Positions 1 to 64,000 of a stretch of 64,000 nucleotides of DNA are shown here, piece by piece. Source of the stretch: Pseudomonas arsenicoxydans (GTDB taxonomy: Bacteria; Pseudomonadota; Gammaproteobacteria; Pseudomonadales; Pseudomonadaceae); contig NZ_LT629705.1 of the NCBI RefSeq assembly GCF_900103875.1, forward strand, positions 820,501 to 884,500, written 5' to 3'. How positions within the stretch are numbered: position 1 is the first letter of the stretch; each line of letters starts with the position of its first letter. Position numbers and translations under genes: made by a program. The notes below the pieces were generated by a model. The model was given only the letters and a program-made list of their open reading frames with translations, was not told the origin of the DNA and did no database searches.

Positions 1-25
1 TTTGACCAGATCTCTGGAGAAACAC

Positions 26-1219
26 ATGACTCTTTCTCACCACGTCGCGGTCGTAACCAGCGATGAGCAAGCCCTGATCGTCGCCAGTGACCTGGCAGAC
101 GATTTCAAACGCGACAGCGCCCTGCGCGACCGCGAACGCCGGTTGCCGCACCCGGAACTGGAGGTGTTTTCCCGTTCGGGTCTCTGGGGCATCAGCGTGC
201 CAAAAGAATACGGCGGCGCTGGCGTTTCCAACGTCACCCTGGCCAAGGTGATTGCGCTGATCGCCCAGGCAGACGGCTCGCTTGGACAAATCCCGCAGAA
301 CCATTTCTACGCCCTCGAAGTACTGCGAGTGAACGGCAGCGAAGAGCAGAAAAAACGTTTGTACGCTGAAGTGCTCGCCGGGCAACGCTTCGGCAATGCC
401 TTGGCGGAACTAGGCACCAAAACCGCCCATGACCGCGTCACTAGCCTGACGCGCGACGGCGACGGTTATCGCATCAACGGCCGCAAGTTCTACGCCACAG
501 GCGCGATTTACGCGCAACGCATTCCGACCTCGGTGGTGGATGAAAACGGCGTGCAGCAACTGGCGTTCGTCCCCCATAACAGCAAAGGCCTGACGGTCAT
601 CGACGATTGGAGCGGCTTTGGCCAGCGCACCACCGGCAGTGGTTCGGTGGTGTTCGAAGACGTCTACGTCGCCGCCGAAGACGTGATCCCTTTTCAAACC
701 GCCTTCGAGCGCCCGACCCCGGTCGGCCCGTTGGCGCAAATTCTTCACGCCGCCATCGACACCGGCATCGCTCGTGCCGCTTACGAAGATGCGCTGCATT
801 TTGTACGCACCAAAACCCGGCCCTGGATCGACGCCACACACGAAAAAGCCACCGACGATCCGCTGACCCTCAAGAGCTTCGGCCACTTGAGCATTCGCCT
901 GCACGCCGCTGAAGCCTTGCTTGAACGCTCCGGCGAATTCCTCGACAAGGCCCAGGCCGAGACCAACGCCGAGACTGTCGCCGCCGCCTCGATTGCTGTC
1001 GCCGAAGCCCGTGCCCTGAGCACCGAAATCTCCCTCGCCGCCGGCAGCACACTGTTTGAACTGGCCGGCAGCCAGGCGACGCTGGTCGAACACGGCCTGG
1101 ATCGCCACTGGCGCAACGCACGGGTGCACACGCTGCACGATCCGGTGCGCTGGAAGTATCACGCCGTCGGCAATTACTACCTCAACGATGAAAACCCTCC
1201 GTTGCGAGGGACCATCTGA
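26..1219 (+). CDS. sfnB: SfnB/DszC-type flavoprotein, sulfur acquisition
   Basis: Member of the acyl-CoA dehydrogenase fold, of the SfnB/DszC type that Pseudomonas uses to take sulfur from organosulfur compounds when sulfate is scarce. It acts in the cytoplasm and would need reduced flavin from a partner reductase. The 397-residue length fits the family, and the C-terminal helical domain ends with the typical HWRNARVHTLHDP stretch. A TTG at base 2 opens the same frame, but the ATG at 26 has GGAGA six bases upstream and is preferred. The stop overlaps the next start by one base, so it is co-translated with the LLM monooxygenase. The exact substrate cannot be read from sequence. Confidence 0.85.
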   Translation: MTLSHHVAVVTSDEQALIVASDLADDFKRDSALRDRERRLPHPELEVFSRSGLWGISVPKEYGGAGVSNVTLAKVIALIAQADGSLGQIPQNHFYALEVLRVNGSEEQKKRLYAEVLAGQRFGNALAELGTKTAHDRVTSLTRDGDGYRINGRKFYATGAIYAQRIPTSVVDENGVQQLAFVPHNSKGLTVIDDWSGFGQRTTGSGSVVFEDVYVAAEDVIPFQTAFERPTPVGPLAQILHAAIDTGIARAAYEDALHFVRTKTRPWIDATHEKATDDPLTLKSFGHLSIRLHAAEALLERSGEFLDKAQAETNAETVAAASIAVAEARALSTEISLAAGSTLFELAGSQATLVEHGLDRHWRNARVHTLHDPVRWKYHAVGNYYLNDENPPLRGTI

Positions 1220-2577
1220 TGGCCGCCGCGAAAAAGAAGATCCTGCTCAACGCGTTCAACATGAACTGCATCGGGCACATCAACCATGGCCTGTGGACGC
1301 ATCCACGGGACACCTCCACTCACTACAAGACGATTGAATACTGGACCGAACTGGCACAGCTGCTGGAGCGCGGGCTGTTCGACGGTTTGTTTATCGCCGA
1401 CATCGTCGGCGTGTACGACGTCTACCAGAACTCGGTGGATGTGCCGCTCAAAGAGTCAATCCAGTTGCCAGTCAACGATCCACTGCTGCTGGTTTCCGCG
1501 ATGGCTGCGGTCACCAGAAACCTTGGTTTCGGCCTCACTGCCAACCTGACTTACGAGCCGCCGTATCTGTTCGCCCGGCGCATGTCGACGCTCGATCATT
1601 TGAGCCGTGGTCGGGTCGGCTGGAACATCGTCACCGGCTACCTCGACAGCGCCGCCAAGGCCATGGGCCTGAGTGAACAAGTCGAGCACGACCGACGTTA
1701 CGACCAGGCCGATGAATACCTGGAGGTGCTCTACAAACTCTGGGAAGGCAGCTGGGAAAACGGCGCGGTGCTCAATGACCCGCAGCAACGGATCTACGCC
1801 CAACCCGAGAAAGTGCACAAGGTCGAGCACAAGGGCGAGTTCTATCAGGTCGAGGGATATCACCTCTGCGAACCATCGCCGCAACGCACGCCGGTGCTGT
1901 TCCAGGCCGGCAGTTCGGATCGCGGTTTGTTGTTCGCCGGGCGTCATGCCGAATGCGTGTTTATCAGCGGCCAGAACAAACCATCGACCAAGGTTCAGGT
2001 GGACAAGGTTCGCGCCAGCGCCGTCGAGGCCGGGCGCAATCCCGAGGACATCAAGGTGTTCATGGGTCTGAACGTGATTGTCGGCGCTACCGAAGAACAG
2101 GCCTGGGCCAAGCACGCCGAGTACCTGAGCTACGCCAGTGCCGAGGCCGGCGTCGCGCATTTCTCGGCGTCGACCGGCATCGATTTTTCCGAGTACGAGA
2201 TCGACGAACCGATCCAGTACGTGAAGAGCAACGCGATCCAGTCAGCCACCAAGAACCTGCAAAACAACGACTGGACCCGCCGCAAATTGCTCGAGCAACA
2301 CGCCCTCGGTGGCCGCTACATCACGGTGGTCGGTTCGCCTGAGCAAGTGGCTGACGAACTGGAATCGTGGATCGCTGAAACCGGGCTCGATGGCTTCAAC
2401 CTGACACGGATTGTCACGCCGGAAAGCTATGTGGATTTCATTGAACTGGTCATTCCGGAGTTGCAGCGTCGTGGGTCGTACAAGACGGCTTATGACGCGG
2501 GCAGCCTGCGGGAAAAACTGTTTCACGGGGAAGCGCATTTGCCTGAGCAACACACAGGCGCGGCTTACCGCCGCTAA
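1219..2577 (+). CDS. LLM-class flavin-dependent monooxygenase (DszA/NtaA/SnaA type)
   Basis: Bacterial-luciferase-like TIM-barrel monooxygenase of 452 residues using FMNH2 and O2, of the branch that includes DszA (sulfone monooxygenase), NtaA and SnaA. The N-terminus (ILLNAFNMNCIGHINHGLW), the RVGWNIVTGYLDSAAKAMG stretch near residue 140 and the FQAGSSDRG segment near residue 230 are characteristic. Its ATG overlaps the stop of the SfnB-type gene by one base. A methionine importer follows after a REP palindrome. From context it probably oxidises an organosulfur compound so that sulfite is released. The substrate is an inference and the family also contains nitrilotriacetate and long-chain substrate enzymes. 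Confidence 0.85.
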   Translation: MAAAKKKILLNAFNMNCIGHINHGLWTHPRDTSTHYKTIEYWTELAQLLERGLFDGLFIADIVGVYDVYQNSVDVPLKESIQLPVNDPLLLVSAMAAVTRNLGFGLTANLTYEPPYLFARRMSTLDHLSRGRVGWNIVTGYLDSAAKAMGLSEQVEHDRRYDQADEYLEVLYKLWEGSWENGAVLNDPQQRIYAQPEKVHKVEHKGEFYQVEGYHLCEPSPQRTPVLFQAGSSDRGLLFAGRHAECVFISGQNKPSTKVQVDKVRASAVEAGRNPEDIKVFMGLNVIVGATEEQAWAKHAEYLSYASAEAGVAHFSASTGIDFSEYEIDEPIQYVKSNAIQSATKNLQNNDWTRRKLLEQHALGGRYITVVGSPEQVADELESWIAETGLDGFNLTRIVTPESYVDFIELVIPELQRRGSYKTAYDAGSLREKLFHGEAHLPEQHTGAAYRR

Positions 2578-2580
2578 AAG

Positions 2581-2657
2581 CATCGCGGGCAAGCCCGCTC
2601 CCACAGGGATTGTGTGAACACCAAAAACCCACTGTGGGAGCGGGCTTGCCCGCGATG
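2581..2657. repeat. REP-type palindrome pair, family 1
   Basis: Two copies of a 26-base REP sequence in inverted orientation (arms 2581-2606 and 2632-2657, starting CATCGCGGGCAAGCCCGC), which could fold into one long hairpin. The same family recurs at seven other places in the window. It lies between the monooxygenase and metQ and may limit read-through or protect upstream mRNA. Confidence 0.9.
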
Positions 2658-2706
2658 AGGCCCGGCCAATCACCACACATTTAATGCACTGACTGGAAAA
2701 TCCATC

Positions 2707-3516
2707 ATGAAAAAGACCTGCCTCTCTCACCCAGTCAAAGCACTGGCCCTGGCCCTCGGCCTCTTCAGTTCCGTCACCTTCGCCGCCGACGCGGCGCTGA
2801 AAGTCGGCACCACCGCCGCTTTCGCCATCCCGCTGGAAGCCGCCGTCGAAGAAGCCAAGAAACAAGGCCTGCAAGTTGACCTGGTGGAATTCAGCGACTG
2901 GATCGCCCCCAACGTCAGCCTCGCGGCCGGCGACATCGACGTGAACTACTTCCAGCACGTCCCGTTCCTGGAAAACGCCAAAGCCGCCGCCGGTTTTGAC
3001 CTGGTGCCGTTCGCACCCGGGATCATCAACAACGTCGGCCTCTACTCGAAGAAATACAAAAGCTTCGACGAACTGCCAGAAGGCGCCAGCGTCGCCATCG
3101 CCAACGACCCGATCAACAGCGGGCGCGGCCTGCAACTGTTGGCCAAGGCTGGCTTGATCACCCTCAAACCGGGGGTCGGCTACAAAGCCACCGAAGAAGA
3201 CATCATCGCCAACCCGAAGAAAATCAAAATCCTTCAAGTCGAGGCCGTGCAACTGGTGCGCGCCTATGACGACGCCGACCTGGTCCAGGGCTACCCGGCC
3301 TACATTCGTCTGTCGAAGACCTTCGATGCCAGCTCTGCCCTGCTGTTCGACGGCCTCGATCACAAGGAATACGTCATCCAGTTCGTGATCCAGCCAAAGA
3401 GCAAAAACGACCCGCGCCTGATCAAGTTCGTTGATATTTACCAGCACTCGCCGGCCGTTCGCGCAGCTCTGGACAAGGCCCACGGCAAGCTCTACCAAGC
3501 CGGCTGGGAAAGCTGA
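2707..3516 (+). CDS. metQ: MetQ/NlpA-family substrate-binding protein
   Basis: Periplasmic binding component of a MetNIQ-type methionine ABC importer, 269 residues. The N-terminus is a classical signal peptide (residues 1-27, ending SSVTFAADA) without a lipobox cysteine, so it should be soluble or only signal-anchored, not a lipoprotein. The mature part has the family features: [26 protein letters not shown] and [16 protein letters not shown], the last a ligand-pocket stretch. metN follows three bases after its stop region (TGA at 3514-3516, ATG at 3519). Next to SfnB- and DszA-type genes it may carry methionine or another small sulfur compound. Confidence 0.9.
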
Positions 3517-3518
3517 GG

Positions 3519-4640
3519 ATGACGGCGGCCACCCAACGGCGACTGGAAATTCCAGAGCCTCATAAAGCTGCACAGACCGAACTGCACCCGGACCTCAATC
3601 GCGCCCATGTGCGCTTTATCGGCCTGGGTAAAACCTACAACGGCCAGCAAGGCCCGGTGGCCGCGCTGCACGGCATCGACCTGGCGATCCAGCGCGGTGA
3701 AGTGTTCGGCATTATCGGTCGCAGCGGTGCCGGCAAGTCGTCGCTGATCCGCACCATCAACCGCCTCGAACAGCCGAGCACCGGTCGGGTGCTGGTCGAT
3801 CAAGTAGACATCAGTGAGTTCGATGAGGATCGTCTGGTGGCGCTGCGCCGACGGATCGGCATGATCTTCCAGCACTTCAATTTGATGTCGGCCAAGACGG
3901 TTTGGCAGAACGTCGAGTTGCCGCTGAAAGTCGCCGGCGTGCCCAAGGAAAAACGCGAGCAAAAGGTCCGTGAATTGCTGGAACTGGTCGGCCTGCAAGG
4001 CAAGCACAAGGCCTATCCGGCGCAGTTGTCGGGCGGGCAGAAACAACGCGTCGGCATCGCCCGCGCGTTGGTGCACGACCCGGCGATTCTGTTGTGCGAC
4101 GAAGCCACTTCCGCGCTGGACCCGGAGACCACGCAATCGATCCTCGGCCTGCTGCGCGAGATCAATCAGCGCCTGGGTTTGACCATCGTGTTGATCACTC
4201 ACGAGATGGCCGTGATTCGCGATATCTGCGACCGCGTTGTGGTGCTGGAACACGGTCGAATCGTCGAGCAAGGACCGGTCTGGGAAGTCTTCGGCAACCC
4301 GCAACATGAGGTCAGCAAGACCTTGCTCGCACCGTTGCAACATGGCTTGCCGGAAGAACTGCAAAGCCGCTTGCGTCCTCAGCCACAGTCCTCGGACGCT
4401 GCCGTGGTGCTGCGCTTGCAGTTCACCGGAAGCGCGAGCGATGAACCGGATCTGGCCGCGCTGTTTGCCGCGCTCGGCGGTCGTGTGCGCTTGCTGCAAG
4501 GTGGCGTGGAACGTATTCAAGGCCATGCACTGGGACAACTGCTTCTGGCGGTGACCGGGTCGCCTCTCGGCGCAGAGCAATTGCGCCAGCGCGCCAGCGA
4601 TTGGGCGCAACAAGTGGAGGTGCTGGGTTATGTGGTTTGA
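3519..4640 (+). CDS. metN: Methionine ABC transporter ATP-binding protein
   Basis: Cytoplasmic ATPase that drives the MetNIQ importer, 373 residues. Walker [10 protein letters not shown] is at 67-75, followed by the Q-loop, the signature LSGGQKQR, Walker [16 protein letters not shown] and the H-loop ITHEM. Residues from about 290 form the extra C-terminal NIL domain, which in the E. coli homologue binds methionine and shuts off transport when the cell is full. An N-terminal extension of about 28 residues precedes the ABC domain, as is common in Pseudomonas MetN. The 3' end overlaps metI by 11 bases. Confidence 0.93.
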
Positions 4641-5274
4641 TCGCTTGCTGCAAGGCTTCATCGACACGTTTTTGATGGTCGGTGTGTCGTCGCTGATTGC
4701 GCTGCTGGCGGGCATACCGTTGGCGGTGATCCTCGTCACCAGTTCCAAGGGCGGGATCTATGAAGCACCCGGGCTGAACCGTGCGTTGGGCGCGTTCGTG
4801 AACCTGTTTCGCTCGATTCCGTTTTTGATTTTGATGGTGGCGCTGATCCCGTTTACCCGGCTGATCGTCGGCACCACGTATGGCATCTGGGCCGCCGTGG
4901 TGCCACTGACCATTGCCGCCACACCGTTCTTTGCGCGCATTGCCGAAGTCAGTCTGCGCGAGGTCGATCACGGCTTGATCGAAGCGGCGCAAGCGATGGG
5001 TTGCCGGCGCTGGCACATCGTCTGGCATGTGTTGTTGCCAGAGGCGCTGCCAGGGATTGTCGGTGGTTTCACCATAACCCTGGTGACGATGATCAACTCG
5101 TCGGCCATGGCCGGAGCGATTGGTGCCGGAGGGCTTGGGGACATTGCGTACCGGTATGGTTATCAGCGATTTGATAGCCAGATTATGCTGACGGTAATTG
5201 TGCTGCTGGTGGTGTTGGTGGCGGTGATTCAGTTGGGCGGGGATCGTTTGGCGCGGGGTTTGAACAAGCGCTAA
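4630..5274 (+). CDS. metI: Methionine ABC transporter permease
   Basis: Inner-membrane channel subunit of the MetNIQ importer, 214 residues with five predicted membrane segments. The EAA loop that docks to MetN is visible as [20 protein letters not shown] in the second half, followed by [20 protein letters not shown], typical of MetI. It starts inside the last codons of metN and ends the sulfur block. No clear terminator follows; the next 370 bases hold the leader RNA of an unrelated gene. Confidence 0.93.
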
Positions 5275-5404
5275 GTGGGGTGTCTGCCTTCAGGAGCGGG
5301 GAACAATTCCCACAGGAAAATCAGTACGCCTACAGGCCTGATCCCTTTCCTTTGCAGGACATTTCCTAGATCATTCCGCTCGCTTGCGCCTGCCAATTTC
5401 GGTG

Positions 5405-5646
5405 GCTAGTCTCGGTCCGTCACTGCTCATCAGTGATCGGGTCTAGTAGCCCGGAACAATAGGCGTATGGCGGTTCCATGCTCATGCCCGGTGTTTCTTG
5501 CCGCGTGCAGAAAATGGTGGCTGTGCGTGGGGCACCCTCGGGTGCACCGGTTTTCCTATTGACCGGCCTACTACCTGCGCACAGCTGCCACCCACCGCTT
5601 AGTAGGCGAAGGTGCCAGCTCCCCTGCAGCAATAGGAGCAACACCG
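5405..5646 (+). ncRNA. Structured 5' leader RNA of a DUF6124-like gene (copy 1)
   Basis: The 372-base gap after metI is not empty. Four helices can be drawn by eye. Hairpin a has TCACTG at 5420-5425 pairing with CAGTGA at 5431-5436. Hairpin b has CGGG at 5438-5441 pairing with CCCG at 5450-5453. A long closing stem pairs GGTGGCTGTGCG (5516-5527) with CGCACA and GCCACC (5578-5592, three-base bulge). Inside it sit two small hairpins, GCACC/GGTGC (5532-5545, loop CTCG) and CCGGT/ACCGG (5547-5566). The same layout with different bases precedes the second DUF6124-like gene at 56750-57017. An AATAGGAGCA ribosome-binding region lies just before the start codon. I cannot assign it to a named RNA family. 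Confidence 0.65.
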
Positions 5647-6003
5647 ATGAAAAGATCCGTCCCCGATCCACCTCCCGAAACATCCACCCAAGGCAATCCC
5701 ACCGACGATCCTCAAAGAGACCGTTCCGCCCTTTATCGTGCGATCGACTTCTACCTCACCGGAGAACAGCCCTCAGCACCCGATGAGCTGCGGTTCTACA
5801 ACGTCAGCGAAGACGTGAGCTTTGAAGACACCCAACTCTACGTCGCGGACCTGCTGCGCTGCGCTTCGGTCACGGCATATCAGTGTGGCGATCACCTCAA
5901 AGGGGCGGACCGGGCCATGGTGTTCTCTGTCTGGCATCTGCTGGAGATTGCCAAAGCCATGGTTGATCGCTCAATTGATTGTCTGGGTATGAAGCAGGGC
6001 TGA
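5647..6003 (+). CDS. Small protein, DUF6124/DUF3077-like
   Basis: Soluble protein of 118 residues and unknown function. Residues 1-25 are polar and proline-rich. From about residue 45 the pattern LRFYNVSEDVSFEDTQLYV, DLLRCASVTAY, ECGD-like QCGDHLKG and MVFSVWHLLEIAKAMVDRS matches the small two-helix proteins annotated in Pseudomonas as DUF3077 or DUF6124. It can be aligned by eye with the protein at 57018-57401, of the same family. The ATG at 5647 follows AGGAG by seven bases. The long structured leader upstream suggests post-transcriptional control. No membrane segment or catalytic motif is visible. Confidence 0.75.
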   Translation: MKRSVPDPPPETSTQGNPTDDPQRDRSALYRAIDFYLTGEQPSAPDELRFYNVSEDVSFEDTQLYVADLLRCASVTAYQCGDHLKGADRAMVFSVWHLLEIAKAMVDRSIDCLGMKQG

Positions 6004-6026
6004 GTTATCGGTCTCCAGTGATACCG

Positions 6027-6098
6027 CCATCGCGAGCAGGCTCGCTCCCACAGGTCTACGCGTTCTCCTGTGGGAGTGAGCCGGCTCCGGGTGGCGAT
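6027..6098. repeat. REP-type palindrome pair, family 1, degenerate
   Basis: Left arm starts CCATCGCGAGCAGGCTCGC (6027-6054) and the right arm 6067-6098 is a decayed inverse copy with several mismatches. It lies between the DUF6124-like gene and the methyltransferase, just upstream of the latter's start. Confidence 0.75.
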
Positions 6099-6174
6099 CC
6101 GACGATTGGCTGCGCAGCAGCCACCGGCCTCATGGCGTATATTCGGCAAATCCCCATTGCCTGCGCAGCCGACC

Positions 6175-6804
6175 ATGAAACAGACCCCCGCCGACCTCGA
6201 GCAGATCACCTCCACCACTCTGGGCCATTACAACTCGGTGGCCGAAGGTTTTCGCGAAGGGACTCGCGATCATGATGTCAGCCAGAACATCGATGCCCTG
6301 CTGCGGCATATTCAGACTGAAGCGCCGTTCGACATTCTCGACTTTGGCTGCGGTCCGGGGCGAGATCTGAAAACCTTCACGCGCATGGGCCACACGGCTG
6401 TCGGGCTGGATGGTTCAGAGAAGTTTGCGCAAATGGCGCGTGAAGACAGTGGTTGCGAGGTGTGGCAGCAGGACTTTCTGAAGCTGGATCTGCCGGCTGA
6501 GCGCTTCGACGGGATTTTTGCCAATGCGGTGCTGTTTCATATCCCGCGCCAGGAATTGCCTCGGGTGTTGAAGGAGCTACGCGGGGCGCTGAAACCCGGT
6601 GGCGTGTTGTTCAGTTCCAATCCACGCGGGGAAAATCAGGAAGGCTGGAATGGGCCGCGGTACGGGGCGTACCACGACCTGGCGGCGTGGCAGGATTTGC
6701 TGACCGAAGCCGGATTTGTCGAGCTGGAGCATTACTACCGGCCGGCGGGGCTGCCGCGAGAGCAACAGCCTTGGCTGGCTAGTGTCTGGCGTAATCCCGC
6801 GTAG
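6175..6804 (+). CDS. Class I SAM-dependent methyltransferase
   Basis: Methyl transferase of 209 residues with a Rossmann-like fold. Motif I is ILDFGCGPGRD, followed by the acidic end of strand 2 (VGLDGSEKF) and motif post-II (FDGIFANAVLFHIP). A C-terminal LKPGGVLFSSNPRGE segment is typical of UbiE/COQ5-like small-molecule methyltransferases. The open frame runs back to 6070, but that part covers a REP palindrome, so the ATG at 6175 (MKQTPADLEQ) is chosen even though its ribosome-binding site is weak. It stands alone between two REP clusters. The substrate is unknown. Confidence 0.82.
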   Translation: MKQTPADLEQITSTTLGHYNSVAEGFREGTRDHDVSQNIDALLRHIQTEAPFDILDFGCGPGRDLKTFTRMGHTAVGLDGSEKFAQMAREDSGCEVWQQDFLKLDLPAERFDGIFANAVLFHIPRQELPRVLKELRGALKPGGVLFSSNPRGENQEGWNGPRYGAYHDLAAWQDLLTEAGFVELEHYYRPAGLPREQQPWLASVWRNPA

Positions 6805-6817
6805 ACAGGTCTGACGC

Positions 6818-6901
6818 CATCGCGGGCAAGCCCGCTCCCACATTTGACCGAGTTGTCCAGACGGACCCAGTCTCCTGTGGGAGCGGGCTTGCCCGCGATA
6901 G
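6818..6901. repeat. REP-type palindrome pair, family 1
   Basis: Arms 6818-6842 (CATCGCGGGCAAGCCCGC) and 6874-6901 are inverted near-perfect copies. The element sits between two convergent genes, the methyltransferase and triC, where a shared hairpin could stop transcription from both sides. Confidence 0.9.
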
Positions 6902-6919
6902 AGTGCGAAGCGCTCTCCC

Positions 6920-9900
6920 TTATGACGCTGCGTCTTTCTTCGGCTCGCGGATTTTGTACCAGGCCACATAAAGCGCCGGCAAAAACAGCAACGTCAGCAA
7001 GGTGGCGATGATGATCCCGCCAATCATCGCGTACGCCATCGGTCCCCAGAACACTTCCCGGGCAATCGGGATCATCCCCAGGCTCGCCGCCGCCGCGGTC
7101 AACAGAATCGGTCGACGACGATGCTCCGTGGCCTTCGCTACGGCATCCCACGGTAAATGGCCTTCCTTCTCCAACGCATTGATCTGAGTCACCAGAATCA
7201 CCGAGTTGCGGATGATGATGCCGATCAGCGCCAGAATCCCCAGGATCGCCACGAAGCCCATCGGCGTGCCCGTCGGAATCAGCGCCAGCACTACGCCGAT
7301 CAACCCGAGCGGTGCGACACTCGCCACCAGGAACAGCTTCTGCACACTGTGCAACTGGATCATCAGGAAGGTTGCCATCAGGAACAACATCAACGGCACC
7401 ACCTTGGCAATCGGCCCTTGGGCCTTGCCGCTTTCCTCTACCGTACCGCCGGTGGCAACCGAGTAACCCACTGGCAAACTGGCGGCGAATTTGTCGATGT
7501 CCGGCTTGAGCTGTTTCACCAGGTCGGTCGGTTGTATCTCGTCGCGCATCGCGGCCTTGACGGTGATGGTCGGCTTGCGGTCGCGGCGCCAGACCAGCGG
7601 CTGTTCCAGGTCATAGCGCACGGTGGCGAACGCCAGCAGCGGTATGGAAGTGCCGCCCGGCGTCACGATCTGTAAGTTCTGCAGGGTTTCCGGCGTGCCG
7701 CGTTCCGCGTCTTCAGCTCGGCCCACGACGTTGATCAGGTAGATATCGTCATCGACCTGGGTGATCGGCGCCCCCACGACGATGCTGTTCATCAGGTTGG
7801 CCACGTCTTCCGACGACAGCCCCAACTGCCGCGCCTTGTCTTGGGCGATGTCGATACGCAGGACTTTGCCCGGCTCGTTCCAGTCGTAAATGATCTCGCC
7901 GATGTGCGAGTTTTTGTCCAGTACGGTGGCCAGGGCGATCGCCTGTTTGCGCACCTGATCGATGTCCTTGCCGCTGACCCGGTATTGGATCGGACGGCCG
8001 ACCGGCGGGCCCATTTCCAGCGCCTGGACGTAGCTGCCGATGCCGACGAAATCTTTGCGCAACCGTTCACGCAGGCGCTGGCTGAGGGCGATGCGCGACT
8101 CCAGGTCTTTGCTGACGATGACCAGTTGCGCGTAGTACGGGTTCTGCAGTTGCTGGTCGAGCGGCAGGTAGAAACGAATCGCACCCTCGCCGATGTACGT
8201 GCTCCAGCGCACGATATCCGGATCGTCCTTGAGCGTTGCTTCAAGTTTATCCACAGCCTTGCGGGTTTCGCCGATGGAGGCGTTTTGCGGCAGGTTCAAG
8301 TCGACCAGGATTTCCGGGCGGTCCGAGGACGGGAAGAACTGGTTTTGCACGAACTGCATGCAAAATACCGATGCCAGGAACAGCGCAACGGTGATGCCGA
8401 TGGCCCACCAGCGATTGCGCATCGACCACAGCATGCCGTAATTGAACGCACGGCCGATGCGTCCGGGCTCGGCGTCATGGGGTTTCACATTGGCGCTGAG
8501 GATGTGTACGCCAATCACCGGGGCGAACAGCACCGCGACGATCCACGACACCAGCATCGCCACGGCAATTACTGCGAACAAGGTGAAGGTGTACTCGCCG
8601 GCCGAACTGGCGTTGAGGCCAATCGGCACAAAACCGGCGACGGTCACCAGGGTGCCGGTGAGCATCGGGAACGCGGTCGAGGTGTAGGCGAACGTCGCCG
8701 CCTGCTCCTTGGTCTCGCCCATTTCCAGGCGCGTGACCATCATCTCCACCGTGATCATCGCATCGTCCACCAGCAAGCCGAGGGCGATGATCAGCGCACC
8801 GAGGGAAATCCGTTGCATGGTGATGCCGCTGTATTCCATGAAGACGAAGACCATCGCCAGCACCAGCGGGATCGAGCACGCCACCACCAGCCCGGCGCGC
8901 ACGCCGAGGCTGACGAAACTGACGATCAGCACGATCACTACCGCTTCGAACAACGCACTGGTGAAACCGCCGACGGCTTTTTCCACCACTTCGGCCTGGT
9001 CGGACACGGTGTGTACACCGACGCCCACCGGCAAGTCCGCGGTCAGGTCGGTCATGCGCTGGTGCAATGCCTTGCCGAACACCTGGATGTTGCCGCCCTT
9101 CTTCATCGCAATGGCGAGGCCGATGGCCGGGTGGCCGTTGAAGCGAAACTCCGGTGTCGCCGGGTCAACGTAACCACGGCTGATGTCAGCGATGTCGGCC
9201 AAACGGTAGAAGCGATCATTGAGTCGCAAGTTGACGTTGGCCAGGTCCTTCTCGGAATCGAACTGCCCAGAGGTGCGCACCGAAATGCGCTCCGGCCCCG
9301 CTTCGATCACCCCGGCCGGGGTCACCGCGTTCTGCGCTTGCAGGCTCTGCACCACTTGGCGCTGATCAATGCCTAGCGCCGCCAGTTTGCGGGTGGAGAA
9401 ATTCAGGTAGAGGACTTCGTCCTGCTCACCGATCATCTCGACCTTGCCCAACCCCGGCACTTCACGAATTTCGCCGCGCACTTGCTCCACATAATCGCGC
9501 AGCTGGCGCATCGACAAGCCATCTGCGGTAAAGGCGTACACCGAACCGAATACATCACCGAATTCGTCGTTAAACCCCGGTCCTTGCAGGCCCTTGGGGA
9601 AATCGCCGCGAATGTCGTTGATCTTCTTGCGCACCTGATACCAGATCTCCGGGATGTCCTTGGCACTGGTGGTATCGCGCAGGTTGACGAACACTGTGGA
9701 CTCGCCGGGACGGGTGTAGCTTTTCACGTAGTCGAGGGAGTCGAGCTCCTCGAGTTTTTTCTCGATGCGGTCAGTGACCTGCTTGAGGGTCTCTTCCTGG
9801 GTCGCGCCAGGCCAACGGGTCTGGATCACCATGGTTTTGATGGTGAAGGACGGGTCTTCCTCGCGGCCCAGGTTCATGTACGAGAACACGCCCATCAACA

Positions 9901-9976
9901 GCGCGACGAACATCAAATACCAGACAAACGACTGATGCTTGAGAGCCCATTCGGATAAGTTGAAACTCCCTTTCAT
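6920..9976 (-). CDS. triC: RND efflux pump inner-membrane transporter (TriC-like)
   Basis: Proton-driven multidrug exporter of the HAE1/RND superfamily, 1018 residues with the usual 12-helix, two-porter-domain plan. The helix-4 proton relay aspartates are present (GLLVDDAMITVEMMV), and the N-terminus has the amphipathic start (FNLSEWALKHQSFVWYLMF). Two lipoprotein adaptor genes precede it, the arrangement of triABC in P. aeruginosa, where TriC is 1015 residues and works with the separately encoded OpmH channel. The start ATG shares one base with the triB stop. Substrates (triclosan, detergents or others) cannot be read from sequence, and a VexF- or MexK-like role is an alternative. Confidence 0.85.
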   Translation of the reverse strand: MKGSFNLSEWALKHQSFVWYLMFVALLMGVFSYMNLGREEDPSFTIKTMVIQTRWPGATQEETLKQVTDRIEKKLEELDSLDYVKSYTRPGESTVFVNLRDTTSAKDIPEIWYQVRKKINDIRGDFPKGLQGPGFNDEFGDVFGSVYAFTADGLSMRQLRDYVEQVRGEIREVPGLGKVEMIGEQDEVLYLNFSTRKLAALGIDQRQVVQSLQAQNAVTPAGVIEAGPERISVRTSGQFDSEKDLANVNLRLNDRFYRLADIADISRGYVDPATPEFRFNGHPAIGLAIAMKKGGNIQVFGKALHQRMTDLTADLPVGVGVHTVSDQAEVVEKAVGGFTSALFEAVVIVLIVSFVSLGVRAGLVVACSIPLVLAMVFVFMEYSGITMQRISLGALIIALGLLVDDAMITVEMMVTRLEMGETKEQAATFAYTSTAFPMLTGTLVTVAGFVPIGLNASSAGEYTFTLFAVIAVAMLVSWIVAVLFAPVIGVHILSANVKPHDAEPGRIGRAFNYGMLWSMRNRWWAIGITVALFLASVFCMQFVQNQFFPSSDRPEILVDLNLPQNASIGETRKAVDKLEATLKDDPDIVRWSTYIGEGAIRFYLPLDQQLQNPYYAQLVIVSKDLESRIALSQRLRERLRKDFVGIGSYVQALEMGPPVGRPIQYRVSGKDIDQVRKQAIALATVLDKNSHIGEIIYDWNEPGKVLRIDIAQDKARQLGLSSEDVANLMNSIVVGAPITQVDDDIYLINVVGRAEDAERGTPETLQNLQIVTPGGTSIPLLAFATVRYDLEQPLVWRRDRKPTITVKAAMRDEIQPTDLVKQLKPDIDKFAASLPVGYSVATGGTVEESGKAQGPIAKVVPLMLFLMATFLMIQLHSVQKLFLVASVAPLGLIGVVLALIPTGTPMGFVAILGILALIGIIIRNSVILVTQINALEKEGHLPWDAVAKATEHRRRPILLTAAAASLGMIPIAREVFWGPMAYAMIGGIIIATLLTLLFLPALYVAWYKIREPKKDAAS

Positions 9977-11040
9977 TACGGGCTGACCTCGTCGATTTTG
10001 ACTTTTTGCCCGGACTTCAGGCTGTTCACACCGGCACTGACTACCCGCTCGCCGGACTTCACACCATCGGCCAGGATCATCGTCGAATCAGTACGGCTGA
10101 TCAGGCTGACATCACGTGGGGCCACGGTCTGAGCCTGCGCATCGATGATCCAGATGCGGGTTTTGCCATCCACCTCCTGCAGCGCGCTCAAGGGCAGCTC
10201 GATTCGCGGTTTGATCGCCGAGCTGAGGGTCACGCTGATCGCGGTGCCCAGACGAAAACCGGGTGGTGTTTCAGTCAGGGTCAGGCGGGCGCGACGGGTA
10301 CGGGTCGCGCTTTGGGCCTGGGGTTCGATCTCGCGAATGGTCGCCGTCGTGGTGATGCTCGGGTCCAGTTGTCCCGCGACCTGGAAAACCACGTCCGTCG
10401 GCAACTGATCGACCAGAATATCGGGCAGGTCGATCACGGCTTCCTTGATGTCCGGTTGCGCCAGGGTCACCACTTGCTGGCCTGCGCTGACAACTTGCCC
10501 GGCTTCGGCATTCCACGCGGTGACGATGGCTTTGTGGTCGGCGTGCAGTTCGACGTAGTTGAGCTGATCCTTGGCTTGGTCGACCGCAGCCTTCGCCTGA
10601 TCGAGAGAAGCCTGGGTGGTCTTCAAGTCAGTCTGTGCGACGTCGAGTTGCGCTTGGGCGCCCACACCGCGATCAAACAACTCTTGCTGCCGGCGGGCAT
10701 TGGCCTGGGCGTTGATGAATTGGGCCTGGACACTGGCCAGATTGCCTTGCGCGGAACGCAGCTGGTTCTGCTGATCGGTGGGGTCCAGCGTGGCGAGCAA
10801 TGCGTCCTTGTCGACTTCGGTACCGACATCGACCTGACGGCTGGCGATGCGTCCCGGCACGCGGAAGCCGACGTTGCTTTCATAGCGTGCCTGGATGCTG
10901 CCGGCGAAGCGGCCAAGATTTTCTTCATCCAGCGCCTCGACCTTGATCGACAGCACCGGACGCACGGGCTCCGGCGGTGGTTCTTTTTTCGAGCAGGCGA
11001 CCAGCAGCACCGCGGTGCAGACCAATAACAGGCGCTTCAT
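9976..11040 (-). CDS. triB: RND efflux periplasmic adaptor, second copy (TriB-like)
   Basis: Membrane fusion protein of 354 residues linking the RND pump to an outer-membrane channel. The N-terminus MKRLLLVCTAVLLVACSKKE ends with a lipobox (LVAC), so the mature protein should be anchored to the inner membrane through Cys16. Beta-barrel, lipoyl (GRIASRQVDVGTEVDKDALL) and long alpha-hairpin regions follow in family order. It overlaps triA by four bases and triC by one, indicating translational coupling. Two different adaptors before one RND gene is the TriABC hallmark. Confidence 0.85.
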   Translation of the reverse strand: MKRLLLVCTAVLLVACSKKEPPPEPVRPVLSIKVEALDEENLGRFAGSIQARYESNVGFRVPGRIASRQVDVGTEVDKDALLATLDPTDQQNQLRSAQGNLASVQAQFINAQANARRQQELFDRGVGAQAQLDVAQTDLKTTQASLDQAKAAVDQAKDQLNYVELHADHKAIVTAWNAEAGQVVSAGQQVVTLAQPDIKEAVIDLPDILVDQLPTDVVFQVAGQLDPSITTTATIREIEPQAQSATRTRRARLTLTETPPGFRLGTAISVTLSSAIKPRIELPLSALQEVDGKTRIWIIDAQAQTVAPRDVSLISRTDSTMILADGVKSGERVVSAGVNSLKSGQKVKIDEVSP

Positions 11041-12140
11041 GGCTGGGGTTCCACGGCTAAATCCTTATAAGTATTTTCGGCGATCTCAACTTTCACGCCG
11101 GGGTGCAGCAACTGGCCGCCCGCGATAATGACTTTCTCGCCACCGTCCAGGCCGGCGCTGATGATCACTTTACCGGTCAGGTAGCGTCCGACCGTGACGG
11201 TGTGCAATTGCGCCTTGCCCTCACCGTCGATCAGCCAGACGGCCGGTTCGTTGATATTTTTGGTCAGCGCGGACCAGGGCAGTTCAACCGCCGCCGTGCC
11301 CGGCAACTTGGCCGTGGCGCTGACTACTGAGCCCAGTTGCATGCCTTCGGGCAGGCTGCTCAGGCTGACTTTGACCTGCACCGTGCCGGTCTGCGCCGAG
11401 ACGGCCGGGGTGACTTCGCGCACGGTGCCGGTGGTTTTGATCGCCGGGTTGTCGAGCAGACTGACCGCCAGGGTTTCGCCTTCTGGTCGTTCCGTCAGCA
11501 GTGATTCGTAGACGTTGAACACCGCGTCACGCTCGCCATCGCGCGCCAGACTGAAAATCGGCACCGTCGCCTGCACCACCTGGCCGACCTCGGCCTGACG
11601 CGCTGTAATCACGCCCGGCGCTTCGGCAATCAGCGCGGTATAGCTGAGTTGTTCGCGCGCGTTGGCCAGTTGCGCCTGCGCGGCCGTCAGCGCGCTTTGA
11701 CTGCTGCGCAATGCCGCTTGCGCGGAGTCGTATTCGCTTTGGCTGGTGTAACCCTTGGGCAGGAGCTTTTGCTGGCGAACGAAGGCCGCGGAGGTCTGTG
11801 TGACCCGCGCTTGCTCGGCGACCACCTGAGCCTGGGCTGAGTTGACGTTGGTCTGCAGATCCTTGGGATCGAGTTTGGCCAACACTTGCTTGGCCGAAAC
11901 CCGGTCACCGACATCGACCATGCGCTGCACGATCTTGCCGCCCACGCGGAACGACAGTTCGGTCTGGACCCTGGCCTGAACATCACCGGTGAGTATCACT
12001 GACGCGGCGTAATCCGCGGGTTTTACCTCTTGGACGAAGACCCGTGGACGGTCCTTCTCAACGGGCTTTTTATCGCCGCACGCGGTCAGCAGGACAAGAA
12101 GGCTCAGGCCAACCACTGTTTTCAATCCGGGACCAGCCAT
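11037..12140 (-). CDS. triA: RND efflux periplasmic adaptor, first copy (TriA-like)
   Basis: First gene of the efflux operon, a 367-residue membrane fusion protein. Its signal peptide ends in the lipobox LTAC (Cys21), followed by GDKKPVEKDRP. A lipoyl-like segment (GKIVQRMVDVGDRVSAKQVL) and a coiled hairpin rich in Q and A are visible. It shares little sequence with the second adaptor beyond the fold, so the two probably fill different positions around the pump. No regulator gene is adjacent; the 196 bases up to the divergent AAA gene must hold the promoter. Confidence 0.85.
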   Translation of the reverse strand: MAGPGLKTVVGLSLLVLLTACGDKKPVEKDRPRVFVQEVKPADYAASVILTGDVQARVQTELSFRVGGKIVQRMVDVGDRVSAKQVLAKLDPKDLQTNVNSAQAQVVAEQARVTQTSAAFVRQQKLLPKGYTSQSEYDSAQAALRSSQSALTAAQAQLANAREQLSYTALIAEAPGVITARQAEVGQVVQATVPIFSLARDGERDAVFNVYESLLTERPEGETLAVSLLDNPAIKTTGTVREVTPAVSAQTGTVQVKVSLSSLPEGMQLGSVVSATAKLPGTAAVELPWSALTKNINEPAVWLIDGEGKAQLHTVTVGRYLTGKVIISAGLDGGEKVIIAGGQLLHPGVKVEIAENTYKDLAVEPQP

Positions 12141-12336
12141 GCAGACTCCTTTGCGTAGTACGAACGTGCCAATGGCGATACGACTGTGAGCTTAGAACAG
12201 GGTTCCACGGGCGCATCTGACGGCTTCAAATAAAGCGATCCCGCCACAAACTTTGTAACTGTTGGCGAAGCCCTGTGGGATCACGGTGTTCCTGGCAATA
12301 GGGCAAACTGGCCGACTACACAGCAGGAAGCTTCCC

Positions 12337-13533
12337 ATGCTTAAGACCCTCGCGGTGGCCAATTACCGCTCGATCAATAAATTGGTGATTCCGCTGGGCC
12401 GGTTGAACCTGATCACAGGCCCCAACGGCAGCGGCAAATCCAACCTCTATCGCGCCTTGCGCCTGCTGGCGGAAACCGCCCAGGGTGGAGTGGTCAATGC
12501 CTTGGCCCGCGAGGGTGGGCTGGACTCGACGTTCTGGGCCGGGCCGGAAAACATCACCCGGCGCATGCGAAACGGCGAGGTGCCGATCGAAGCGACCGTG
12601 CGCCACGGTGCCAAACGCCTGCGACTGGGGTTTGCCGGTGAAGACTTCGGCTACTCGATCAGCCTGGGTTTACCCGAATCCAATGGCCATTTCATGTTAC
12701 CCGGACACAGTTCACCCATTGCGTCACGTTTCAGCCTCGACCCGCAAATCAAGCGTGAATGTCTTTGGGCCGGGGCATTCTATCGTCCAGCGAGCCTGTT
12801 GGTGGATCGCGACGGCCCGATGATCCGCACCCGAGCGAGCCGCACCTGGGAAGTGCAGGCACAACACACGCCGATTTTCGACAGTCTGTTCGATCAGGTC
12901 GGCAGTCTGCGCACCTCGCCGGAGGTTCTGGAGATGCGCGAGTTCATCCGCCGCTGGCGCTTCTACGATCACTTTCGCAGCGACGCCGACGCGCCGGTGC
13001 GTCAACCGCAACTGGGCACCCGAACGCCGGTTCTGCATCACGACGGCAGAGATCTGGCGGCAGCGCTACAGACCATTATTGAAATTGGCGACCCCGAAGC
13101 ACTGTGGAACGCAATCAGCGACGCCTTTCCCGGTGCACGATTGAACATCGCGCCGTTGCCGGGCGGGCGGTTTGCGATTGAGTTTTATCAGGAAGGGTTG
13201 CTGCGGCCATTGTCCGCGGCCGAGTTGTCAGACGGAACGCTGCGGTATTTGCTGCTGGTGGCGGCACTGCTGACGCCTCGGCCACCGACGCTGATGGTGC
13301 TGAACGAGCCGGAAACCAGCCTGCACCCGGACCTGTTGCCGGCGTTGGCGCGATTGATTATCCGCGTTTCTGAGCAATGCCAGGTGTGGGTCGTGTCGCA
13401 TGCCCGACGGTTAATTTCGGCGTTGCAGGAAGATCCAGAATGCAATTGCATTGTGCTGGAGAAAACCTTGGGCCAGACCGGGATTGTCGGGCAGCGAATG
13501 CTGGATGAGCCGGCTTGGTATTGGCCGGATTGA
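12337..13533 (+). CDS. AAA-family ATPase, RecF/SMC-like (COG4637 type)
   Basis: Cytoplasmic ATPase of 398 residues with an ABC/SMC-type head. Walker A GPNGSGKS is at 28-35, a signature-like region LSAAELSDGTLRYLLL comes late, and Walker B with the catalytic glutamate is LMVLNEPETSLHPDLL. The N-terminal LKTLAVANYRSINKL is typical of OLD/RecF-like predicted ATPases. The ATG at 12337 has AGGAAG seven bases before it and is preferred to an in-frame upstream start at 12262. No nuclease partner is adjacent, so it looks like a stand-alone ATPase whose role is unknown. Confidence 0.82.
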   Translation: MLKTLAVANYRSINKLVIPLGRLNLITGPNGSGKSNLYRALRLLAETAQGGVVNALAREGGLDSTFWAGPENITRRMRNGEVPIEATVRHGAKRLRLGFAGEDFGYSISLGLPESNGHFMLPGHSSPIASRFSLDPQIKRECLWAGAFYRPASLLVDRDGPMIRTRASRTWEVQAQHTPIFDSLFDQVGSLRTSPEVLEMREFIRRWRFYDHFRSDADAPVRQPQLGTRTPVLHHDGRDLAAALQTIIEIGDPEALWNAISDAFPGARLNIAPLPGGRFAIEFYQEGLLRPLSAAELSDGTLRYLLLVAALLTPRPPTLMVLNEPETSLHPDLLPALARLIIRVSEQCQVWVVSHARRLISALQEDPECNCIVLEKTLGQTGIVGQRMLDEPAWYWPD

Positions 13534-13551
13534 TCATCGCCTGAAATACCG

Positions 13552-13636
13552 CCTTCGCGGGCAAGCCCGCTCCCACATTCAGACCGCATCCGCCGAAACA
13601 ACTCGGTCTACTGTGGGAGCGGGCTTGCCCGCGATG
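13552..13636. repeat. REP-type palindrome pair, family 1
   Basis: Inverted arms 13552-13577 and 13611-13636 (the right arm ends GGGCTTGCCCGCGATG). It lies between the convergent AAA ATPase and amino-acid binding protein genes. Confidence 0.9.
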
Positions 13637-13668
13637 ACGACCGAGAGAGCGCCGCAAAGGTCAATGCA

Positions 13669-14535
13669 TCACCCCTGCCACTTCCCACCCTCGACAATCA
13701 CGCTTTCAGGCTTGGTGTCATCGCTCAGCTCTTTGCGCACGTATTGGTCATACAGCTTGAGCAGATACTTCTCTTCGCCCAGCTTCGCCAACTCGGTATT
13801 CACCCAGTCACGCAGTTCGATATTGCCCTTCTTCACCGCTGGCGCAATCGGTGCTTCAGCCCCCAGCGTCTGGCTCAGAACGCGGTAGCCCGGGTTCTGC
13901 TTGGCCCAGCTGAACAGCACCAGATTGTCCTGCGCATAGGCATCACCACGACCATTGGCCAAAGCTTGCAGCGACTCAGAGTTCTTTTCGAACTTCAGCA
14001 GCTTCCAGTCCGGGTGGTTCTTGGTCAGCCAGATATCCGCCGTGGTGCCTGTGGTCACGATGGTGGTGCGAGTCGCCAGGTCGTCGAGGTTTTTCACCGA
14101 ACTCGACTCAGGCACCAACGCCTGCACCGCCACCTTGAGGTTCGGGTTGGTGAACTCCACGGCTTCCTTGCGCTCCGGGGTGACCGTCATGTTGGCCAGG
14201 ATCAGATCGACCTTGTCGCTTTGCAGGAATGGAATCCGGCTGGCAGGTTCCACCGCGACGAACTCGACTTTGTTCTCATCGCCCAGCAGGTCCTTGGCGA
14301 ATTGACGGCCGATGTCGGTATCGAACCCCACATAACGCCCGGCCTCATTGACGAACCCGAACGGCGGCTTGTCAGTGAAGACCCCGACGATCAGCTTGTC
14401 CCGCGCCTTGATTTTTTCCAGATAGCTGGCGCTGGTGGTCGCAGGTTTGGCAGGCGCTTCGGTTTTGTTGCAACCGGCCAGCAACGCGAGGCCGAGCAGC
14501 GGGAGTAGCAGCAGTGAAGTCTTGGCAGTTTTCAT
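13669..14535 (-). CDS. Polar amino-acid ABC transporter substrate-binding lipoprotein
   Basis: Family 3 solute-binding protein of 288 residues. The signal peptide ends LLGLALLAGC, a lipobox that places the mature protein on the periplasmic face of the inner membrane. The mature start KLIVGVFTDKPPFGFVNEAG, the YVGFDTDIGRQFAKDLLG stretch and ILANMTVTPERKEAVEFTNP are classic for amino-acid binders. It is the last gene of a four-gene operon with an ATPase and two permeases. The neighbouring MetQ and the sulfur theme suggest cystine or another sulfur amino acid, but glutamate/aspartate-type ligands remain possible. Confidence 0.88.
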   Translation of the reverse strand: MKTAKTSLLLLPLLGLALLAGCNKTEAPAKPATTSASYLEKIKARDKLIVGVFTDKPPFGFVNEAGRYVGFDTDIGRQFAKDLLGDENKVEFVAVEPASRIPFLQSDKVDLILANMTVTPERKEAVEFTNPNLKVAVQALVPESSSVKNLDDLATRTTIVTTGTTADIWLTKNHPDWKLLKFEKNSESLQALANGRGDAYAQDNLVLFSWAKQNPGYRVLSQTLGAEAPIAPAVKKGNIELRDWVNTELAKLGEEKYLLKLYDQYVRKELSDDTKPESVIVEGGKWQG

Positions 14536-15314
14536 AGCAGTTCCAGTTCCTTTGTTTGAGTCGTTTTGGGTAGTGCGGCGACGTAGGAGAACTTCTCCAG
14601 GAACTGCTGCGCTCGTGCGGTTTGCGGGTTCGTAAAGAAAATCTCGGGAGGGTTTTGTTCGAGGATTCGCCCGGCATCCATGAACACAATCCGGTCAGCC
14701 ACGGCGCGTGCAAACGCCATTTCGTGGGTGACGATCAGCAGGGTCATGCCCTCGCGGGCCAGACCTTGAATGACTTCCAGCACTTCCTTGACCATTTCCG
14801 GGTCGAGGGCGGCGGTGACTTCGTCGAAGAGCATGACTTTGGGGTTCATGCACAGCGAACGGACGATGGCGATGCGTTGCTGCTGTCCACCGGAGAGCTG
14901 ACGCGGGAAGGCGTCGCGCTTATCCAGCAGGCCCACACGCGCCAGCAGGGCTTCAGCCTGGTCGCGCGCTTCACGGCGGTCGCGCTTCTGCACTTTGACC
15001 GGACCTAGCAGCAAGTTATCGAGCACGCTCATGTGCGGGAACAAGTGATAACTCTGGAACACCATGCCGATCTGTTGTCGCACTTCACGCCAGTCGGTGC
15101 CCTTGTCCAGCAACTCGCGGCCGGCAAAATTCAAGCTGCCGCTGTGGGCGACTTCAAGACCGTTAAGGCAACGCAACAAGGTGCTTTTTCCGCAGCCGCT
15201 GGGGCCGAGAATAACGATGACTTCGCCCGGATTCACTTTCAGGTCGATGCCATCGAGCACCTGCTGCTCGCCGAAAAACTTGTTGAAACCCTTGAACTCG
15301 ATCAGTGCGCTCAT
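14532..15314 (-). CDS. Amino-acid ABC transporter ATP-binding protein
   Basis: GlnQ-type ATPase of 260 residues that powers the importer encoded around it. Walker A GPSGCGKST is at 37-45, followed by signature LSGGQQQR, Walker B VMLFDEVTAALDPE and switch VTHEM. It overlaps the upstream permease gene and the downstream binding-protein gene by four bases each, so the three products are made together. A C-terminal tail (KTTQTKELELL) runs slightly beyond the usual GlnQ end. Confidence 0.92.
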   Translation of the reverse strand: MSALIEFKGFNKFFGEQQVLDGIDLKVNPGEVIVILGPSGCGKSTLLRCLNGLEVAHSGSLNFAGRELLDKGTDWREVRQQIGMVFQSYHLFPHMSVLDNLLLGPVKVQKRDRREARDQAEALLARVGLLDKRDAFPRQLSGGQQQRIAIVRSLCMNPKVMLFDEVTAALDPEMVKEVLEVIQGLAREGMTLLIVTHEMAFARAVADRIVFMDAGRILEQNPPEIFFTNPQTARAQQFLEKFSYVAALPKTTQTKELELL

Positions 15315-15970
15315 GCTTGCGTCCAGCGCCGCTCCAACACGCGCGAGGCGGCTGACAGCGGGTAGCAGATGAAAAAGAAAAACAGGAACAGTGCGCCGTA
15401 GATCAGCACTGATTCGTAGGTGCGTTCGATGATTTGCTGGCCGACCTTGATCACGTCCACCACACCGATCAGCACGGCCAGGGAACTGGTCTTGATGATC
15501 CGCGTGTAGACGTTGATGGTTGGCGGCGTCATGCGCTTCAGCGCCTGGGGCAGCAGCACGTAGCCGTAGAGTTGCGGGCCGTTGAGGCCAATCGACAACC
15601 CTGCCTCACGCTGCCCGCGTGGCAACGAATGCAATGCGCCGCGCACCACTTCGCCCACCTCGCTGGCGCCCCACAACGACAACACCAACACCGCGCACCA
15701 AAAGCCAGGAATGCTCAGGCCGAAAAAAATCGGCAGGCCAAAAAACAGCAGGTACAACCACACCAGCACCGGAATCGCCCGGAACAATTCCAGGTAGACC
15801 CGCAGGATCGCGTTCAGCGATTTCGAATTCAGCGTGCGCAACACGCCGTAGAGCACACCGCCGACGGTGCTGATGGCGATGCTCAGGAACGAGATCGACA
15901 GGGTTTGCGCCGCGCCCTTGCCCAGTTGCGGCAACGACACCCAGAGCAACTCAAGACCCGAACTGGCCAT
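15311..15970 (-). CDS. Amino-acid ABC transporter permease, second subunit
   Basis: His/Glu/Gln-type permease of 219 residues. The EAA-like loop is REAGLSIGLNGPQLYGYVLL, followed by LPQALKRMTPPTINVYTRI, the standard signature. It overlaps the first permease by 20 bases and the ATPase gene by four. The two permeases would form a heterodimeric channel, as in the GltJK arrangement. Confidence 0.9.
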   Translation of the reverse strand: MASSGLELLWVSLPQLGKGAAQTLSISFLSIAISTVGGVLYGVLRTLNSKSLNAILRVYLELFRAIPVLVWLYLLFFGLPIFFGLSIPGFWCAVLVLSLWGASEVGEVVRGALHSLPRGQREAGLSIGLNGPQLYGYVLLPQALKRMTPPTINVYTRIIKTSSLAVLIGVVDVIKVGQQIIERTYESVLIYGALFLFFFFICYPLSAASRVLERRWTQA

Positions 15971-16616
15971 GCTGGAGCCTCCTTTCCAGGCGGCTGAGCA
16001 GCAGCGACAGCGGCAAAAACAGCAGCACGCAAATCAGTGTCAACACAGCAAGCATTTCGTAGGTTTTGTAATAAAGCGCGATGTAGCTTTTGGTGGTGTA
16101 GAGAATCTCTGGCACCGCCACGGCCGAGACCACGGTGGTCTCCTTGAGCAGGAAAATGAAATTGGCAAACAGCGACGGCAAGCTAAGTATTCCGGCTTGC
16201 GGCAGGATCACGTAGCGCAGCAATTGTCCGTGTGAGAGGCCGATAGAGCGACCGGATTCGAGCTGTGCCTGAGGCACGGCGTCCACGCCAGCACGCAGCA
16301 CCTCGGTGAGGTAAGCGCCACCGAGGAAAGTCATGGTGATGATCGCCGCCGCAAAGCCCGAGACCTTGATACCCAGCGTAGGCAAAGCGAAGTAGACGAA
16401 GAAAAGTTGAATGAGCAGCGGTGTGTTGCGCGCCAGCTCTACATGGAGCCCAACCAGCCGCTGCAAGTAGGGCGTGCGGAACACCAGAATTGTTGCATTG
16501 ATCAGGGCCACCAGCAGCGAAGTGCCGATGGCGATAAAGCCGACCTGCAGCGTCACGCCCACGGCGCTGAGAAACGCCGGCAGGGTGCTGAGGATAAAAG
16601 CGTAATCGAAGTTCAT
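15951..16616 (-). CDS. Amino-acid ABC transporter permease, first subunit
   Basis: First gene of the importer operon, 221 residues with about five membrane helices. The loop ESGRSIGLSHGQLLRYVILP and the stretch LARNTPLLIQLFFVYFALP identify the HisM/GlnP family. The promoter should lie in the AT-rich block just upstream (about 16690-16740). Confidence 0.9.
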   Translation of the reverse strand: MNFDYAFILSTLPAFLSAVGVTLQVGFIAIGTSLLVALINATILVFRTPYLQRLVGLHVELARNTPLLIQLFFVYFALPTLGIKVSGFAAAIITMTFLGGAYLTEVLRAGVDAVPQAQLESGRSIGLSHGQLLRYVILPQAGILSLPSLFANFIFLLKETTVVSAVAVPEILYTTKSYIALYYKTYEMLAVLTLICVLLFLPLSLLLSRLERRLQHGQFGS

Positions 16617-16689
16617 TGAACATCCTGGACGTCGCGGGGTAAGCGACGGTGGTGCAGTCCATGGGGCGTGGATAACGCCCCGGCAGGCA

Positions 16690-16745
16690 CCGACTTTAAA
16701 GGTATAAAAATAAGAATTTAAATACCGTTAAAGCATATTGATATC
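16690..16745 (-). promoter_or_regulatory. AT-rich control region of the amino-acid importer
   Basis: A strongly AT-rich stretch in otherwise GC-rich DNA, 75-130 bases before the first permease gene. It contains the interrupted dyad GGTAT (16701-16705) / ATACC (16722-16726). CysB-type sites in sulfur-starvation promoters are AT-rich and loosely defined, so CysB control is an inference from context. Confidence 0.4.
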
Positions 16746-16897
16746 ACGCAAAAAACTATCCTGCGGATTTGCCGAGGTTGGGGAAGACGACTATTTTCCT
16801 TTGCGCTGTAGGAAGGATCTTTTTTTAAAAAAGCCTCTCCAAGGACGCACAGCTTTTGGCCAGACTCCCCCGGCCGAACTATCACAAGGAAGAGAAA

Positions 16898-16993
16898 ATG
16901 GCAGACGTAAAAGTGCCGCAGCGGCTGGATCCGCAGGAAATCGTGAAGTTATTGGTGGCGTTGCGCAGGGCGTTGAAGGCCAGGGTGGCCTGA
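16898..16993 (+). CDS. Possible small protein of 31 residues
   Basis: An ATG at 16898 follows a strong ribosome-binding site (AAGGAAGAG, 16887-16895). It reads MADVKVPQRLDPQEIVKLL, then VALRRALKARVA, and stops at TGA 16991-16993. The second half would form a short basic amphipathic helix. It lies in the 567-base gap between the amino-acid importer and the second metQ and is too short for ordinary gene finding. I recognise no family. It may be translated, or may be chance; the good ribosome-binding site is the main argument. Confidence 0.4.
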   Translation: MADVKVPQRLDPQEIVKLLVALRRALKARVA

Positions 16994-17007
16994 AGAAACC
17001 TCAAAAC

Positions 17008-17100
17008 AAAAGATCGCAGCCTCGTTTCACTCGACAGCTCCTAAAACGGATACGCATTCCAATGTAGGAGCTGTCGAGTGAAACGAGGCTGCGATCTTTT
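17008..17100. repeat. Long palindrome, family 2 (copy A)
   Basis: Arms of about 36 bases (starting AAAAGATCGCAGCCTCG) in inverted orientation around a short spacer. Nearly the same sequence occurs at 29961-30054 and 56562-56653. The stem ends in A/T runs on both sides, so it could act as a two-way terminator. Confidence 0.9.
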
Positions 17101-17115
17101 GCTCTTCTGGCGCAA

Positions 17116-17150
17116 TAAAAAACGCCGACGCTTTACCAGCCGCCGGCGTT
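17116..17150 (-). terminator. Rho-independent terminator of metQ copy 2
   Basis: On the - strand the stem AACGCCGGCG / CGTCGGCGTT (one mismatch, loop of ten bases) is followed directly by a run of five T. It lies 34-68 bases after the metQ stop. Confidence 0.75.
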
Positions 17151-17183
17151 CGAAACCTTGAAGGGGTTTGATGCTGCGTCGAA

Positions 17184-17966
17184 TCAGAACGCCGGCAGTA
17201 CCGCGCCGCTGTACTTCTTCTCGATGAAGGCTTTCACTTCCGGGCTGGTCAAGGCTTTGGCCAGTTTCTGGATGGCAACGCTGTCCTTGTTGTCCGGACG
17301 AGCCACCAGGAAGTTCACGTAAGGCGAATCGGCACCTTCGATCACCAGCGCATCTTTAGCCGGGTTCAGACCTGCTTCCAGCGCGTAGTTGGTGTTGATC
17401 ATGTCCAGGTCAACCTGGTCCAGAACGCGCGGCAGCATGGCCGATTCCAGTTCCTTGAACTTGAAGTTGTGCGGGTTCTTGGCGATGTCTTTCGGGGTAG
17501 CCAAGGCGTTTTTCGGGTCTTTCAACTCGATCAGGCCAGCCTTCTGCAGCAGAATCAGGGCACGGCCGCTGTTGCTGCCTTCGTTCGGGATGGCAATGGT
17601 CGCGCCGTCCTTCAGCTCAGCCAGGGTTTTGACTTTCTTCGAGTAGCCACCGAACGGTTCGACGTGGACGCCGATCACGGTTACCAGGTTAGTGCCTTTG
17701 CCTTCGTTGAAGCTTTTCAGGTACGGCAGGGTCTGGAAGTAGTTGGCGTCCAGACGCTTCTGATCGACCTGTACGTTCGGTTGAACGTAGTCGGTGAACA
17801 CTTTGATTTCCAGGTCTACGCCTTCTTTGGCGAGGGTTGGCTTGATCAGTTCCAGAATTTCGGCGTGTGGAACGGGGGTCGCCGCAACCACCAGTTTCTC
17901 GCCAGCCTGGGCCAGGCCCGCGGTCAGGGCAGCCGCCAGTGCGGTGAACAACAGAACCTTTTTCAT
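17184..17966 (-). CDS. metQ: MetQ/NlpA-family substrate-binding protein, second copy
   Basis: Second methionine-type binding protein in the window, 260 residues, only distantly similar to the one at 2707. The signal peptide is of the cleavable kind (LTAGLAQAGEK) with no lipobox. Family stretches are FTDYVQPNVQVDQKRLDANY, FQTLPYLKSF and IPNEGSNSGRALILLQKAG. No metN or metI lies beside it, so it either borrows the importer at 3519-5274 or another MetNI. A sigma-54-type activator gene is immediately upstream. Confidence 0.9.
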   Translation of the reverse strand: MKKVLLFTALAAALTAGLAQAGEKLVVAATPVPHAEILELIKPTLAKEGVDLEIKVFTDYVQPNVQVDQKRLDANYFQTLPYLKSFNEGKGTNLVTVIGVHVEPFGGYSKKVKTLAELKDGATIAIPNEGSNSGRALILLQKAGLIELKDPKNALATPKDIAKNPHNFKFKELESAMLPRVLDQVDLDMINTNYALEAGLNPAKDALVIEGADSPYVNFLVARPDNKDSVAIQKLAKALTSPEVKAFIEKKYSGAVLPAF

Positions 17967-17969
17967 GCA

Positions 17970-18128
17970 GTGTCCTTATCGAAAATCACGGTCGTCATCG
18001 ACGACGGCTTGTTTAGTACGAGTGCCAGTGAAGTGCTATCGCTGGCGTGAAGCGGACAATACCGGGATTTTTTATTCCCGAACAATATCTTTTATTCACT
18101 TTCATATTCCATTTTGTTCACACAGGCC
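17970..18128 (-). promoter_or_regulatory. AT-rich promoter region of metQ copy 2
   Basis: The 163 bases between the activator gene and metQ are AT-rich (18060-18120) and hold a small hairpin, CGGGA / TCCCG, at about 18063-18081 without a following T-run. This suggests metQ has its own promoter, possibly with CysB or sigma-54 control. I could not place a convincing -24/-12 element by eye. Confidence 0.35.
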
Positions 18129-18129
18129 G

Positions 18130-19062
18130 TTACAGCGTTTGCGCCAGGCTATTCAGCAAACTCTTCAATGCCGAACGCTCGGTAGCCGTGCCGTTTTTAA
18201 CGGTATGAGCCACTTGCTGCTCGATCTGCAGCAACGAGACAGGCGCCTCTGGCAGATTCAAATGCTCCGGCAAAATCTCGTCGCCGGTGCTGACCAGCAG
18301 CGCAAAGTGAATGACGTTTTCCAGCTCCCGGGTGTTGCCCGGCCAACTGTGTCGCTCCAGCACAAGCTGCGCCGCTTCGCTGATCAGCGGCACCGGCAGG
18401 TCAAGGCGCTGGCTGTAGATGCCGAGGAAATATTCCGACAACGAAAGAATATCGCCGACCCGATCACGCAGCGCCGGTAGTTCGAGCTGTCCTTCGCTGA
18501 GGTAGTGATAAAGCCGCTCATGAAATTTTCCGGCGGCCACTGCTTGCGCCAGGTCAATGCTGGTGGCGGCCACAAGACGCACGTCGACCGGGCTCGGCTG
18601 ATGAGCGCCAACGCGCGTCACCTCGTGGTTTTCCAGCGCCGCAAGCAACTTGATCTGGATCGGCAACGGCAGGTCGCCGATCTCATCCAGGTACAAGGTT
18701 CCACCATTGGCCGAGCCGAACCAGCCTGCGCGACTGCTGGCCGAACCGGTGTAACTGCCGGCGGCGTAACCAAACAGTTCAGCATCGGCATAGGTCGGGC
18801 TGATCGCGCCGCAATTCACCGAGACAAATAGACCGCCACGATCACTGGCGCGATGGATGTGCCGCGCGAGCAATTCTTTACCACTGCCGGTTTCGCCACG
18901 GATCAATACCGAGATCGAGCGCGGTGCCAGCTGTTCCAGTTCCTGGCGCAACTGACGGGAGCGTGGGTCGACAAAAACCAGTGCCTTGGCGCGGATGCTC
19001 AGCGGGCTTTTTTCGGCGTCGGGAAAGGTCAGCAATGGCTGGCCGAAGGTTTCAAAACTCAT
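18130..19062 (-). CDS. Sigma-54 activator-like AAA+ protein without HTH domain
   Basis: AAA+ protein of 310 residues related to bacterial enhancer-binding proteins. Walker A GETGSGKE is at 56-63 and Walker B GTLYLDEIGD at 121-130. It has almost no sensory domain (about 28 residues). Three features are odd. The sigma-54 contact loop reads GSYTGS, not GAFTGA. The arginine-finger segment reads FHERLYHYL, where the usual form is FREDLYYRL. The C-terminus ends in a short acidic/polar tail with no Fis-type helix-turn-helix. The ATG at 19062 has GGGAG six bases upstream and is preferred to 19110. SfnR-like sulfur regulators are the nearest idea from context; activity as a classical activator is doubtful. 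Confidence 0.75.
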   Translation of the reverse strand: MSFETFGQPLLTFPDAEKSPLSIRAKALVFVDPRSRQLRQELEQLAPRSISVLIRGETGSGKELLARHIHRASDRGGLFVSVNCGAISPTYADAELFGYAAGSYTGSASSRAGWFGSANGGTLYLDEIGDLPLPIQIKLLAALENHEVTRVGAHQPSPVDVRLVAATSIDLAQAVAAGKFHERLYHYLSEGQLELPALRDRVGDILSLSEYFLGIYSQRLDLPVPLISEAAQLVLERHSWPGNTRELENVIHFALLVSTGDEILPEHLNLPEAPVSLLQIEQQVAHTVKNGTATERSALKSLLNSLAQTL

Positions 19063-19119
19063 GGCAGACTCCCGCCCGAAACCGCCGGGAGACGGGGGGG
19101 CGTTTAACAATAAAAAAGT

Positions 19120-19701
19120 TTAAGCACGTCGCAGGGCGTGGTGTTCCATTCGGTTTTGCAGGCGATAGAGATAAGCAAACCCCTGCTCCCAACGCTGGTG
19201 GCCGGACTTCACATTGATGTGACCGGCACCGGACAAAATCCCCGCCTCGGCGCCCCAGTTGCGGGCAAGCTCAAGGGCTCGGGCCGCGCTCACGGCGCTG
19301 TCGTTATCGGAGCTGACGACCTGGCTCGGGAAGGGCAGCAGGTGGTTCGGAATCGGCGCAAAGTTACGCAGAGCCGGTGAGCAGGCCGGACGCTCGACAT
19401 CCGCTGGCGCAACCAGCAGGGCTCCGCGCACCTGACGCAAAGAGTGCAGCGGCGCAGTGGCGGCCCAATGGGCGACCGTAATGCAACCCAGACTATGAGC
19501 GATCAAGATCACTGGCGTGCTGTCAGCCGCAATCGCCTCGGCCAGCGCGGCGACCCAGTCTTCGCGTCGAGGCGTCAGCCAATCGGCTTGCTCCACTCGC
19601 GCGCTGTTCGGCAGGCTGTTCTGCCAATGGCTTTGCCAATGATCTTCCGGCGATCCTTGCCAGCCCGGCACAATCAGGTAGCGAATTGATTCGTTGCGCA
19701 T
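19120..19701 (-). CDS. RBBP9/YdeN-family alpha/beta hydrolase
   Basis: Small serine hydrolase of 193 residues. It opens with YLIVPGWQGSPEDHWQSHW, the RBBP9/YdeN signature. The nucleophile elbow is AHSLGC (serine near residue 80), the acid lies in SSDNDSAVS and the histidine in SGAGHINVKSGH. It has no signal peptide and should be cytoplasmic. The ATG follows an AGGAG-type site. The natural substrate is unknown. It lies just upstream of the sigma-54-like gene with 57 bases between, so they may share a transcript. Confidence 0.85.
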   Translation of the reverse strand: MRNESIRYLIVPGWQGSPEDHWQSHWQNSLPNSARVEQADWLTPRREDWVAALAEAIAADSTPVILIAHSLGCITVAHWAATAPLHSLRQVRGALLVAPADVERPACSPALRNFAPIPNHLLPFPSQVVSSDNDSAVSAARALELARNWGAEAGILSGAGHINVKSGHQRWEQGFAYLYRLQNRMEHHALRRA

Positions 19702-20102
19702 GGGGGAACTCTCCTGCTGCGTGTCTGTTCCTGGTCGAGTATAGGGAGGAGAGTTATATTCGTTAAGGAATAAGAAGCTATTTATTAAGACCTATATCGA
19801 ATAACAGGAGCACTCCCGTAAGGGTTGGTGTTTTCCTGGAATAAAAAAAGGGGCCGCACCCTGCCAAGGAGACGGCCCCGGAAACTCAAAATGTGTGAGC
19901 GCTGTTCAACAGCCCTGAGGTCCATGATTGGCGAAATCAGTTATCCAATAAAGGAATATTTAATTACTTTATTAGGCCTTAATCGCATATACCAATCACC
20001 CTCAACAGGCGCCGAACCATCGCTGCTTGCGTCACAACTTAGCGGCGCTTTGGGTCAATTTGATGACGGACGCCGTCGCCTTTGAGTTTCCGCAGATATT
20101 GC
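19702..20102. other. 401-base gap: terminator and probable promoter only
   Basis: Apart from the desaturase terminator at 19843-19879 I see no gene here. An AT-rich part (19740-19800) is a likely promoter for the hydrolase gene. A second AT-rich part (19930-20000) lies in the 3' untranslated region of the desaturase transcript. Short open frames here have no ribosome-binding site. Confidence 0.5.
19843..19879 (-). terminator. Rho-independent terminator of the desaturase transcript
   Basis: On the - strand the perfect 7-bp stem GGGGCCG / CGGCCCC is followed by seven T. It lies about 220 bases past the desaturase stop. Confidence 0.8.
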
Positions 20103-21176
20103 TCAGACCTGAGCAGCACGCACCTGCCGGGGTTCTGTTGCATCCTTGTGCACAAATCGGTTCGCCCGCGCAAACGTCCCGAAATCATTGAACCGCACCC
20201 CCATCTCGCGCATCACCTTATGGGCCACCGGCACGGTCATCTGGCGGATGTAAAACGGCTCCTTCACCACAAAATGATGAATCCCGTGGCTGCTGCCGAA
20301 GTTGAAGCAAAATGCCTGCAATGGCCACATCCACCAGGGGTTCAACACCTGGGTTTGCTGGATCACATTGCCTGGCTCAACATCACCGTAGTAATGCATG
20401 TTCGAGCTGACGAAATGCAGGCAGAACGTGCGCAATACGTTCGGTCCGATGATCACCACCGCCGCGATATCGATCACCTGCATCACTGACAGCGTGGTCG
20501 CCGACCAGTCAATCGGTGCGCCCAACAAATGGGCGATGCCATTGGCCGCATGGAAACCGAGAAACAGATACCACGCCCCCCAATGCACCAGCGCCAGCGG
20601 CGCATAGACCTTCAACGTGCGCTTGATGATGCTGAATTTATGCGCCCAGGTTTTGGCCCGAAGCATGCGAATAAACGCAGACATCACGTTGTCGCCCACC
20701 ATCAGCAGTCGCGCAAACCCCCACGGCTCGCCGTTGGTGATCGCGCGTTCTTCCATGTCGGTTTCGGTGCCGGAAACCTTGTGATGATTGAGGTGAAGAT
20801 GGCGGCGAATCCACGGATTGATCGTGCTCGGCCGTGCCAGCCACACCAGGCCCATCATCAGGTTGTGCGGCACGCGTTGCTTGCGAAAGTACATGCTATG
20901 AATCAGGTCGTGTTCCAGCTCGTGGGTAAGCGAGGCGAAAAACGCGTTGAGCAACAGGCACGCCCACCAAGCCATATGCCCGGTGATGTAGAGCGCCGCC
21001 GAGCCAATCATTGCGACCAGCGCGAAGGCCAGAATGCCGGCGCCCAAGGCGTCCTGATGGTTGAGAATCGGGTAGCGCTTGCGCAGTTCGACCCCTCTGG
21101 CCAGCACCACTTCGCGAATATGCGCTGATCGTTGGGCTGCATTCAGTCGTTGGGGACTTGCAGAAGTACGGTCCAT
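20103..21176 (-). CDS. Membrane fatty acid desaturase
   Basis: Di-iron integral membrane desaturase of 357 residues. All three histidine boxes are present: HELEHD in the first third, HLHLNHH next, and HGIHH near the C-terminus. Several hydrophobic helices lie around residues 45-90 and 200-250. It is different from DesA at 32109, whose boxes have other spacing. It faces an AraC-type regulator across a 100-base intergenic region, so the regulator probably controls it. The substrate may be a free or lipid-bound acyl chain; the sequence does not decide. Confidence 0.87.
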   Translation of the reverse strand: MDRTSASPQRLNAAQRSAHIREVVLARGVELRKRYPILNHQDALGAGILAFALVAMIGSAALYITGHMAWWACLLLNAFFASLTHELEHDLIHSMYFRKQRVPHNLMMGLVWLARPSTINPWIRRHLHLNHHKVSGTETDMEERAITNGEPWGFARLLMVGDNVMSAFIRMLRAKTWAHKFSIIKRTLKVYAPLALVHWGAWYLFLGFHAANGIAHLLGAPIDWSATTLSVMQVIDIAAVVIIGPNVLRTFCLHFVSSNMHYYGDVEPGNVIQQTQVLNPWWMWPLQAFCFNFGSSHGIHHFVVKEPFYIRQMTVPVAHKVMREMGVRFNDFGTFARANRFVHKDATEPRQVRAAQV

Positions 21177-21276
21177 GCTTCCATCCTCTGGTTATTGATG
21201 TTCGCATCCTGCCTTGTGAACCCTCGCAAGGTGGTAGCCGTGAACGCCAACCTGTTGACCGGAAGCGCCAATCAGC

Positions 21277-22281
21277 ATGACTGAACCGACCTCCCTCGCC
21301 AGCTGGACCCGCGCCCTGCGCAAGCAACTCGATGCGCTGGGCCTCGACAGCACTGCCCTGTGCCACCAGGCGGGGCTCGACCCGCAATTGATGGACGACC
21401 CGAACGCCCGTTACCCGTTGTCCGGCACCACGCGCCTGTGGGAAATCGCCGTGCAGGTTAGCGGCGACCCGGCGATTGGTCTGCGGGTGTCGCGCTTCGT
21501 CAGCCCGACGACGTTTCACGCACTCGGCTATGCGCTGGTGGCCAGCGGCAGTCTGCGGGAAGTGTTCGAACGCATCGTGCGTTATCACCAAGTGGTCAGC
21601 GATGCATTGGAGCTCGAGCTGACCCGCGCCGAGGATCGCTACCGCTTCCGCCTGAAAATCCCGGTCGGCAACCCGGCCCCCGCGTTCGAAGCCATCGACG
21701 CCTTCACGGCCATCTACGTGCGTACCTGCCGCAATCGCCTGGGTCGCGAATACGCACCACTGGCGGTTTACCTGCGCCGCCCCGAACCTGCCGATCCGCA
21801 TCAATGGCACAAAGTGTTCCGCTCACCGGTGTATTTCGCCGCTGATGAGGACCGACTGGAGTTCTCCCTCGTGGACTTCGAGAGTCACCTGGATGACGCC
21901 AACCCTGAACTGGCCGAACACAATGAAGCGGTGCTCAAGCGCACCCTGGCGCAACTCAAACCACTGACATGGGAACGCAAAGTCCGCGACGCCATAGAAG
22001 AGCAATTGCCCGAAGGCGAACCCTCGGCCGAACGCATCGCCCAGGCCTTGCACCTGAGTTTGCGCAGCCTGCAACGGCACCTGGCCGATGAAGGTTGTCG
22101 CTTCGACACGCTGCTCAACGAGAGTCGCGAAAACCTGGCGCTGCTGCACCTGCGCGACCCGCAATGCTCGTTGAGTGAGATCAGTTATTTACTGGGATTC
22201 GCCGATACCAGCAGCTTCAATCGCGCATTCAAGCGCTGGACCGGGATGACGCCGGGGCAGTTTCGGGATGGGTTGCGGTGA
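21277..22281 (+). CDS. AraC-family transcriptional regulator
   Basis: Regulator of 334 residues with the N-terminal Arabinose_bd-like ligand domain (residues about 20-210, including FHALGYALVASGSLREVFER) and a C-terminal double helix-turn-helix. The second recognition region is SEISYLLGFADTSSFNRAFK, then RWTGMTPGQFR. Members of this branch often sense small hydrophobic or amino-acid-derived ligands. Its divergent position to the desaturase suggests local control of membrane lipid composition. The stop codon directly abuts the hipA stop, so the two genes converge with no spacer. Confidence 0.87.
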   Translation: MTEPTSLASWTRALRKQLDALGLDSTALCHQAGLDPQLMDDPNARYPLSGTTRLWEIAVQVSGDPAIGLRVSRFVSPTTFHALGYALVASGSLREVFERIVRYHQVVSDALELELTRAEDRYRFRLKIPVGNPAPAFEAIDAFTAIYVRTCRNRLGREYAPLAVYLRRPEPADPHQWHKVFRSPVYFAADEDRLEFSLVDFESHLDDANPELAEHNEAVLKRTLAQLKPLTWERKVRDAIEEQLPEGEPSAERIAQALHLSLRSLQRHLADEGCRFDTLLNESRENLALLHLRDPQCSLSEISYLLGFADTSSFNRAFKRWTGMTPGQFRDGLR

Positions 22282-23514
22282 TCAGGTTTTGACGAGGCTA
22301 CGCTCAATACCTGATGTCCACTGTTCCAGCATCGCTTCACCAACCTCGGCAAAGGCACGATGTGCCTTGATGTAATCAGTCATTTCGCCCATCGCCACAT
22401 CCATCCCATGAGCAACCTGTTGCAACAGTTCATTGCACCGCCCTTCCGTCAGGTTGCAGGCCGAACGACCAAATCGCATCAGCATTTTGTACTTGGGCCA
22501 TGCCTTAGACCCACCTAACAGCAATGCCATGCTGTCGGACTTGATGTAAACCGACGTCGTGACGATGTCGTAGGCCGGAGCGAGGCTGATCTGCGCATCA
22601 AGAGCGCAATGCTCGTACAGCACGCCGAAGTTCTTGAGGTGCGCGTCGCCATTCTTCAAACCGGACGAGAGTGCGACGATCTTGAAAAAAGATTCAAGCG
22701 CCTGGTTAAGCAACGGCGGGGACACGAATTCCTTGATTTGCTTCGCAGCACCTTCGTACGACCCATCGTACTTGGCCTTCGACGGCCAGGCATTGAGGAC
22801 ACAGAAATCCTCGAAGCCCAGATAACCTTTGTCATTCAGATCGAAACGTTCGACGACCAGAAATTTGCCGTGCTCGCTGAGCTCAAATTTCGGCACTTCA
22901 AGTCCGCAATGCAGCGCGGCCCGCATGCAGAAATATTCGTTGGCCGCGAGTTCGGGGTATTCCTCCGGACGAAACGATTTGACCAGGTGCGTCGCGCCTC
23001 GATGGGTCAACCGGTCGACAGTTGTCGCATTGTCCCGGACAAGTACTTTCGGCTGTACACCTGACACACCCGAATACTGGCCATAGGTGTGTAGCAGATC
23101 ATCGAACAAACCCTGTGCACCGTCATGCACCAGAAGATCCGCAAGACTGGTTTCCGGGGGGCGGTCATTCGAATCTTGCGCGTTCGCAATGCCTACTCGA
23201 CCAAGCTGATATGGGCCGACAATCGCCAGCATCGCGAAATCATCGAAGCCCCTGACTGCTTTACTGAAACGACGAACCAACTCATCGCGCAGAGCGCCTT
23301 CCGGCAGGTTCATTTCAAAAATCGGGTGTATGCCTTGGTCCCACGTATAACTCTCAAGTCGCACCGGCATGGTCAACGAGACCGCGTTTTCCTCCTGCGC
23401 GTTTTCGGCGTAGGTAAAAACCGAATCGCCGCGAGGCTGACCACGACCGAGGGTGCCGACTGCCATTCCGGAAACACTGATGTGCAGCCTTTCCCTTTCC
23501 TGCGGTTCAGCCAT
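22282..23514 (-). CDS. hipA: HipA-family serine/threonine kinase toxin
   Basis: Toxin of a type II toxin-antitoxin pair, 410 residues. HipA kinases phosphorylate a tRNA synthetase (GltX in E. coli), stop translation and cause persistence. The subdomain-1 region is at residues 1-110, the glycine-rich loop is SGVSGVQPKVLVR, the ATP-lysine region GATHLVKSF, the catalytic loop NGDAHLKNF and the metal site LAPAYDIVTT. All key residues appear intact, so the kinase should be active. It overlaps hipB by eight bases and ends exactly against the AraC gene. Confidence 0.9.
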   Translation of the reverse strand: MAEPQERERLHISVSGMAVGTLGRGQPRGDSVFTYAENAQEENAVSLTMPVRLESYTWDQGIHPIFEMNLPEGALRDELVRRFSKAVRGFDDFAMLAIVGPYQLGRVGIANAQDSNDRPPETSLADLLVHDGAQGLFDDLLHTYGQYSGVSGVQPKVLVRDNATTVDRLTHRGATHLVKSFRPEEYPELAANEYFCMRAALHCGLEVPKFELSEHGKFLVVERFDLNDKGYLGFEDFCVLNAWPSKAKYDGSYEGAAKQIKEFVSPPLLNQALESFFKIVALSSGLKNGDAHLKNFGVLYEHCALDAQISLAPAYDIVTTSVYIKSDSMALLLGGSKAWPKYKMLMRFGRSACNLTEGRCNELLQQVAHGMDVAMGEMTDYIKAHRAFAEVGEAMLEQWTSGIERSLVKT

Positions 23515-23755
23515 GGAAGTTGGCCTTCTTCAGAGAGTCCAGCGTTGGACGCTTCGACTGACGGGGCACGGCGGTGAGCTCATACCCGAAACCACTGAGG
23601 ATCGCCTCAACCTTGCGCAAACCGATTTCGGAAATGGTGTTGTTCTCGATGCCTGAAATCGTGGAACGGCTCATACCGTACTGTTTCGCCAATTCCTGTT
23701 GCGAAAGCTTTCGCTCTTTGCGTAAAGACCGAATGAGTATGCCAAGGTTTTCCAT
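23507..23755 (-). CDS. hipB: HipB-like antitoxin, XRE-family DNA-binding protein
   Basis: Antitoxin and autorepressor of 82 residues. The helix-turn-helix is at residues 18-40 (LSQQELAKQYGMSRSTISGI). A basic, proline-containing tail (AVPRQSKRPTLDSLKK) probably contacts HipA. It is the first gene of the pair, overlapping hipA. Two 18-base repeats just upstream are probable operators. Confidence 0.9.
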   Translation of the reverse strand: MENLGILIRSLRKERKLSQQELAKQYGMSRSTISGIENNTISEIGLRKVEAILSGFGYELTAVPRQSKRPTLDSLKKANFHG

Positions 23756-23764
23756 CGCTCAACC

Positions 23765-23821
23765 TGCATTGTATGCCGTGCAATTTTTCACGGAATGTGA
23801 ATATGCATTGTATTTAGTGCA
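23765..23821. promoter_or_regulatory. Probable hipBA operator: two 18-base direct repeats
   Basis: TGCATTGTATGCCGTGCA (23765-23782) and TGCATTGTATTTAGTGCA (23804-23821) share 15 of 18 bases, with starts 39 bases apart. Each has the form TGCA-N10-TGCA. On the - strand each contains TACAAT, a near-consensus -10 box, and the nearer copy sits 10 bases before hipB. HipB binding here would cover the promoter. Confidence 0.7.
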
Positions 23822-23866
23822 GATCAACGGGTATGTCCAGCTCATTTTTTAACCAGAGCCAAGAAC

Positions 23867-24232
23867 CTACCGGCCCCGATCCCGCCGCAACAACTTGCGC
23901 ACCCGCGCCACCAGCTCACTCACGGCAAACGGCTTAAGCAGGTAATCATCCTCATGCAATTCCAACCCGCGCAGGCGATCCTCGATGCCGTCCTTGGTGG
24001 TCAGGAACAGCACCGGCGTTTCGCCGAGCTTGCGGATCTGTTGCTGCAGCTGCCAGCCATTAAGCCCCGGCAGCATCACATCGAGGATGATCAGTTCGTA
24101 TTTGCCGGTCTCGATCAAACGCCGGCCGTCCATGCCGTTAAGCGCGACGTCGACCGTATAACTCGCCTCGCTCAGGCCGTCGGCCAGGCGTTTGGCCATT
24201 TCGGGTTTGTCTTCCACTAACAGGACACGCAT
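23867..24232 (-). CDS. Receiver-only response regulator, probably a truncated OmpR-type gene
   Basis: Receiver domain of 121 residues: acidic pair E7/D8, phospho-acceptor D51 (IILDVMLPG), T78/T79, K100 (LLKPF). It ends in VARVRKLLRRDRGR, exactly where an OmpR/PhoB-type regulator would continue into its linker and winged-helix domain. The TAG stop is followed only by the hip control region, so the DNA-binding half is missing. It may act as a CheY-like single-domain regulator, or be the remnant of a gene cut when hipBA arrived. No histidine kinase is nearby. Confidence 0.75.
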   Translation of the reverse strand: MRVLLVEDKPEMAKRLADGLSEASYTVDVALNGMDGRRLIETGKYELIILDVMLPGLNGWQLQQQIRKLGETPVLFLTTKDGIEDRLRGLELHEDDYLLKPFAVSELVARVRKLLRRDRGR

Positions 24233-24327
24233 GGCACACCTCGATTATTCAGGAGCACAGGCTAGGCGCGTTCTGGCCGATTGCCCATTACAAACTTCAA
24301 TCATCCCACAGGGATCATGTGTTGCCG

Positions 24328-25014
24328 CTAGATTGTGACCAAGGCCCGCAAACGCTCAGGGTCCAGAATCTCGATTTCGCCATAGCCCAAACCGATAATC
24401 CCCTGCCCCTGCAAGTCCTTGAGGATCTGGTTGGTGGTCTGGCGCGACAGAGACAACATCGACGCCAACTGCTCCTGCGGCAATTGCAGCACGCGGCGTG
24501 GCGGATCGATTTCGCCGTACCCTCCAGCGATCATCAGCAAACGATGCGCCAGCCGGGTCGGGGCAGGCATCAGGCTCAGCTGTTCGAGGTTGATGAAGGT
24601 CAGGCGCAGTTTGTGGCTCATCAGCAAGGCCAATTGCCGCCAGTACACCGGTTGTTCGTCGAGCAACTTGAGCAAGACCGCCTGCGGGATGTGCAACAGG
24701 GTGCATTGGCCAACGGCGAAGGCATCGTGGGTGCGTGGCTGGTTGTCGAACAGACAGATTTCGCCAAACCAGTGCGGCGGCTCCACCAGGCTCAGCAGCG
24801 CTTCCTTGCCCTGCTCGCTGACGGCACCGATGCGCACGGCACCTTCGAGCACCGCATACAACCCGCAGGGCGGATCGCCGCGTTTGAACAGCAGTTGCCC
24901 CGTCGCCAGGCGCCGAACCCTGGCCGCTGCCAGCAAACTATCCTGTAAGGGAACAGGTAGATGACTGAACCACTGCCCCGTCATCAGGCGCGAACGCCAA
25001 GCCTGCATATCCAT
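24328..25014 (-). CDS. Crp/Fnr-family transcriptional regulator
   Basis: Regulator of 228 residues: cyclic-nucleotide-binding-like beta barrel (residues about 25-135, with LFKRGDPPCGLYAVLEGAVR), dimer helix, then a winged helix-turn-helix with LPQEQLASMLSLSRQTTNQI. It lacks the cysteine cluster of Fnr/Anr. The ATG at 25014 has AGGAG five bases upstream and is preferred over the longer frame that opens at 25227 inside the divergent gene. It is transcribed away from the Mpo1-like gene. The ligand is unknown. Confidence 0.85.
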   Translation of the reverse strand: MDMQAWRSRLMTGQWFSHLPVPLQDSLLAAARVRRLATGQLLFKRGDPPCGLYAVLEGAVRIGAVSEQGKEALLSLVEPPHWFGEICLFDNQPRTHDAFAVGQCTLLHIPQAVLLKLLDEQPVYWRQLALLMSHKLRLTFINLEQLSLMPAPTRLAHRLLMIAGGYGEIDPPRRVLQLPQEQLASMLSLSRQTTNQILKDLQGQGIIGLGYGEIEILDPERLRALVTI

Positions 25015-25098
25015 GGAATCTCCTAAAGATTGTCGCCTGCCTGACAGAGCGAGAACAGAACACGGGGCATGATCAATCACCCTACAGGAGGAATAACA

Positions 25099-25617
25099 AT
25101 GAAAAGCCTCGTTGACCATCTCAGTCAATACGCCGCGTACCATCGCGACCCGCGCAATATCGCCAGCCACTTTATCGGCATCCCGCTGATCGTGGTGGCG
25201 GTGGCGGTGTTGCTGTCCCGTCCGCAATGGGCCGGGGGCTGGCTTTCGCCAGCGGTGCTGGTGACGTTGGCGTCAGCCTGGTTTTACCTGCGCCTGGAGG
25301 TGCGACTCGGGGTGTTGATGACCGTATTGCTCGGCCTGTGCGTTTGGGCGGGACAGGTTCTTGCGCAGCAAAGCACGCTGGTGTGGCTGGCGAGCGGCAT
25401 CGGGATGTTTGTGGTGGGCTGGGCGATCCAGTTTGTCGGTCACCACTATGAAGGGCGCAAACCGGCGTTCGTCGATGACGTGACGGGGTTGATCGTCGGG
25501 CCGTTGTTCGTGGTGGTCGAGTTGGCGTTTTTGCTGGGATTGCGTCGGGATCTGAAAGAGCAGATCGAGGCGCGAGTGGGTGGGGTGCGTTTGCGTCAGA
25601 AAAACGCAGCGGCGTAG
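25099..25617 (+). CDS. Mpo1-like (DUF962/YGL010w) membrane protein
   Basis: Membrane protein of 172 residues with four hydrophobic segments. The family motifs YAAYHRDPRNIASHFIGIPL (residues 11-30) and WAIQFVGHHYEGRKPAF are present. The histidines form the iron site in the yeast homologue Mpo1, a dioxygenase that shortens 2-hydroxy fatty acids. The ATG follows a perfect AGGAGG by seven bases. It is divergent from the Crp-family gene. Two-hydroxy fatty acid turnover is a family-based guess. Confidence 0.85.
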   Translation: MKSLVDHLSQYAAYHRDPRNIASHFIGIPLIVVAVAVLLSRPQWAGGWLSPAVLVTLASAWFYLRLEVRLGVLMTVLLGLCVWAGQVLAQQSTLVWLASGIGMFVVGWAIQFVGHHYEGRKPAFVDDVTGLIVGPLFVVVELAFLLGLRRDLKEQIEARVGGVRLRQKNAAA

Positions 25618-25629
25618 ATCGCAATGCTT

Positions 25630-25731
25630 GATCGTTCCCACGCTCTGCGTGGGAATGCATACCGTGACGCTCTGCGTCACTGGACGCAGAGCGTCCCTTG
25701 AGGCATTCCCACGCAGAGCGTGGGAACGATC
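25630..25731. repeat. Long palindrome, family 3
   Basis: Outer arms starting GATCGTTCCCACGCTCTGCG (25630) and ending GCGTGGGAACGATC (25731) are inverted copies. An inner pair, GACGCTCTGCGTC / GACGCAGAGCGTC, lies between them. It is a single copy in this window, sited between the convergent Mpo1-like and cysA genes, where it may serve as a two-way terminator. Confidence 0.85.
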
Positions 25732-25749
25732 AGCTGGGCTGGGGCTGAG

Positions 25750-26739
<990 letters not shown>

Positions 26740-26742
26740 GAA

Positions 26743-27615
26743 TTATTCCTCCGCGGCGCTGGCGCGCAGGCGGTTAATACGGTTTTCGCTCCACTGCTTG
26801 AGCAGCAGGATGAAGAGCGCCAGGATCAGCAACAGGCTCGCCACAGCGAACGCGGCCACGTGGTTGTATTCGTTGTAGAGGATCTCGACGTGCAGCGGCA
26901 GGGTGTTGGTCACCCCGCGAATGTGCCCGGAAACCACCGACACCGCACCGAACTCACCCATCGCCCGCGCAGTACACAGCACCACGCCGTAGATCAGGCC
27001 CCATTTGATATTGGGAACGGTGACGTGCCAGAACATCTGCCAGCCATTGGCACCCAGCAGGCGCGCGGCCTCTTCTTCCTGCGTGCCTTGTTCCTGCATC
27101 AACGGGATCAGCTCGCGGGCCACGAATGGCACGGTGACAAAAATCGTCGCCAGCACGATGCCCGGCAAGGCGAAGACGATCTGGATGTCGTGATCCTGCA
27201 ACCACGGACCGAACAGGCCCTGGGCGCCGAACATCAGCACGTAGACCAGACCGGCAATGACCGGCGAGACCGAGAACGGCAGGTCGATCAGCGTTACCAG
27301 CATGCTTTTGCCACGGAACGAGTATTTGCTCACGCACCATGCCGCGCTGACGCCGAACACCAGGTTCAGCGGCACCGAAATCAGCACGGCGATCACCGTG
27401 AGTTTCAGGGCCGACAAAGCATCCGGCTCAAAGATCGCGGTGAAAAACGCGCCCAGGCCAAGCTTCAGGCCCTGGGACACCACGATGAACAGCGGCAACA
27501 GCAGAAACAGCGCAAAAATCAGCCAGCCAAGGCCGATCAGGATTCGCCGCGAAGTGGCACTGCCGCGGCGGGCTGCATTGGCCGAGGAAGCAGCCGCAAT
27601 AGACGATTGGGACAT
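26743..27615 (-). CDS. cysW: Sulfate ABC transporter permease CysW
   Basis: Second membrane subunit of the sulfate channel, 290 residues with six helices. The cytoplasmic coupling loop reads [20 protein letters not shown], followed by [19 protein letters not shown], characteristic of CysW. A polar alanine-rich N-terminal extension of about 22 residues precedes the first helix. It lies 13 bases after cysT. Confidence 0.93.
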
Positions 27616-27628
27616 TTTTCGCGCCTCC

Positions 27629-28447
27629 TTATGGGGTTTCGATACGGCGTTGCAGCAAGTTGATCAGCAGCAACAGGACGAAGGAAACCACCAGCATCAG
27701 TACACCAATGGAGGTGGCGCCGGTGTAATCGTACTGGTCGAGCTTGACCATGATCAGCAGCGGCAGGATCTCGGTTTTCATCGGCATGTTGCCGGCGATG
27801 AAAATCACCGAACCGTACTCGCCGACCCCTCGGGCAAAGGCCAACGCGAAACCGGTGAGCCAGGCCGGAAGCAGTGCCGGCACCAGGATATGGCGGAACA
27901 CCTGCAACGGTTTTGCACCCAGGCAGGCGGCCGCTTCTTCCACTTCCCGGGGGATATCGGCCAATACCGGCTGTACGGTACGTACTACGAATGGAAGCGT
28001 CACAAAAGTGAGGGCAAGGGTGATGCCGAGGGGGGTATACGCAATCTTGAAACCCAAGTCCGCTGCAAACTGACCCACCAAACCGGTAGGGGTGTACAGC
28101 GCGGTCAGCGCGATACCAGCCACGGCAGTGGGCAATGCGAAGGGCAAGTCGATCATTGCGTCGATGACTTTACGACCGGGGAAGGTATAGCGCACCAGCA
28201 CCCACGCCAGCAGCGTGCCGATGATGCCGTTGATGATCGCGGCATAGAGCGCGGTACCGAAGCTCAGCTTCAACGCCGCCAGCACCCGTGGCGCCGAGAT
28301 AATCGCCCAGAACTGTTCCCAGGTGAGTTGAGCGGCATGCACGAACATCGCCGCCAGTGGAATGAGCACAATCAGGCTGAGGTACACCAAGGTGTAGCCC
28401 AGCGTCAGCCCGAAGCCGGGTATGACGGGGGAGATACGACGCGACAT
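27629..28447 (-). CDS. cysT: Sulfate ABC transporter permease CysT (CysU)
   Basis: First membrane subunit, 272 residues. The loop [20 protein letters not shown] and the segment [19 protein letters not shown] are the CysT signatures. It forms the heterodimeric channel with CysW. A hairpin separates it from sbp upstream, which may let the binding protein be made in excess. Confidence 0.93.
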
Positions 28448-28473
28448 AAAAGTCCTTGGTTGAGAACGCGCAA

Positions 28474-28497
28474 AGCCCCGACGCTTGAATCGGGGCT
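28474..28497 (-). promoter_or_regulatory. Intercistronic hairpin between sbp and cysT
   Basis: Perfect 8-bp stem AGCCCCGA / TCGGGGCT with an 8-base loop, followed on the - strand by only three T. It is more like an mRNA-stabilising or attenuating hairpin than a full terminator. Confidence 0.6.
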
Positions 28498-28517
28498 CGT
28501 TGATGGCTTATTTCAGG

Positions 28518-29531
28518 TTACTGCGCCTGATAAATCTGGTCGAAAACGCCACCGTCATTGAAGAATTTCGGCTGCGCGGTTTTCCACCCGCCAAAGTCCT
28601 TGTCGATGGTCACCAGGTCGAGTGTCGGGAACTGCTTGCTGTACTTGGCGGCCACTTCTTTGTCACGTGGACGATAGAAGTTTTTCGCCGCAATTTCCTG
28701 ACCTGCCGGGCTGTACAGGTGCTTGAGGTACGCTTCGGCGATTTCGGTGTTGCCTTTTTTCTCGGCGTTTTTATCGACCAAGGCGACCGGCGGCTCGGCC
28801 AGGATCGACAGCGAAGGCACAACGATTTCGAATTTGTCGGCGCCACCGTCTTCTTTCAACGCCAGAAACGCTTCGTTTTCCCAGGCCAGCAACACGTCGC
28901 CCTGGCCGTTGTTGACGAAGGTGATGGTCGAACCGCGAGCACCGGTGTCCAGCACAGGCACGTGCTTGAACAGGGTTTGTACGTATTCCTTGGCTTTGGC
29001 TTCGTTACCGCCGTTGGCTTTCAGGCCATAGGCCCAGGCTGCGAGGAAGTTCCAGCGCGCACCGCCCGAGGTTTTCGGATTCGGGGTGATGACCGACACG
29101 TCGTTCTTGACCAGATCGCCCCAGTCCTTGATGCCTTTAGGGTTGCCCTTGCGCACCAGGAACACGATGGTGGAGGTGTAAGGCGTGCTCGCCTCGGGAA
29201 GACGCTTCTGCCAGTCGACCGGCAGGGTCTTGCCGAGCTTGGCGATTTCGTCGATGTCACCGGCCAGGGCCAGCGTCACTACGTCGGCGCGCAGACCGTC
29301 GATCACAGCCCGGCCTTGCTTGCCCGAGCCACCGTGGGATTGCTGGATTTTCACCGTGTCGCCAGCGTGATCTTTCTGCCAGAACTTGACGAATTCGGCG
29401 TTGTAATCCTGATACAGCTCACGAGTCGGGTCATACGACACGTTGAGCAATTCGTAATCCTTGGCAACCGCGGAACCAGCAAAAAGGGCACTGGCCAAGG
29501 CGGCCAAAGCGAATTGACGAATCGACGACAT
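28518..29531 (-). CDS. sbp: Sulfate-binding periplasmic protein
   Basis: Periplasmic receptor of 337 residues that delivers sulfate to CysTWA. The signal peptide ends [20 protein letters not shown]. Family stretches are [57 protein letters not shown] and [12 protein letters not shown]. Sbp and CysP are close relatives; the operon with oscA fits Sbp. Expression should be high in low sulfur under CysB. Confidence 0.93.
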
Positions 29532-29603
29532 GGTGAAAGCTCCTGGGAATTCTGATTGTGTTGGCTTTTTTTATGGAGTGCTGGAATCGGGTTGCCGGCG
29601 GGT

Positions 29604-29786
29604 TTAGCTCGGCTTGTTGCTCGGGTTCTGCAACCGGAATTTCTCTTTGCGTTCGATCTGCACTACCTGTGCGTTGTGCACGGTAATTTCCACGGCGCCA
29701 AAGCGCAGATCGCGCAGTGCACTCTGGATCTCACGCAAGATGGTGGCTTCGTCTTGACCGTCAACGCTACGTAGGGATGCGCTCAT
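29604..29786 (-). CDS. oscA: Sulfur-starvation response protein OscA (DUF2292)
   Basis: Sixty-residue protein of the YezD/DUF2292 family, known as OscA in Pseudomonas. There it is induced with the sulfate transporter under sulfur starvation and chromate stress. The conserved segment EIQSALRDLRFGAVEITVHN, then AQVVQIERKEKFRLQ, spans most of it. It is the first gene before sbp, 72 bases away. Its biochemical role is not settled. Confidence 0.9.
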   Translation of the reverse strand: MSASLRSVDGQDEATILREIQSALRDLRFGAVEITVHNAQVVQIERKEKFRLQNPSNKPS

Positions 29787-29950
29787 GGTGCTGCTCCTTC
29801 AACTGAGAGATTGCCTGGCAGTGAGGCCACTGCTTGCGGCGTGAGAGCAATAGTAGAGATGCGCTGATATTCTTAAAAAGACTATTTAAGAATGTTTATA
29901 TAACCAAAAACGATTATCTGACAGGACAAGGGCTTGGGAACGATTGGCGG
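29787..29950 (-). promoter_or_regulatory. Promoter region of oscA-sbp-cysTWA with a perfect dyad
   Basis: The region upstream of oscA turns AT-rich at 29865-29915 and contains TTCTTAAA (29870-29877) and its exact inverse TTTAAGAA (29885-29892), seven bases apart. Position (about 85-105 bases before oscA) and composition suit a CysB site, but a CysB assignment is inferred. Confidence 0.5.
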
Positions 29951-29960
29951 CTTGAGAAGC

Positions 29961-30054
29961 AAAAGATCGCAGCCTCGTTTCACTCGACAGCTCCTACATA
30001 GAGATGCGTATCCCATGTAGGAGCTGTCGAGTGAAACGAGGCTGCGATCTTTTT
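29961..30054. repeat. Long palindrome, family 2 (copy B)
   Basis: Inverted arms nearly identical to copies at 17008 and 56562 (AAAAGATCGCAGCCTCG and complement). It lies between the upstream end of the sulfate operon's promoter and the 3' end of the GGDEF/EAL gene. The right side runs into TTTTT, so on the + strand it resembles a terminator. Confidence 0.9.
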
Positions 30055-30059
30055 CCGGC

Positions 30060-31973
30060 TCAGCGAATTTCTGGCGCGTGAGCCCAATTCAGTTGTTCGT
30101 CCGGCACCGGACGCCCGAACCAGTAGCCCTGCCCCAGATTGCAATCCTGTTCGAGCAGGAAGCGCGCCTGCTCGACCTGCTCGATCCCCTCGGCATGCAC
30201 TTGCATCCCCATGCTTCGCGCCAGTGCGATAATCACCTGCACGATTGCCGCGTCATCCTCATCCCCCGGCAACCCGGCGACAAAACCCTGATCGATCTTT
30301 AGCTTCTGCACCGGCAAACGTTTGAGTCGCAGCAATGACGAATAGCCCGTACCGAAGTCATCGATGGCTAACCGCACCCCCAACTCGCGCAAGCGATGCA
30401 TCTGCTCCAAGGCCACTTCAGGATCATCCATCACCGCACTTTCGGTGACTTCCAGCTCCAGATACGCGGGATCCAGCCCGGTCTCGCGCAACACCTGGGC
30501 CACCTGTTGATACAACTCACGACGGGCAAACAAACGGGACGAGACATTCACCGCGACGAATGACAACGCCACTCCCGCGGCTTGCCAGCGGCACATCTGC
30601 TCACAGGCCTGACGCATGACCCAGGCATTGATCGCGGCAATCAGTCCGGTGCGCTCGGCAATGGGGATGAACTCTGCCGGCGACACCAGCCCGCGCTGCG
30701 GATGTTGCCAGCGAACCAGTGCCTCGACGCCGATCAGGCGACTGGACTTGAGGTCGTGCACGGGCTGGTAGTAAACCCGCAGCTCTTGCTGCTCCAGGGC
30801 GCGGCGCAGCTCGAAACCGATTTCCACTCGCTGCTGGGCATGCGCGGTCAATTCTTCGGTGTACAGCGCATAGCCATCGCGGCCCGCGCTCTTGGCCTTG
30901 AACAGAGCCGAATCGGCGTTGCGCAATAGCTGCTCGGCGCTCAAGGCATCACTGGGAAACAGGCTGATGCCAATACTGGCGTTGATAAAGAGCCGATGAC
31001 CCTCGATATGAAGCGGTTCACGCAGGTCATCGATGATTCGTTGGGCCAGCGAACCGGCGTGCACCAGTTGCGGACAACTCTCGGCGAGCACGGCGAACTC
31101 GTCCCCGCCCAGGCGTGCCAGGGTAATGCCCGGGTCGAGCAGGGCTTTCAAGCGCTCGGCCACAGCCTTGAGCAATTGGTCACCGATCGTGTGCCCAAGG
31201 CCATCGTTGATCATCTTGAAGTGATCCAGATCGATCAGGAGCAACGCGCAGCCGCGTTTGTGCAGTTGCGCCGACGCCAGCGCCTGCTCGACACGGTCAG
31301 TGAAAAGCAGACGGTTCGGCAGCGTGGTCAGCGGATCGTGGTGAGCCAGGTGCTTGAGTTCATGCTCGGAATTCTTGATCGCACTGATGTCTGAAAACAC
31401 CGCAACGTATTGGCTGAGCTGGCGCTGCTCGTCGCGAACGATGCGGATGGTCTGCCATTGCGGGTAGATCTCGCCGCTTTTGCGACGGTTCCAGATTTCC
31501 CCGCTCCACTCACCGGTGCAGTCCAGGGTGGCAAACATCTCTTGGTAGAACGCTGGCGGATGATGACCGGACTTGAACATGTTCGGGCGCTGGCCCAGCA
31601 CTTCTTCGCGCTGATAACCGGTAATTTCCATGAACGCCCGGTTCACGTGGACGATCAGGCCTTTGCTGTCAGTGACGAGTACGCCTTCGCGGGTGCAATC
31701 GAACACCGCGGCCGCCTGACGCAAGCGCTCGCGCAATTTGGCGCCGATCCCCAGGCACCGGAACAAACGCGCTCGGGCAATGAAGATCAGGCCGGCACTG
31801 AACGCCACCCAGAGGTAACCGTTGATCAGTTGCCATCGTAGTAACTCGGTGGAGTTATCGAAGAAACTGTTCAATAGATGGCCGCTAAACTGGAGCCAGA
31901 CGACGGAAAGCACCAGGTAAAGCAGCGCTGCACGCAAGGCATCGCGATATGTGGCAGACATTCGACTGTCCAT
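30060..31973 (-). CDS. PAS-GGDEF-EAL membrane protein, cyclic-di-GMP turnover
   Basis: Protein of 637 residues. Two membrane helices (about 12-30 and 45-65) are followed by a PAS domain (about 85-200, GVLVTDSKGLIVHVNRAFME), a GGDEF domain (RLGGDEFAVLAE, intact) and an EAL domain (GVEALVRWQHP, with the later EVTES and DDFGTGYSSL motifs intact). Both cyclase and phosphodiesterase activity are possible; such hybrids usually have one dominant activity. It faces desA across 135 bases, as in P. aeruginosa as I recall. An alternative start lies four codons in (MSATYR). Confidence 0.9.
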   Translation of the reverse strand: MDSRMSATYRDALRAALLYLVLSVVWLQFSGHLLNSFFDNSTELLRWQLINGYLWVAFSAGLIFIARARLFRCLGIGAKLRERLRQAAAVFDCTREGVLVTDSKGLIVHVNRAFMEITGYQREEVLGQRPNMFKSGHHPPAFYQEMFATLDCTGEWSGEIWNRRKSGEIYPQWQTIRIVRDEQRQLSQYVAVFSDISAIKNSEHELKHLAHHDPLTTLPNRLLFTDRVEQALASAQLHKRGCALLLIDLDHFKMINDGLGHTIGDQLLKAVAERLKALLDPGITLARLGGDEFAVLAESCPQLVHAGSLAQRIIDDLREPLHIEGHRLFINASIGISLFPSDALSAEQLLRNADSALFKAKSAGRDGYALYTEELTAHAQQRVEIGFELRRALEQQELRVYYQPVHDLKSSRLIGVEALVRWQHPQRGLVSPAEFIPIAERTGLIAAINAWVMRQACEQMCRWQAAGVALSFVAVNVSSRLFARRELYQQVAQVLRETGLDPAYLELEVTESAVMDDPEVALEQMHRLRELGVRLAIDDFGTGYSSLLRLKRLPVQKLKIDQGFVAGLPGDEDDAAIVQVIIALARSMGMQVHAEGIEQVEQARFLLEQDCNLGQGYWFGRPVPDEQLNWAHAPEIR

Positions 31974-32108
31974 GTCCCTACCAAATGGTTGGAATTATAG
32001 GTCAAAGAAACATCCAGCCACTCTTATCTGAAAGGGCGACTGGTTTTATCTGTGGGCTTAGTGATAATGCAACGGCTGTTTTTTTCTTTATCGAGGGCCC
32101 TATAGCCT

Positions 32109-33293
32109 ATGTGGTACGAAGGTTTTCTCGGCTTGTCGCCCTGGTCACTGGTGGCAGTCACCCTGCTGATGACCCATGTCACGATTGTCGGCGTCACGGT
32201 CTATCTGCATCGTTATTCAGCCCATCGCTCGCTCGAGCTCAATGCTGGCCTGAAACATTTCTTCCGCTTCTGGCTGTGGTTGACCACGGCGCAGAATACC
32301 CGCGAGTGGACGGCTATCCACCGCAAGCATCACGCCAAATGCGAAACTGTCGATGACCCGCACAGCCCGGTCATCAAGGGCCTGTCCACCGTTCTGCGCA
32401 AAGGTGCCGAGCTGTACCGCGCCGAAGCGGAAAACCCGGAGACCCTGCGCATCTACGGCAAGAACTGCCCCGAAGACTGGATCGAACGCAACCTTTACAG
32501 CCGCTACCCGCTGCTGGGCGTGGGGATCATGGCGGTCATCGACCTCATGCTGTTCGGCACCATCGGCATCACCATCTGGGCGATCCAGATGATGTGGATC
32601 CCGGTGTGGGCCGCCGGTGTGGTCAACGGTCTGGGTCATGCCATCGGCTACCGCAACTTCGAATGCCGCGACGCGGCGACCAATCTGGTGCCATGGGGCA
32701 TCCTGATCGGCGGCGAAGAACTGCATAACAATCATCACACCTATCCTAATTCGGCAAAACTGTCGGTGAAGAAGTGGGAATTCGACCTCGGCTGGGCCTG
32801 GATCCAGGTCTTCAGCTTCTTCCGTCTGGCCAAGGTCCAGAGGGTTGCGCCGATTGCCCACCGCGTGGAAGGTAAAGGCAGCCTGGACATGGACACCGCC
32901 ATGGCCATCCTCAACAACCGTTTCCAGATCATGGCCCAGTACCGCAAACTGGTTATCGCGCCGCTGGTCAAGCAAGAACTGGAGAAGGTCGATCACTCGG
33001 TCCGTCACCAGTTCCACCGCGCCAAGCGCCTGCTTTCGCGGGAAACCAGCCTGCTGGATGAAAAACACCACGTGCGCATCCAGACCATGCTCGAGCACAG
33101 TCAGGCGCTGAAGGTAATTTACGAGAAACGCCTGGCCTTGCAGCAGATCTGGGTCAAGACCAGCTCAAATGGTCACGACATGCTGGCCGCCATAAAGGAC
33201 TGGGTACACGAAGCTGAAGCCAGCGGGATTCAGTCCCTGCGCGACTTCGCCGACCAGTTGAAAACCTACTCCCTGCGCCCAGCCGCTGCCTGA
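32109..33293 (+). CDS. desA: Delta-9 phospholipid acyl desaturase DesA
   Basis: Membrane di-iron enzyme of 394 residues, the length of P. aeruginosa DesA, which adds a double bond at position 9 of acyl chains in membrane phospholipids under aerobic conditions. Histidine boxes are HRYSAH (34-39), HRKHH (71-75) and HNNHH around residue 200. A long polar helical tail follows residue 260. The ATG has a weak, distant GAGG upstream. Divergent to the GGDEF/EAL gene. Confidence 0.9.
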   Translation: MWYEGFLGLSPWSLVAVTLLMTHVTIVGVTVYLHRYSAHRSLELNAGLKHFFRFWLWLTTAQNTREWTAIHRKHHAKCETVDDPHSPVIKGLSTVLRKGAELYRAEAENPETLRIYGKNCPEDWIERNLYSRYPLLGVGIMAVIDLMLFGTIGITIWAIQMMWIPVWAAGVVNGLGHAIGYRNFECRDAATNLVPWGILIGGEELHNNHHTYPNSAKLSVKKWEFDLGWAWIQVFSFFRLAKVQRVAPIAHRVEGKGSLDMDTAMAILNNRFQIMAQYRKLVIAPLVKQELEKVDHSVRHQFHRAKRLLSRETSLLDEKHHVRIQTMLEHSQALKVIYEKRLALQQIWVKTSSNGHDMLAAIKDWVHEAEASGIQSLRDFADQLKTYSLRPAAA

Positions 33294-33303
33294 CGCCGTT
33301 GAT

Positions 33304-33328
33304 CGGTGCGCCCCGTTCGCGGGCGCAC
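33304..33328 (+). other. Strong GC hairpin after desA
   Basis: GGTGCGCCC / GGGCGCACC with a seven-base loop, ten bases past the desA stop. There is no T-run, so it may trim or protect the mRNA end but is not a complete intrinsic terminator. Confidence 0.55.
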
Positions 33329-33443
33329 CCTCAGGAACTTCGTTCCAAATCTCCTATCTCAAAGACACTTCGCCACCCCCGGCGGGCTTCGTTGTCGCCG
33401 CGTTCGAACCTCGAGCGGCCCATGCCCTTTGAGATTTGTCCCA

Positions 33444-34433
33444 ATGGTCCCTAAAAACCTGCACGACTCATCGCTCACACAATCGCCCGACACCGCTCAA
33501 ACCTTGATGGCGCTGATGCATGCCCAGGGCGAAGTCGCCCGTCTGAGCGAGCGCGAACAGCTGTTCAGCTCATTGCTGGTGAGCGTCAACGCGGTGCTTT
33601 GGGCCTTCAATTGGGAAACCCGCCAGGTGCTCTATGTCAGCCCGGCCTATGAGCGCCTTTTCGGCCGTTCAGCCGGACTGTTGCTGTCCGATTACAACCA
33701 ATGGCGCGACAGTATTTACCCCGATGATCTGGAGTACGCCGAGCGCAGCCTGGCCGAAGTACTGGAGAAAGGGGCCGTTGAAGACCGCGAGTACCGCATC
33801 ATCGCCGCCGACGGCCAGGTGCGCTGGATCAGCGACAAGTGCTTCATCAATCGCCAGGCCGAACCGGGCCAACCGGTGATCATCGTCGGCATCGCCGAGG
33901 ACATCACCGAAAAGAAACGCATGGAGGCGGAATTGCAGCGACTGGCCACCACCGATGTACTGACTCAAAGCAGCAACCGACGCCACTTCTTCGAATGCGC
34001 TCAGCGCGAGTTTGCGCAAGCGTGCAAGCAAGGCGCGCCGATGGCGTTCCTGCTGCTCGACATCGATGATTTCAAAGCAGTGAACGACACCTACGGCCAT
34101 CAAACCGGCGACAACGTGCTGCAACGCATCGCCGAGAGTGGCCGCGCCGCATTGCGCCGGGGCGATCTGTTCGGGCGGATCGGTGGCGAAGAGTTCGCCG
34201 CTGTCTTCCCAGGCTGCGCACCCGACATGGCCATGCAAGTGGCCGAACGCTTGCAACGGATGATTCAGCAGTTGAGCTTCAGTCAGGACGACCAGACGTT
34301 CGGCATCACTGTCAGCCAGGGCCTGACCAGCCTGACCGCAGAAGACCAAAGCCTCGACGCTCTTTACGCCCGCGCGGACGCCGCGATGTATGAAGCCAAG
34401 CGCCAGGGCAAGAACCGCATCATCTCCGGCTGA
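33444..34433 (+). CDS. PAS-GGDEF diguanylate cyclase
   Basis: Predicted cytoplasmic cyclase of 329 residues that makes cyclic-di-GMP. A PAS/PAC sensor covers residues about 45-165 (VLYVSPAYERLFGRSAGLLL, ending IVGIAEDITEKKRMEAEL). The GGDEF domain follows with the active-site motif RIGGEEF intact. No inhibitory RxxD is evident immediately before it. The frame is open from 33306, but the ATG at 33444 begins the conserved protein; its ribosome-binding site is poor. Confidence 0.85.
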   Translation: MVPKNLHDSSLTQSPDTAQTLMALMHAQGEVARLSEREQLFSSLLVSVNAVLWAFNWETRQVLYVSPAYERLFGRSAGLLLSDYNQWRDSIYPDDLEYAERSLAEVLEKGAVEDREYRIIAADGQVRWISDKCFINRQAEPGQPVIIVGIAEDITEKKRMEAELQRLATTDVLTQSSNRRHFFECAQREFAQACKQGAPMAFLLLDIDDFKAVNDTYGHQTGDNVLQRIAESGRAALRRGDLFGRIGGEEFAAVFPGCAPDMAMQVAERLQRMIQQLSFSQDDQTFGITVSQGLTSLTAEDQSLDALYARADAAMYEAKRQGKNRIISG

Positions 34434-34460
34434 TTCCAACCTCAGGCGAAACACAAAACC

Positions 34461-34553
34461 AATGTGGGAGCGAGCTTGCTCGCGATAGCGGACTATCAGC
34501 CAACACCAATGTTGGATGTGACGCCCTCATCGCGAACAAGCTCGCTCCCACAG
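34461..34553. repeat. REP-type palindrome pair, family 1, opposite orientation
   Basis: Arms 34461-34487 (GTGGGAGCGAGCTTGCTCGC) and 34528-34553 face each other in the reverse order compared with the other pairs. It lies between convergent genes. Confidence 0.85.
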
Positions 34554-34568
34554 GGTTATGTGCAGTGC

Positions 34569-35783
34569 TTATTTTTTGCGCAAGCGCATCAGCTCCGGCA
34601 GCCCGATCTTGAGCAACCGCGCCGTCCGGCTCTTGGCCAACGCCTCGATGCCCTCATGCTCAGTCAGACGCGCCAATTGCGCCGCCATGTTCATCACCAA
34701 GGCTTCGCGGGAGTAAACCCCGCCACCGAGCTGGTAGACCGCTGCAATCAGCTCTCGCAACTCCAGCGGCAGACGCCAGCGCGTGCGCAAGGCCGAACCG
34801 TACGCTGCGCCGAACTCGGCCAGAGCATCTCCGATCTCCTCCCACTCATCCAACTCACCGCCGGCCTGCTTCCACTCCTGCAAACACATCAACAGCGCGA
34901 GATCGCCGAGGCAGTGCAATATGCCCGCGCAGTAACAGCGCTCCTGATCCAGATCCAGCAAGCGCGCCAGCGTGCGGGCGTATTCAGCGGTGTGCAGCGA
35001 CAGCTCCCAATAACGCTCGGCATAGTCGGCCAGCAACGGATCACTGAGCCGGGCGCTGCGTTTGAGCGCCAGCCCCAGAATCAGGTTCATGCTTTGCGCG
35101 GTGCCCAAGCGGTGCAACGCCTGGCCCAAGGTCTGGACCGGATCGCCAAGGTGCTGCGCCGCGCTGTTGGCTGCGGCGATCAGCACGGCGGTGATCTGTG
35201 GGTCGGTACGGATTTCGCCTTCCAGACGCACGAGGTCCAGGCCGCCGGGATTGAGGCTGCGATTGATCGCCACCTGCACGTCGGTCATCAGCGCCGCGCC
35301 TTCCGCCAGTTCACGACGACGCTCCAGATACGCCGACAAGGTCATGCCTGGCGCCAGCGTCGGCACTTCACAGGCCACCTCCTCCCCAGCATTCACCAGC
35401 AAATCCTGCAGGCGATGGGTCAGGCTTTCCATGTTCAGGGGTTTGGTCAGGTACGCCGCGGGCGCCAGGGGCAGTGCTTCACGCACGCTGGCGCTGTCGT
35501 TGCGACTGCTCATCAGAATGAAGGGCAACGGCGGATTGCGTTTGCGTTGGCGCACATTGCGCAAGACATTCAGGCCATCGATGCCCGGCAACTCCCAATC
35601 GACGATCACCAGGTCGTAAGGATTGTCCGCCAGCAGGCGCAACGCTTCCTGGCCATCGGCGCACAGGTCCAGCCGTGCGTCGCAACGCACATTCAACAAC
35701 ACATGCTTGAGCAGGTCGCGAGACCAGGGATCGGCCTCGGCAATCAGCACACGCGGTACAGCCGGTAATACCACAGCGGTCAT
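34569..35783 (-). CDS. Response regulator with C-terminal HDOD domain
   Basis: Protein of 404 residues. The receiver domain (10-125) has the phospho-acceptor D62 (VIVDWELPG) and the lysine in YLTKPLN. From about residue 170 an HDOD domain follows (DVQVAINRSLNPGGLDLVRL, then a long helical region). HDOD proteins are phosphodiesterase-like folds without a catalytic metal site that act in signalling. The ATG at 35783 has GGGAG at good distance and is preferred to 35819. No sensor kinase is adjacent. Confidence 0.85.
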   Translation of the reverse strand: MTAVVLPAVPRVLIAEADPWSRDLLKHVLLNVRCDARLDLCADGQEALRLLADNPYDLVIVDWELPGIDGLNVLRNVRQRKRNPPLPFILMSSRNDSASVREALPLAPAAYLTKPLNMESLTHRLQDLLVNAGEEVACEVPTLAPGMTLSAYLERRRELAEGAALMTDVQVAINRSLNPGGLDLVRLEGEIRTDPQITAVLIAAANSAAQHLGDPVQTLGQALHRLGTAQSMNLILGLALKRSARLSDPLLADYAERYWELSLHTAEYARTLARLLDLDQERCYCAGILHCLGDLALLMCLQEWKQAGGELDEWEEIGDALAEFGAAYGSALRTRWRLPLELRELIAAVYQLGGGVYSREALVMNMAAQLARLTEHEGIEALAKSRTARLLKIGLPELMRLRKK

Positions 35784-35857
35784 CTGCACGCTCCCTTGCG
35801 ATGCTTGTACCTTAGTCAATGCGGGTCATTTGAAACGGGGCGTCTATTTTGAGGGAC

Positions 35858-35887
35858 AAAAAAACCCGCCGAAGCGGGTTTTTTGTG
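35858..35887. terminator. Two-way terminator between gabT and the HDOD gene
   Basis: AAAACCCGC / GCGGGTTTT stem flanked by A-runs on the left and T-runs on the right. It works for gabT on the - strand and could also block + strand transcription. Confidence 0.8.
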
Positions 35888-35920
35888 GATCAGCTCACAC
35901 TTTCATCCAAGCACTTTAGA

Positions 35921-37198
35921 TCAAAGCTCGGAGAAGCACTCTTCGATGATGGCCAGACCTTTGTCCAATTGCTCGTCCGGCGAAGTCAGCGGTACCAGGA
36001 CGCGCAGAACGTTGCCGTAGGTGCCGCAGGACAGCAGGATCAGACCCTTGTCACGCGCCTTGGCGACAACGGCGGCTACCGCTGGAGCGTTCGGCTTGTG
36101 GCTGTCGCCATCAACGAACAGCTCGACCGCGATCATCGCGCCAAGGGCACGGACTTCACCGATCACCGGGTACTTGGCCTGAATGGCCTTCAGGCCAGTC
36201 ACCAGACGCTCGCCGACAGCCTTGCAGCGGTCCAGCAGGTGCTCTTCTTCGAACACTTCCATCACGGCCAGGGCCGCGGCGCAAGCAATCGGGCTACCGG
36301 CGTAGGTGCCGCCCAGGCCGCCTGGAGCAATGGCGTCCATGTACTCGGCCTTGCCGCACACACCGGCCAGCGGGAAGCCGCCAGCGATGGATTTGGCGAA
36401 GGTGGTCAGGTCGGCAGCAACGCCCATCTGTTCCATGGCGAAGAAAGTGCCGGTACGGCCAGCGCCAGTCTGAACTTCGTCAGCGATCAACAGGATGCCG
36501 TGCTGGTCGCACAGGGCGCGCAGACGCTTCATGAACTCTTTAGGTGCGACGTAGAAACCGCCTTCACCCTGAACCGGCTCGATGATGATGGCAGCGATGT
36601 CACGCGGCTCGGCGTCGTTCTTGAAGATGCGTTCGATGCTGGCGATCGAATCGTCGATGCTCACACCGTGCAGCTCGTTCGGGTACAGCGCGCGGAAGAT
36701 GCCGCCTGGCATCAGGCCCATGCCGGCCGAGTAAGGCACGACTTTACCGGTCAGGCCCAGGGTCATCATGGTTCGACCGTGGTAGGCGCCAGTGAACGCG
36801 ATCACGCCGGCACGGCCAGTGGCAGCACGGGCAATCTTCACGGCGTTTTCAACGGCTTCGGAACCGGTGGTCACCAGCAGGGTTTTCTTGGCGAAATCAC
36901 CTGGCACCTTGGCGTTGATTTTTTCGCACACTTCTACGTACGGTTCGTAAGCCAGTACCTGGAAGCAAGTGTGGGTCAGCTTGTTCAGCTGTTCGGTCAC
37001 GGCGGCGATGATTTTCGGGTGCACGTGGCCGGTGTTCAGCACAGCGATACCGCCGGCGAAGTCGATGAACTCACGACCTTCAACGTCGGTCACGGTGGCG
37101 TTCTTCGCGGACTCGGCGAAGATCGGGTGAATCTGGCCAACACCGCGTGGTACAGCGGCTTCGCGGCGTTTCATCAGGGATGCGTTAGTCTTGCTCAT
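35921..37198 (-). CDS. gabT: 4-aminobutyrate aminotransferase
   Basis: PLP enzyme of 425 residues that moves the amino group of GABA to 2-oxoglutarate, giving succinate semialdehyde. The PLP lysine is in LTTFAKSIAGGFPLAG, the cofactor aspartate in LLIADEVQTGAGRTG, and TGSEAVENAVKIARAATGR is the glycine-rich segment. The ATG at 37198 (MSKTNASLMKRR) has GAGG five bases upstream and is chosen over the frame opening at 37213. It is co-directional with gabD, 198 bases downstream of it. Confidence 0.94.
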   Translation of the reverse strand: MSKTNASLMKRREAAVPRGVGQIHPIFAESAKNATVTDVEGREFIDFAGGIAVLNTGHVHPKIIAAVTEQLNKLTHTCFQVLAYEPYVEVCEKINAKVPGDFAKKTLLVTTGSEAVENAVKIARAATGRAGVIAFTGAYHGRTMMTLGLTGKVVPYSAGMGLMPGGIFRALYPNELHGVSIDDSIASIERIFKNDAEPRDIAAIIIEPVQGEGGFYVAPKEFMKRLRALCDQHGILLIADEVQTGAGRTGTFFAMEQMGVAADLTTFAKSIAGGFPLAGVCGKAEYMDAIAPGGLGGTYAGSPIACAAALAVMEVFEEEHLLDRCKAVGERLVTGLKAIQAKYPVIGEVRALGAMIAVELFVDGDSHKPNAPAVAAVVAKARDKGLILLSCGTYGNVLRVLVPLTSPDEQLDKGLAIIEECFSEL

Positions 37199-37325
37199 AA
37201 AGTCCTCATTCACCGCTCATCGGGCGGCGTGGTTCAAGGAAAATGCGGCGGGGAGGCAACTACGGCAGCATGCGATGATCGACTGCCATAGCGTTCCCGG
37301 CCACAGAGAAAATTCCGTTTGAAGC

Positions 37326-37359
37326 ACGCAAAGGGACAGCGCTCTCGTGCCCTTTGCGT
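37326..37359 (-). promoter_or_regulatory. Hairpin between gabD and gabT
   Basis: Perfect 10-bp stem ACGCAAAGGG / CCCTTTGCGT with a 14-base loop in the 198-base gabD-gabT gap. The flanks carry short direct repeats (TTTGAAGCA). No T-run follows, so it may adjust the gabD:gabT ratio by mRNA processing. Confidence 0.55.
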
Positions 37360-37396
37360 TTGAAGCAATGCCTTGCCGGGCTCTTGTCTTGCGAGC

Positions 37397-38839
37397 TTAG
37401 ATGCCCAAGCAGAGGTATTTGATTTCCAGGTAATCTTCGATGCCGTACTTGGAGCCTTCACGGCCCAGGCCCGACGCCTTGATGCCGCCGAACGGGGCGA
37501 CTTCGTTGGAGATCAACCCGGTGTTGACGCCGACCATGCCGTATTCCAGGGCTTCAGCCACACGGAACACACGGCCCAGGTCGCGAGCATAGAAGTACGA
37601 CGCCAGACCGAACTCGGTGTCGTTGGACATCGCGATTACTTCGGCTTCGTCTTTGAAGCGGAACAACGGCGCCAATGGACCGAAGGTTTCTTCCTTGGCC
37701 ACGGCTGCGTTCTTCGGCACGTTGGTCAGGATGGTCGGCTCGAAGAAGTTGCCTTCCATGACCTTGCCACCCGCCAGCACGGTTGCGCCTTTGCTGATCG
37801 CGTCAGCAATGTGCTCTTGAACCTTGGCCACGGCTTTTTCGTCGATCAGCGGACCAGTGGTGGTGCCTTCTTCCAGACCGTTACCGATCTTGAGTTTGGC
37901 CACGGCCACTTTCAGCTTCTCGGCGAACGCGTCGTAGACCGAATCCTGAATGTACAGACGGTTGGCGCAGACGCAGGTCTGGCCGTTGTTGCGATACTTG
38001 GAAATGATCGCGCCTTCGACGGCCTTATCCAGGTCCGCGTCGTCGAACACGATGAACGGAGCGTTGCCGCCCAATTCCAGGGAAACCTTCTTGATGTCCT
38101 TGGCGCATTCAGCCATCAGTTGGCGACCGATCTCAGTCGAGCCAGTGAAGGACAATTTACGCACGATCGGGTTGCTGGTCAGCTCGCTGCCGATGTCGCC
38201 GGCGCTGCCGGAAACAACGCTGAACACACCATTCGGGATGCCGGCACGCTGGGCCAGTTCAGCCAAAGCGAACGCCGAGAACGGGGTTTGCGAAGCAGGC
38301 TTGAGCACCATGGTGCAACCAGCGGCCAGGGCCGGACCGGCTTTACGGGTGATCATTGCAGCCGGGAAGTTCCACGGAGTGATTGCAGCGGTCACGCCGA
38401 TTGGCTGCTTGATCACGATCAAGCGCTTGTCTGGCTGGTGGCCCGGAATCACGTCACCGTAGACGCGCTTGGCTTCTTCGGCGAACCACTCGATAAAGGA
38501 AGCGGCGTAAACGATTTCGCCCTTGGCTTCGGCCAATGGCTTGCCCTGTTCCAGGGTCATCAGGCGAGCGAGGTCGTCCTGGTTTTCGATGATCAGTTCG
38601 AACCAGCGACGCAGCTTGTTCGCACGGTCCTTGGCGGTCAGTGCACGCCAGGCCGGCAGCGCTTTGTCAGCGGCTTCGATTGCACGGCGGGTTTCGGCAG
38701 CGCCCATTTTTGGCACAGTGCCCAGAATTTCGCCCGTTGCCGGGTTGTTGACCTTGATCGTCTGACCATTGTCCGCATCGACCCAAGCGCCATCGATAAA
38801 GGCTTGCTGGCGGAACAACTGGGTGTCTTTAAGCTGCAT
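37397..38839 (-). CDS. gabD: Succinate-semialdehyde dehydrogenase (NADP+)
   Basis: Aldehyde dehydrogenase of 480 residues that oxidises succinate semialdehyde to succinate, completing GABA breakdown. The active-site cysteine is in NNGQTCVCANRLY and the general-base glutamate in SLELGGNAPFIVFDDADLD. The NAD(P)-binding SFTGSTEIGRQL is also present. The ATG at 38839 (MQLKDTQLFRQQ) follows GGAAAG and matches the usual GabD start; the longer frame to 38905 is unlikely. It is first in the gabD-gabT pair. Confidence 0.94.
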   Translation of the reverse strand: MQLKDTQLFRQQAFIDGAWVDADNGQTIKVNNPATGEILGTVPKMGAAETRRAIEAADKALPAWRALTAKDRANKLRRWFELIIENQDDLARLMTLEQGKPLAEAKGEIVYAASFIEWFAEEAKRVYGDVIPGHQPDKRLIVIKQPIGVTAAITPWNFPAAMITRKAGPALAAGCTMVLKPASQTPFSAFALAELAQRAGIPNGVFSVVSGSAGDIGSELTSNPIVRKLSFTGSTEIGRQLMAECAKDIKKVSLELGGNAPFIVFDDADLDKAVEGAIISKYRNNGQTCVCANRLYIQDSVYDAFAEKLKVAVAKLKIGNGLEEGTTTGPLIDEKAVAKVQEHIADAISKGATVLAGGKVMEGNFFEPTILTNVPKNAAVAKEETFGPLAPLFRFKDEAEVIAMSNDTEFGLASYFYARDLGRVFRVAEALEYGMVGVNTGLISNEVAPFGGIKASGLGREGSKYGIEDYLEIKYLCLGI

Positions 38840-39188
38840 GTCGGCTTTCCTTAACAGCACCGCGGCCAGCGCGGAGCAAATTATGATTGTAGAAAGGCGC
38901 CTCAAAGGCTGCCGTCAGGGAAATCATTCACCGGGCTGAAGCACATAAATAGCGCACTGATTGAAACTCGTGCGGTTCAGCACCCAGACAAGAGCGTTTG
39001 AAATCTCAAACGAATCCTAGGATCAAAGGGGGTAAAGGACAATAGCCTGTTCGAAAAAAAGAACGAAAACGCCGCATTTGCCCAATTTTTCTGATCAACG
39101 TAGCAAACGGTTGTTACGGTTGCGAAAACCATCGTCGATTCAGCAGCATGGACGCCCGCAGTGCATATGAGTATCATGGCGCCCGCTT
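38840..39188. other. 349-base gap upstream of gabD and tRNA-Arg
   Basis: It should hold the gabD promoter (- strand side) and the tRNA promoter (+ strand side; TATCAT at about 39170 is a possible -10). A short inverted motif TTTGAAATCTCAAA lies near 38998. I see no gene here. Confidence 0.45.
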
Positions 39189-39265
39189 GCACCAGTAGCT
39201 CAGCTGGATAGAGTACTGCCCTCCGAAGGCAGGGGTCGTGGGTTCGAATCCCGCCTGGTGCACCA
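39189..39265 (+). tRNA. tRNA-Arg (anticodon CCG)
   Basis: Complete 77-base cloverleaf with encoded CCA. The acceptor stem is GCACCAG / CTGGTGC, the anticodon stem CTGCC / GGCAG with loop CTCCGAA (anticodon CCG, reads CGG), and the T-arm loop GTTCGAATC. A terminator follows at once. No integrase or direct repeat of the tRNA 3' end was seen downstream. Confidence 0.97.
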
Positions 39266-39278
39266 TACGTCGTAAATG

Positions 39279-39314
39279 AAAAAGCCTCAGATCTTAGGGT
39301 CTGGGGCTTTTTTG
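39279..39314 (+). terminator. Terminator of tRNA-Arg
   Basis: Stem AAAGCCTCAGATC / GGTCTGGGGCTTT with G-T wobbles and a four-base loop, then TTTTTTG on the + strand. Confidence 0.85.
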
Positions 39315-39381
39315 TGGGTGTGTGTGTCTGAACAGGGCAACCTGAATTGGGTCCAGGTGTCTGGTTTACGGCACCGGAGAG

Positions 39382-39408
39382 AAAAAACCGCCCAAGCGGC
39401 TTTTTTTC
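39382..39408. terminator. Small two-way terminator at the end of the sigma-factor operon
   Basis: CCGC / GCGG stem with A-run left and T-run right. It touches the stop codon of the acidic protein gene on the - strand. Confidence 0.65.
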
Positions 39409-39697
39409 ACTCCGTCGTCCAATCAAACTCGTCGTACTCATCATCCTCTTCGTCCCCAACCTCTTCCTCATCAAGGACGTCTTCCTCAAGAGCCTCCGCT
39501 TCCTGCTGAGCAAGAAGAAACTCCTTACGACTCTCGGTAATTGCCCGCCTCATGTCCTCCCCTTTCACAGGGCAGTTGAGCATTTGGGCGATGCGATCGA
39601 TTTTTTTCGCCACGGCTTCCTCCAACGCATCGGCTATGGCCCGATAGTGCGCGCTTTCAGGCCTTGTTGCCAAATGGCCGACCGCTTTGCGTCTCAA
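39407..39697 (-). CDS. Small acidic protein, last gene of sigma-factor operon
   Basis: Protein of 96 residues with a basic/helical first half and a very acidic tail (about 20 D/E among the last 30 residues). I recognise no family. The only start that fits the operon is TTG at 39697, which overlaps the stop of the preceding gene (TTGA) and suggests coupled translation. Later ATGs at residue 39 or 49 would give much shorter products. It ends at a terminator. It could be an RNA-polymerase or sigma-binding acidic protein, but that is speculation. Confidence 0.6.
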   Translation of the reverse strand: MRRKAVGHLATRPESAHYRAIADALEEAVAKKIDRIAQMLNCPVKGEDMRRAITESRKEFLLAQQEAEALEEDVLDEEEVGDEEDDEYDEFDWTTE

Positions 39698-40320
39698 TTT
39701 TTCTGCAATTGCTTGAGTCTGGCCGTGAGGTTTTCCTTGGGAAAGCGTTTGTGCAATGTCGCCATCAGGTCAGCGGCCGCTTGAGGCTGACCTGCTTTTT
39801 GCAGGCGGATCACTTCCCTTAATTGATCGTCGATAAACTTTGCCGGCGCCATCACCGGGGGTTTGCTGACCTTCGCTTCGTCAGCCATTTCAGCACTGAT
39901 CGATTCGGTCTGCGCGGGGGCGGCAAAATCGGCCATTGGCGCGGCAGGTTCTGGCGCAGACATCGCACCAGCGGGAGCCGCGAGCGAACGCGCCACCTGC
40001 GCAGATTCCTTCTTGGCAACCGGGGCCGATGCTGTTGGTGCGGGTGCGGGTACGAAGTCGTAGCTAGGCACTTGCTCTGGCGTACGTTGCACCAGCGCCA
40101 ACATCAGCGCGACACCCACCAGGCTGGCGAATGCGACTTGCCAACGAGGTTTCTGGCAAGCCTTGACCCAGCGATGCCAGAGATTCGGTTTCGGCGCAGG
40201 CGTTTCTCGGTGTGCGGCGGCCAGAATGAACGCATCAAGGTGCGCCGGTGGCTCATCGCGGCTGTGTTCACGATAATGCTGCAGCACTTGGTCTTCCGGA
40301 GTTTTGCGGGCGTCAGTCAT
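39694..40320 (-). CDS. Anti-sigma-like single-pass membrane protein
   Basis: Protein of 208 residues encoded directly after an ECF sigma factor with a four-base overlap. An N-terminal cytoplasmic part of about 57 residues precedes one membrane helix (FASLVGVALMLALV). Then come an alanine/proline-rich periplasmic linker and a C-terminal helical segment (FIDDQLREVIRLQKAGQPQA). The layout is that of an anti-sigma factor, though no zinc-binding HxxxCxxC motif is present. Function is inferred from position. Confidence 0.7.
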   Translation of the reverse strand: MTDARKTPEDQVLQHYREHSRDEPPAHLDAFILAAAHRETPAPKPNLWHRWVKACQKPRWQVAFASLVGVALMLALVQRTPEQVPSYDFVPAPAPTASAPVAKKESAQVARSLAAPAGAMSAPEPAAPMADFAAPAQTESISAEMADEAKVSKPPVMAPAKFIDDQLREVIRLQKAGQPQAAADLMATLHKRFPKENLTARLKQLQKN

Positions 40321-40883
40321 GTCAGTACCTCCTCGGCCAGCAGCCGACGCAGTTTTTGCTGGGCGTAGCGCAAGCGGCTTTTCACCGTTTCCAGCGGTGT
40401 TTCGGTGAGGGTGGCGATCTGGGGGAAATCGAGATCGCTGTGGGCGCGTAGCAGGAACACTTCGCGCTGGTCGGCGGGCAGGTTTTGCAGGGCAGCTTCA
40501 AGGCGCTGAGTGTCGCGGCTCAGGCTCAGCAGTTGCTCCGGATCGGTCGCCTCATCAATCACGGCGTGGGTTTGTTCGTCATAGCTGTCGTGCAAAGGGT
40601 TGTGGATGCCATGTTTGCGCCAGTGGTCGATCAATCGGTTACGGGCAATCTGGTAGAGCCACGTACGAAAATTCGCCCGGCCCTGTGGCTGACTGGTGCT
40701 GCGGACCAGGCTCAGCCAAGTTTCCTGGTAAACCTCTTCGGCCAGTTCGGGCTTGCCACTCAGACCAAGCAGGAATCGATAAAGCCCCTGGCGGTGACGG
40801 GCGTACAAAATCTCAAACGCCGGCCCGTCGCCCGAACGATAACGGGCCAGCAGTGATTCGTCGCTCGGTTCAAACGCTGACAT
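40317..40883 (-). CDS. ECF-type RNA polymerase sigma factor
   Basis: Sigma-70 family, group 4, 188 residues. Region 2 contains YQETWLSLVRSTSQPQGRA and FRTWLYQIARNRLIDHWRK. Region 4 is LPADQREVFLLRAHSDLDF, PQIATLTETPLETVKSRLRY. The ATG at 40883 begins one base after the TGA of the vWA gene (TGACATG). The longer frame from 41006 lies inside that gene and is rejected. Probably held by the membrane protein encoded next. Confidence 0.88.
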   Translation of the reverse strand: MSAFEPSDESLLARYRSGDGPAFEILYARHRQGLYRFLLGLSGKPELAEEVYQETWLSLVRSTSQPQGRANFRTWLYQIARNRLIDHWRKHGIHNPLHDSYDEQTHAVIDEATDPEQLLSLSRDTQRLEAALQNLPADQREVFLLRAHSDLDFPQIATLTETPLETVKSRLRYAQQKLRRLLAEEVLT

Positions 40884-40884
40884 G

Positions 40885-42585
40885 TCAGTTGTAGCCTCCC
40901 TTCTGCGGCTCATTGTTGGAAGCCGTTGTGGTGCGCAGGCTTTGCGCCAACTCCACCAGTTGCACGAACTCTGCCCGCAGACCGAAACGGTCATCGCCCC
41001 GCGCACCGCGTGCCAGGGCCTCGGTGTCCTTCAGGCTGAAATCACCGGTATACCGCCCATCCTTCAGTTGCTGGGAAAACGCTGCCACTGCCGCCGCAAA
41101 TCGCAGGTCATCACTGGCTTTTCCAACCGAATCACCCGCAATCGGCCGTTCGATCAAGCGACTCTTCCCACCTTCCGGCAACTGATAACGCACGCGCAAC
41201 ATCGCCAGTTCTCCGGTATTTCCGGAAACGACCGATTCCGGCTGGCCATAGCGCAACGGCTCCAGCCAGCCTTTCTCGCCCTTGGGCACAATTTCATACA
41301 ACGCCGTGACTGTATGCCCTGCACCAATTTCACCGGCATCAACCTTGTCGTTGCTGAAATCCTCACGCTTGAGCGCCCGATTCTCATACCCCAACAGCCG
41401 ATACTCACTGACCTGAGCCGGGTTGAATTCCACTTGCAACTTCACGTTCTTCGCCACCACTGCGAGGGTCGAGCTGAGTTGATCCACCAGCACTTTGCGC
41501 GCCTCGCGCAGGTTGTCGATGTAGGCGTAATTACCGTCGCCGGCGTCGGCCAATTGCTCCATCAGGTGTTCATTGTAGTTATCCACACCAAAACCCAGCG
41601 TGGTCAGGGAAACGCCGGTCTTGCGTTTATCCACAGCCATTTGCTTGAGGCTGTCGAAGTCGCTGACGCCGACGTTGAAGTCACCGTCGGTGGCCAGCAG
41701 GATGCGGTTGATGCCCTTGGGAATGAAGGCCTGCTGCGCCATTTGATAGGCCAGCTCGATGCCTGAGGCGCCAGCGGTGGAGCCGCCAGCGGTCAATTGA
41801 TCGATCGCGGTACGAATTTTCGCTTTCTCGCGACCGGACGTTGGCTCCAGCACCACCCGTGAATCTCCGGCATAAACCACCAGCGAAACGCGGTCCTGCT
41901 CGCGCAGTTGATCGACCAGCAACTTCAGCGTGCTTTTGACCAGCGGCAAACCCTCGCGGCGGTCCATCGAACCGGACACATCCACCAGAAACACCAGGTT
42001 GGCCGGGGCCAGTTCCGCCACCGCGCGATCAGACGCCTTGATGCCTATGCGCAACAATCGGGTATGCGGGTTCCACGGCGATGGCGCCAGCTCAGTGGTC
42101 ACGCCGAAGGGCGAGCCATCGGTGGGCAGCGCGTAATCGTAGGGAAAGTAATTGACCATTTCCTCGAGTCGCACCGCGCCTTCCGGTGGCAGGCGCCCCT
42201 GATTCAGCAAGCGGCGGACATTGGCGTAAGCGCCGGTATCGACATCGGCGCTGAAAGTCGAGACCGGCGCTTCTGCGACGCTGTGAATCGGGTTGTCCGC
42301 CAGCGCTTGATACTGCTCGCGCGACTCATCGCGATAACCGGGCGCAGCCACCTCAGGCGCAAAGCTCGCCATCGGTGCCGGACGCACGCTGCGTTTAGCC
42401 ATGGACGCATCCGCCGCAACGGGCTCGCTGCGCACCAACGCTTCAGTCGTCATTGCACCTTGAGCTGGCAGTGACACGGCAGCGGATTCAGGCTTGGAGG
42501 AAACGCCGCAACCGCCAACGGACAGCAACAACCCGATGGCGAAACCCTGGGCGGCCGGGCGGAGGAAATGCAGAGGGAGGGACAT
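40885..42585 (-). CDS. von Willebrand factor A lipoprotein, YfbK-like
   Basis: Secreted or membrane-bound protein of 566 residues. The signal peptide ends LLLSVGGC, a plausible lipobox. The vWF_A N-terminal domain has DVDTGAYANVRRLLNQGRLP. The vWA domain has an intact MIDAS, DVSGSM and later LLATDGDFNVG. A C-terminal YfbK-type domain (DUF3520) closes the protein. The start at 42585 is chosen because it places the signal peptide correctly; 42618 is possible. It is the first gene of a four-gene operon with sigma and anti-sigma-like genes. Confidence 0.85.
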   Translation of the reverse strand: MSLPLHFLRPAAQGFAIGLLLSVGGCGVSSKPESAAVSLPAQGAMTTEALVRSEPVAADASMAKRSVRPAPMASFAPEVAAPGYRDESREQYQALADNPIHSVAEAPVSTFSADVDTGAYANVRRLLNQGRLPPEGAVRLEEMVNYFPYDYALPTDGSPFGVTTELAPSPWNPHTRLLRIGIKASDRAVAELAPANLVFLVDVSGSMDRREGLPLVKSTLKLLVDQLREQDRVSLVVYAGDSRVVLEPTSGREKAKIRTAIDQLTAGGSTAGASGIELAYQMAQQAFIPKGINRILLATDGDFNVGVSDFDSLKQMAVDKRKTGVSLTTLGFGVDNYNEHLMEQLADAGDGNYAYIDNLREARKVLVDQLSSTLAVVAKNVKLQVEFNPAQVSEYRLLGYENRALKREDFSNDKVDAGEIGAGHTVTALYEIVPKGEKGWLEPLRYGQPESVVSGNTGELAMLRVRYQLPEGGKSRLIERPIAGDSVGKASDDLRFAAAVAAFSQQLKDGRYTGDFSLKDTEALARGARGDDRFGLRAEFVQLVELAQSLRTTTASNNEPQKGGYN

Positions 42586-42672
42586 GGGGGCTGACCTCAG
42601 GAGGATTGATCCATTCATCCTCTGAGACGGACAGCCCGGCAGGTTCGGGTTAAACCGCAGTGAAAAGAATCT

Positions 42673-43233
42673 TCAGCGGTGATAACGCCGCACTACGCTG
42701 CTGTTTCTCAGCACGTGGTCTTTAATCTTTTCCATTAGCTGTGCACGGGTCAGGCCAGCAGGCAAGGCGTCCGGTGCCAGGTCCAGGGCATAAATCTGGA
42801 TGATGTAGTGGTGCGCGCTATCGCCGACCGGCGGACAAGGACCGATATAACCCGTGGTGCCTTTGACGTTCAAGCCGCCGACGCCTTCCAGGGCGGATTT
42901 GGCGCCGACACCGGCCGGGATCTGGTGGGTGGTCGATTTGATGCCGTAATGCACCCAGTGATCGACACCCTGGCCTTTCGCACCATCGGGGTCATGCATG
43001 ACGATGGCATAACTTAGGGTGCCCGCCGGGCCGGCGTTCCAGTTCAAGGCCGGTGACTGGTTGTGCCCACCACAATTGGGCGCGTCGCTGGCGGCGGCCG
43101 AAGTAAACAGGCGGTCATCGGTGACGCCAGGGATGTTCAGGGTGAAACGTTCCTGGGCCTGCACTGGCAGTTGCACGCATAGGGCGACAGCAACGGCCGC
43201 CAGCCAAGGGTTCAAAGAGGTCAATCGGGTCAT
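42673..43233 (-). CDS. PEBP family protein (YbhB/YbcL), exported
   Basis: Phosphatidylethanolamine-binding-protein fold of 186 residues with a cleavable signal peptide (ending LPVQAQ). Motifs SAAASDAPNCGGHNQSPALN, the ligand-site DPDGAKGQGVDHWVHYGI and GYIGPCPPVGDSAHHYIIQI are typical of bacterial YbhB/YbcL. Bacterial members have no settled function. It stands alone. Confidence 0.88.
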   Translation of the reverse strand: MTRLTSLNPWLAAVAVALCVQLPVQAQERFTLNIPGVTDDRLFTSAAASDAPNCGGHNQSPALNWNAGPAGTLSYAIVMHDPDGAKGQGVDHWVHYGIKSTTHQIPAGVGAKSALEGVGGLNVKGTTGYIGPCPPVGDSAHHYIIQIYALDLAPDALPAGLTRAQLMEKIKDHVLRNSSVVRRYHR

Positions 43234-43373
43234 TCCGGAGCACCTTGTGCGGATGGGGCCGTCGTCGGCTTGCGAACTATAGCTGTACCGTTCGTGCGGT
43301 GGCAGCAGGAATTGGCTGAACCTCTAAACAAGCGCCAAACTCAATAGGTGAAACGCCTGTCTGGAGACCGATC

Positions 43374-44903
43374 ATGGCACTGCAACGCGTCGCCCGTTTC
43401 ACCGATGTGCCCGAAAATCGTGGCCTTGAAGTTCAGATCGGGCAAACCAAAATTGTATTGCTGCGGGTTGGCGATCAATTACGTGCATTTCAGGGCGAAT
43501 GCCCACACGCCGGGGCGCCGCTGGCGGAAGGGGCACTGTGCCATGGGCGCCTGATCTGTCCGTGGCACAAGGCAGCGTATCGGATCGAAGACGGCGCGTT
43601 ATGTGAACCGCCGTCACTGGACAGTCTCAAGCGTTATCCGCTGGAAGTGCGCGAAGGCGAAGTCTGGGTCGATGATCAGCCGATGAGTGACGCTCACACA
43701 CCGCCCGCGGATGATGAGCGAACGTTCGCCATCGTCGGTGCCGGCGCGGCAGGTACCGCCTGTGCGGCGGCCTTGCGTGAAAAGGGCTTCGGCGGTCGCA
43801 TCGTCCTGATCGATCGGGAAACCGACGCCGGCTACGACCGCACGGTGTTGAGCAAATTCGTGATTGCCGGTGAGATGCCGCCGCAAGAAGTCCCGCCGCT
43901 ACGTGATACGAGCTATTACCAAACGCAGCGCATTGAGCAGCTGCACGGTGAAGTGGCACGTCTGGATTGCGCCAACAAGACCTTGCACTTTGTTGACGGT
44001 CAATCGCTGAGCTATGACGCTGCGTTGCTGGCAACGGGCGGCACGCCAAAACCGCTGGCAGTGCCGGGTGCCGGCCTTCCGCAAGTCTTCCTGCTGCGCT
44101 CCAGGGATCAGGCCCGGCGGATTCTGGACGCGGCAAAACCCGGTCAGAAAGCGCTCATCATCGGCGACAGCTTTATTGCCATGGAATCCGCGTCAGCCCT
44201 ACGTGAATACGGGCTGGACGTCACGGTCCTGGCTCGCCATGCAATACCGTTCGCCAAGCAGTTCGGCGAAACCGTGGGCAAGGCGATTCGCGCCCGGCAT
44301 CAGGCTCACGGCGTGGTGTTTCACACCGATGGCGAGGTCGTGCGCATCGAAGGAACAGACAAGGTCGAAGCGGTGCACCTGGACAACGGTCAACGATTGC
44401 CCGCCGATCTGGTGCTGGTCGGCATTGGCGTGACACCCGCGACCGAGGCGTTTGCCGATCTGCCCAAGGCAAAGGATCAGTCGCTGCAGGTCGATGGCGG
44501 CATGCGCATCACTGATGGGCTCTGGGCCGTCGGGGATATCGCGACCTTCCCGCTCAACGGTCAGCCGCAGCGGATCGAACACTGGCGCCTGGCCCAGCAA
44601 CAGGCACGCATCGCCGCGTCCAACATGCTGGGCGGCGACGAGCATTATCTGGATGTGCCGTATTTCTGGACCTGGCACTTCGGGAAAAACTACGACTACC
44701 TCGGCCACGCCGAATCCTGGGACGAGGTCGAGTTCAAGGGCGATCCCAACCATCCGCCCTTTATCGGCCTGTTCAGCAAGAACGGCGTGGTGGCCGCCGC
44801 AGTGGCCTGCGATCAAGAGCGGGCGATGGCGATGCTGGCTGAACGCATGAAACAACCATTGCCGGTGGATGAGGCCTGGCTGCTGATTCGGGACGAGGAT
44901 TAG
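43374..44903 (+). CDS. Rieske-domain FAD-dependent oxidoreductase (AIF-like ferredoxin reductase)
   Basis: Cytoplasmic fusion enzyme of 509 residues. Residues 1-100 form a Rieske [2Fe-2S] domain with ligands C43, H45, C62 and H65 (CPH and CPWH). From residue 116 a pyridine-nucleotide disulfide reductase domain follows: FAD site AIVGAGAAGTACAAALREKG, NAD site KALIIGDSFIAMESASALRE, and GLWAVGDIATFP. A C-terminal reductase domain has YFWTWHFGKNYDYLG. It resembles Nfrl/AIFM3-type reductases that pass electrons from NAD(P)H. The ATG follows GGAGA. The redox partner is unknown. Confidence 0.87.
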   Translation: MALQRVARFTDVPENRGLEVQIGQTKIVLLRVGDQLRAFQGECPHAGAPLAEGALCHGRLICPWHKAAYRIEDGALCEPPSLDSLKRYPLEVREGEVWVDDQPMSDAHTPPADDERTFAIVGAGAAGTACAAALREKGFGGRIVLIDRETDAGYDRTVLSKFVIAGEMPPQEVPPLRDTSYYQTQRIEQLHGEVARLDCANKTLHFVDGQSLSYDAALLATGGTPKPLAVPGAGLPQVFLLRSRDQARRILDAAKPGQKALIIGDSFIAMESASALREYGLDVTVLARHAIPFAKQFGETVGKAIRARHQAHGVVFHTDGEVVRIEGTDKVEAVHLDNGQRLPADLVLVGIGVTPATEAFADLPKAKDQSLQVDGGMRITDGLWAVGDIATFPLNGQPQRIEHWRLAQQQARIAASNMLGGDEHYLDVPYFWTWHFGKNYDYLGHAESWDEVEFKGDPNHPPFIGLFSKNGVVAAAVACDQERAMAMLAERMKQPLPVDEAWLLIRDED

Positions 44904-44921
44904 TCTTCAAACACCCGACAG

Positions 44922-44964
44922 CAAAACGCCCGGCGTCTGCATTGTGCAGAGGCCGGGCGTTTTG
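44922..44964. terminator. Two-way terminator between the Rieske reductase and YdgA genes
   Basis: CAAAACGCCCGGC / GCCGGGCGTTTTG perfect 13-bp stem with a 17-base loop, A-run on the left and T-run on the right. It serves both converging genes. Confidence 0.88.
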
Positions 44965-44978
44965 TTGAAGCCAGCGGT

Positions 44979-46484
44979 TTATTGAACCTGTGGCTCGCCG
45001 GCGAATTTGCTCATCACGAAACTGACAAACTCTTCAAAGGTCATTTTCTGGCCATTGAATTCCACCTTACTGTTGGCGTAGTGCAATTTGCTGACGATGT
45101 TGTTGCCATCCAGTTTGGCCAATTGCGTGCCGACCGCCATGCTGCCGAACATGTCCGAGGTCGCTGTTGCCTGGTCGGCAATCAGCTTGGCGTCGGTCTG
45201 ACCGTCGATTTGCGATTGCACGGTGAGCAGGTCAACGAGCATGGGCTTGGACACTTGCACATTGACATCCAGCAACGCGATCAACTGTTGGATCAGTTGC
45301 TCCGACGGCAGGTCCATGGACTGTGGCTTGGTCAAGTCGAGCACCAGATTGGCGCGGCTTTCACCATTGGGGGATTTGAACGACAGATTCTCCAAAGCAA
45401 CCTGCGGGCCAGCGGCGAGCAGTTTTTCCAGGCCGGTTTTGACCTGTGCGTTTTCTTCCGGAGTCAAGACCAGTTCCGGAGCCGGCTCGCCAGCGGCAGC
45501 GGCTTCGGCGGCGGCTTTCTCGTACGGCTGCAGTTTGGTCTGGTAGATCTGCATCAGCGACATGGTCGCCGGAATGTCGAGGTTCTTCAGGCTCATGGCC
45601 AATTGCGCAGAACCGAACGCCTTGCCGTTCAGGGACACTTCGTCAACCTTGTAGTCAGCACGCCCAGAAGCGCTGGTGCCCGACTCTTCCGTCTGGTTTT
45701 TCATCTCGAACTTCTTCAAGCCCAATACGGATTGCTTGGCGCCGAAGGTCGTTTTGCTGTCGGTCAGCTCCAGGGTGTTCTCGCCGGTGTAGTAACCGTA
45801 GGTGCTTTTTATCAGGTTGCTGGCCACGGTCAGACCGCTCAGTTCAACCTTCACCGGGGTCTGGTCTTCAGCCACGGTGGTCAGCGTCATGCTGTCCATG
45901 TAACCGTTGGCCTTGATCTTTTGAGCCTGGGCGCTGGCAGCGACGTCGAGGTTCAGACCAGAAAACTTCAGATTGGACTTGGCATCCAGCGCTACGTCCA
46001 GCGGCAGCAATTCAAGGGTGCCGTTGGTGGAGTTGTCGTAGCCGATATTGACCAGGCCTTTGAGCGGCGACTGGTTCTTGGCCGCGGCAAACCATTTTTC
46101 CGTGGCAGCGGTTTTTTCAAGTTCGTAGTGACTGGTGGCCATGACCGGCAGCCACTTCAGCGACACCAGGCGCGAAAACGGCAGCGGGCCGTGTTCGATG
46201 TGATCGACGAAGAGCAATTCGACCGGGGTCTCACCGAACATTTCACCCTCACCTTTGAGGCGATAGTGCGCGGTGCTGCTGAACACATGACGCTCCAGCG
46301 AAACCAGCTCCAGCGACGCCGTGCCATTGGACCCCACCAGCGCGGCGTTCAGCTCTTTGTTGGCGTCGGCGATCGAGGAGTTGAGCACGCCTTCGATTTT
46401 GGTGCCGGTGTACCAGGCACCACCGGCGCTGATTGCACCGATGGCAACGACGATTCCAAGAAGCACGCCTGCTGATTTATTCAT
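44979..46484 (-). CDS. YdgA-family protein (DUF945)
   Basis: Protein of 501 residues with an N-terminal membrane anchor (MNKSAGVLLGIVVAIGAISA) and a long periplasmic beta-rich part. The family opening AGGAWYTGTKIEGVLNSSI and the C-terminal lipid-binding-like repeats fit DUF945/YdgA. In E. coli YdgA has been linked to motility and membrane maintenance, without a clear biochemical role. The ATG at 46484 is chosen over 46538 because it starts directly at the anchor; its ribosome-binding site is weak. Confidence 0.85.
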   Translation of the reverse strand: MNKSAGVLLGIVVAIGAISAGGAWYTGTKIEGVLNSSIADANKELNAALVGSNGTASLELVSLERHVFSSTAHYRLKGEGEMFGETPVELLFVDHIEHGPLPFSRLVSLKWLPVMATSHYELEKTAATEKWFAAAKNQSPLKGLVNIGYDNSTNGTLELLPLDVALDAKSNLKFSGLNLDVAASAQAQKIKANGYMDSMTLTTVAEDQTPVKVELSGLTVASNLIKSTYGYYTGENTLELTDSKTTFGAKQSVLGLKKFEMKNQTEESGTSASGRADYKVDEVSLNGKAFGSAQLAMSLKNLDIPATMSLMQIYQTKLQPYEKAAAEAAAAGEPAPELVLTPEENAQVKTGLEKLLAAGPQVALENLSFKSPNGESRANLVLDLTKPQSMDLPSEQLIQQLIALLDVNVQVSKPMLVDLLTVQSQIDGQTDAKLIADQATATSDMFGSMAVGTQLAKLDGNNIVSKLHYANSKVEFNGQKMTFEEFVSFVMSKFAGEPQVQ

Positions 46485-46673
46485 GTATGACCCAGTCAAT
46501 GTCCGTTGTTGAAAGTGTGTCGTCTTCCCTGAACCCATGTCGGGTTGCGGTCACGACTGCGCGGAAAGTGCGAAGCAGATTAGCATCAGGCGCGTTGGGC
46601 GACCCAATGATTAAAGGTTAAAGAGTGTCTATGGACCGTTCGCAAGGGTTGAGAGTTTCAGCGCACAGGAAAT

Positions 46674-46745
46674 CGCTATCGCGGGCAAGCCCGCTCCCAC
46701 AGGTTCGGTGAAATCATTGTGGGAGCGGGCTTGCCCGCGATAGCG
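46674..46745. repeat. REP-type palindrome pair, family 1
   Basis: Perfect 29-base inverted arms (46674-46702, 46717-46745, CGCTATCGCGGGCAAGCC) around a 14-base loop, the tightest pair in the window. Confidence 0.92.
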
Positions 46746-46765
46746 TCGGTTCAGGCGAATTCAAT

Positions 46766-47401
46766 TCAGGAATATTGGACCTCAATCTCATCCAGCTGAT
46801 GATCAAAACTTTTCAGCCGCGCCGTCCACGTATACACAAGCACTTCAAAATCCCGATTGATCACCGCCCCGCCCGTGACCTCAGCGCGCGGGTCGCAGAA
46901 ATCCAGCTGATAGCGTTCGCGGGCCATGGCGGTGGCAACATCCGAGAGCTCGCGGGCGTTATTGAGCCAGTGCGGGCCGTCTTCGGCGATTTGCTTGTCC
47001 AGCTCCAGGCATTGTTTCTTCAGCGATTCGAGGCTTTTTTCCAGGGGTGTACCAGTGAGTTCACCCATGACTTCCTGGAACGTGCGCCCCGGTTGCCAGT
47101 AGCTGCCCCAGAAATAGCGGTCAAACACCGTTTCCACCCGACGCAAGGCCACCTTGGTGTCCCAGATGAGCACCAGCGTTTTGCCTCGTTCGCACTGTCT
47201 TTTTTTGACGCGCTGACCCTGGACCGAAGCCCAGGCCACTACTGCAATAGCCATCACGGCAATCAGCGCCGATGCGCTATCGAGAAACACCAGAGCCTTG
47301 TCGATCTGGTGGGACAGCATGACGCCGTAGAAATAGGTGGCCGACAGCAAAACCAATGCCGTGATAGCGCACCAGAAGCCGGGAGCATAAGGGTTTTTCA
47401 T
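46766..47401 (-). CDS. Two-helix membrane protein of unknown function
   Basis: Hypothetical protein of 211 residues. Two membrane segments (about 9-29 and 43-62) are followed by a basic, soluble cytoplasmic part with several predicted helices (VALRRVETVFDRYFWGSYWQ; EKSLESLKKQCLELDKQI). I recognise no domain. It is isolated, between a REP pair and the efflux operon, and has no clear partner. Confidence 0.7.
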   Translation of the reverse strand: MKNPYAPGFWCAITALVLLSATYFYGVMLSHQIDKALVFLDSASALIAVMAIAVVAWASVQGQRVKKRQCERGKTLVLIWDTKVALRRVETVFDRYFWGSYWQPGRTFQEVMGELTGTPLEKSLESLKKQCLELDKQIAEDGPHWLNNARELSDVATAMARERYQLDFCDPRAEVTGGAVINRDFEVLVYTWTARLKSFDHQLDEIEVQYS

Positions 47402-47482
47402 TATTAGATCCCCATGACCAACGCGAGCCTTGATCGATGAAGTCGACGCGCGACTTCATCATGTCAAAGCATAGCAACGGCC

Positions 47483-48931
47483 TCAGGGTTTGCTGGCGTT
47501 CGAGCCTTGCGTTCGTCCGCTTTCCCAGCCGCCGCCCAGGGCGAGGAACAAATCGATCTGGCTCATCGCAACTTGCGTGTTGGCGGAAGCCAGTTGCGCC
47601 CGCACATCGGTGTAGGTGCGGGTCGCTTGCAGGTCGGCCAGAAACGACTCACGGCCGGCCTGGAAGAAGCGGTGGGTCTGGTCGGCGGCCAGTTGCGCCG
47701 ACTGTTCGGCGTCGGCCAACGCATCGCGACGTTGCAACAGCGCGGAATACTGCGCCAGGCTGGTCTGGGTCTCGCGGATGGCGTTGAGCACCACGCCGTC
47801 GAAATGCGCCAGTGTGCCTTGGGTCGTCGCTTCCGCCTCACGGATTCGCGCCCGGGAGCCGTTGGACGGCACGGTCCAGCTCAGCAACGGCCCGAAGCCC
47901 CAGCGATTGGTCGACGGTTTGCCGAGGTTCTCCAGAATGCCGACGGTTCCAACCGTCGCGCCAATGCTGATGTCGGGGTACAACTCGCCCGTGGCGATAC
48001 CGATGCCGGCGGTCGCGGCGGCCAGTCGACGTTCGGCCTGACGTACGTCAGGGCGGCGTTTGAGCAAGGTCGCGCCGTCACCGACCGGCAACAATTGGGT
48101 AATTTTCGGCAATTCGGCGCAGGTAGCGGTGCCGGCAGGCAATTGGTCGACCGGTTTGGCCAACAGCATCGACAAGCGGAACAGCCCGGCCTGACGCGCG
48201 GCCTCATAACGCGGCATGTCGGCGCGCAAGGATTTGAATTGGGTTTGCGAACGAGTGACCTGGGTTTCATCGCCCCGCCCGGCATCACGCAGACGCTGGA
48301 TCAGCGTGGTGCCCTGAGCTTGCAGGTCGAGGGAATGCTGGGCAATTTCCCGCTCTTCGTTGGCCGCGCACACCTGGGTGTAGGCCCGGACCACATCAGC
48401 GACCAAGGTAATGCGTGCCGTATCGGCGGCCGCTTGTGTCGCATCGGCATTTGCCTTGGCGGCTTCGATACCGCGTTGCAGCGTGCCAAACAGGTCGAAT
48501 TGATACGAGGTGGTGATGCCGATGTCACCGACGTTGGCCACCGGCACTTTCTCCGGTAGCAAGAACGCTTCGCCGGATTCCTGCAAACGTTGCGCGCCCA
48601 TCTTCACGCCGCCGCTCCAACCACCGGCCGCCTGCGCTTCGTCGACCTGAGCACGAGCCCGGGAAAGGCTCGCCGCCGCCACGCGCAAATCGGTGTTGGT
48701 GGCCATCGCCTGCTGGACCAATTGGTCCAGGCGCGGATCCTGATACAAGCGCCACCAATCGGCGGGTACCGGGGCGGAAACGACATTTTTGCCGTCCACC
48801 GCCAGGTTGCCCTGCAGATCTTCGCGGTGGATGGCGGCCTCGTCCGGCAAATGATAATCCGGCCCGACCACCTGACAGGCCGACAGCAACAAACCTAATC
48901 CGGCGACCGCCAAACCTGAGGCCCTGCTCAT
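47483..48931 (-). CDS. Outer-membrane efflux channel (NodT/OprM family)
   Basis: Lipoprotein channel of 482 residues. Signal peptide ends GLGLLLSAC with VVGPDYHLP after the cysteine, the standard OprM-type start. Two homologous coiled-coil/barrel halves follow. It overlaps the adaptor gene by four bases and completes a trans-envelope route for the AaeB-type pump. Confidence 0.92.
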   Translation of the reverse strand: MSRASGLAVAGLGLLLSACQVVGPDYHLPDEAAIHREDLQGNLAVDGKNVVSAPVPADWWRLYQDPRLDQLVQQAMATNTDLRVAAASLSRARAQVDEAQAAGGWSGGVKMGAQRLQESGEAFLLPEKVPVANVGDIGITTSYQFDLFGTLQRGIEAAKANADATQAAADTARITLVADVVRAYTQVCAANEEREIAQHSLDLQAQGTTLIQRLRDAGRGDETQVTRSQTQFKSLRADMPRYEAARQAGLFRLSMLLAKPVDQLPAGTATCAELPKITQLLPVGDGATLLKRRPDVRQAERRLAAATAGIGIATGELYPDISIGATVGTVGILENLGKPSTNRWGFGPLLSWTVPSNGSRARIREAEATTQGTLAHFDGVVLNAIRETQTSLAQYSALLQRRDALADAEQSAQLAADQTHRFFQAGRESFLADLQATRTYTDVRAQLASANTQVAMSQIDLFLALGGGWESGRTQGSNASKP

Positions 48932-49815
48932 TTCGCGGGCTCCTGCGGCTGGTCATCCATGATCGATACGGTGGCGGTCCGGCCGGCGATCATGCGGAAA
49001 TCCGCCGGCACGTCGTCGAAGGCGATCCGCACCGGAATCCGCTGGGCCAGTCGCACCCAACTGAAGGCCGGATTGACGTTGGGCAGCAGGTTGCTGCCGC
49101 TGCTGCGGTCACGGTCCTCAATGCCGGCGACGATGCTTTCCACATGACCGCGCAGGCGTGCGCGGTCGCCGATCACTCGGATGTCGACGCTCTGGCCGAC
49201 ATGAATGCCGTCCAGTTTGGTTTCTTCGAAATAGCCGTCGATGTGGAACGAATTGCTGTCCACCACCGACAACACCGGACGCCCGGCCGTGACGAATTCC
49301 TGCGCGCGCGGCGCACGGTCGTTGACGTAACCGTCCACCGGGCTGCGGATGGTCGAGCGATCGAGGTTGAGCTGGGCGCTGTCCACCGCCACCTGGGCTT
49401 CCATCAACGCCACTTCGGCGCGGGCCACCCGCGACTGACTCTCTTCCAGTTGCTCACCCGGCACCAAGTTGCCCAGACCACGGTTACGTTTGGCTTCACG
49501 TTGCGCCTGGGCCAGGGTTTCCTGACGGTCGGCCACGGCGGCCTTGGCTTGGCGCAGAGCCAGTTTGAAACGGTCCTGGTCGATGCTGAACAGCACCTGG
49601 CCGCGCTTCACCAGTTGGTTGTCGCGCACCTCCACTTGCTGGATCAGCCCGGATACGTCCGGGGCGATCTGCACGATATCGGCACGGATGTGCCCGTCCC
49701 GCGTCCACGGGGCGAACATGTAATACATCACCATGCGCCAGACCACGACGACGGCGAAACTCACGATCAGCAGGGTCAGGACTACGCGACCCAGGGTCAA
49801 AAAAGGTTTTCTCAT
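48928..49815 (-). CDS. aaeA: Efflux periplasmic adaptor, AaeA/EmrA type
   Basis: HlyD-family adaptor of 295 residues with a single N-terminal membrane helix (LTLLIVSFAVVVVWRMVMYY). A lipoyl half-motif (VRDNQLVKRGQVLFSIDQDR), a short coiled coil and a beta barrel follow. The order marR-aaeB-aaeX-aaeA-OMF points to aromatic carboxylic acid or drug export. Four-base overlaps lie on both sides. Confidence 0.9.
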   Translation of the reverse strand: MRKPFLTLGRVVLTLLIVSFAVVVVWRMVMYYMFAPWTRDGHIRADIVQIAPDVSGLIQQVEVRDNQLVKRGQVLFSIDQDRFKLALRQAKAAVADRQETLAQAQREAKRNRGLGNLVPGEQLEESQSRVARAEVALMEAQVAVDSAQLNLDRSTIRSPVDGYVNDRAPRAQEFVTAGRPVLSVVDSNSFHIDGYFEETKLDGIHVGQSVDIRVIGDRARLRGHVESIVAGIEDRDRSSGSNLLPNVNPAFSWVRLAQRIPVRIAFDDVPADFRMIAGRTATVSIMDDQPQEPAK

Positions 49816-50021
49816 GTCATCAGGTATCGACTGAGTGAGTCCACGGCGCCGAGCAGCAAGGCGTAGAGAGCCACGTTGAACAATGCCCGGTGCCAGACCA
49901 GACGGTAAAAGTGCAGGCGCGTCAGCAACCCGTGCACCAACAGGAACAACAAATACGTAATGCCCATCAGCACCAGCAGCGTGGGCAGAAAGACCCCGCT
50001 GATATCCAGGTCACCGATCAT
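49812..50021 (-). CDS. aaeX: DUF1656 membrane protein (AaeX-like)
   Basis: Sixty-nine residues with two membrane helices (GVFLPTLLVLMGITYLLFLL and the C-terminal FNVALYALLLGAV). It is a usual companion of AaeB-type pumps and probably a small accessory subunit. Overlaps both neighbours by four bases. Confidence 0.9.
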   Translation of the reverse strand: MIGDLDISGVFLPTLLVLMGITYLLFLLVHGLLTRLHFYRLVWHRALFNVALYALLLGAVDSLSRYLMT

Positions 50022-52090
50022 AAAGGCGCTCCATCAATGCCATGGGGAAGCGGTTCTTCGAGTTCACCGGCGCTGACGAATTCAACACCGGGCAGCAAGG
50101 CCAGACGCAAACCGCTCAATGCGTGCAGCAAGTGCAGACGCGCGCCGTCATCACATTCGATATTGAGCGCGCGGCGGGCGCGGTCGAGGGTCATCAGCAG
50201 CGGACTCGGGGCCGGCAATCGCTCGCCCGCCTTCAAACACGCCTTGAAGTACTCGCCGACCTCGGCCACCACTTGATGTAGCAACGCTTGCGGCGTGCCG
50301 ACCACTCGCGGCGTGTAAGCGAGCAAGTCGAGCACGTTCAGGGCCACGCGCACTTCGCGCAGCGCAATACCCGTGTCTTGTCCGGTCATCGCCAGGCGCG
50401 GCAGATGCTGCATCAGCCGATCGAGCATCTGCACGCCAAGGTGGCGGTGTTCAGCCAGTGACGCCGGTTCGCTGAGGCTGACGATGTCGCGCCAGCTGAA
50501 ACGCGTCAGGCGCTTGGCCGCCAGCTCCGCCCCGAACGGCCGGGCGATCAGGGTCCAGACGAACGCGAACAGCAAGCCGACCGGGCCGGCCAGGTTGGAG
50601 TTGACGAAGCTGAGGAAGTCCGCGTCGTAGGCGCCCTGAATACTGATGAAGGACGAGGTGTTGACGAGGGTCAGCAGCATGCCCAGATAGAACTGCGGCT
50701 TGACCGTCAGCGTGCCGATGCAAATGAACGGCACCGAAAATGCCAGCACCAGCATCGGGAAGTCATGCAGGTTGGGCAGTACCAGAAACAGATAGAGACT
50801 GGCGAACAGCACCGACATCGCGGTCCAGAAAAAGAACCGGAAGATCTGCGGCGCCGGGTCGTCCATCGACGCGAAGAAACTGCACGCCACCGCCGCCAGA
50901 ATCACCGCTGCCCCACCGTCGGTCCAGCCGAGCAGAATCCACAGCACCGAGGCAACGATGATCGCAGTCACCGTGGACGCCGCCGAATAGAGCATCAGCC
51001 CTCGGTCGAGAAACGGCGACAGGCGACCCAGGCGCCAATGCCGATACACCGCGCGCCAGCTGTCCTGACTTTCGCACTGAATCGCATATTGCAGGCTGCG
51101 GCAGTCTTGCCACACATCGATCCACTCGCCGAGGCGATACAGCGCGTTGGAAAACAGCAGCTGTTTGCGGTCATCCAGCGCTTCGGCGGGCGGTTGCAGC
51201 GCCTCGAGTCGCTCTTTCAGCGCCTGCCAACGGCCGATGTCCGCATCTTTGTGGTCGAGCCATTCGGTGGTCGCGGTCAGCACCGGCGCGAACTTATCCA
51301 CAAGCTCGGGAGTGCGTCGTTCAAGGGCATACAACGCGTCATCAAGGGCATCGATCACGGGCAGCAAGTGAATCATTCGCCCGCGCAGTTCCTTGGTATT
51401 GCGCACCGTCTGCGGCCGCGCGCCCTCGTGGGGCAACTGACCGATCATCAATTCCAGGCTGTTGAAGGTCGCGACCATCGCCGAGCGCAAGGCACTGACT
51501 TCGTCCGGCTGTACGTTGCGGCTGAGGAAACGCTGGCTGTAAGTCGAGGCGTCGGCGAACCACTTGCTCACTGAATCGTTGAACACCGGCGCCAGCCGTC
51601 GAGGCCAGAACATCGCGCCGACCACCGCTGCTACCGCGATGCCGAGGAAGATTTCTTCGGTTCGTGCTTCGGCCACGTCCCACACCGCCAACGGGTTATC
51701 CACCACCGGCAAGGCGATCAGCGGCAAGGTGTAGCCGGCGAGCATCAGTGCGTAACTGTTGGCCGTGCGCAGATGCAGGGACAGGAACAACAACGTCCCG
51801 GTCCACAGCGCGATCACCACCACCAGCACATACGGGCTCTGGACGAACATCGGCACGAAAAAAACCGCTGCCGCCGCACCGAGAAAAGTACCGACGGCAC
51901 GGTATAGCGCCTTGGAACTGGTAGGACCGACAAACGGGCTGGAGACGATGTACACGGTCGCCATCGCCCAATATGGACGCGGCATTTGCATGAGCATGGC
52001 GATGTACAGCGCGATCATCGACGCCGCGAACGTGCGTATCCCGTAGAACCAGTCCCGCGCCGGAGGAACGCCAGTGAAAAATCCGCTCAA
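50018..52090 (-). CDS. aaeB: FUSC-family inner-membrane efflux protein (AaeB-like)
   Basis: Transporter of 690 residues with two sets of about five to six helices (around 25-165 and 360-500) separated by a cytoplasmic helical domain, the aromatic acid exporter plan. It starts with GIRTFAASMIALYIAMLMQM, and PRPYWAMATVYIVSSPFVGP follows, diagnostic for FUSC. It probably exports hydroxybenzoate-like acids or fusaric acid. The ATG overlaps the marR stop by four bases. Confidence 0.9.
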   Translation of the reverse strand: MSGFFTGVPPARDWFYGIRTFAASMIALYIAMLMQMPRPYWAMATVYIVSSPFVGPTSSKALYRAVGTFLGAAAAVFFVPMFVQSPYVLVVVIALWTGTLLFLSLHLRTANSYALMLAGYTLPLIALPVVDNPLAVWDVAEARTEEIFLGIAVAAVVGAMFWPRRLAPVFNDSVSKWFADASTYSQRFLSRNVQPDEVSALRSAMVATFNSLELMIGQLPHEGARPQTVRNTKELRGRMIHLLPVIDALDDALYALERRTPELVDKFAPVLTATTEWLDHKDADIGRWQALKERLEALQPPAEALDDRKQLLFSNALYRLGEWIDVWQDCRSLQYAIQCESQDSWRAVYRHWRLGRLSPFLDRGLMLYSAASTVTAIIVASVLWILLGWTDGGAAVILAAVACSFFASMDDPAPQIFRFFFWTAMSVLFASLYLFLVLPNLHDFPMLVLAFSVPFICIGTLTVKPQFYLGMLLTLVNTSSFISIQGAYDADFLSFVNSNLAGPVGLLFAFVWTLIARPFGAELAAKRLTRFSWRDIVSLSEPASLAEHRHLGVQMLDRLMQHLPRLAMTGQDTGIALREVRVALNVLDLLAYTPRVVGTPQALLHQVVAEVGEYFKACLKAGERLPAPSPLLMTLDRARRALNIECDDGARLHLLHALSGLRLALLPGVEFVSAGELEEPLPHGIDGAPL

Positions 52091-52542
52091 GGGTTGACCA
52101 CCGACGGCGCGTTGGCCGCTTCAAACGCTTTCAATACTCGCAGCGTCGCTTCCAGATCACTCTGGTCGATCCCTTCAAGCACTTCATGACGCAGGCGTAC
52201 CAGCTCCACCTCAACCGCCTGCACCAACTCCCGGCCGGTTTGCGTCAGGCTCAGGCACTTGGCGCGCCGGTCATGGACGTCTTCGGTGCGACAGACATAG
52301 CCGGCGTGACACAACTGATCGAGCAGACGCACCAGCGACGGACTCTCCATCCCCGCCGCTTGCGCCACCGTCACCTGCCGAACGCCCTCGCCCAAACGCC
52401 CGATCATCAACAACGGGACGGCGCAGGCTTCGGAAATTCCATAGTTGACCAGCGTGGTCTGGCAGATCTTCCGCCAATGCCTGGCGGCCACCACCATGGA
52501 GCTGCTGATGTTCATCTGGAGAGCGTCGAGGGTTTTCGGCAC
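52087..52542 (-). CDS. MarR-family regulator of the efflux operon
   Basis: Winged helix-turn-helix regulator of 151 residues. The recognition region is VRQVTVAQAAGMESPSLVRL, and the wing DQLCHAGYVCRTEDVHDRRA contains the family DxRxxxxxLT pattern (DRRAKCLSLT). As the first gene of the pump operon it probably represses its own promoter and releases on binding the exported compound. An AT-rich stretch with TAGTTTGCTAACTA at about 52561-52574 upstream is a likely operator. Confidence 0.9.
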   Translation of the reverse strand: MPKTLDALQMNISSSMVVAARHWRKICQTTLVNYGISEACAVPLLMIGRLGEGVRQVTVAQAAGMESPSLVRLLDQLCHAGYVCRTEDVHDRRAKCLSLTQTGRELVQAVEVELVRLRHEVLEGIDQSDLEATLRVLKAFEAANAPSVVNP

Positions 52543-52557
52543 GAGGGGAAATACACA

Positions 52558-52578
52558 CTGTTAGTTTGCTAACTATCA
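52558..52578 (-). promoter_or_regulatory. Possible MarR operator
   Basis: TAGTTTGCTAACTA contains the inverted half-sites TAGTT / AACTA, 16-33 bases before the marR start. Palindromes of this kind are the usual MarR-protein target. Confidence 0.5.
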
Positions 52579-52645
52579 ATATGACATTTGGAGGGAAAGT
52601 TGGTCAAGTTTTGAAACAACTCTGTGACCAGAGGATGCTTCCCCC

Positions 52646-54121
52646 TTAGATATTGCCCAACAATTTTTGCGCCTCGCTCTCGATAAAATCCAAAACCTCC
52701 TCCGACACGCTGTATTGAAACTGCTTACGACGGTGTTTTGAAACCTTGCCATCGTTGTCCAAACACATCATCACCAGCTTCGACAGATCGCTCCCCCGTA
52801 CATCGAAACGCTGATTGACCGCTTTGACCACACGGTCGTAACGGTCCAGAAACTCGGTCTCCTCCCGAAGTTCGATTTCCAGCGCGCGGCGTGCCATTTG
52901 CAATGTGAATTCAACGCAGCGAGTGGCGTCCCAGAAGCGATAAACGGACGGGAGCCCAATGAATTTGAAGGCCATTTGATCAGCATCCAGCCAGGTGACG
53001 TTCCAAAAATCGCGAGCCGGTTTGGAGAAGTCTTTCAGCGCCTCAAGGTAGTTCGCTTCTTCGTGCTTCATCGCCACGGAAACCGGTAGCAACAGCCCAT
53101 TTTCCAAGGCACCGGAATGGCAAAGGGTCTGATGAATCAGGAAACGTGAAAGTCGACCATTACCATCCATGAACGGATGAAGGAAGACGAATCCGAACGC
53201 GGTCACGGCAGCCGCTACCAGTGGGTCGACATGCCTCGAAGACTGATTGGCGAAGGTCATCAACTCCTCCATCAGTTCACGGCACAGATCCGGTGCGGGT
53301 GGTACGTAGCTGACGCCAGCAGCGCCCCGCAAACCGTTATGCAAGTGATTCTGTTCATGGCGAAACAGGACAGCTTTGTCAAAAGGATTGGAAACGGTGC
53401 TGTTCTGCAATTCGACCAGATAGTCTTCACTCAACGCCCGGCCTTCATGTGCCTGACGCAGCAGTTGAACAAAGCGACGTGATTTTTCTTCGCTGGGTTC
53501 TTCTTTCTCGATGGCGAAGGAATCGCGGGTTTCGTGCAGGTAAGCCCAGTTGATGGCGCGGTCCATCATTTCCGGCGGTAATGTCGCCATAAAGGCTTTG
53601 GCTCGGCCGAGAATGTCGAGACTGAGCAGGGTTTCGAGTTCAGGCGTTCGTTCTACGGTGGCGCAGTAGCGCAGAGAGCCAAGCCCATTGAACTCAATAC
53701 GCCAACGCGTGTTTCTAACAATTGGGCCAGTTACATAACGTGCGGGGTCGAAAAGCGGTGCAAACCTGCTGTTTATGGGGATTGCATAATCGAGTCGACG
53801 ATTCGTTAACTCTTCCCAGAGAAAACAAGCCTTTCGTACAAAGACGCCATTTGGTGCTTTTGCCAATTCTTGAAGTAATTGCTCGGCAACGACTGCCTCA
53901 AGCGCGGCGGCCAGAATTGCGAGATTGATGCCTTCGTGTTTAAGCGCAAAAAAAATGTGTTCAAGGGTCGAGTCGGTTGCCGGCGCTACAGATTGAGGAA
54001 CAGCCAGGCAATCTCCAATCATCGAGATGCGCGTGACTGGTTTGATCATAGCCACACGCGTCGGCGCGATAACCTTGAGTTTTAAAGCATCATGGAGGTG
54101 TGCGTATCCAACCAAGGGCAT
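52646..54121 (-). CDS. Fic-domain protein, probable AMP-transferase
   Basis: Protein of 491 residues. The Fic active site HPFMDGNGRLSRF is intact (histidine for catalysis, acidic metal ligand, arginines for ATP phosphates). An N-terminal motif SFAIEKE at about residue 200 resembles the inhibitory helix (S/T)xxxE(G/N) of self-restrained Fic enzymes, except for K in place of G/N. The C-terminal 100 residues look like a winged-helix region. The ATG at 54121 (MPLVGYAHLH) is favoured over the GTG at 54196, which lacks support; neither has a strong ribosome-binding site. No antitoxin gene is adjacent. Target unknown. Confidence 0.82.
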   Translation of the reverse strand: MPLVGYAHLHDALKLKVIAPTRVAMIKPVTRISMIGDCLAVPQSVAPATDSTLEHIFFALKHEGINLAILAAALEAVVAEQLLQELAKAPNGVFVRKACFLWEELTNRRLDYAIPINSRFAPLFDPARYVTGPIVRNTRWRIEFNGLGSLRYCATVERTPELETLLSLDILGRAKAFMATLPPEMMDRAINWAYLHETRDSFAIEKEEPSEEKSRRFVQLLRQAHEGRALSEDYLVELQNSTVSNPFDKAVLFRHEQNHLHNGLRGAAGVSYVPPAPDLCRELMEELMTFANQSSRHVDPLVAAAVTAFGFVFLHPFMDGNGRLSRFLIHQTLCHSGALENGLLLPVSVAMKHEEANYLEALKDFSKPARDFWNVTWLDADQMAFKFIGLPSVYRFWDATRCVEFTLQMARRALEIELREETEFLDRYDRVVKAVNQRFDVRGSDLSKLVMMCLDNDGKVSKHRRKQFQYSVSEEVLDFIESEAQKLLGNI

Positions 54122-54220
54122 TGTGGGCGTCCACAGAAAAAGTTCACAAACGCGATTAAAGCCCAGATTTCTGCAACGCCTGTAAGTTTTTTGCACATTT
54201 CGGTCGTTTCGTTAAGATTT

Positions 54221-54466
54221 TTACACCCCTCGCCCCTTCCTCAACATCACATCCAACTGATCCACCACCTCCGCCCAATCCGCGTCATCGAGAATTTCGC
54301 CCCGCAAAAAGTCCGCCTGACTCTGGGTCCAGAAAAACGCGTCCGCCAGATGCAGCTCCGGTTTGAGCGGTGAATGGGTGGCGATGAATTGGTCGATGCT
54401 GATCGGGTCGTTGTCCAGGCCGAGTTGTTTGAACAGCGAGGGAAGGCTGTGGGTTGGGGATTCCAT
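54221..54466 (-). CDS. DUF2789 protein
   Basis: Small soluble protein of 81 residues. The opening SLPSLFKQLGLDNDPISIDQ, the middle PLKPELHLADAFFWTQSQAD, and LRGEILDDADWAEVVDQLD match DUF2789, conserved in Pseudomonas and of unknown function. It is a single gene, just before a REP pair. Confidence 0.85.
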   Translation of the reverse strand: MESPTHSLPSLFKQLGLDNDPISIDQFIATHSPLKPELHLADAFFWTQSQADFLRGEILDDADWAEVVDQLDVMLRKGRGV

Positions 54467-54513
54467 GGTTGGCTCCTTTTTATGGCAAATGATGGGGTGA
54501 CTGCTTTGCAGTC

Positions 54514-54579
54514 AATCGCGGGCAAGCCACGCTCCCACAGGATTGCGAAACCCTGTGGGAGCGTGGCTTGCCCGCGATG
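54514..54579. repeat. REP-type palindrome pair, family 1 variant
   Basis: Inverted arms 54514-54541 and 54552-54578 share a variant core, GCAAGCCACGCTCCC, different from the main family (GCAAGCCCGCTCCC). Both arms carry the matching change, so the stem is kept. Confidence 0.88.
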
Positions 54580-54603
54580 ACGGTATCACCGATGCCGCAA
54601 AAC

Positions 54604-55065
54604 TCATTGGCTCAACTCACGCACCTCGGCATGCGGCACCATTTTCAGAAACTGCGGCATGTCCATGTGCAGCAGATTGGTGTGGTTGCCAGCTTCCAGG
54701 TAAATGTCTTTCTGGCGGGTCAGCAACGGGTCGATGACCACATCCAGTCCATAGGCTTCGCCCAGGGCTGGCACGGCGCCGCGTTCACAATCCTCAAACA
54801 GGTGCGGCAGATTGCTTTCCCGGGAGACCTGCCATTCGCCACTGCTGCGCACTTTGCTCAAGTCCAGATGACGACTCGCCGGCAGCACGGCCATCAAGTA
54901 ATGCCCGTGTTTGTCGTCGAGGATCACCGACTTGGCCACCCGTTCGGCAGGAATGCCCGCCAGCCGTGCGGTTTCAAGGCTGCTGGCCGAGTGAGGGTGG
55001 GCAACGACGTCATATTCGCAGTGCGCCTTGTCCAGGCTGTTTTGTACGGTTCTTGCCATACGCAT
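54604..55065 (-). CDS. YbaK/EbsC-type aminoacyl-tRNA deacylase
   Basis: Protein of 153 residues of the YbaK/ProX superfamily, which hydrolyses wrongly charged tRNA in trans. Family stretches are SSLETARLAGIPAERVAKSV, then ILDDKHGHYLMAVLPASRHL (with the conserved K of VAKSVI) and GAVPALGEAYGLDVVIDP. The ATG at 55065 has GAGG six bases upstream and is preferred over 55089. Exact mischarged tRNA unknown. Confidence 0.85.
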   Translation of the reverse strand: MRMARTVQNSLDKAHCEYDVVAHPHSASSLETARLAGIPAERVAKSVILDDKHGHYLMAVLPASRHLDLSKVRSSGEWQVSRESNLPHLFEDCERGAVPALGEAYGLDVVIDPLLTRQKDIYLEAGNHTNLLHMDMPQFLKMVPHAEVRELSQ

Positions 55066-55259
55066 GATGCACCTCGGTGTCCGCAACAACGATTGGCGGA
55101 CAATGGTTAACCCTTTTACACCCTTAAAAGTTTAGGCCTGCCAGGGCTATCCGGTGGGAAATCTGCTCATCGGCTGACGTCGACATCTGATCAAAAATCG
55201 TACAGCCAACAGCTCAGCTAGACTGTATACAGAACACCCTGACTCTCCCGGAGGGTCAC

Positions 55260-55793
55260 GTGAACACTCGTTGCTGTTTAGTTGCACTGCTGCTGGCCTT
55301 GAGCGGATCGGTTTTCGCTGCGGACACCGTCGTGCTGCTGGTTCCCAACCCCATCGGGATCTGGCTGATCACGTTCGGCATTGCGTTTCTGATCGCCGAG
55401 GCAGCCTTGCCCAATTATGGTGTGATCGGTCTGGGCGGCATCGCGATGTTCGTGATTGGCGCAATCATTCTGACCAACACCGAAGTGCCTGTGCCATTGA
55501 TGATCGGCCTGGGATTGATCAGTGCGCTGCTGTTGATTTACCTGCTGATCCGCGCCCTGAAAACCCGGCCGCGCCGAGCCGTCACTGGCGATGCCGAACT
55601 GCTGGGCAGCGTGACGGCAGTGACATCGCTGCAGGCCGACAGCGCCTGTAACGGCTGGGTGCACCTGCAGGGAGAACAGTGGCAAGTATTCAGCGCCACC
55701 CCGCTGCAACCCGGGCAAAAGGTCCGGGTGGTGGGCCGCAAGGGATTACTGCTGCAAGTGGCCGCGGCTGACGCGGCGCCGGGTGGAGAATAA
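55260..55793 (+). CDS. NfeD-family membrane protein
   Basis: Membrane protein of 177 residues with a signal-like first helix, three or four helices ([56 protein letters not shown]) and a C-terminal OB-fold domain ([20 protein letters not shown]). It lacks the N-terminal serine protease domain of long NfeD proteins. Start is GTG with GGAGG upstream. It is always beside slipin genes and here lies two bases before one. Confidence 0.88.
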
Positions 55794-55795
55794 AC

Positions 55796-56554
55796 ATGGG
55801 CCTGCAATTGGGTTTTGCCGCGCTGCTATTACTGGTGATCGCGCTGGCGGGATCGACCTTTCGCATCCTGCGCGAATACGAGCGCGGGGTGGTGTTCCAG
55901 CTTGGGCGCTTCTGGCAGGTCAAAGGCCCTGGTCTCATTCTGTTGATTCCGGTGGTCCAGCAAATGGTCCGGGTCGACCTGCGCACGATCGTGCTCGACG
56001 TGCCGCCACAAGACGTCATCACCCGCGACAACGTCTCGGTCAAGGTCAACGCTGTGCTGTATTTCCGCGTGCTTGACCCACAGAAAGCCATCATCCAGGT
56101 CGAAGACTTCCTCATGGCCACCAGCCAACTGGCGCAGACCACGTTGCGGGCCGTGCTCGGTAAACATGAACTCGATGAACTGCTGGCCGAGCGCGAACGC
56201 CTGAACATCGACATCCAGCAAGTGCTCGACGCCCAGACTGATGCTTGGGGCATCAAGGTCGCGAACGTCGAGATCAAGCACGTGGACCTCAACGAATCGA
56301 TGATCCGCGCCATCGCCAAACAGGCCGAAGCCGAACGGGAACGGCGGGCTAAGGTGATTCACGCCGAAGGCGAATTGCAGGCCTCGGAAAAACTCATGCA
56401 GGCGGCAGAAATGCTCGGCCGCCAACCGGGGGCGATGCAGTTGCGTTACATGCAGACGCTGAGCTCGATTGCCGGCGACAAGAGTTCGACCATTGTCTTT
56501 CCACTGCCGATCGAGTTGCTCAAGGGGATGGCGGATTTGTCGGGGAAATCGTGA
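55796..56554 (+). CDS. Slipin (SPFH/stomatin-like protein)
   Basis: SPFH protein of 252 residues: one N-terminal membrane segment, then [20 protein letters not shown] and [20 protein letters not shown], and a coiled helix rich in [19 protein letters not shown]. Such proteins form rings in the membrane with their NfeD partner and are thought to organise membrane domains. The C-terminus ends with [18 protein letters not shown]. Confidence 0.9.
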
Positions 56555-56561
56555 TGGCCCC

Positions 56562-56653
56562 AAAAGATCGCAGCCTCGTTTCACTCGACAGCTCCTACAG
56601 TTGAAATGCGAACCCTGTAGGAGCTGTCGAGTGAAACGAGGCTGCGATCTTTT
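56562..56653. repeat. Long palindrome, family 2 (copy C)
   Basis: Third copy of the family at 17008 and 29961, directly after the slipin gene. The arms (AAAAGATCGCAGCCTCG and inverse) are the same as in copy B over most of their length; the loops differ. Confidence 0.9.
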
Positions 56654-56749
56654 GACCTTCCCCACATAACACTACCGTCCGGTAGCTGCGTCGGAGATTT
56701 CCTTCAAGTTGTAGTGGTGTTGGTGAAGTTGTTACCGCCCAAACCCAGG

Positions 56750-57017
56750 TCTAGTCTGGACTTGTCACTGAATAATCGGTGACACGGACGTGCAAGTCCG
56801 GGTAAAACCCACACCGAAACGCTGCCTCAGGCCATTCATCAGGCATTCCATGCTTGCTGAAATTGCTTTATGGCGGCTGTGTGCGGGAGACCTTCGGGTC
56901 TGCCGAGGTTTAGGTGGTGGGTCTTTTACTCGGTCTTGCACCCCGCACATAGCTGCCACCCTACCTTTCGCGTGCAAGCGAACAGGGTCAGCTCTTTTAA
57001 ATAAAAGAGAGGTCACC
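56750..57017 (+). ncRNA. Structured 5' leader RNA of a DUF6124-like gene (copy 2)
   Basis: Same layout as the leader at 5405-5646, with different bases. Hairpin a is GTCACTG / CGGTGAC (56764-56783). Hairpin b is CGGAC / GTCCG (56785-56800). A 16-bp closing stem pairs GGCGGCTGTGTGCGGG (56872-56887) with 56942-56957, using two wobbles. Inside are AGACC / GGTCT with UUCG loop (56888-56901) and CCGAG / CTCGG (56903-56933). The inner stems differ from copy 1 but stay paired, which supports a real structure. The following frame is open from 56790 into the gene, so part of the leader could be translated. Confidence 0.7.
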
Positions 57018-57401
57018 ATGTTCAAAGTAAGTCCGAATCCACCAGAAAACTCTGGTACCCCATCCGAAGAATCCATCGAAGCTGAAAAGCTCAAAGAAGC
57101 CGCTGACCGCGCCTTCGCCCACTACTTTCCCCCGGTTAGCGAAAAACCAGCCAAACGCCGCAAAGGCCATCTCTTCACCGTTTCCCCTGATATCGACACT
57201 GAAGCCCTACTGGCCAACGCCTCCGAAGACCTGCTGTCGATCAGCGCCATTGCGGCCGATCTGGCGGACGATGTCGACGGCACACGGCGCTCGGTAGCCC
57301 TGGCCCTTAGCCGCATGGCTGATGGTGTGCAGTTGCTTGTAGAACGAGCGCTGGATCATTGGGAGGAATTGAAGATGGCGCAGGCTCAGGCCAAGGTTTA
57401 G
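57018..57401 (+). CDS. Small protein, DUF6124-like (paralogue of 5647-6003)
   Basis: Soluble protein of 127 residues. The motif LFTVSPDIDTEALLANASED, then LLSISAIAADLADDVDG, TRRSVALALSRMADG, QLLVERALDHWEEL matches DUF6124 and aligns with the protein at 5647-6003. Start ATG at 57018 follows GAGAGG by six bases. Function is unknown; helical content suggests a small regulator or binding protein. Confidence 0.78.
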   Translation: MFKVSPNPPENSGTPSEESIEAEKLKEAADRAFAHYFPPVSEKPAKRRKGHLFTVSPDIDTEALLANASEDLLSISAIAADLADDVDGTRRSVALALSRMADGVQLLVERALDHWEELKMAQAQAKV

Positions 57402-57430
57402 CCGGGTAGATTGGTGGTGAGTTGAAGATC

Positions 57431-57527
57431 GCCATCGCGGGCAAGCCCGCTCCCACAGGATCGCAGTCGTACACAAATCTTGTGTTCAACGAAGATCAAC
57501 TGTGGGAGCGAGCCTGCTCGCGATGGC
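57431..57527. repeat. REP-type palindrome pair, family 1
   Basis: Arms 57431-57459 and 57500-57527 inverted, with a few mismatches in the right arm. It separates the convergent DUF6124 and sulfotransferase genes. Confidence 0.88.
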
Positions 57528-57528
57528 G

Positions 57529-58497
57529 TCAGTAAAGTCGATACATGGCTTGGCAACTGCCGCGCTCTCGTTCAAGCGCCTCATACGGCGCTCGCGCCCA
57601 GCGATCAATCCGCTCGCGCAACAGCGTCGACGCTTCACGATGCTTGTCCTCGCTGTCCCCGACAAACACCTCTGAAGGCTGCTTGGCATGCCGCCCCACC
57701 GCCGCAAACACTTGCTCACGCTGCAAATCATCCAAGCCAAAAAACTCAGCCAAACGCCCAGCCATCGTCCCCGGTAATTCGCTGTAGTTCACCGCCGCCC
57801 CACCGAACGCCCGGCATTGCGCCAAGCCTGATTCCAACAATCGCCCCAGCCACCGTGCGATGTAATCCTCTGTGCCGTCAAAGGGCAATCCGTCATCCAG
57901 CCCACTTGCCCCGATCATCCCCGGCACCATGTGCATGCCGGGTCGGCGCAGATGTGAAACAGCGATTTCCAGCGGATCGCGGTACAGAAACAACCACGGC
58001 GTCTCGGGAAAAGATTCGCGCAACAGCGGCAATTCAGCGATGTTCCAGGCATCGAGTTTGATCACCAGGCGCTGCTCGACACCGAGCCGACGCTGGCCGT
58101 AGGCAGACAGTAATCCTTGAATGGCAGCATGCCGTTCGGCTGCCGGTAAATCACTGCGGAGCAAGGCATCCAGCGGCGGCGGCTCGCTGATCACACAGTG
58201 GTTCTCAAGTTGCGCGAGCATCTGGCTGATGAGGGTCGAACCGCAGCGGGATGCATGAAAGATAAACGCGCTCGGCGCCAGACCGGGGCTGCGTTCCTGC
58301 CAATCAATGAGCGTCGTCAGCGGCGTTTCGCGGCGAAACGCCTGATTGAACGGCAGTCGCAACGCCTCTTCCACGGCATCACGGAAAAACGGCTGATGCA
58401 GCCGCGTGTAGCCGAACTAGCACCAGTCCACCCGCCACTGCCCAGCGACCTGCCAGACGCGGATCGGCAACCACCCCTCAAGATTCAGGCGCGCCAT
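57529..58497 (-). pseudogene. Sulfotransferase, interrupted by an in-frame TAG at codon 27
   Basis: PAPS-dependent sulfotransferase fold. The 5'-phosphosulfate loop AFIFHASRCGSTLIS is at residues about 77-91, and the 3'-phosphate site FLYRDPLEIAVSHLRRPG about 90 residues later. The frame opens at ATG 58497, overlapping the hydroxylase gene by 13 bases, and reads MARLNLEGWLPIRVWQ, then VAGQWRVDWC. It then meets TAG at 58417-58419 and continues in the same frame (FGYTRLHQPFFRDAV) to the natural end. A GTG at 58374 could restart translation and keep the whole PAPS site (281 residues). A TGG-to-TAG change is the simplest explanation. Either a pseudogene, a shortened active enzyme, or a sequencing error. 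Confidence 0.75.
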
Positions 58498-59270
58498 TGT
58501 TCGTTCCATTGACGCCGACCGTCGCGCATCGCTGCACGCAGTTCCTCGGTGGTAAACGGCAACCCGCGCTCGACGCCCAGCTCCACCACACGGGCAACAA
58601 ACGCTTCCGTGTCATGCAAGCCCTGCAAGGTCTGGCAGAGCTGCGGATCGCTTTCCACCAGCGCTTTGAACTGCGCAAAGAACGCATGACCGACATCGGG
58701 ACGTGGCGTCGCCGCCAGCCCATCAAGAATCGCCTGTTCCAGCCAGGCACCCGGACGGCAATCGAGCACCAGATGAACCCGCGCCCGAGTATCCCGATTG
58801 TCCACCCGATGCGGCCGCGACAGGTCGAGAAACCAGCACTCGCCCGCCGCCATCGGCATGCGCTGACCGTCCAGCATAAAGTCCACATGAGGCGGGCTGA
58901 GCAGCGGGATGTGTAGACGCAGATCAGCGTCTGGCCCGCCGAGGTCGTAGTCGCGATGCTCGTGAATCTGCCCGCCCGGCCCGAGCCGCAGCAGGCGTGC
59001 GCTGACGATTTCCAGCGGCAGATCACGCAATCCTTGCCGCCATCGAACATCCCGCAACCACGGCTCGCGCAACAGCGGCTCACCGCGACCGGGCGACAAC
59101 TCCGTCAACGCATCCTGTGCCGAAATCAGCGCGACACCGCTCCAGTCCCCGGCGTAATAATCACTGTTGAAATGAGCGTGCCACGTATCCTCGTCAATTG
59201 CCGCCAGCGCCTGCAACAACAGCGGCAAATCCACCGCCACCGGCAAGCGGGAGAAAGCCGCTCGACTCAT
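58485..59270 (-). CDS. Asp/Asn beta-hydroxylase-like protein with Nif11-like C-terminus
   Basis: Protein of 261 residues. Residues about 60-175 look like the aspartyl/asparaginyl beta-hydroxylase domain (Fe(II)/2-oxoglutarate): HEHRD at 103-107, LRLHIPL with H120, RPHRVDN with H154, then RVHLVLD. Residues about 197-250 (FFAQFKALVESDPQLCQTL, then LHDTEAFVARVVELG and PFTTEELRAAM) resemble a Nif11 domain, best known as the leader region of modified peptides. The ATG at 59270 overlaps the cysC stop by four bases (ATGA), so the frame back to 59324 is ignored. It may hydroxylate the exported surface protein or a peptide; the Nif11 call is by pattern only. Confidence 0.75.
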   Translation of the reverse strand: MSRAAFSRLPVAVDLPLLLQALAAIDEDTWHAHFNSDYYAGDWSGVALISAQDALTELSPGRGEPLLREPWLRDVRWRQGLRDLPLEIVSARLLRLGPGGQIHEHRDYDLGGPDADLRLHIPLLSPPHVDFMLDGQRMPMAAGECWFLDLSRPHRVDNRDTRARVHLVLDCRPGAWLEQAILDGLAATPRPDVGHAFFAQFKALVESDPQLCQTLQGLHDTEAFVARVVELGVERGLPFTTEELRAAMRDGRRQWNEQWRA

Positions 59271-59872
59271 CGTTTCGGCAGCACCGCGCATTCGCCGAGC
59301 CAGGTCAGCAAGCGGTCGAGGCACGCCTCAACCGATAGCACTCCGGTGTCGAGTACCAAGGCAGCCGACGGCGGTGTTTCATAGGGCGCGGAAACGCCGG
59401 TAAATCCCGCCAGGTCACCGCGACGTGCCCGGGCATAATGACCTTTGGGGTCACGCTGTTCGCACACCGCCAACGAAGCGCTGCACCAGACTTCGCGGTA
59501 GTCCTCACCCAGACGCTTGGCGAACACATCTCGCAGCTCAACCAGCGGCGCGATCATGGCGAGGATGACGATCTGCCCGTTCTCCACCAACAACGCCGCC
59601 ACTTCACTGGCCCGGCGAATGTTCTCCAGACGATCATGGTCGGTAAAACCCAGGTCGCGATTGAGCCCGACCCGCAGTCCGTCGCCATCGAGCACCAGGC
59701 TCTGCACGCCGCGCTCGAACAGTTTGGCGTGCAACGCCTGCGCCAGCGTCGACTTGCCCGCCGCCGGCAAACCGGTCAGCAGAATCGCCGTGCCGTGATG
59801 ACCATTACGCACCTCACGCTGTTCGCGGCTGATGCTCGCCGTCGGCGCGCGTAGATTATTGTTCTGGGGCAT
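59267..59872 (-). CDS. cysC: Adenylyl-sulfate (APS) kinase
   Basis: Kinase of 201 residues that turns APS into PAPS, the donor for sulfotransferases. Walker A is GLPAAGKST at 34-42. The APS-binding stretch reads DGDGLRVGLNRDLGFTDHDR, where CysC usually has DGDNVRHGLN, so two positions differ. ENIRRASEVAALLVENGQIV follows as in the family. It lacks the ATP sulfurylase partner of CysNC. Position between a TolC channel and modification enzymes suggests a dedicated PAPS supply. Confidence 0.88.
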   Translation of the reverse strand: MPQNNNLRAPTASISREQREVRNGHHGTAILLTGLPAAGKSTLAQALHAKLFERGVQSLVLDGDGLRVGLNRDLGFTDHDRLENIRRASEVAALLVENGQIVILAMIAPLVELRDVFAKRLGEDYREVWCSASLAVCEQRDPKGHYARARRGDLAGFTGVSAPYETPPSAALVLDTGVLSVEACLDRLLTWLGECAVLPKR

Positions 59873-61370
59873 GGGTCACCGGCACGGTTATGTTGCCCGA
59901 CGCCCATGCCGCCTCGCGGTTGGCCAACGCGGTGGCAATGGACTGGACTTCGGTGGATTGGACCTCGTCCGGCATCGGATCGAGGCCGGCACTGGCGAAA
60001 ATCTGACCATAAGCGTTACGCAGATCAGCATAGGACAGGTCACGGCGCAAATCTGCCTGCAACGTATTCAGTTCGCCCTGGATCAGGTCCAGTTCACCGA
60101 GGCCCGCCGCCTGATGACGGTTACGCAACTGCCCGAGAATCTGCCCGTCGATGCTCGACAATTCCTGGTTGGTCTGGAACTGGTGCAGCGCCTCCTGATA
60201 GTTGGCGTTGGCCACGTAGAGCTGGGCCAGCACGGCGATGGACATGGCCTGACGGCGCGCCTTGGCGACTTCTTCGCCGGCCTTGGCCACGTTGATCGCG
60301 GCCGGTGCGGAAATCACGTTGAACAGGTTCCAGGTCAGCTTGACCCCGTAGTCGGCCCACTTGTCATTAACCAGAAACGAGTTGCTGTCGTAATGCCCGC
60401 CCGCCGAAAACTCCAGCCCCGGCAACAATCGCAGCATGGCTTTACGGGTTTCGGCGGTGCTGATGCGAGTTTGGTAATCCTGCTCGCGCAGTTCCGGACG
60501 GCTGGCCAGGGCTTCATGTTCCAGGCTGGCCATGCCGACCTTCAATTGCGGGATCGAGTAATCATCCGGGGTCGCCAGTTTCACATCGGTGCCCATTGGC
60601 AGGTTGATCAGGGTCGCCAGTTCGGTTTTGGCCAACGACAAGGCCCGGCGCTGCTCTTGCAACTGGCGGGTCGCTTCGATCAGCGAACGCTGATAACCCA
60701 ACGCCTGGACAGGATCGCCGATGCGTTGTGTGCTCATGCTTTGACTGTTGCTGCGCGCGGTATCGACCCGGGCCATCAGGCTGTCGATCTGCGTGAGCAG
60801 ACGCTCGGCGGCCACCGCTCGCCAATAGGCCGAGCGCACATCCTGGACGATGGTGTTGATCACCTTGCGCCGACGTTCCTGCACGATCAGTCGCTGGTCG
60901 CCCTGCTGCTTGGCGCTGATGTAACTGACGCCGAAATCGAGGACGTTCCAGACCATGGTCAGGTCGGCCACACGGCGGTCACGGTCCTGGGAGGTCGAAG
61001 GCTCCAGAGACTGGGTACCGGTGAGCACGCTCTGGCTGCTGGAGGCACCCTGGTTGTTGCGCCCGACATAACCTGCGTCGAGCGCCATGCGCGGCAGCAT
61101 GTCGAAGCTGGCGAGGTCGAGTTGGCGCTTGGCCAACGCCTCTTCCATGATCTTGAGCCGGCCTTCGAGGTTGTATTTCACCGCGCGGGCCATCGCCTGG
61201 TGCAAGGTCAAAGGACCATTGAGGGGCTCCTGACCGGTGTACATCGTTTGTAGATCACTCTTGGCGCGCTGTTCGCTGACGCTACGTTCAATCGGTTCAC
61301 TTTTGACCGCACATCCGCTGATCGCCAGCGCCAGCAGACTGGCGCCGAACAACTTCTGACTTCTATTCAT
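59856..61370 (-). CDS. TolC-family outer-membrane channel
   Basis: Outer-membrane factor of 504 residues. A lipobox-like ALAISGC ends the signal region (residues 1-21). Two homologous halves with the coiled segments (VNTIVQDVRSAYWRAVAAER-like IVQDVRSAYWRAVAAERLLT; ARRQAMSIAVLAQLYVANAN) form the usual tunnel. It starts 39 bases after the giant surface-protein gene and overlaps cysC by 17 bases. It is most likely the exit channel of a type I secretion route whose ABC and adaptor genes are outside the window. Confidence 0.87.
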   Translation of the reverse strand: MNRSQKLFGASLLALAISGCAVKSEPIERSVSEQRAKSDLQTMYTGQEPLNGPLTLHQAMARAVKYNLEGRLKIMEEALAKRQLDLASFDMLPRMALDAGYVGRNNQGASSSQSVLTGTQSLEPSTSQDRDRRVADLTMVWNVLDFGVSYISAKQQGDQRLIVQERRRKVINTIVQDVRSAYWRAVAAERLLTQIDSLMARVDTARSNSQSMSTQRIGDPVQALGYQRSLIEATRQLQEQRRALSLAKTELATLINLPMGTDVKLATPDDYSIPQLKVGMASLEHEALASRPELREQDYQTRISTAETRKAMLRLLPGLEFSAGGHYDSNSFLVNDKWADYGVKLTWNLFNVISAPAAINVAKAGEEVAKARRQAMSIAVLAQLYVANANYQEALHQFQTNQELSSIDGQILGQLRNRHQAAGLGELDLIQGELNTLQADLRRDLSYADLRNAYGQIFASAGLDPMPDEVQSTEVQSIATALANREAAWASGNITVPVTHAPEQ

Positions 61371-61409
61371 CCTTGACTGCCCCTGGGTTGCGCATTGTTC
61401 TTAAATTGT

Positions 61410-64000
61410 TCAGGCCTGCATTTCGCTGATGCCGACCTGTTTCAACGCCGCCGCCAAGCGGTCGACCTGCCGTTGCTCGGTGTCTGTGAGCTGTTGCAAT
61501 TGCTGGTTCAGGGTCAATGCGCCAAACACGCCGCGCAGTCCTTGGGACGCATCCCCGCCCTTTATCGAATGACTGCCAAAGGTGTTCAGCGAATCCCGTT
61601 CGCTGGCGGTGTCCTGATTGAACAGGCTCGACAAGGTGCTGGTGCTGAACACTCCGCCATCGCCACCGCCAAAGCCGAGGAAACCGTGACCCGTGCCATC
61701 GCCACCGCTCTCGCTGCTGCTGAAGACCTGTGCAATGAAGCTTGGCGACAGCGCGCCGCGATTCATGAAAATGTCGCCCAGCGGTCGGATCCCGTTGCCG
61801 ATCACCCGGTCTTCGAACAACGGTGCAAATGTCAGCGGCGAACCGAGAGTGCCGCTCGGTGGGGCGAAGATAATCGGCTGCAGTGGCACGTTGGGCTGAT
61901 CAGGGACGCTGACTGGTTGCGTGACCCGGAATTCTGGATCCGGCGACACAATCACCAGCGGCGAGGTCGTCGCTACCGTGTTGACGGCGTAGCTGTTAGA
62001 GCTGCTGAGGCCAATGCCGGTATTGCCGGATGCATCGCTGACACCCGAGGTGTTCACGCTGATGGCGTTATTGGTCGTGTTGACGTTGGCGCTTGGTGTC
62101 AGCACCGCCGTCCAGGTGATGCCGCCGTCGTTGCTCGACAGGTTGGACAACGTGCCGTTGGCCACACTGATGTCAGACAGGTCGAACCCGCTAACGGCCT
62201 CATTGAAGGTGAACGTCACCAGCGACGTCTGGCCGGCGCTCAGGTTCGGGTTGGCGATGACAACGGTGGCGGTCGGCCGCTCGCCGTCGATGGCGTAATT
62301 GTTCGACACCGCGACGCCGCTGCCCGTGTTGCCTGCCTGGTCGGAGACGTTGCTGGTATCGAGGGCGATGAAGTTGCTCGGATCGGACATGTTCGCGGTC
62401 GGCGTGAAGGTCGCGGTCCAGGTTTTGCCGCCGTCGCTGCTGGTGAGGTTGCTCAATTCGCCGTTGGTCACGCTCAAATCCGACAGATCGAAATCGCTCA
62501 CCACCTCGCTGAAGGTGAATGTCACGAGTGTCGTCTGGCCAATGCCCAAATGCGGGTTGGCGACCACGATGGTGGCGGTCGGGCGGGTGGCGTCGAGGGC
62601 GTAGTTGTTGGAGATGGCAATCGAGGCACCGGCATTGCCGGCGGCGTCGGCCACGTTGCCGGTGTCGAGCAGGATCAGGTTGGTGGCGTCGTTGATGTTT
62701 GCCGTCGGCGTCAGGGTCGCGGTCCAGTTCACGCCGCCGTCACTGCTGGCCAGGTTGGACAGCACGCCATTGGCCACGCTGAGGTCCGACAAGTCGAAAC
62801 CGGACACCGCTTCGCTGAAGGTGATGGTCACCGTGGTGGTCTCGCCGATGCCCAGGCGGTTGTCTGCCACCACAATGGTCGCGGTCGGACGCGCCGTGTC
62901 GACCGCGTAGTTGTTGGAATCGGTCACGCCCACGCCGGCGTTGCCAGAAGCGTTGGTCACGCCGCTGTTGTCCAGGCTGATCAGGTTAGTGGTGTCCGTC
63001 ACATTGGCAGAAGGCGTGAAGGTCGCGGTCCAGGTGATGCCGCCATCGCTGCTGCTGACGTTGCTCAACGTGCCGTTGGCGATGGTCAGGTCAGCGTTGC
63101 TGAAACCGCTGACGGCTTCACTGAAGGTGATGGTTACCCCAGACGTTTCACCCACCTTGAGGGCGTTGTCGGCGATCACGATGGTCGCGGTCGGCACCTG
63201 GGTTTCAACGACGTAATTGGCCGAATTGATAACGCCTGTCCCGGCGTTGCCAGCCAGATCGCTGACGCCGGAATTATTCAGGGTGATGAGGTTACTGGCA
63301 TCGGTAATGCCGGCAGTCGGGGTGAAGGTTGCAGTCCAGGTGATGCCGCCATCGCTGCTGGTGACGTTGCTCAACGTGCCATTGGCAACGCTCAGGTCGC
63401 TGTTGTCGAAACCGCTGACGGCCTCGCTGAAAGTGATGGTCACCAGCGCGGTTTCGCCCGGTTTCAGGGTCGCATCGCTCAACACGATGGTCGCGGTCGG
63501 GCGCTGGCTGTCGATGACGTAGTTGTTGGAATCGGTGGTGCCACTGCCCGTGTTGCCCGCCAGATCCGCGACGCCGGTGTTATCGAGCGTGATCAGGTTG
63601 GTCGCGTCAGTGATGCTGGCAGTGGGCGTAAACGTTGCCGTCCAGGTAATACCGCCATCGCTGCTGCTCACGGCGGACAAGGTGCCGTTGGCGATAGTCA
63701 AATCCGCGTTGGTGAAACCGCTCACTGCCTCGCTGAAGGTGATGGTCACCAGGCTGGTTTGACCCACGCCCAGTGCTGCGTCAGCCACTACGATAGTCGC
63801 GGTGGGTCGCTGGGTGTCGATGGCGTAGTTGTTGGAATCGGTGGTGCCGCTGCCAGCGTTGCCCGAGCCGTTTTGCACACCGCTATTGTCCAGCGTGATT
63901 AGGTTAGTCGCGTCGGTGATGCTGGTGGTCGGTGTGAAGGTCGCCGTCCAGGTGATGCCGCCGTCGCTGCTGCTCACCGCTGTCAGTGTGCCGTTGGCGA
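61410..64000 (-). CDS. Giant Ig-like repeat surface protein, C-terminal part (5' end outside window)
   Basis: Only the last 863 codons are in the window; the frame is open to base 64000. Six complete and two partial copies of a 102-residue Ig-like repeat (pattern SSDGGITWTATFTPTA, ITDATNLITLDNSGV, NNYAIDTQRPTATIV, TFSEAVSGF) are followed by a unique tail of about 190 residues. The tail is rich in P, S and G and ends LNQQLQQLTDTEQRQVDRLA, then AALKQVGISEMQA. No RTX nonapeptides or LPXTG-like anchor is present. It is typical of large secreted adhesins. The TolC gene downstream fits type I export. N-terminal retention or cleavage signals cannot be judged. Confidence 0.85.
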   Translation of the reverse strand, partial: ANGTLTAVSSSDGGITWTATFTPTTSITDATNLITLDNSGVQNGSGNAGSGTTDSNNYAIDTQRPTATIVVADAALGVGQTSLVTITFSEAVSGFTNADLTIANGTLSAVSSSDGGITWTATFTPTASITDATNLITLDNTGVADLAGNTGSGTTDSNNYVIDSQRPTATIVLSDATLKPGETALVTITFSEAVSGFDNSDLSVANGTLSNVTSSDGGITWTATFTPTAGITDASNLITLNNSGVSDLAGNAGTGVINSANYVVETQVPTATIVIADNALKVGETSGVTITFSEAVSGFSNADLTIANGTLSNVSSSDGGITWTATFTPSANVTDTTNLISLDNSGVTNASGNAGVGVTDSNNYAVDTARPTATIVVADNRLGIGETTTVTITFSEAVSGFDLSDLSVANGVLSNLASSDGGVNWTATLTPTANINDATNLILLDTGNVADAAGNAGASIAISNNYALDATRPTATIVVANPHLGIGQTTLVTFTFSEVVSDFDLSDLSVTNGELSNLTSSDGGKTWTATFTPTANMSDPSNFIALDTSNVSDQAGNTGSGVAVSNNYAIDGERPTATVVIANPNLSAGQTSLVTFTFNEAVSGFDLSDISVANGTLSNLSSNDGGITWTAVLTPSANVNTTNNAISVNTSGVSDASGNTGIGLSSSNSYAVNTVATTSPLVIVSPDPEFRVTQPVSVPDQPNVPLQPIIFAPPSGTLGSPLTFAPLFEDRVIGNGIRPLGDIFMNRGALSPSFIAQVFSSSESGGDGTGHGFLGFGGGDGGVFSTSTLSSLFNQDTASERDSLNTFGSHSIKGGDASQGLRGVFGALTLNQQLQQLTDTEQRQVDRLAAALKQVGISEMQA
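62139..63974. repeat. Tandem 306-base repeats of the surface protein
   Basis: Six complete units of exactly 306 bases (boundaries 63974, 63668, 63362, 63056, 62750, 62444 and 62138), each encoding 102 residues starting at SSDGG. Partial units flank both ends. Units 62139-62750 are more diverged than those near 64000, suggesting expansion from the left-hand (upstream) side of the gene. Confidence 0.88.

Follow-up and report, generated by a model that had tools for sequence, protein, structure and literature searches.

A locus in Pseudomonas arsenicoxydans (GCF_900103875.1, NZ_LT629705.1, positions 820,501-884,500; this whole 64,000-nt stretch is the window) places genes for sulfation and hydroxylation beside a giant surface adhesin and putative export genes, and the arrangement is far beyond chance. 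An exported protein is the probable target of the encoded enzymes, which would attach sulfate and hydroxyl groups to it; whether the locus as a whole serves the export and decoration of the giant surface protein, by sulfation and hydroxylation together, we regard as about evenly balanced. Genomic context speaks for the sulfation of one of the exported proteins of the locus: the gene for a sulfotransferase that we call ST2, located past the window end, lies directly upstream of the adhesin at 39 of 39 loci measured, ST2 paralogues adjoin other giant or autotransporter proteins in 5/5 cases, and the gene for the adenylylsulfate (APS) kinase CysC is present at 26 of 45 loci with a sulfotransferase gene versus 0 of 15 without one. 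The link between CysC and sulfotransferases had been anticipated and is borne out in these 60 genus loci, a set that includes G086, whose M50 match is doubtful (it falls on the short frame that also gives the DUF4347 match), and excludes G084, whose M50 gene is outside its analysed stretch, and G130a.

Within the window, five minus-strand genes run from the adhesin part through TolC, CysC and the hydroxylase to a first sulfotransferase, ST1 (Table 1), with a 39-base gap and then overlaps of 17, 4 and 13 bases. The sequence-only reading of this DNA had described the same set, strand and spacings, and recomputed coordinates and Pfam scores reproduce them exactly, the 4-base overlap assuming that the hydroxylase starts at 59270 (the mechanical list of open reading frames starts it at 59324). 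The length that this start gives is the most frequent hydroxylase length among the best 120 of 452 database relatives; a second list of relatives comprised the best 120 of 1000. The TolC protein matches Pfam OEP/TolC (125 bits, cut-off 22), and CysC matches both APS_kinase (172 bits, cut-off 21.1) and the equivalog TIGR00455 (199 bits, cut-off 138.7), which identifies it as an APS kinase. The locus is cut by the window end, and extension beyond base 64000, as had been suggested, recovers the adhesin N-terminus and HlyD-type genes. The continuation holds the remainder of the adhesin, ST2, a GT39-like gene, a gene for a tail-collar-domain protein and three HlyD-type adaptors. The whole adhesin gene (genome positions 881910-889202, reaching 4702 bases past the window end) encodes 2430 aa with DUF4347 (174 bits) and 16 Big_12 stretches by Pfam; its window part scores 790 bits for Big_12 (cut-off 27). 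ARAGORN found no tRNA at an apparent tRNA-like 3' end.

Table 1. Features of the locus within the window (window coordinates).
Feature	Position	Strand	Remarks
ST1 sulfotransferase, interrupted	57529..58497	-	Sulfotransfer_3 on open part 57529-58374 (281 aa)
In-frame TAG, ST1 codon 27	58417..58419	-	
Hydroxylase (HYD), Fe(II)/2-oxoglutarate, 261 aa	58485..59270	-	Asp_Arg_Hydrox + Nif11-like C-terminus
CysC, adenylylsulfate (APS) kinase, 201 aa	59267..59872	-	APS_kinase, TIGR00455
TolC-type outer membrane channel, 504 aa	59856..61370	-	OEP 125 bits
Giant adhesin, C-terminal part	61410..64000	-	7 Big_12 stretches in window part

The hydroxylase and ST1 are found in the identical 39 of 149 Pseudomonas genomes (in G115, which has no hydroxylase, a weak ST1-like fragment falls under the ST1 search threshold), and a DUF4347 adhesin is present in all 39, at the same locus in 37 and away from the hydroxylase-ST1 pair in two; scoring drew on two contigs each for G076, G083, G035 and G079, the pair and the adhesin of G076 being on different contigs and the additional G079 copy of the pair being left out. 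In a set of 45 named loci, which overlaps the genome set (L178/G135, L208/G076) and is not independent of it, TolC and the adhesin C-terminus adjoin the hydroxylase in 40, and four of the other five have DUF4347 elsewhere in the genome. The gene order recurs across the genus, where the sequence-only reading had proposed to look for it, and one of the situations that it named as fatal to the link with the surface protein, a set occurring mostly without the adhesin, is the opposite of what these loci contain. We reject the explanation that the adhesin is a chance neighbour of the modification genes on the basis of the 39/39 genomes and 40/45 named loci; the genomes are related, and association tests here ignore kinship. 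Among the 70 genomes with DUF4347, 31 have no hydroxylase and 29 no ST2.

The hydroxylase matches Asp_Arg_Hydrox (53 bits, Pfam cut-off 22.6), and its C-terminal domain resembles Nif11 at 22.9 bits, just below the Pfam cut-off of 23.8. Its Fe(II)/2-oxoglutarate ligands H105, D107, H154 and R164 (HxD...H, Arg; counted from the start at 59270) are invariant in 39 sequences, and they align with the ligand residues of the nearest solved structure, L-proline cis-4-hydroxylase (4p7w, E 1.2e-6). The sequence itself shows these metal and 2-oxoglutarate residues, together with the ST2 PAPS motifs and TPST-like predicted fold and with the presence, order and co-occurrence of the genes. The ligand pattern and the Pfam family are shared with the Asp/Asn beta-hydroxylase family, to which 4p7w belongs, whereas the Nif11-like C-terminus and the sulfotransferase that accompanies it throughout the genus sample set the locus hydroxylase apart. 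The substrate of animal AspH is the EGF-like domain, and, unlike animal AspH substrates, the adhesin has no EGF-like family in its Pfam lists.

The earlier proposal, which tied the window sulfotransferase to the adhesin, needs correction: of the two enzymes it is ST2, encoded beyond the window end, that has the firmest link with the adhesin, and ST1, inside the window, is interrupted in this strain. The predicted fold of ST2 is nearest to the tyrosylprotein sulfotransferases (TPST), and its PAPS motifs (5'-PSB Arg, 3'-PB Ser), PRSGST and R112...S120, are invariant in 17 sequences. The catalytic Glu of TPST lies between the two motifs; at its position in ST2, two sequence alignments at ~20% identity place Met and Thr/Ser. 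ST2 shares predicted fold and PAPS motifs with human TPST1/2 but differs from them in this low identity, in having no membrane anchor and, as far as these alignments go, in the unmatched Glu. In the available text of two papers, a base is named only as His or Glu (PMC9372746, PMC6637879). The surface-protein neighbours of ST2 carry three different export signatures, and outside the genus 6 of 11 ST2 relatives are not beside DUF4347.

From these patterns we infer a protein acceptor, the identity of the modified protein, cytoplasmic timing and an export route. In the cytoplasm, before export, ST2 and ST1 would move sulfate from PAPS onto the exported protein, with the locus CysC topping up PAPS. 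The target of ST2 would most likely be the DUF4347 adhesin itself, while the hydroxylase and ST1 would form one module whose target is this protein too or else its tail-collar partner in the locus. The decorated adhesin would then exit via TolC and the three HlyD-type adaptors, one of them with an M50 membrane protease. The sequence-only reading had the operon modifying an exported adhesin or a co-secreted peptide; that the operon belongs with an exported surface protein stands, and the hydroxylase and ST1 may act on the adhesin or on the tail-collar protein, which accompanies them just as constantly. Across loci with and without the hydroxylase, no N- or C-terminal column of the adhesin separates the two groups as an acceptor residue would. 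This result weighs against the reading, as do the unmatched TPST Glu, the lower Tyr content of adhesins at sulfotransferase loci, the pairs located away from the adhesin, the DUF4347 genomes that have no hydroxylase or no ST2, and the ST2 relatives found apart from DUF4347.

Alternatively, the hydroxylase and ST1 may modify the small phage-tail-collar-domain protein and ST2 alone may serve the adhesin, a division that we think rather unlikely. The collar gene is present at 37 of 37 hydroxylase loci versus 13 of 23 without hydroxylase (Fisher 1.5e-5; in G076 it is on a separate contig), it stays beside DUF4347 in genomes whose pair has a different position, in G066 the pair comes after two collar genes and GNAT, and in a Chromatiales MAG, where DUF4347 was not found, collar, GNAT, hydroxylase, ST1 and a collagen-repeat protein occur. 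However, the collar gene is kept at those 13 hydroxylase-free loci, collar proteins from loci with and without hydroxylase are nearly alike (only two columns differ), and hydroxylase-sulfotransferase fusion proteins occur elsewhere with no collar gene noticed alongside.

Less probable still is a substrate other than protein: a glycan, lipid or small molecule, encoded near the adhesin by accident, would then be modified by the hydroxylase and ST1 and perhaps by ST2 too. The GT39-like gene within the locus, the activity of the nearest solved hydroxylase on free proline, an orphan pair in G130 near genes that by eye resemble sugar-modifying genes, and the generic fold of the ST1 model, with curacin sulfotransferase as its top Foldseek match, are consistent with such a substrate, but many loci with hydroxylase and ST1 have no GT39-like gene, and both the three export signatures among the neighbours of ST2 and its TPST-like predicted fold argue for a protein. 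The AlphaFold2 model of ST1 from an intact relative has a sulfotransferase fold; by sequence, ST1 has no match among solved structures except antibody noise.

The ST1 frame of the window scores 26.8 bits for Sulfotransfer_3, slightly below the Pfam cut-off of 27, and its in-frame TAG (58419-58417) falls at codon 27 of the 323 in the full frame. With the GTG at 58374 as start, a shorter frame remains in which the PAPS loop is retained. The corresponding part of ST1 is uninterrupted in 44 of 44 named Pseudomonas loci, and this TAG is the only one among the ST1 matches of the genus sample; two other matches list TGA, and their frames end close to normal length. The interruption would suit a decaying remnant without function, which we nonetheless consider highly improbable for the ST1 part of the module in this strain, since the hydroxylase, CysC, TolC, adhesin, ST2 and adaptors are all open frames, the PAPS loop survives, and the hydroxylase-ST1 pair stays together at several positions in relatives. 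With ST1 interrupted and ST2 open, sulfation could go on via ST2.

One of the HlyD-type adaptors carries a fused M50 protease, for which a daptide (RiPP) protease is the top NCBIfam match, though below cut-off. ABC and HlyD genes had both been expected beyond the window; three HlyD-type genes are there, and a signature search of the cluster gave no ABC match from the adaptor genes through to ST1, so we reject a Rax-type ABC exporter in the cluster. Elsewhere in the stretches analysed around the loci, an ABC signature occurs at 7 of 60 loci, 44 of the 60 stretches reaching the HlyD gene. Of the classical type I combination of ABC, HlyD and TolC, the cluster has HlyD-type genes and TolC, and an ABC gene may lie at another place in the genome. 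Type I secreted giant adhesins of the LapA/RTX type combine a giant repeat protein, an HlyD-type adaptor and TolC, all in common with this locus, which differs in its missing ABC signature, in having no Pfam RTX repeats and in its three adaptors, one M50-fused.

Xanthomonas raxX-raxSTAB likewise has a TPST-like sulfotransferase near exported-protein genes, HlyD-type export and PAPS as donor, according to the available text of PMC6637879, and ST2 matches it in predicted fold and position. The parallel drawn earlier holds for a sulfotransferase and PAPS supply beside export genes but not for the ABC part; here, moreover, the adjoining gene encodes a giant adhesin, the locus has a hydroxylase and a second sulfotransferase besides, and TolC and CysC, housekeeping genes in Xanthomonas Rax in that same text (PMC6637879), lie inside the locus. 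In the text available, Xanthomonas RaxX represents bacterial protein sulfation and TPST genes are described as sparse among bacteria (PMC9372746), and a review, as far as its text was available, cites as unpublished bacterial TPST genes adjoining exported-protein genes. In open-licence PMC literature, by titles and abstract openings, we found no description of the adhesin-TolC-CysC-hydroxylase-sulfotransferase set, in agreement with the earlier remark that its author knew of no described pathway with this exact gene set in Pseudomonas.

The exact pairing of hydroxylase and sulfotransferase points to a coupled modification. The hydroxylase might make the hydroxyl that ST1 sulfates, giving an O-sulfated hydroxy-amino acid on the surface protein, with ST2 adding sulfate separately in TPST-like fashion. 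All these steps would precede export through a channel rich in adaptors and lacking an ABC gene in the locus, and the same unit, sometimes fused, would be reused on surface proteins of other bacteria. Taken as a whole this is unlikely; if true, it would be a protein modification for which the searched literature gave no earlier description. If the main reading of the locus holds, tractable soil Pseudomonas would offer a protein sulfotransferase family whose genes constantly adjoin those of giant adhesins or autotransporters, frequently together with CysC. Some soil and plant Pseudomonas keep the locus, such protein decoration is hardly known in bacteria, and sulfate on an adhesin would alter its charge and its binding. 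A second question is posed by an exporter whose locus has no ABC gene.

One Tyr recurs in the Big_12 repeats of the adhesin (16 of 32 Tyr). We rejected this recurrence as a sulfation signature because Tyr is more abundant in adhesins whose loci have no sulfotransferase: the median content is 1.29% at sulfotransferase loci (n=36) and 2.07% at loci without one (n=13).

The five genes at 57529..64000 are confirmed as the sequence-only reading described them: all lie on the minus strand, with the same positions, gap and overlaps. Profile scores assign CysC, TolC, the Asp/Asn beta-hydroxylase-like protein (hydroxylase) and the Ig-like surface protein (adhesin) clearly to their families, while the frame of the sulfotransferase, ST1, reaches 26.8 bits where the cut-off is 27. 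In this strain, a TAG at codon 27 (of 323) interrupts the ST1 frame; between the start region and the PAPS loop, the frame is uninterrupted in 44 of 44 named Pseudomonas relatives. In Pseudomonas sp. TH31 (L209:9986-10782), the hydroxylase is broken into two frames and ST1 is open. Elsewhere in the window, an NfeD gene precedes an SPFH/Band 7 (stomatin-type) gene (55260-56554, plus strand).

The window (G000:C1:820501-884500) belongs to a 6.5 Mb single-contig genome, and past position 64000 the expected adhesin N-terminus and HlyD-type genes are present, together with a second sulfotransferase, ST2. As for the expected ABC gene, a signature search found no ABC ATPase from the upstream genes (through the HlyD adaptors) to ST1, and the sole such signature of the searched stretch lies outside the cluster (genome about 905200-906150). 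The top NCBIfam match of the M50-HlyD protein is a daptide intramembrane protease, at 142.8 bits short of the 300-bit cut-off. In a tRNA 3'-end-like stretch after the collar gene (L006:16613-16650, genome about 892612-892650), ARAGORN found no tRNA.

Genes of the adhesin locus beyond the window genes
Feature	Genome position	Remark
Adhesin, 2430 aa	881910-889202	N-terminal LEPRMLFDG; DUF4347 174 bits; 16 Big_12 stretches
ST2	889245-890129	upstream of adhesin
PMT_2/GT39-like gene	890208-891779	38 bits, cut-off 26.1
Phage-tail-collar-domain (collar) protein	892024-892611	strand opposite to adhesin side
DUF6916 protein	892669-892980	strand opposite to adhesin side
GNAT	893012-893509	after DUF6916 gene
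M50-HlyD fusion	893522-895618 (L006:17523-19493)	after GNAT
HlyD-type adaptor	895619-896938	after M50-HlyD fusion
HlyD-type adaptor	896935-897717	last of listed cluster genes

Across the genus, these genes travel together. In one draw of 149 genomes, used for all five features, the hydroxylase occurs in 39 and ST1 in the identical 39, ST2 in 41, DUF4347 in 70, and M50-HlyD in 72; the last two coincide in 69 genomes, with DUF4347 alone in 1 and M50-HlyD alone in 3. DUF4347 is present in all 41 ST2 genomes and in 39/39 hydroxylase genomes vs 31/110 others (Fisher 6e-17, kinship of genomes ignored). The hydroxylase lacks ST2 in 7 genomes, and ST2 lacks the hydroxylase in 9.

Rather than occurring mostly apart from the adhesin, the hydroxylase-ST1 pair sits at the adhesin locus in 37 of 39 genomes: after TolC in 30, with CysC present or absent; between the M50 gene and the GNAT, collar, and adhesin genes in 6; and in G066 next to two collar genes, in divergent orientation to the adhesin operon. 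In the other two genomes (G130 and G076), the pair is elsewhere and the DUF4347 locus is on a separate contig. The hydroxylase adjoins ST1 in 38/38 fetched relatives and at all 45 named loci (44 Pseudomonas and one Chromatiales MAG), of which 40 also have TolC and the adhesin C-terminus adjacent and 32 have CysC adjacent. Four of the five exceptions are Pseudomonas with DUF4347 elsewhere in the genome; in the fifth, the MAG, DUF4347 was not found. By eye, two orphan pairs (L207:4183-11724 and L210:3861-11724) directly follow type VI secretion-like genes.

The ST2 orthologue of the genus (40 matches, at least 67% identity) directly precedes the adhesin gene in the same orientation at 39/39 loci measured, and by map also in G084, left out of that count. 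Outside the genus, 5 of 11 fetched relatives are directly upstream of a DUF4347 protein, the remaining 6 having unrelated or unidentified neighbours. Among these five DUF4347 proteins, only that of L159 has the LEPR start; those of L157, L158, and L161, judged by eye, begin like a signal peptide (L160 is less clear), and those of L157 and L160 have a C-terminal hydrophobic stretch with a basic tail. Five other genus matches are paralogues (46-49% identity; L218, L219, L220, L221, L222), all adjoining other exported proteins: three autotransporters, one split over two frames (ESPR / beta-domain), and two giant Matrixin-domain proteins, both with an OEP gene on the other side. The common neighbour is thus a large surface protein, by whichever route it is exported. 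We favour the adhesin as the ST2 target. TPSTs are the top-ranked structural matches to the ST2 AlphaFold2 model (pLDDT 86.9) and also come first in a profile search (E 2.3e-9); because two sequence alignments place no Glu of ST2 opposite the catalytic Glu of TPST, we do not file it as a TPST.

The HxD...H and Arg of the hydroxylase are invariant across 39 sequences, and among solved structures L-proline cis-4-hydroxylase comes nearest to it (E 1.2e-6). Its C-terminal Nif11-like domain falls slightly short of the cut-off and weakly matches a solved Nif11 protein (E 0.041). In five class-level matches from other bacteria, a sulfotransferase is joined to a hydroxylase domain of 30-38% identity, as single fused proteins in L131, L132, L134, and L135 and as neighbouring genes in L133. 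Diaphorobacter has a fifth fusion, divergent from an IPTL-CTERM protein, and in Asticcacaulis the two are separate genes after a TonB receptor. Together with the identical genome sets, the fusions argue that the hydroxylase and ST1 steps would act on one substrate. Some of the fusions (L130, L131, L132, L134, L135) adjoin surface-protein or TonB-receptor genes: that of L131 adjoins a beta-helix protein and that of L132, like the separate genes of L133, is near TonB receptors; the neighbourhood of L135 has no clear surface context.

That substrate may be the collar protein, a serious rival to the adhesin: a collar gene is present at 37/37 hydroxylase loci vs 13/23 without hydroxylase, and in the MAG (L212:1-5118) collar, GNAT, hydroxylase, and an ST1 relative stand side by side with a collagen-repeat protein. 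Sequence comparison of adhesins with and without the hydroxylase at the locus gave no diagnostic residue, and Tyr is rarer, not commoner, in those adhesins whose locus includes a sulfotransferase. The proposal that the operon sulfates and/or hydroxylates an exported adhesin or co-secreted peptide is partly supported, and extended, by gene context, the modifying function being putative. Our searches of open-licence papers turned up no description of a hydroxylase-ST1-ST2-adhesin locus. The raxX-raxSTAB system is described, with raxST homologues in diverse contexts (PMC6637879); the nearest hint is a review's mention, as unpublished, of bacterial TPST genes beside genes for exported proteins (PMC9372746).

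CysC occurs at 26/45 loci with ST1 or ST2 vs 0/15 with neither (Fisher 4e-5, kinship ignored). Since the genome has three further clear APS-kinase-family genes, the operon CysC is a supplement to PAPS supply.
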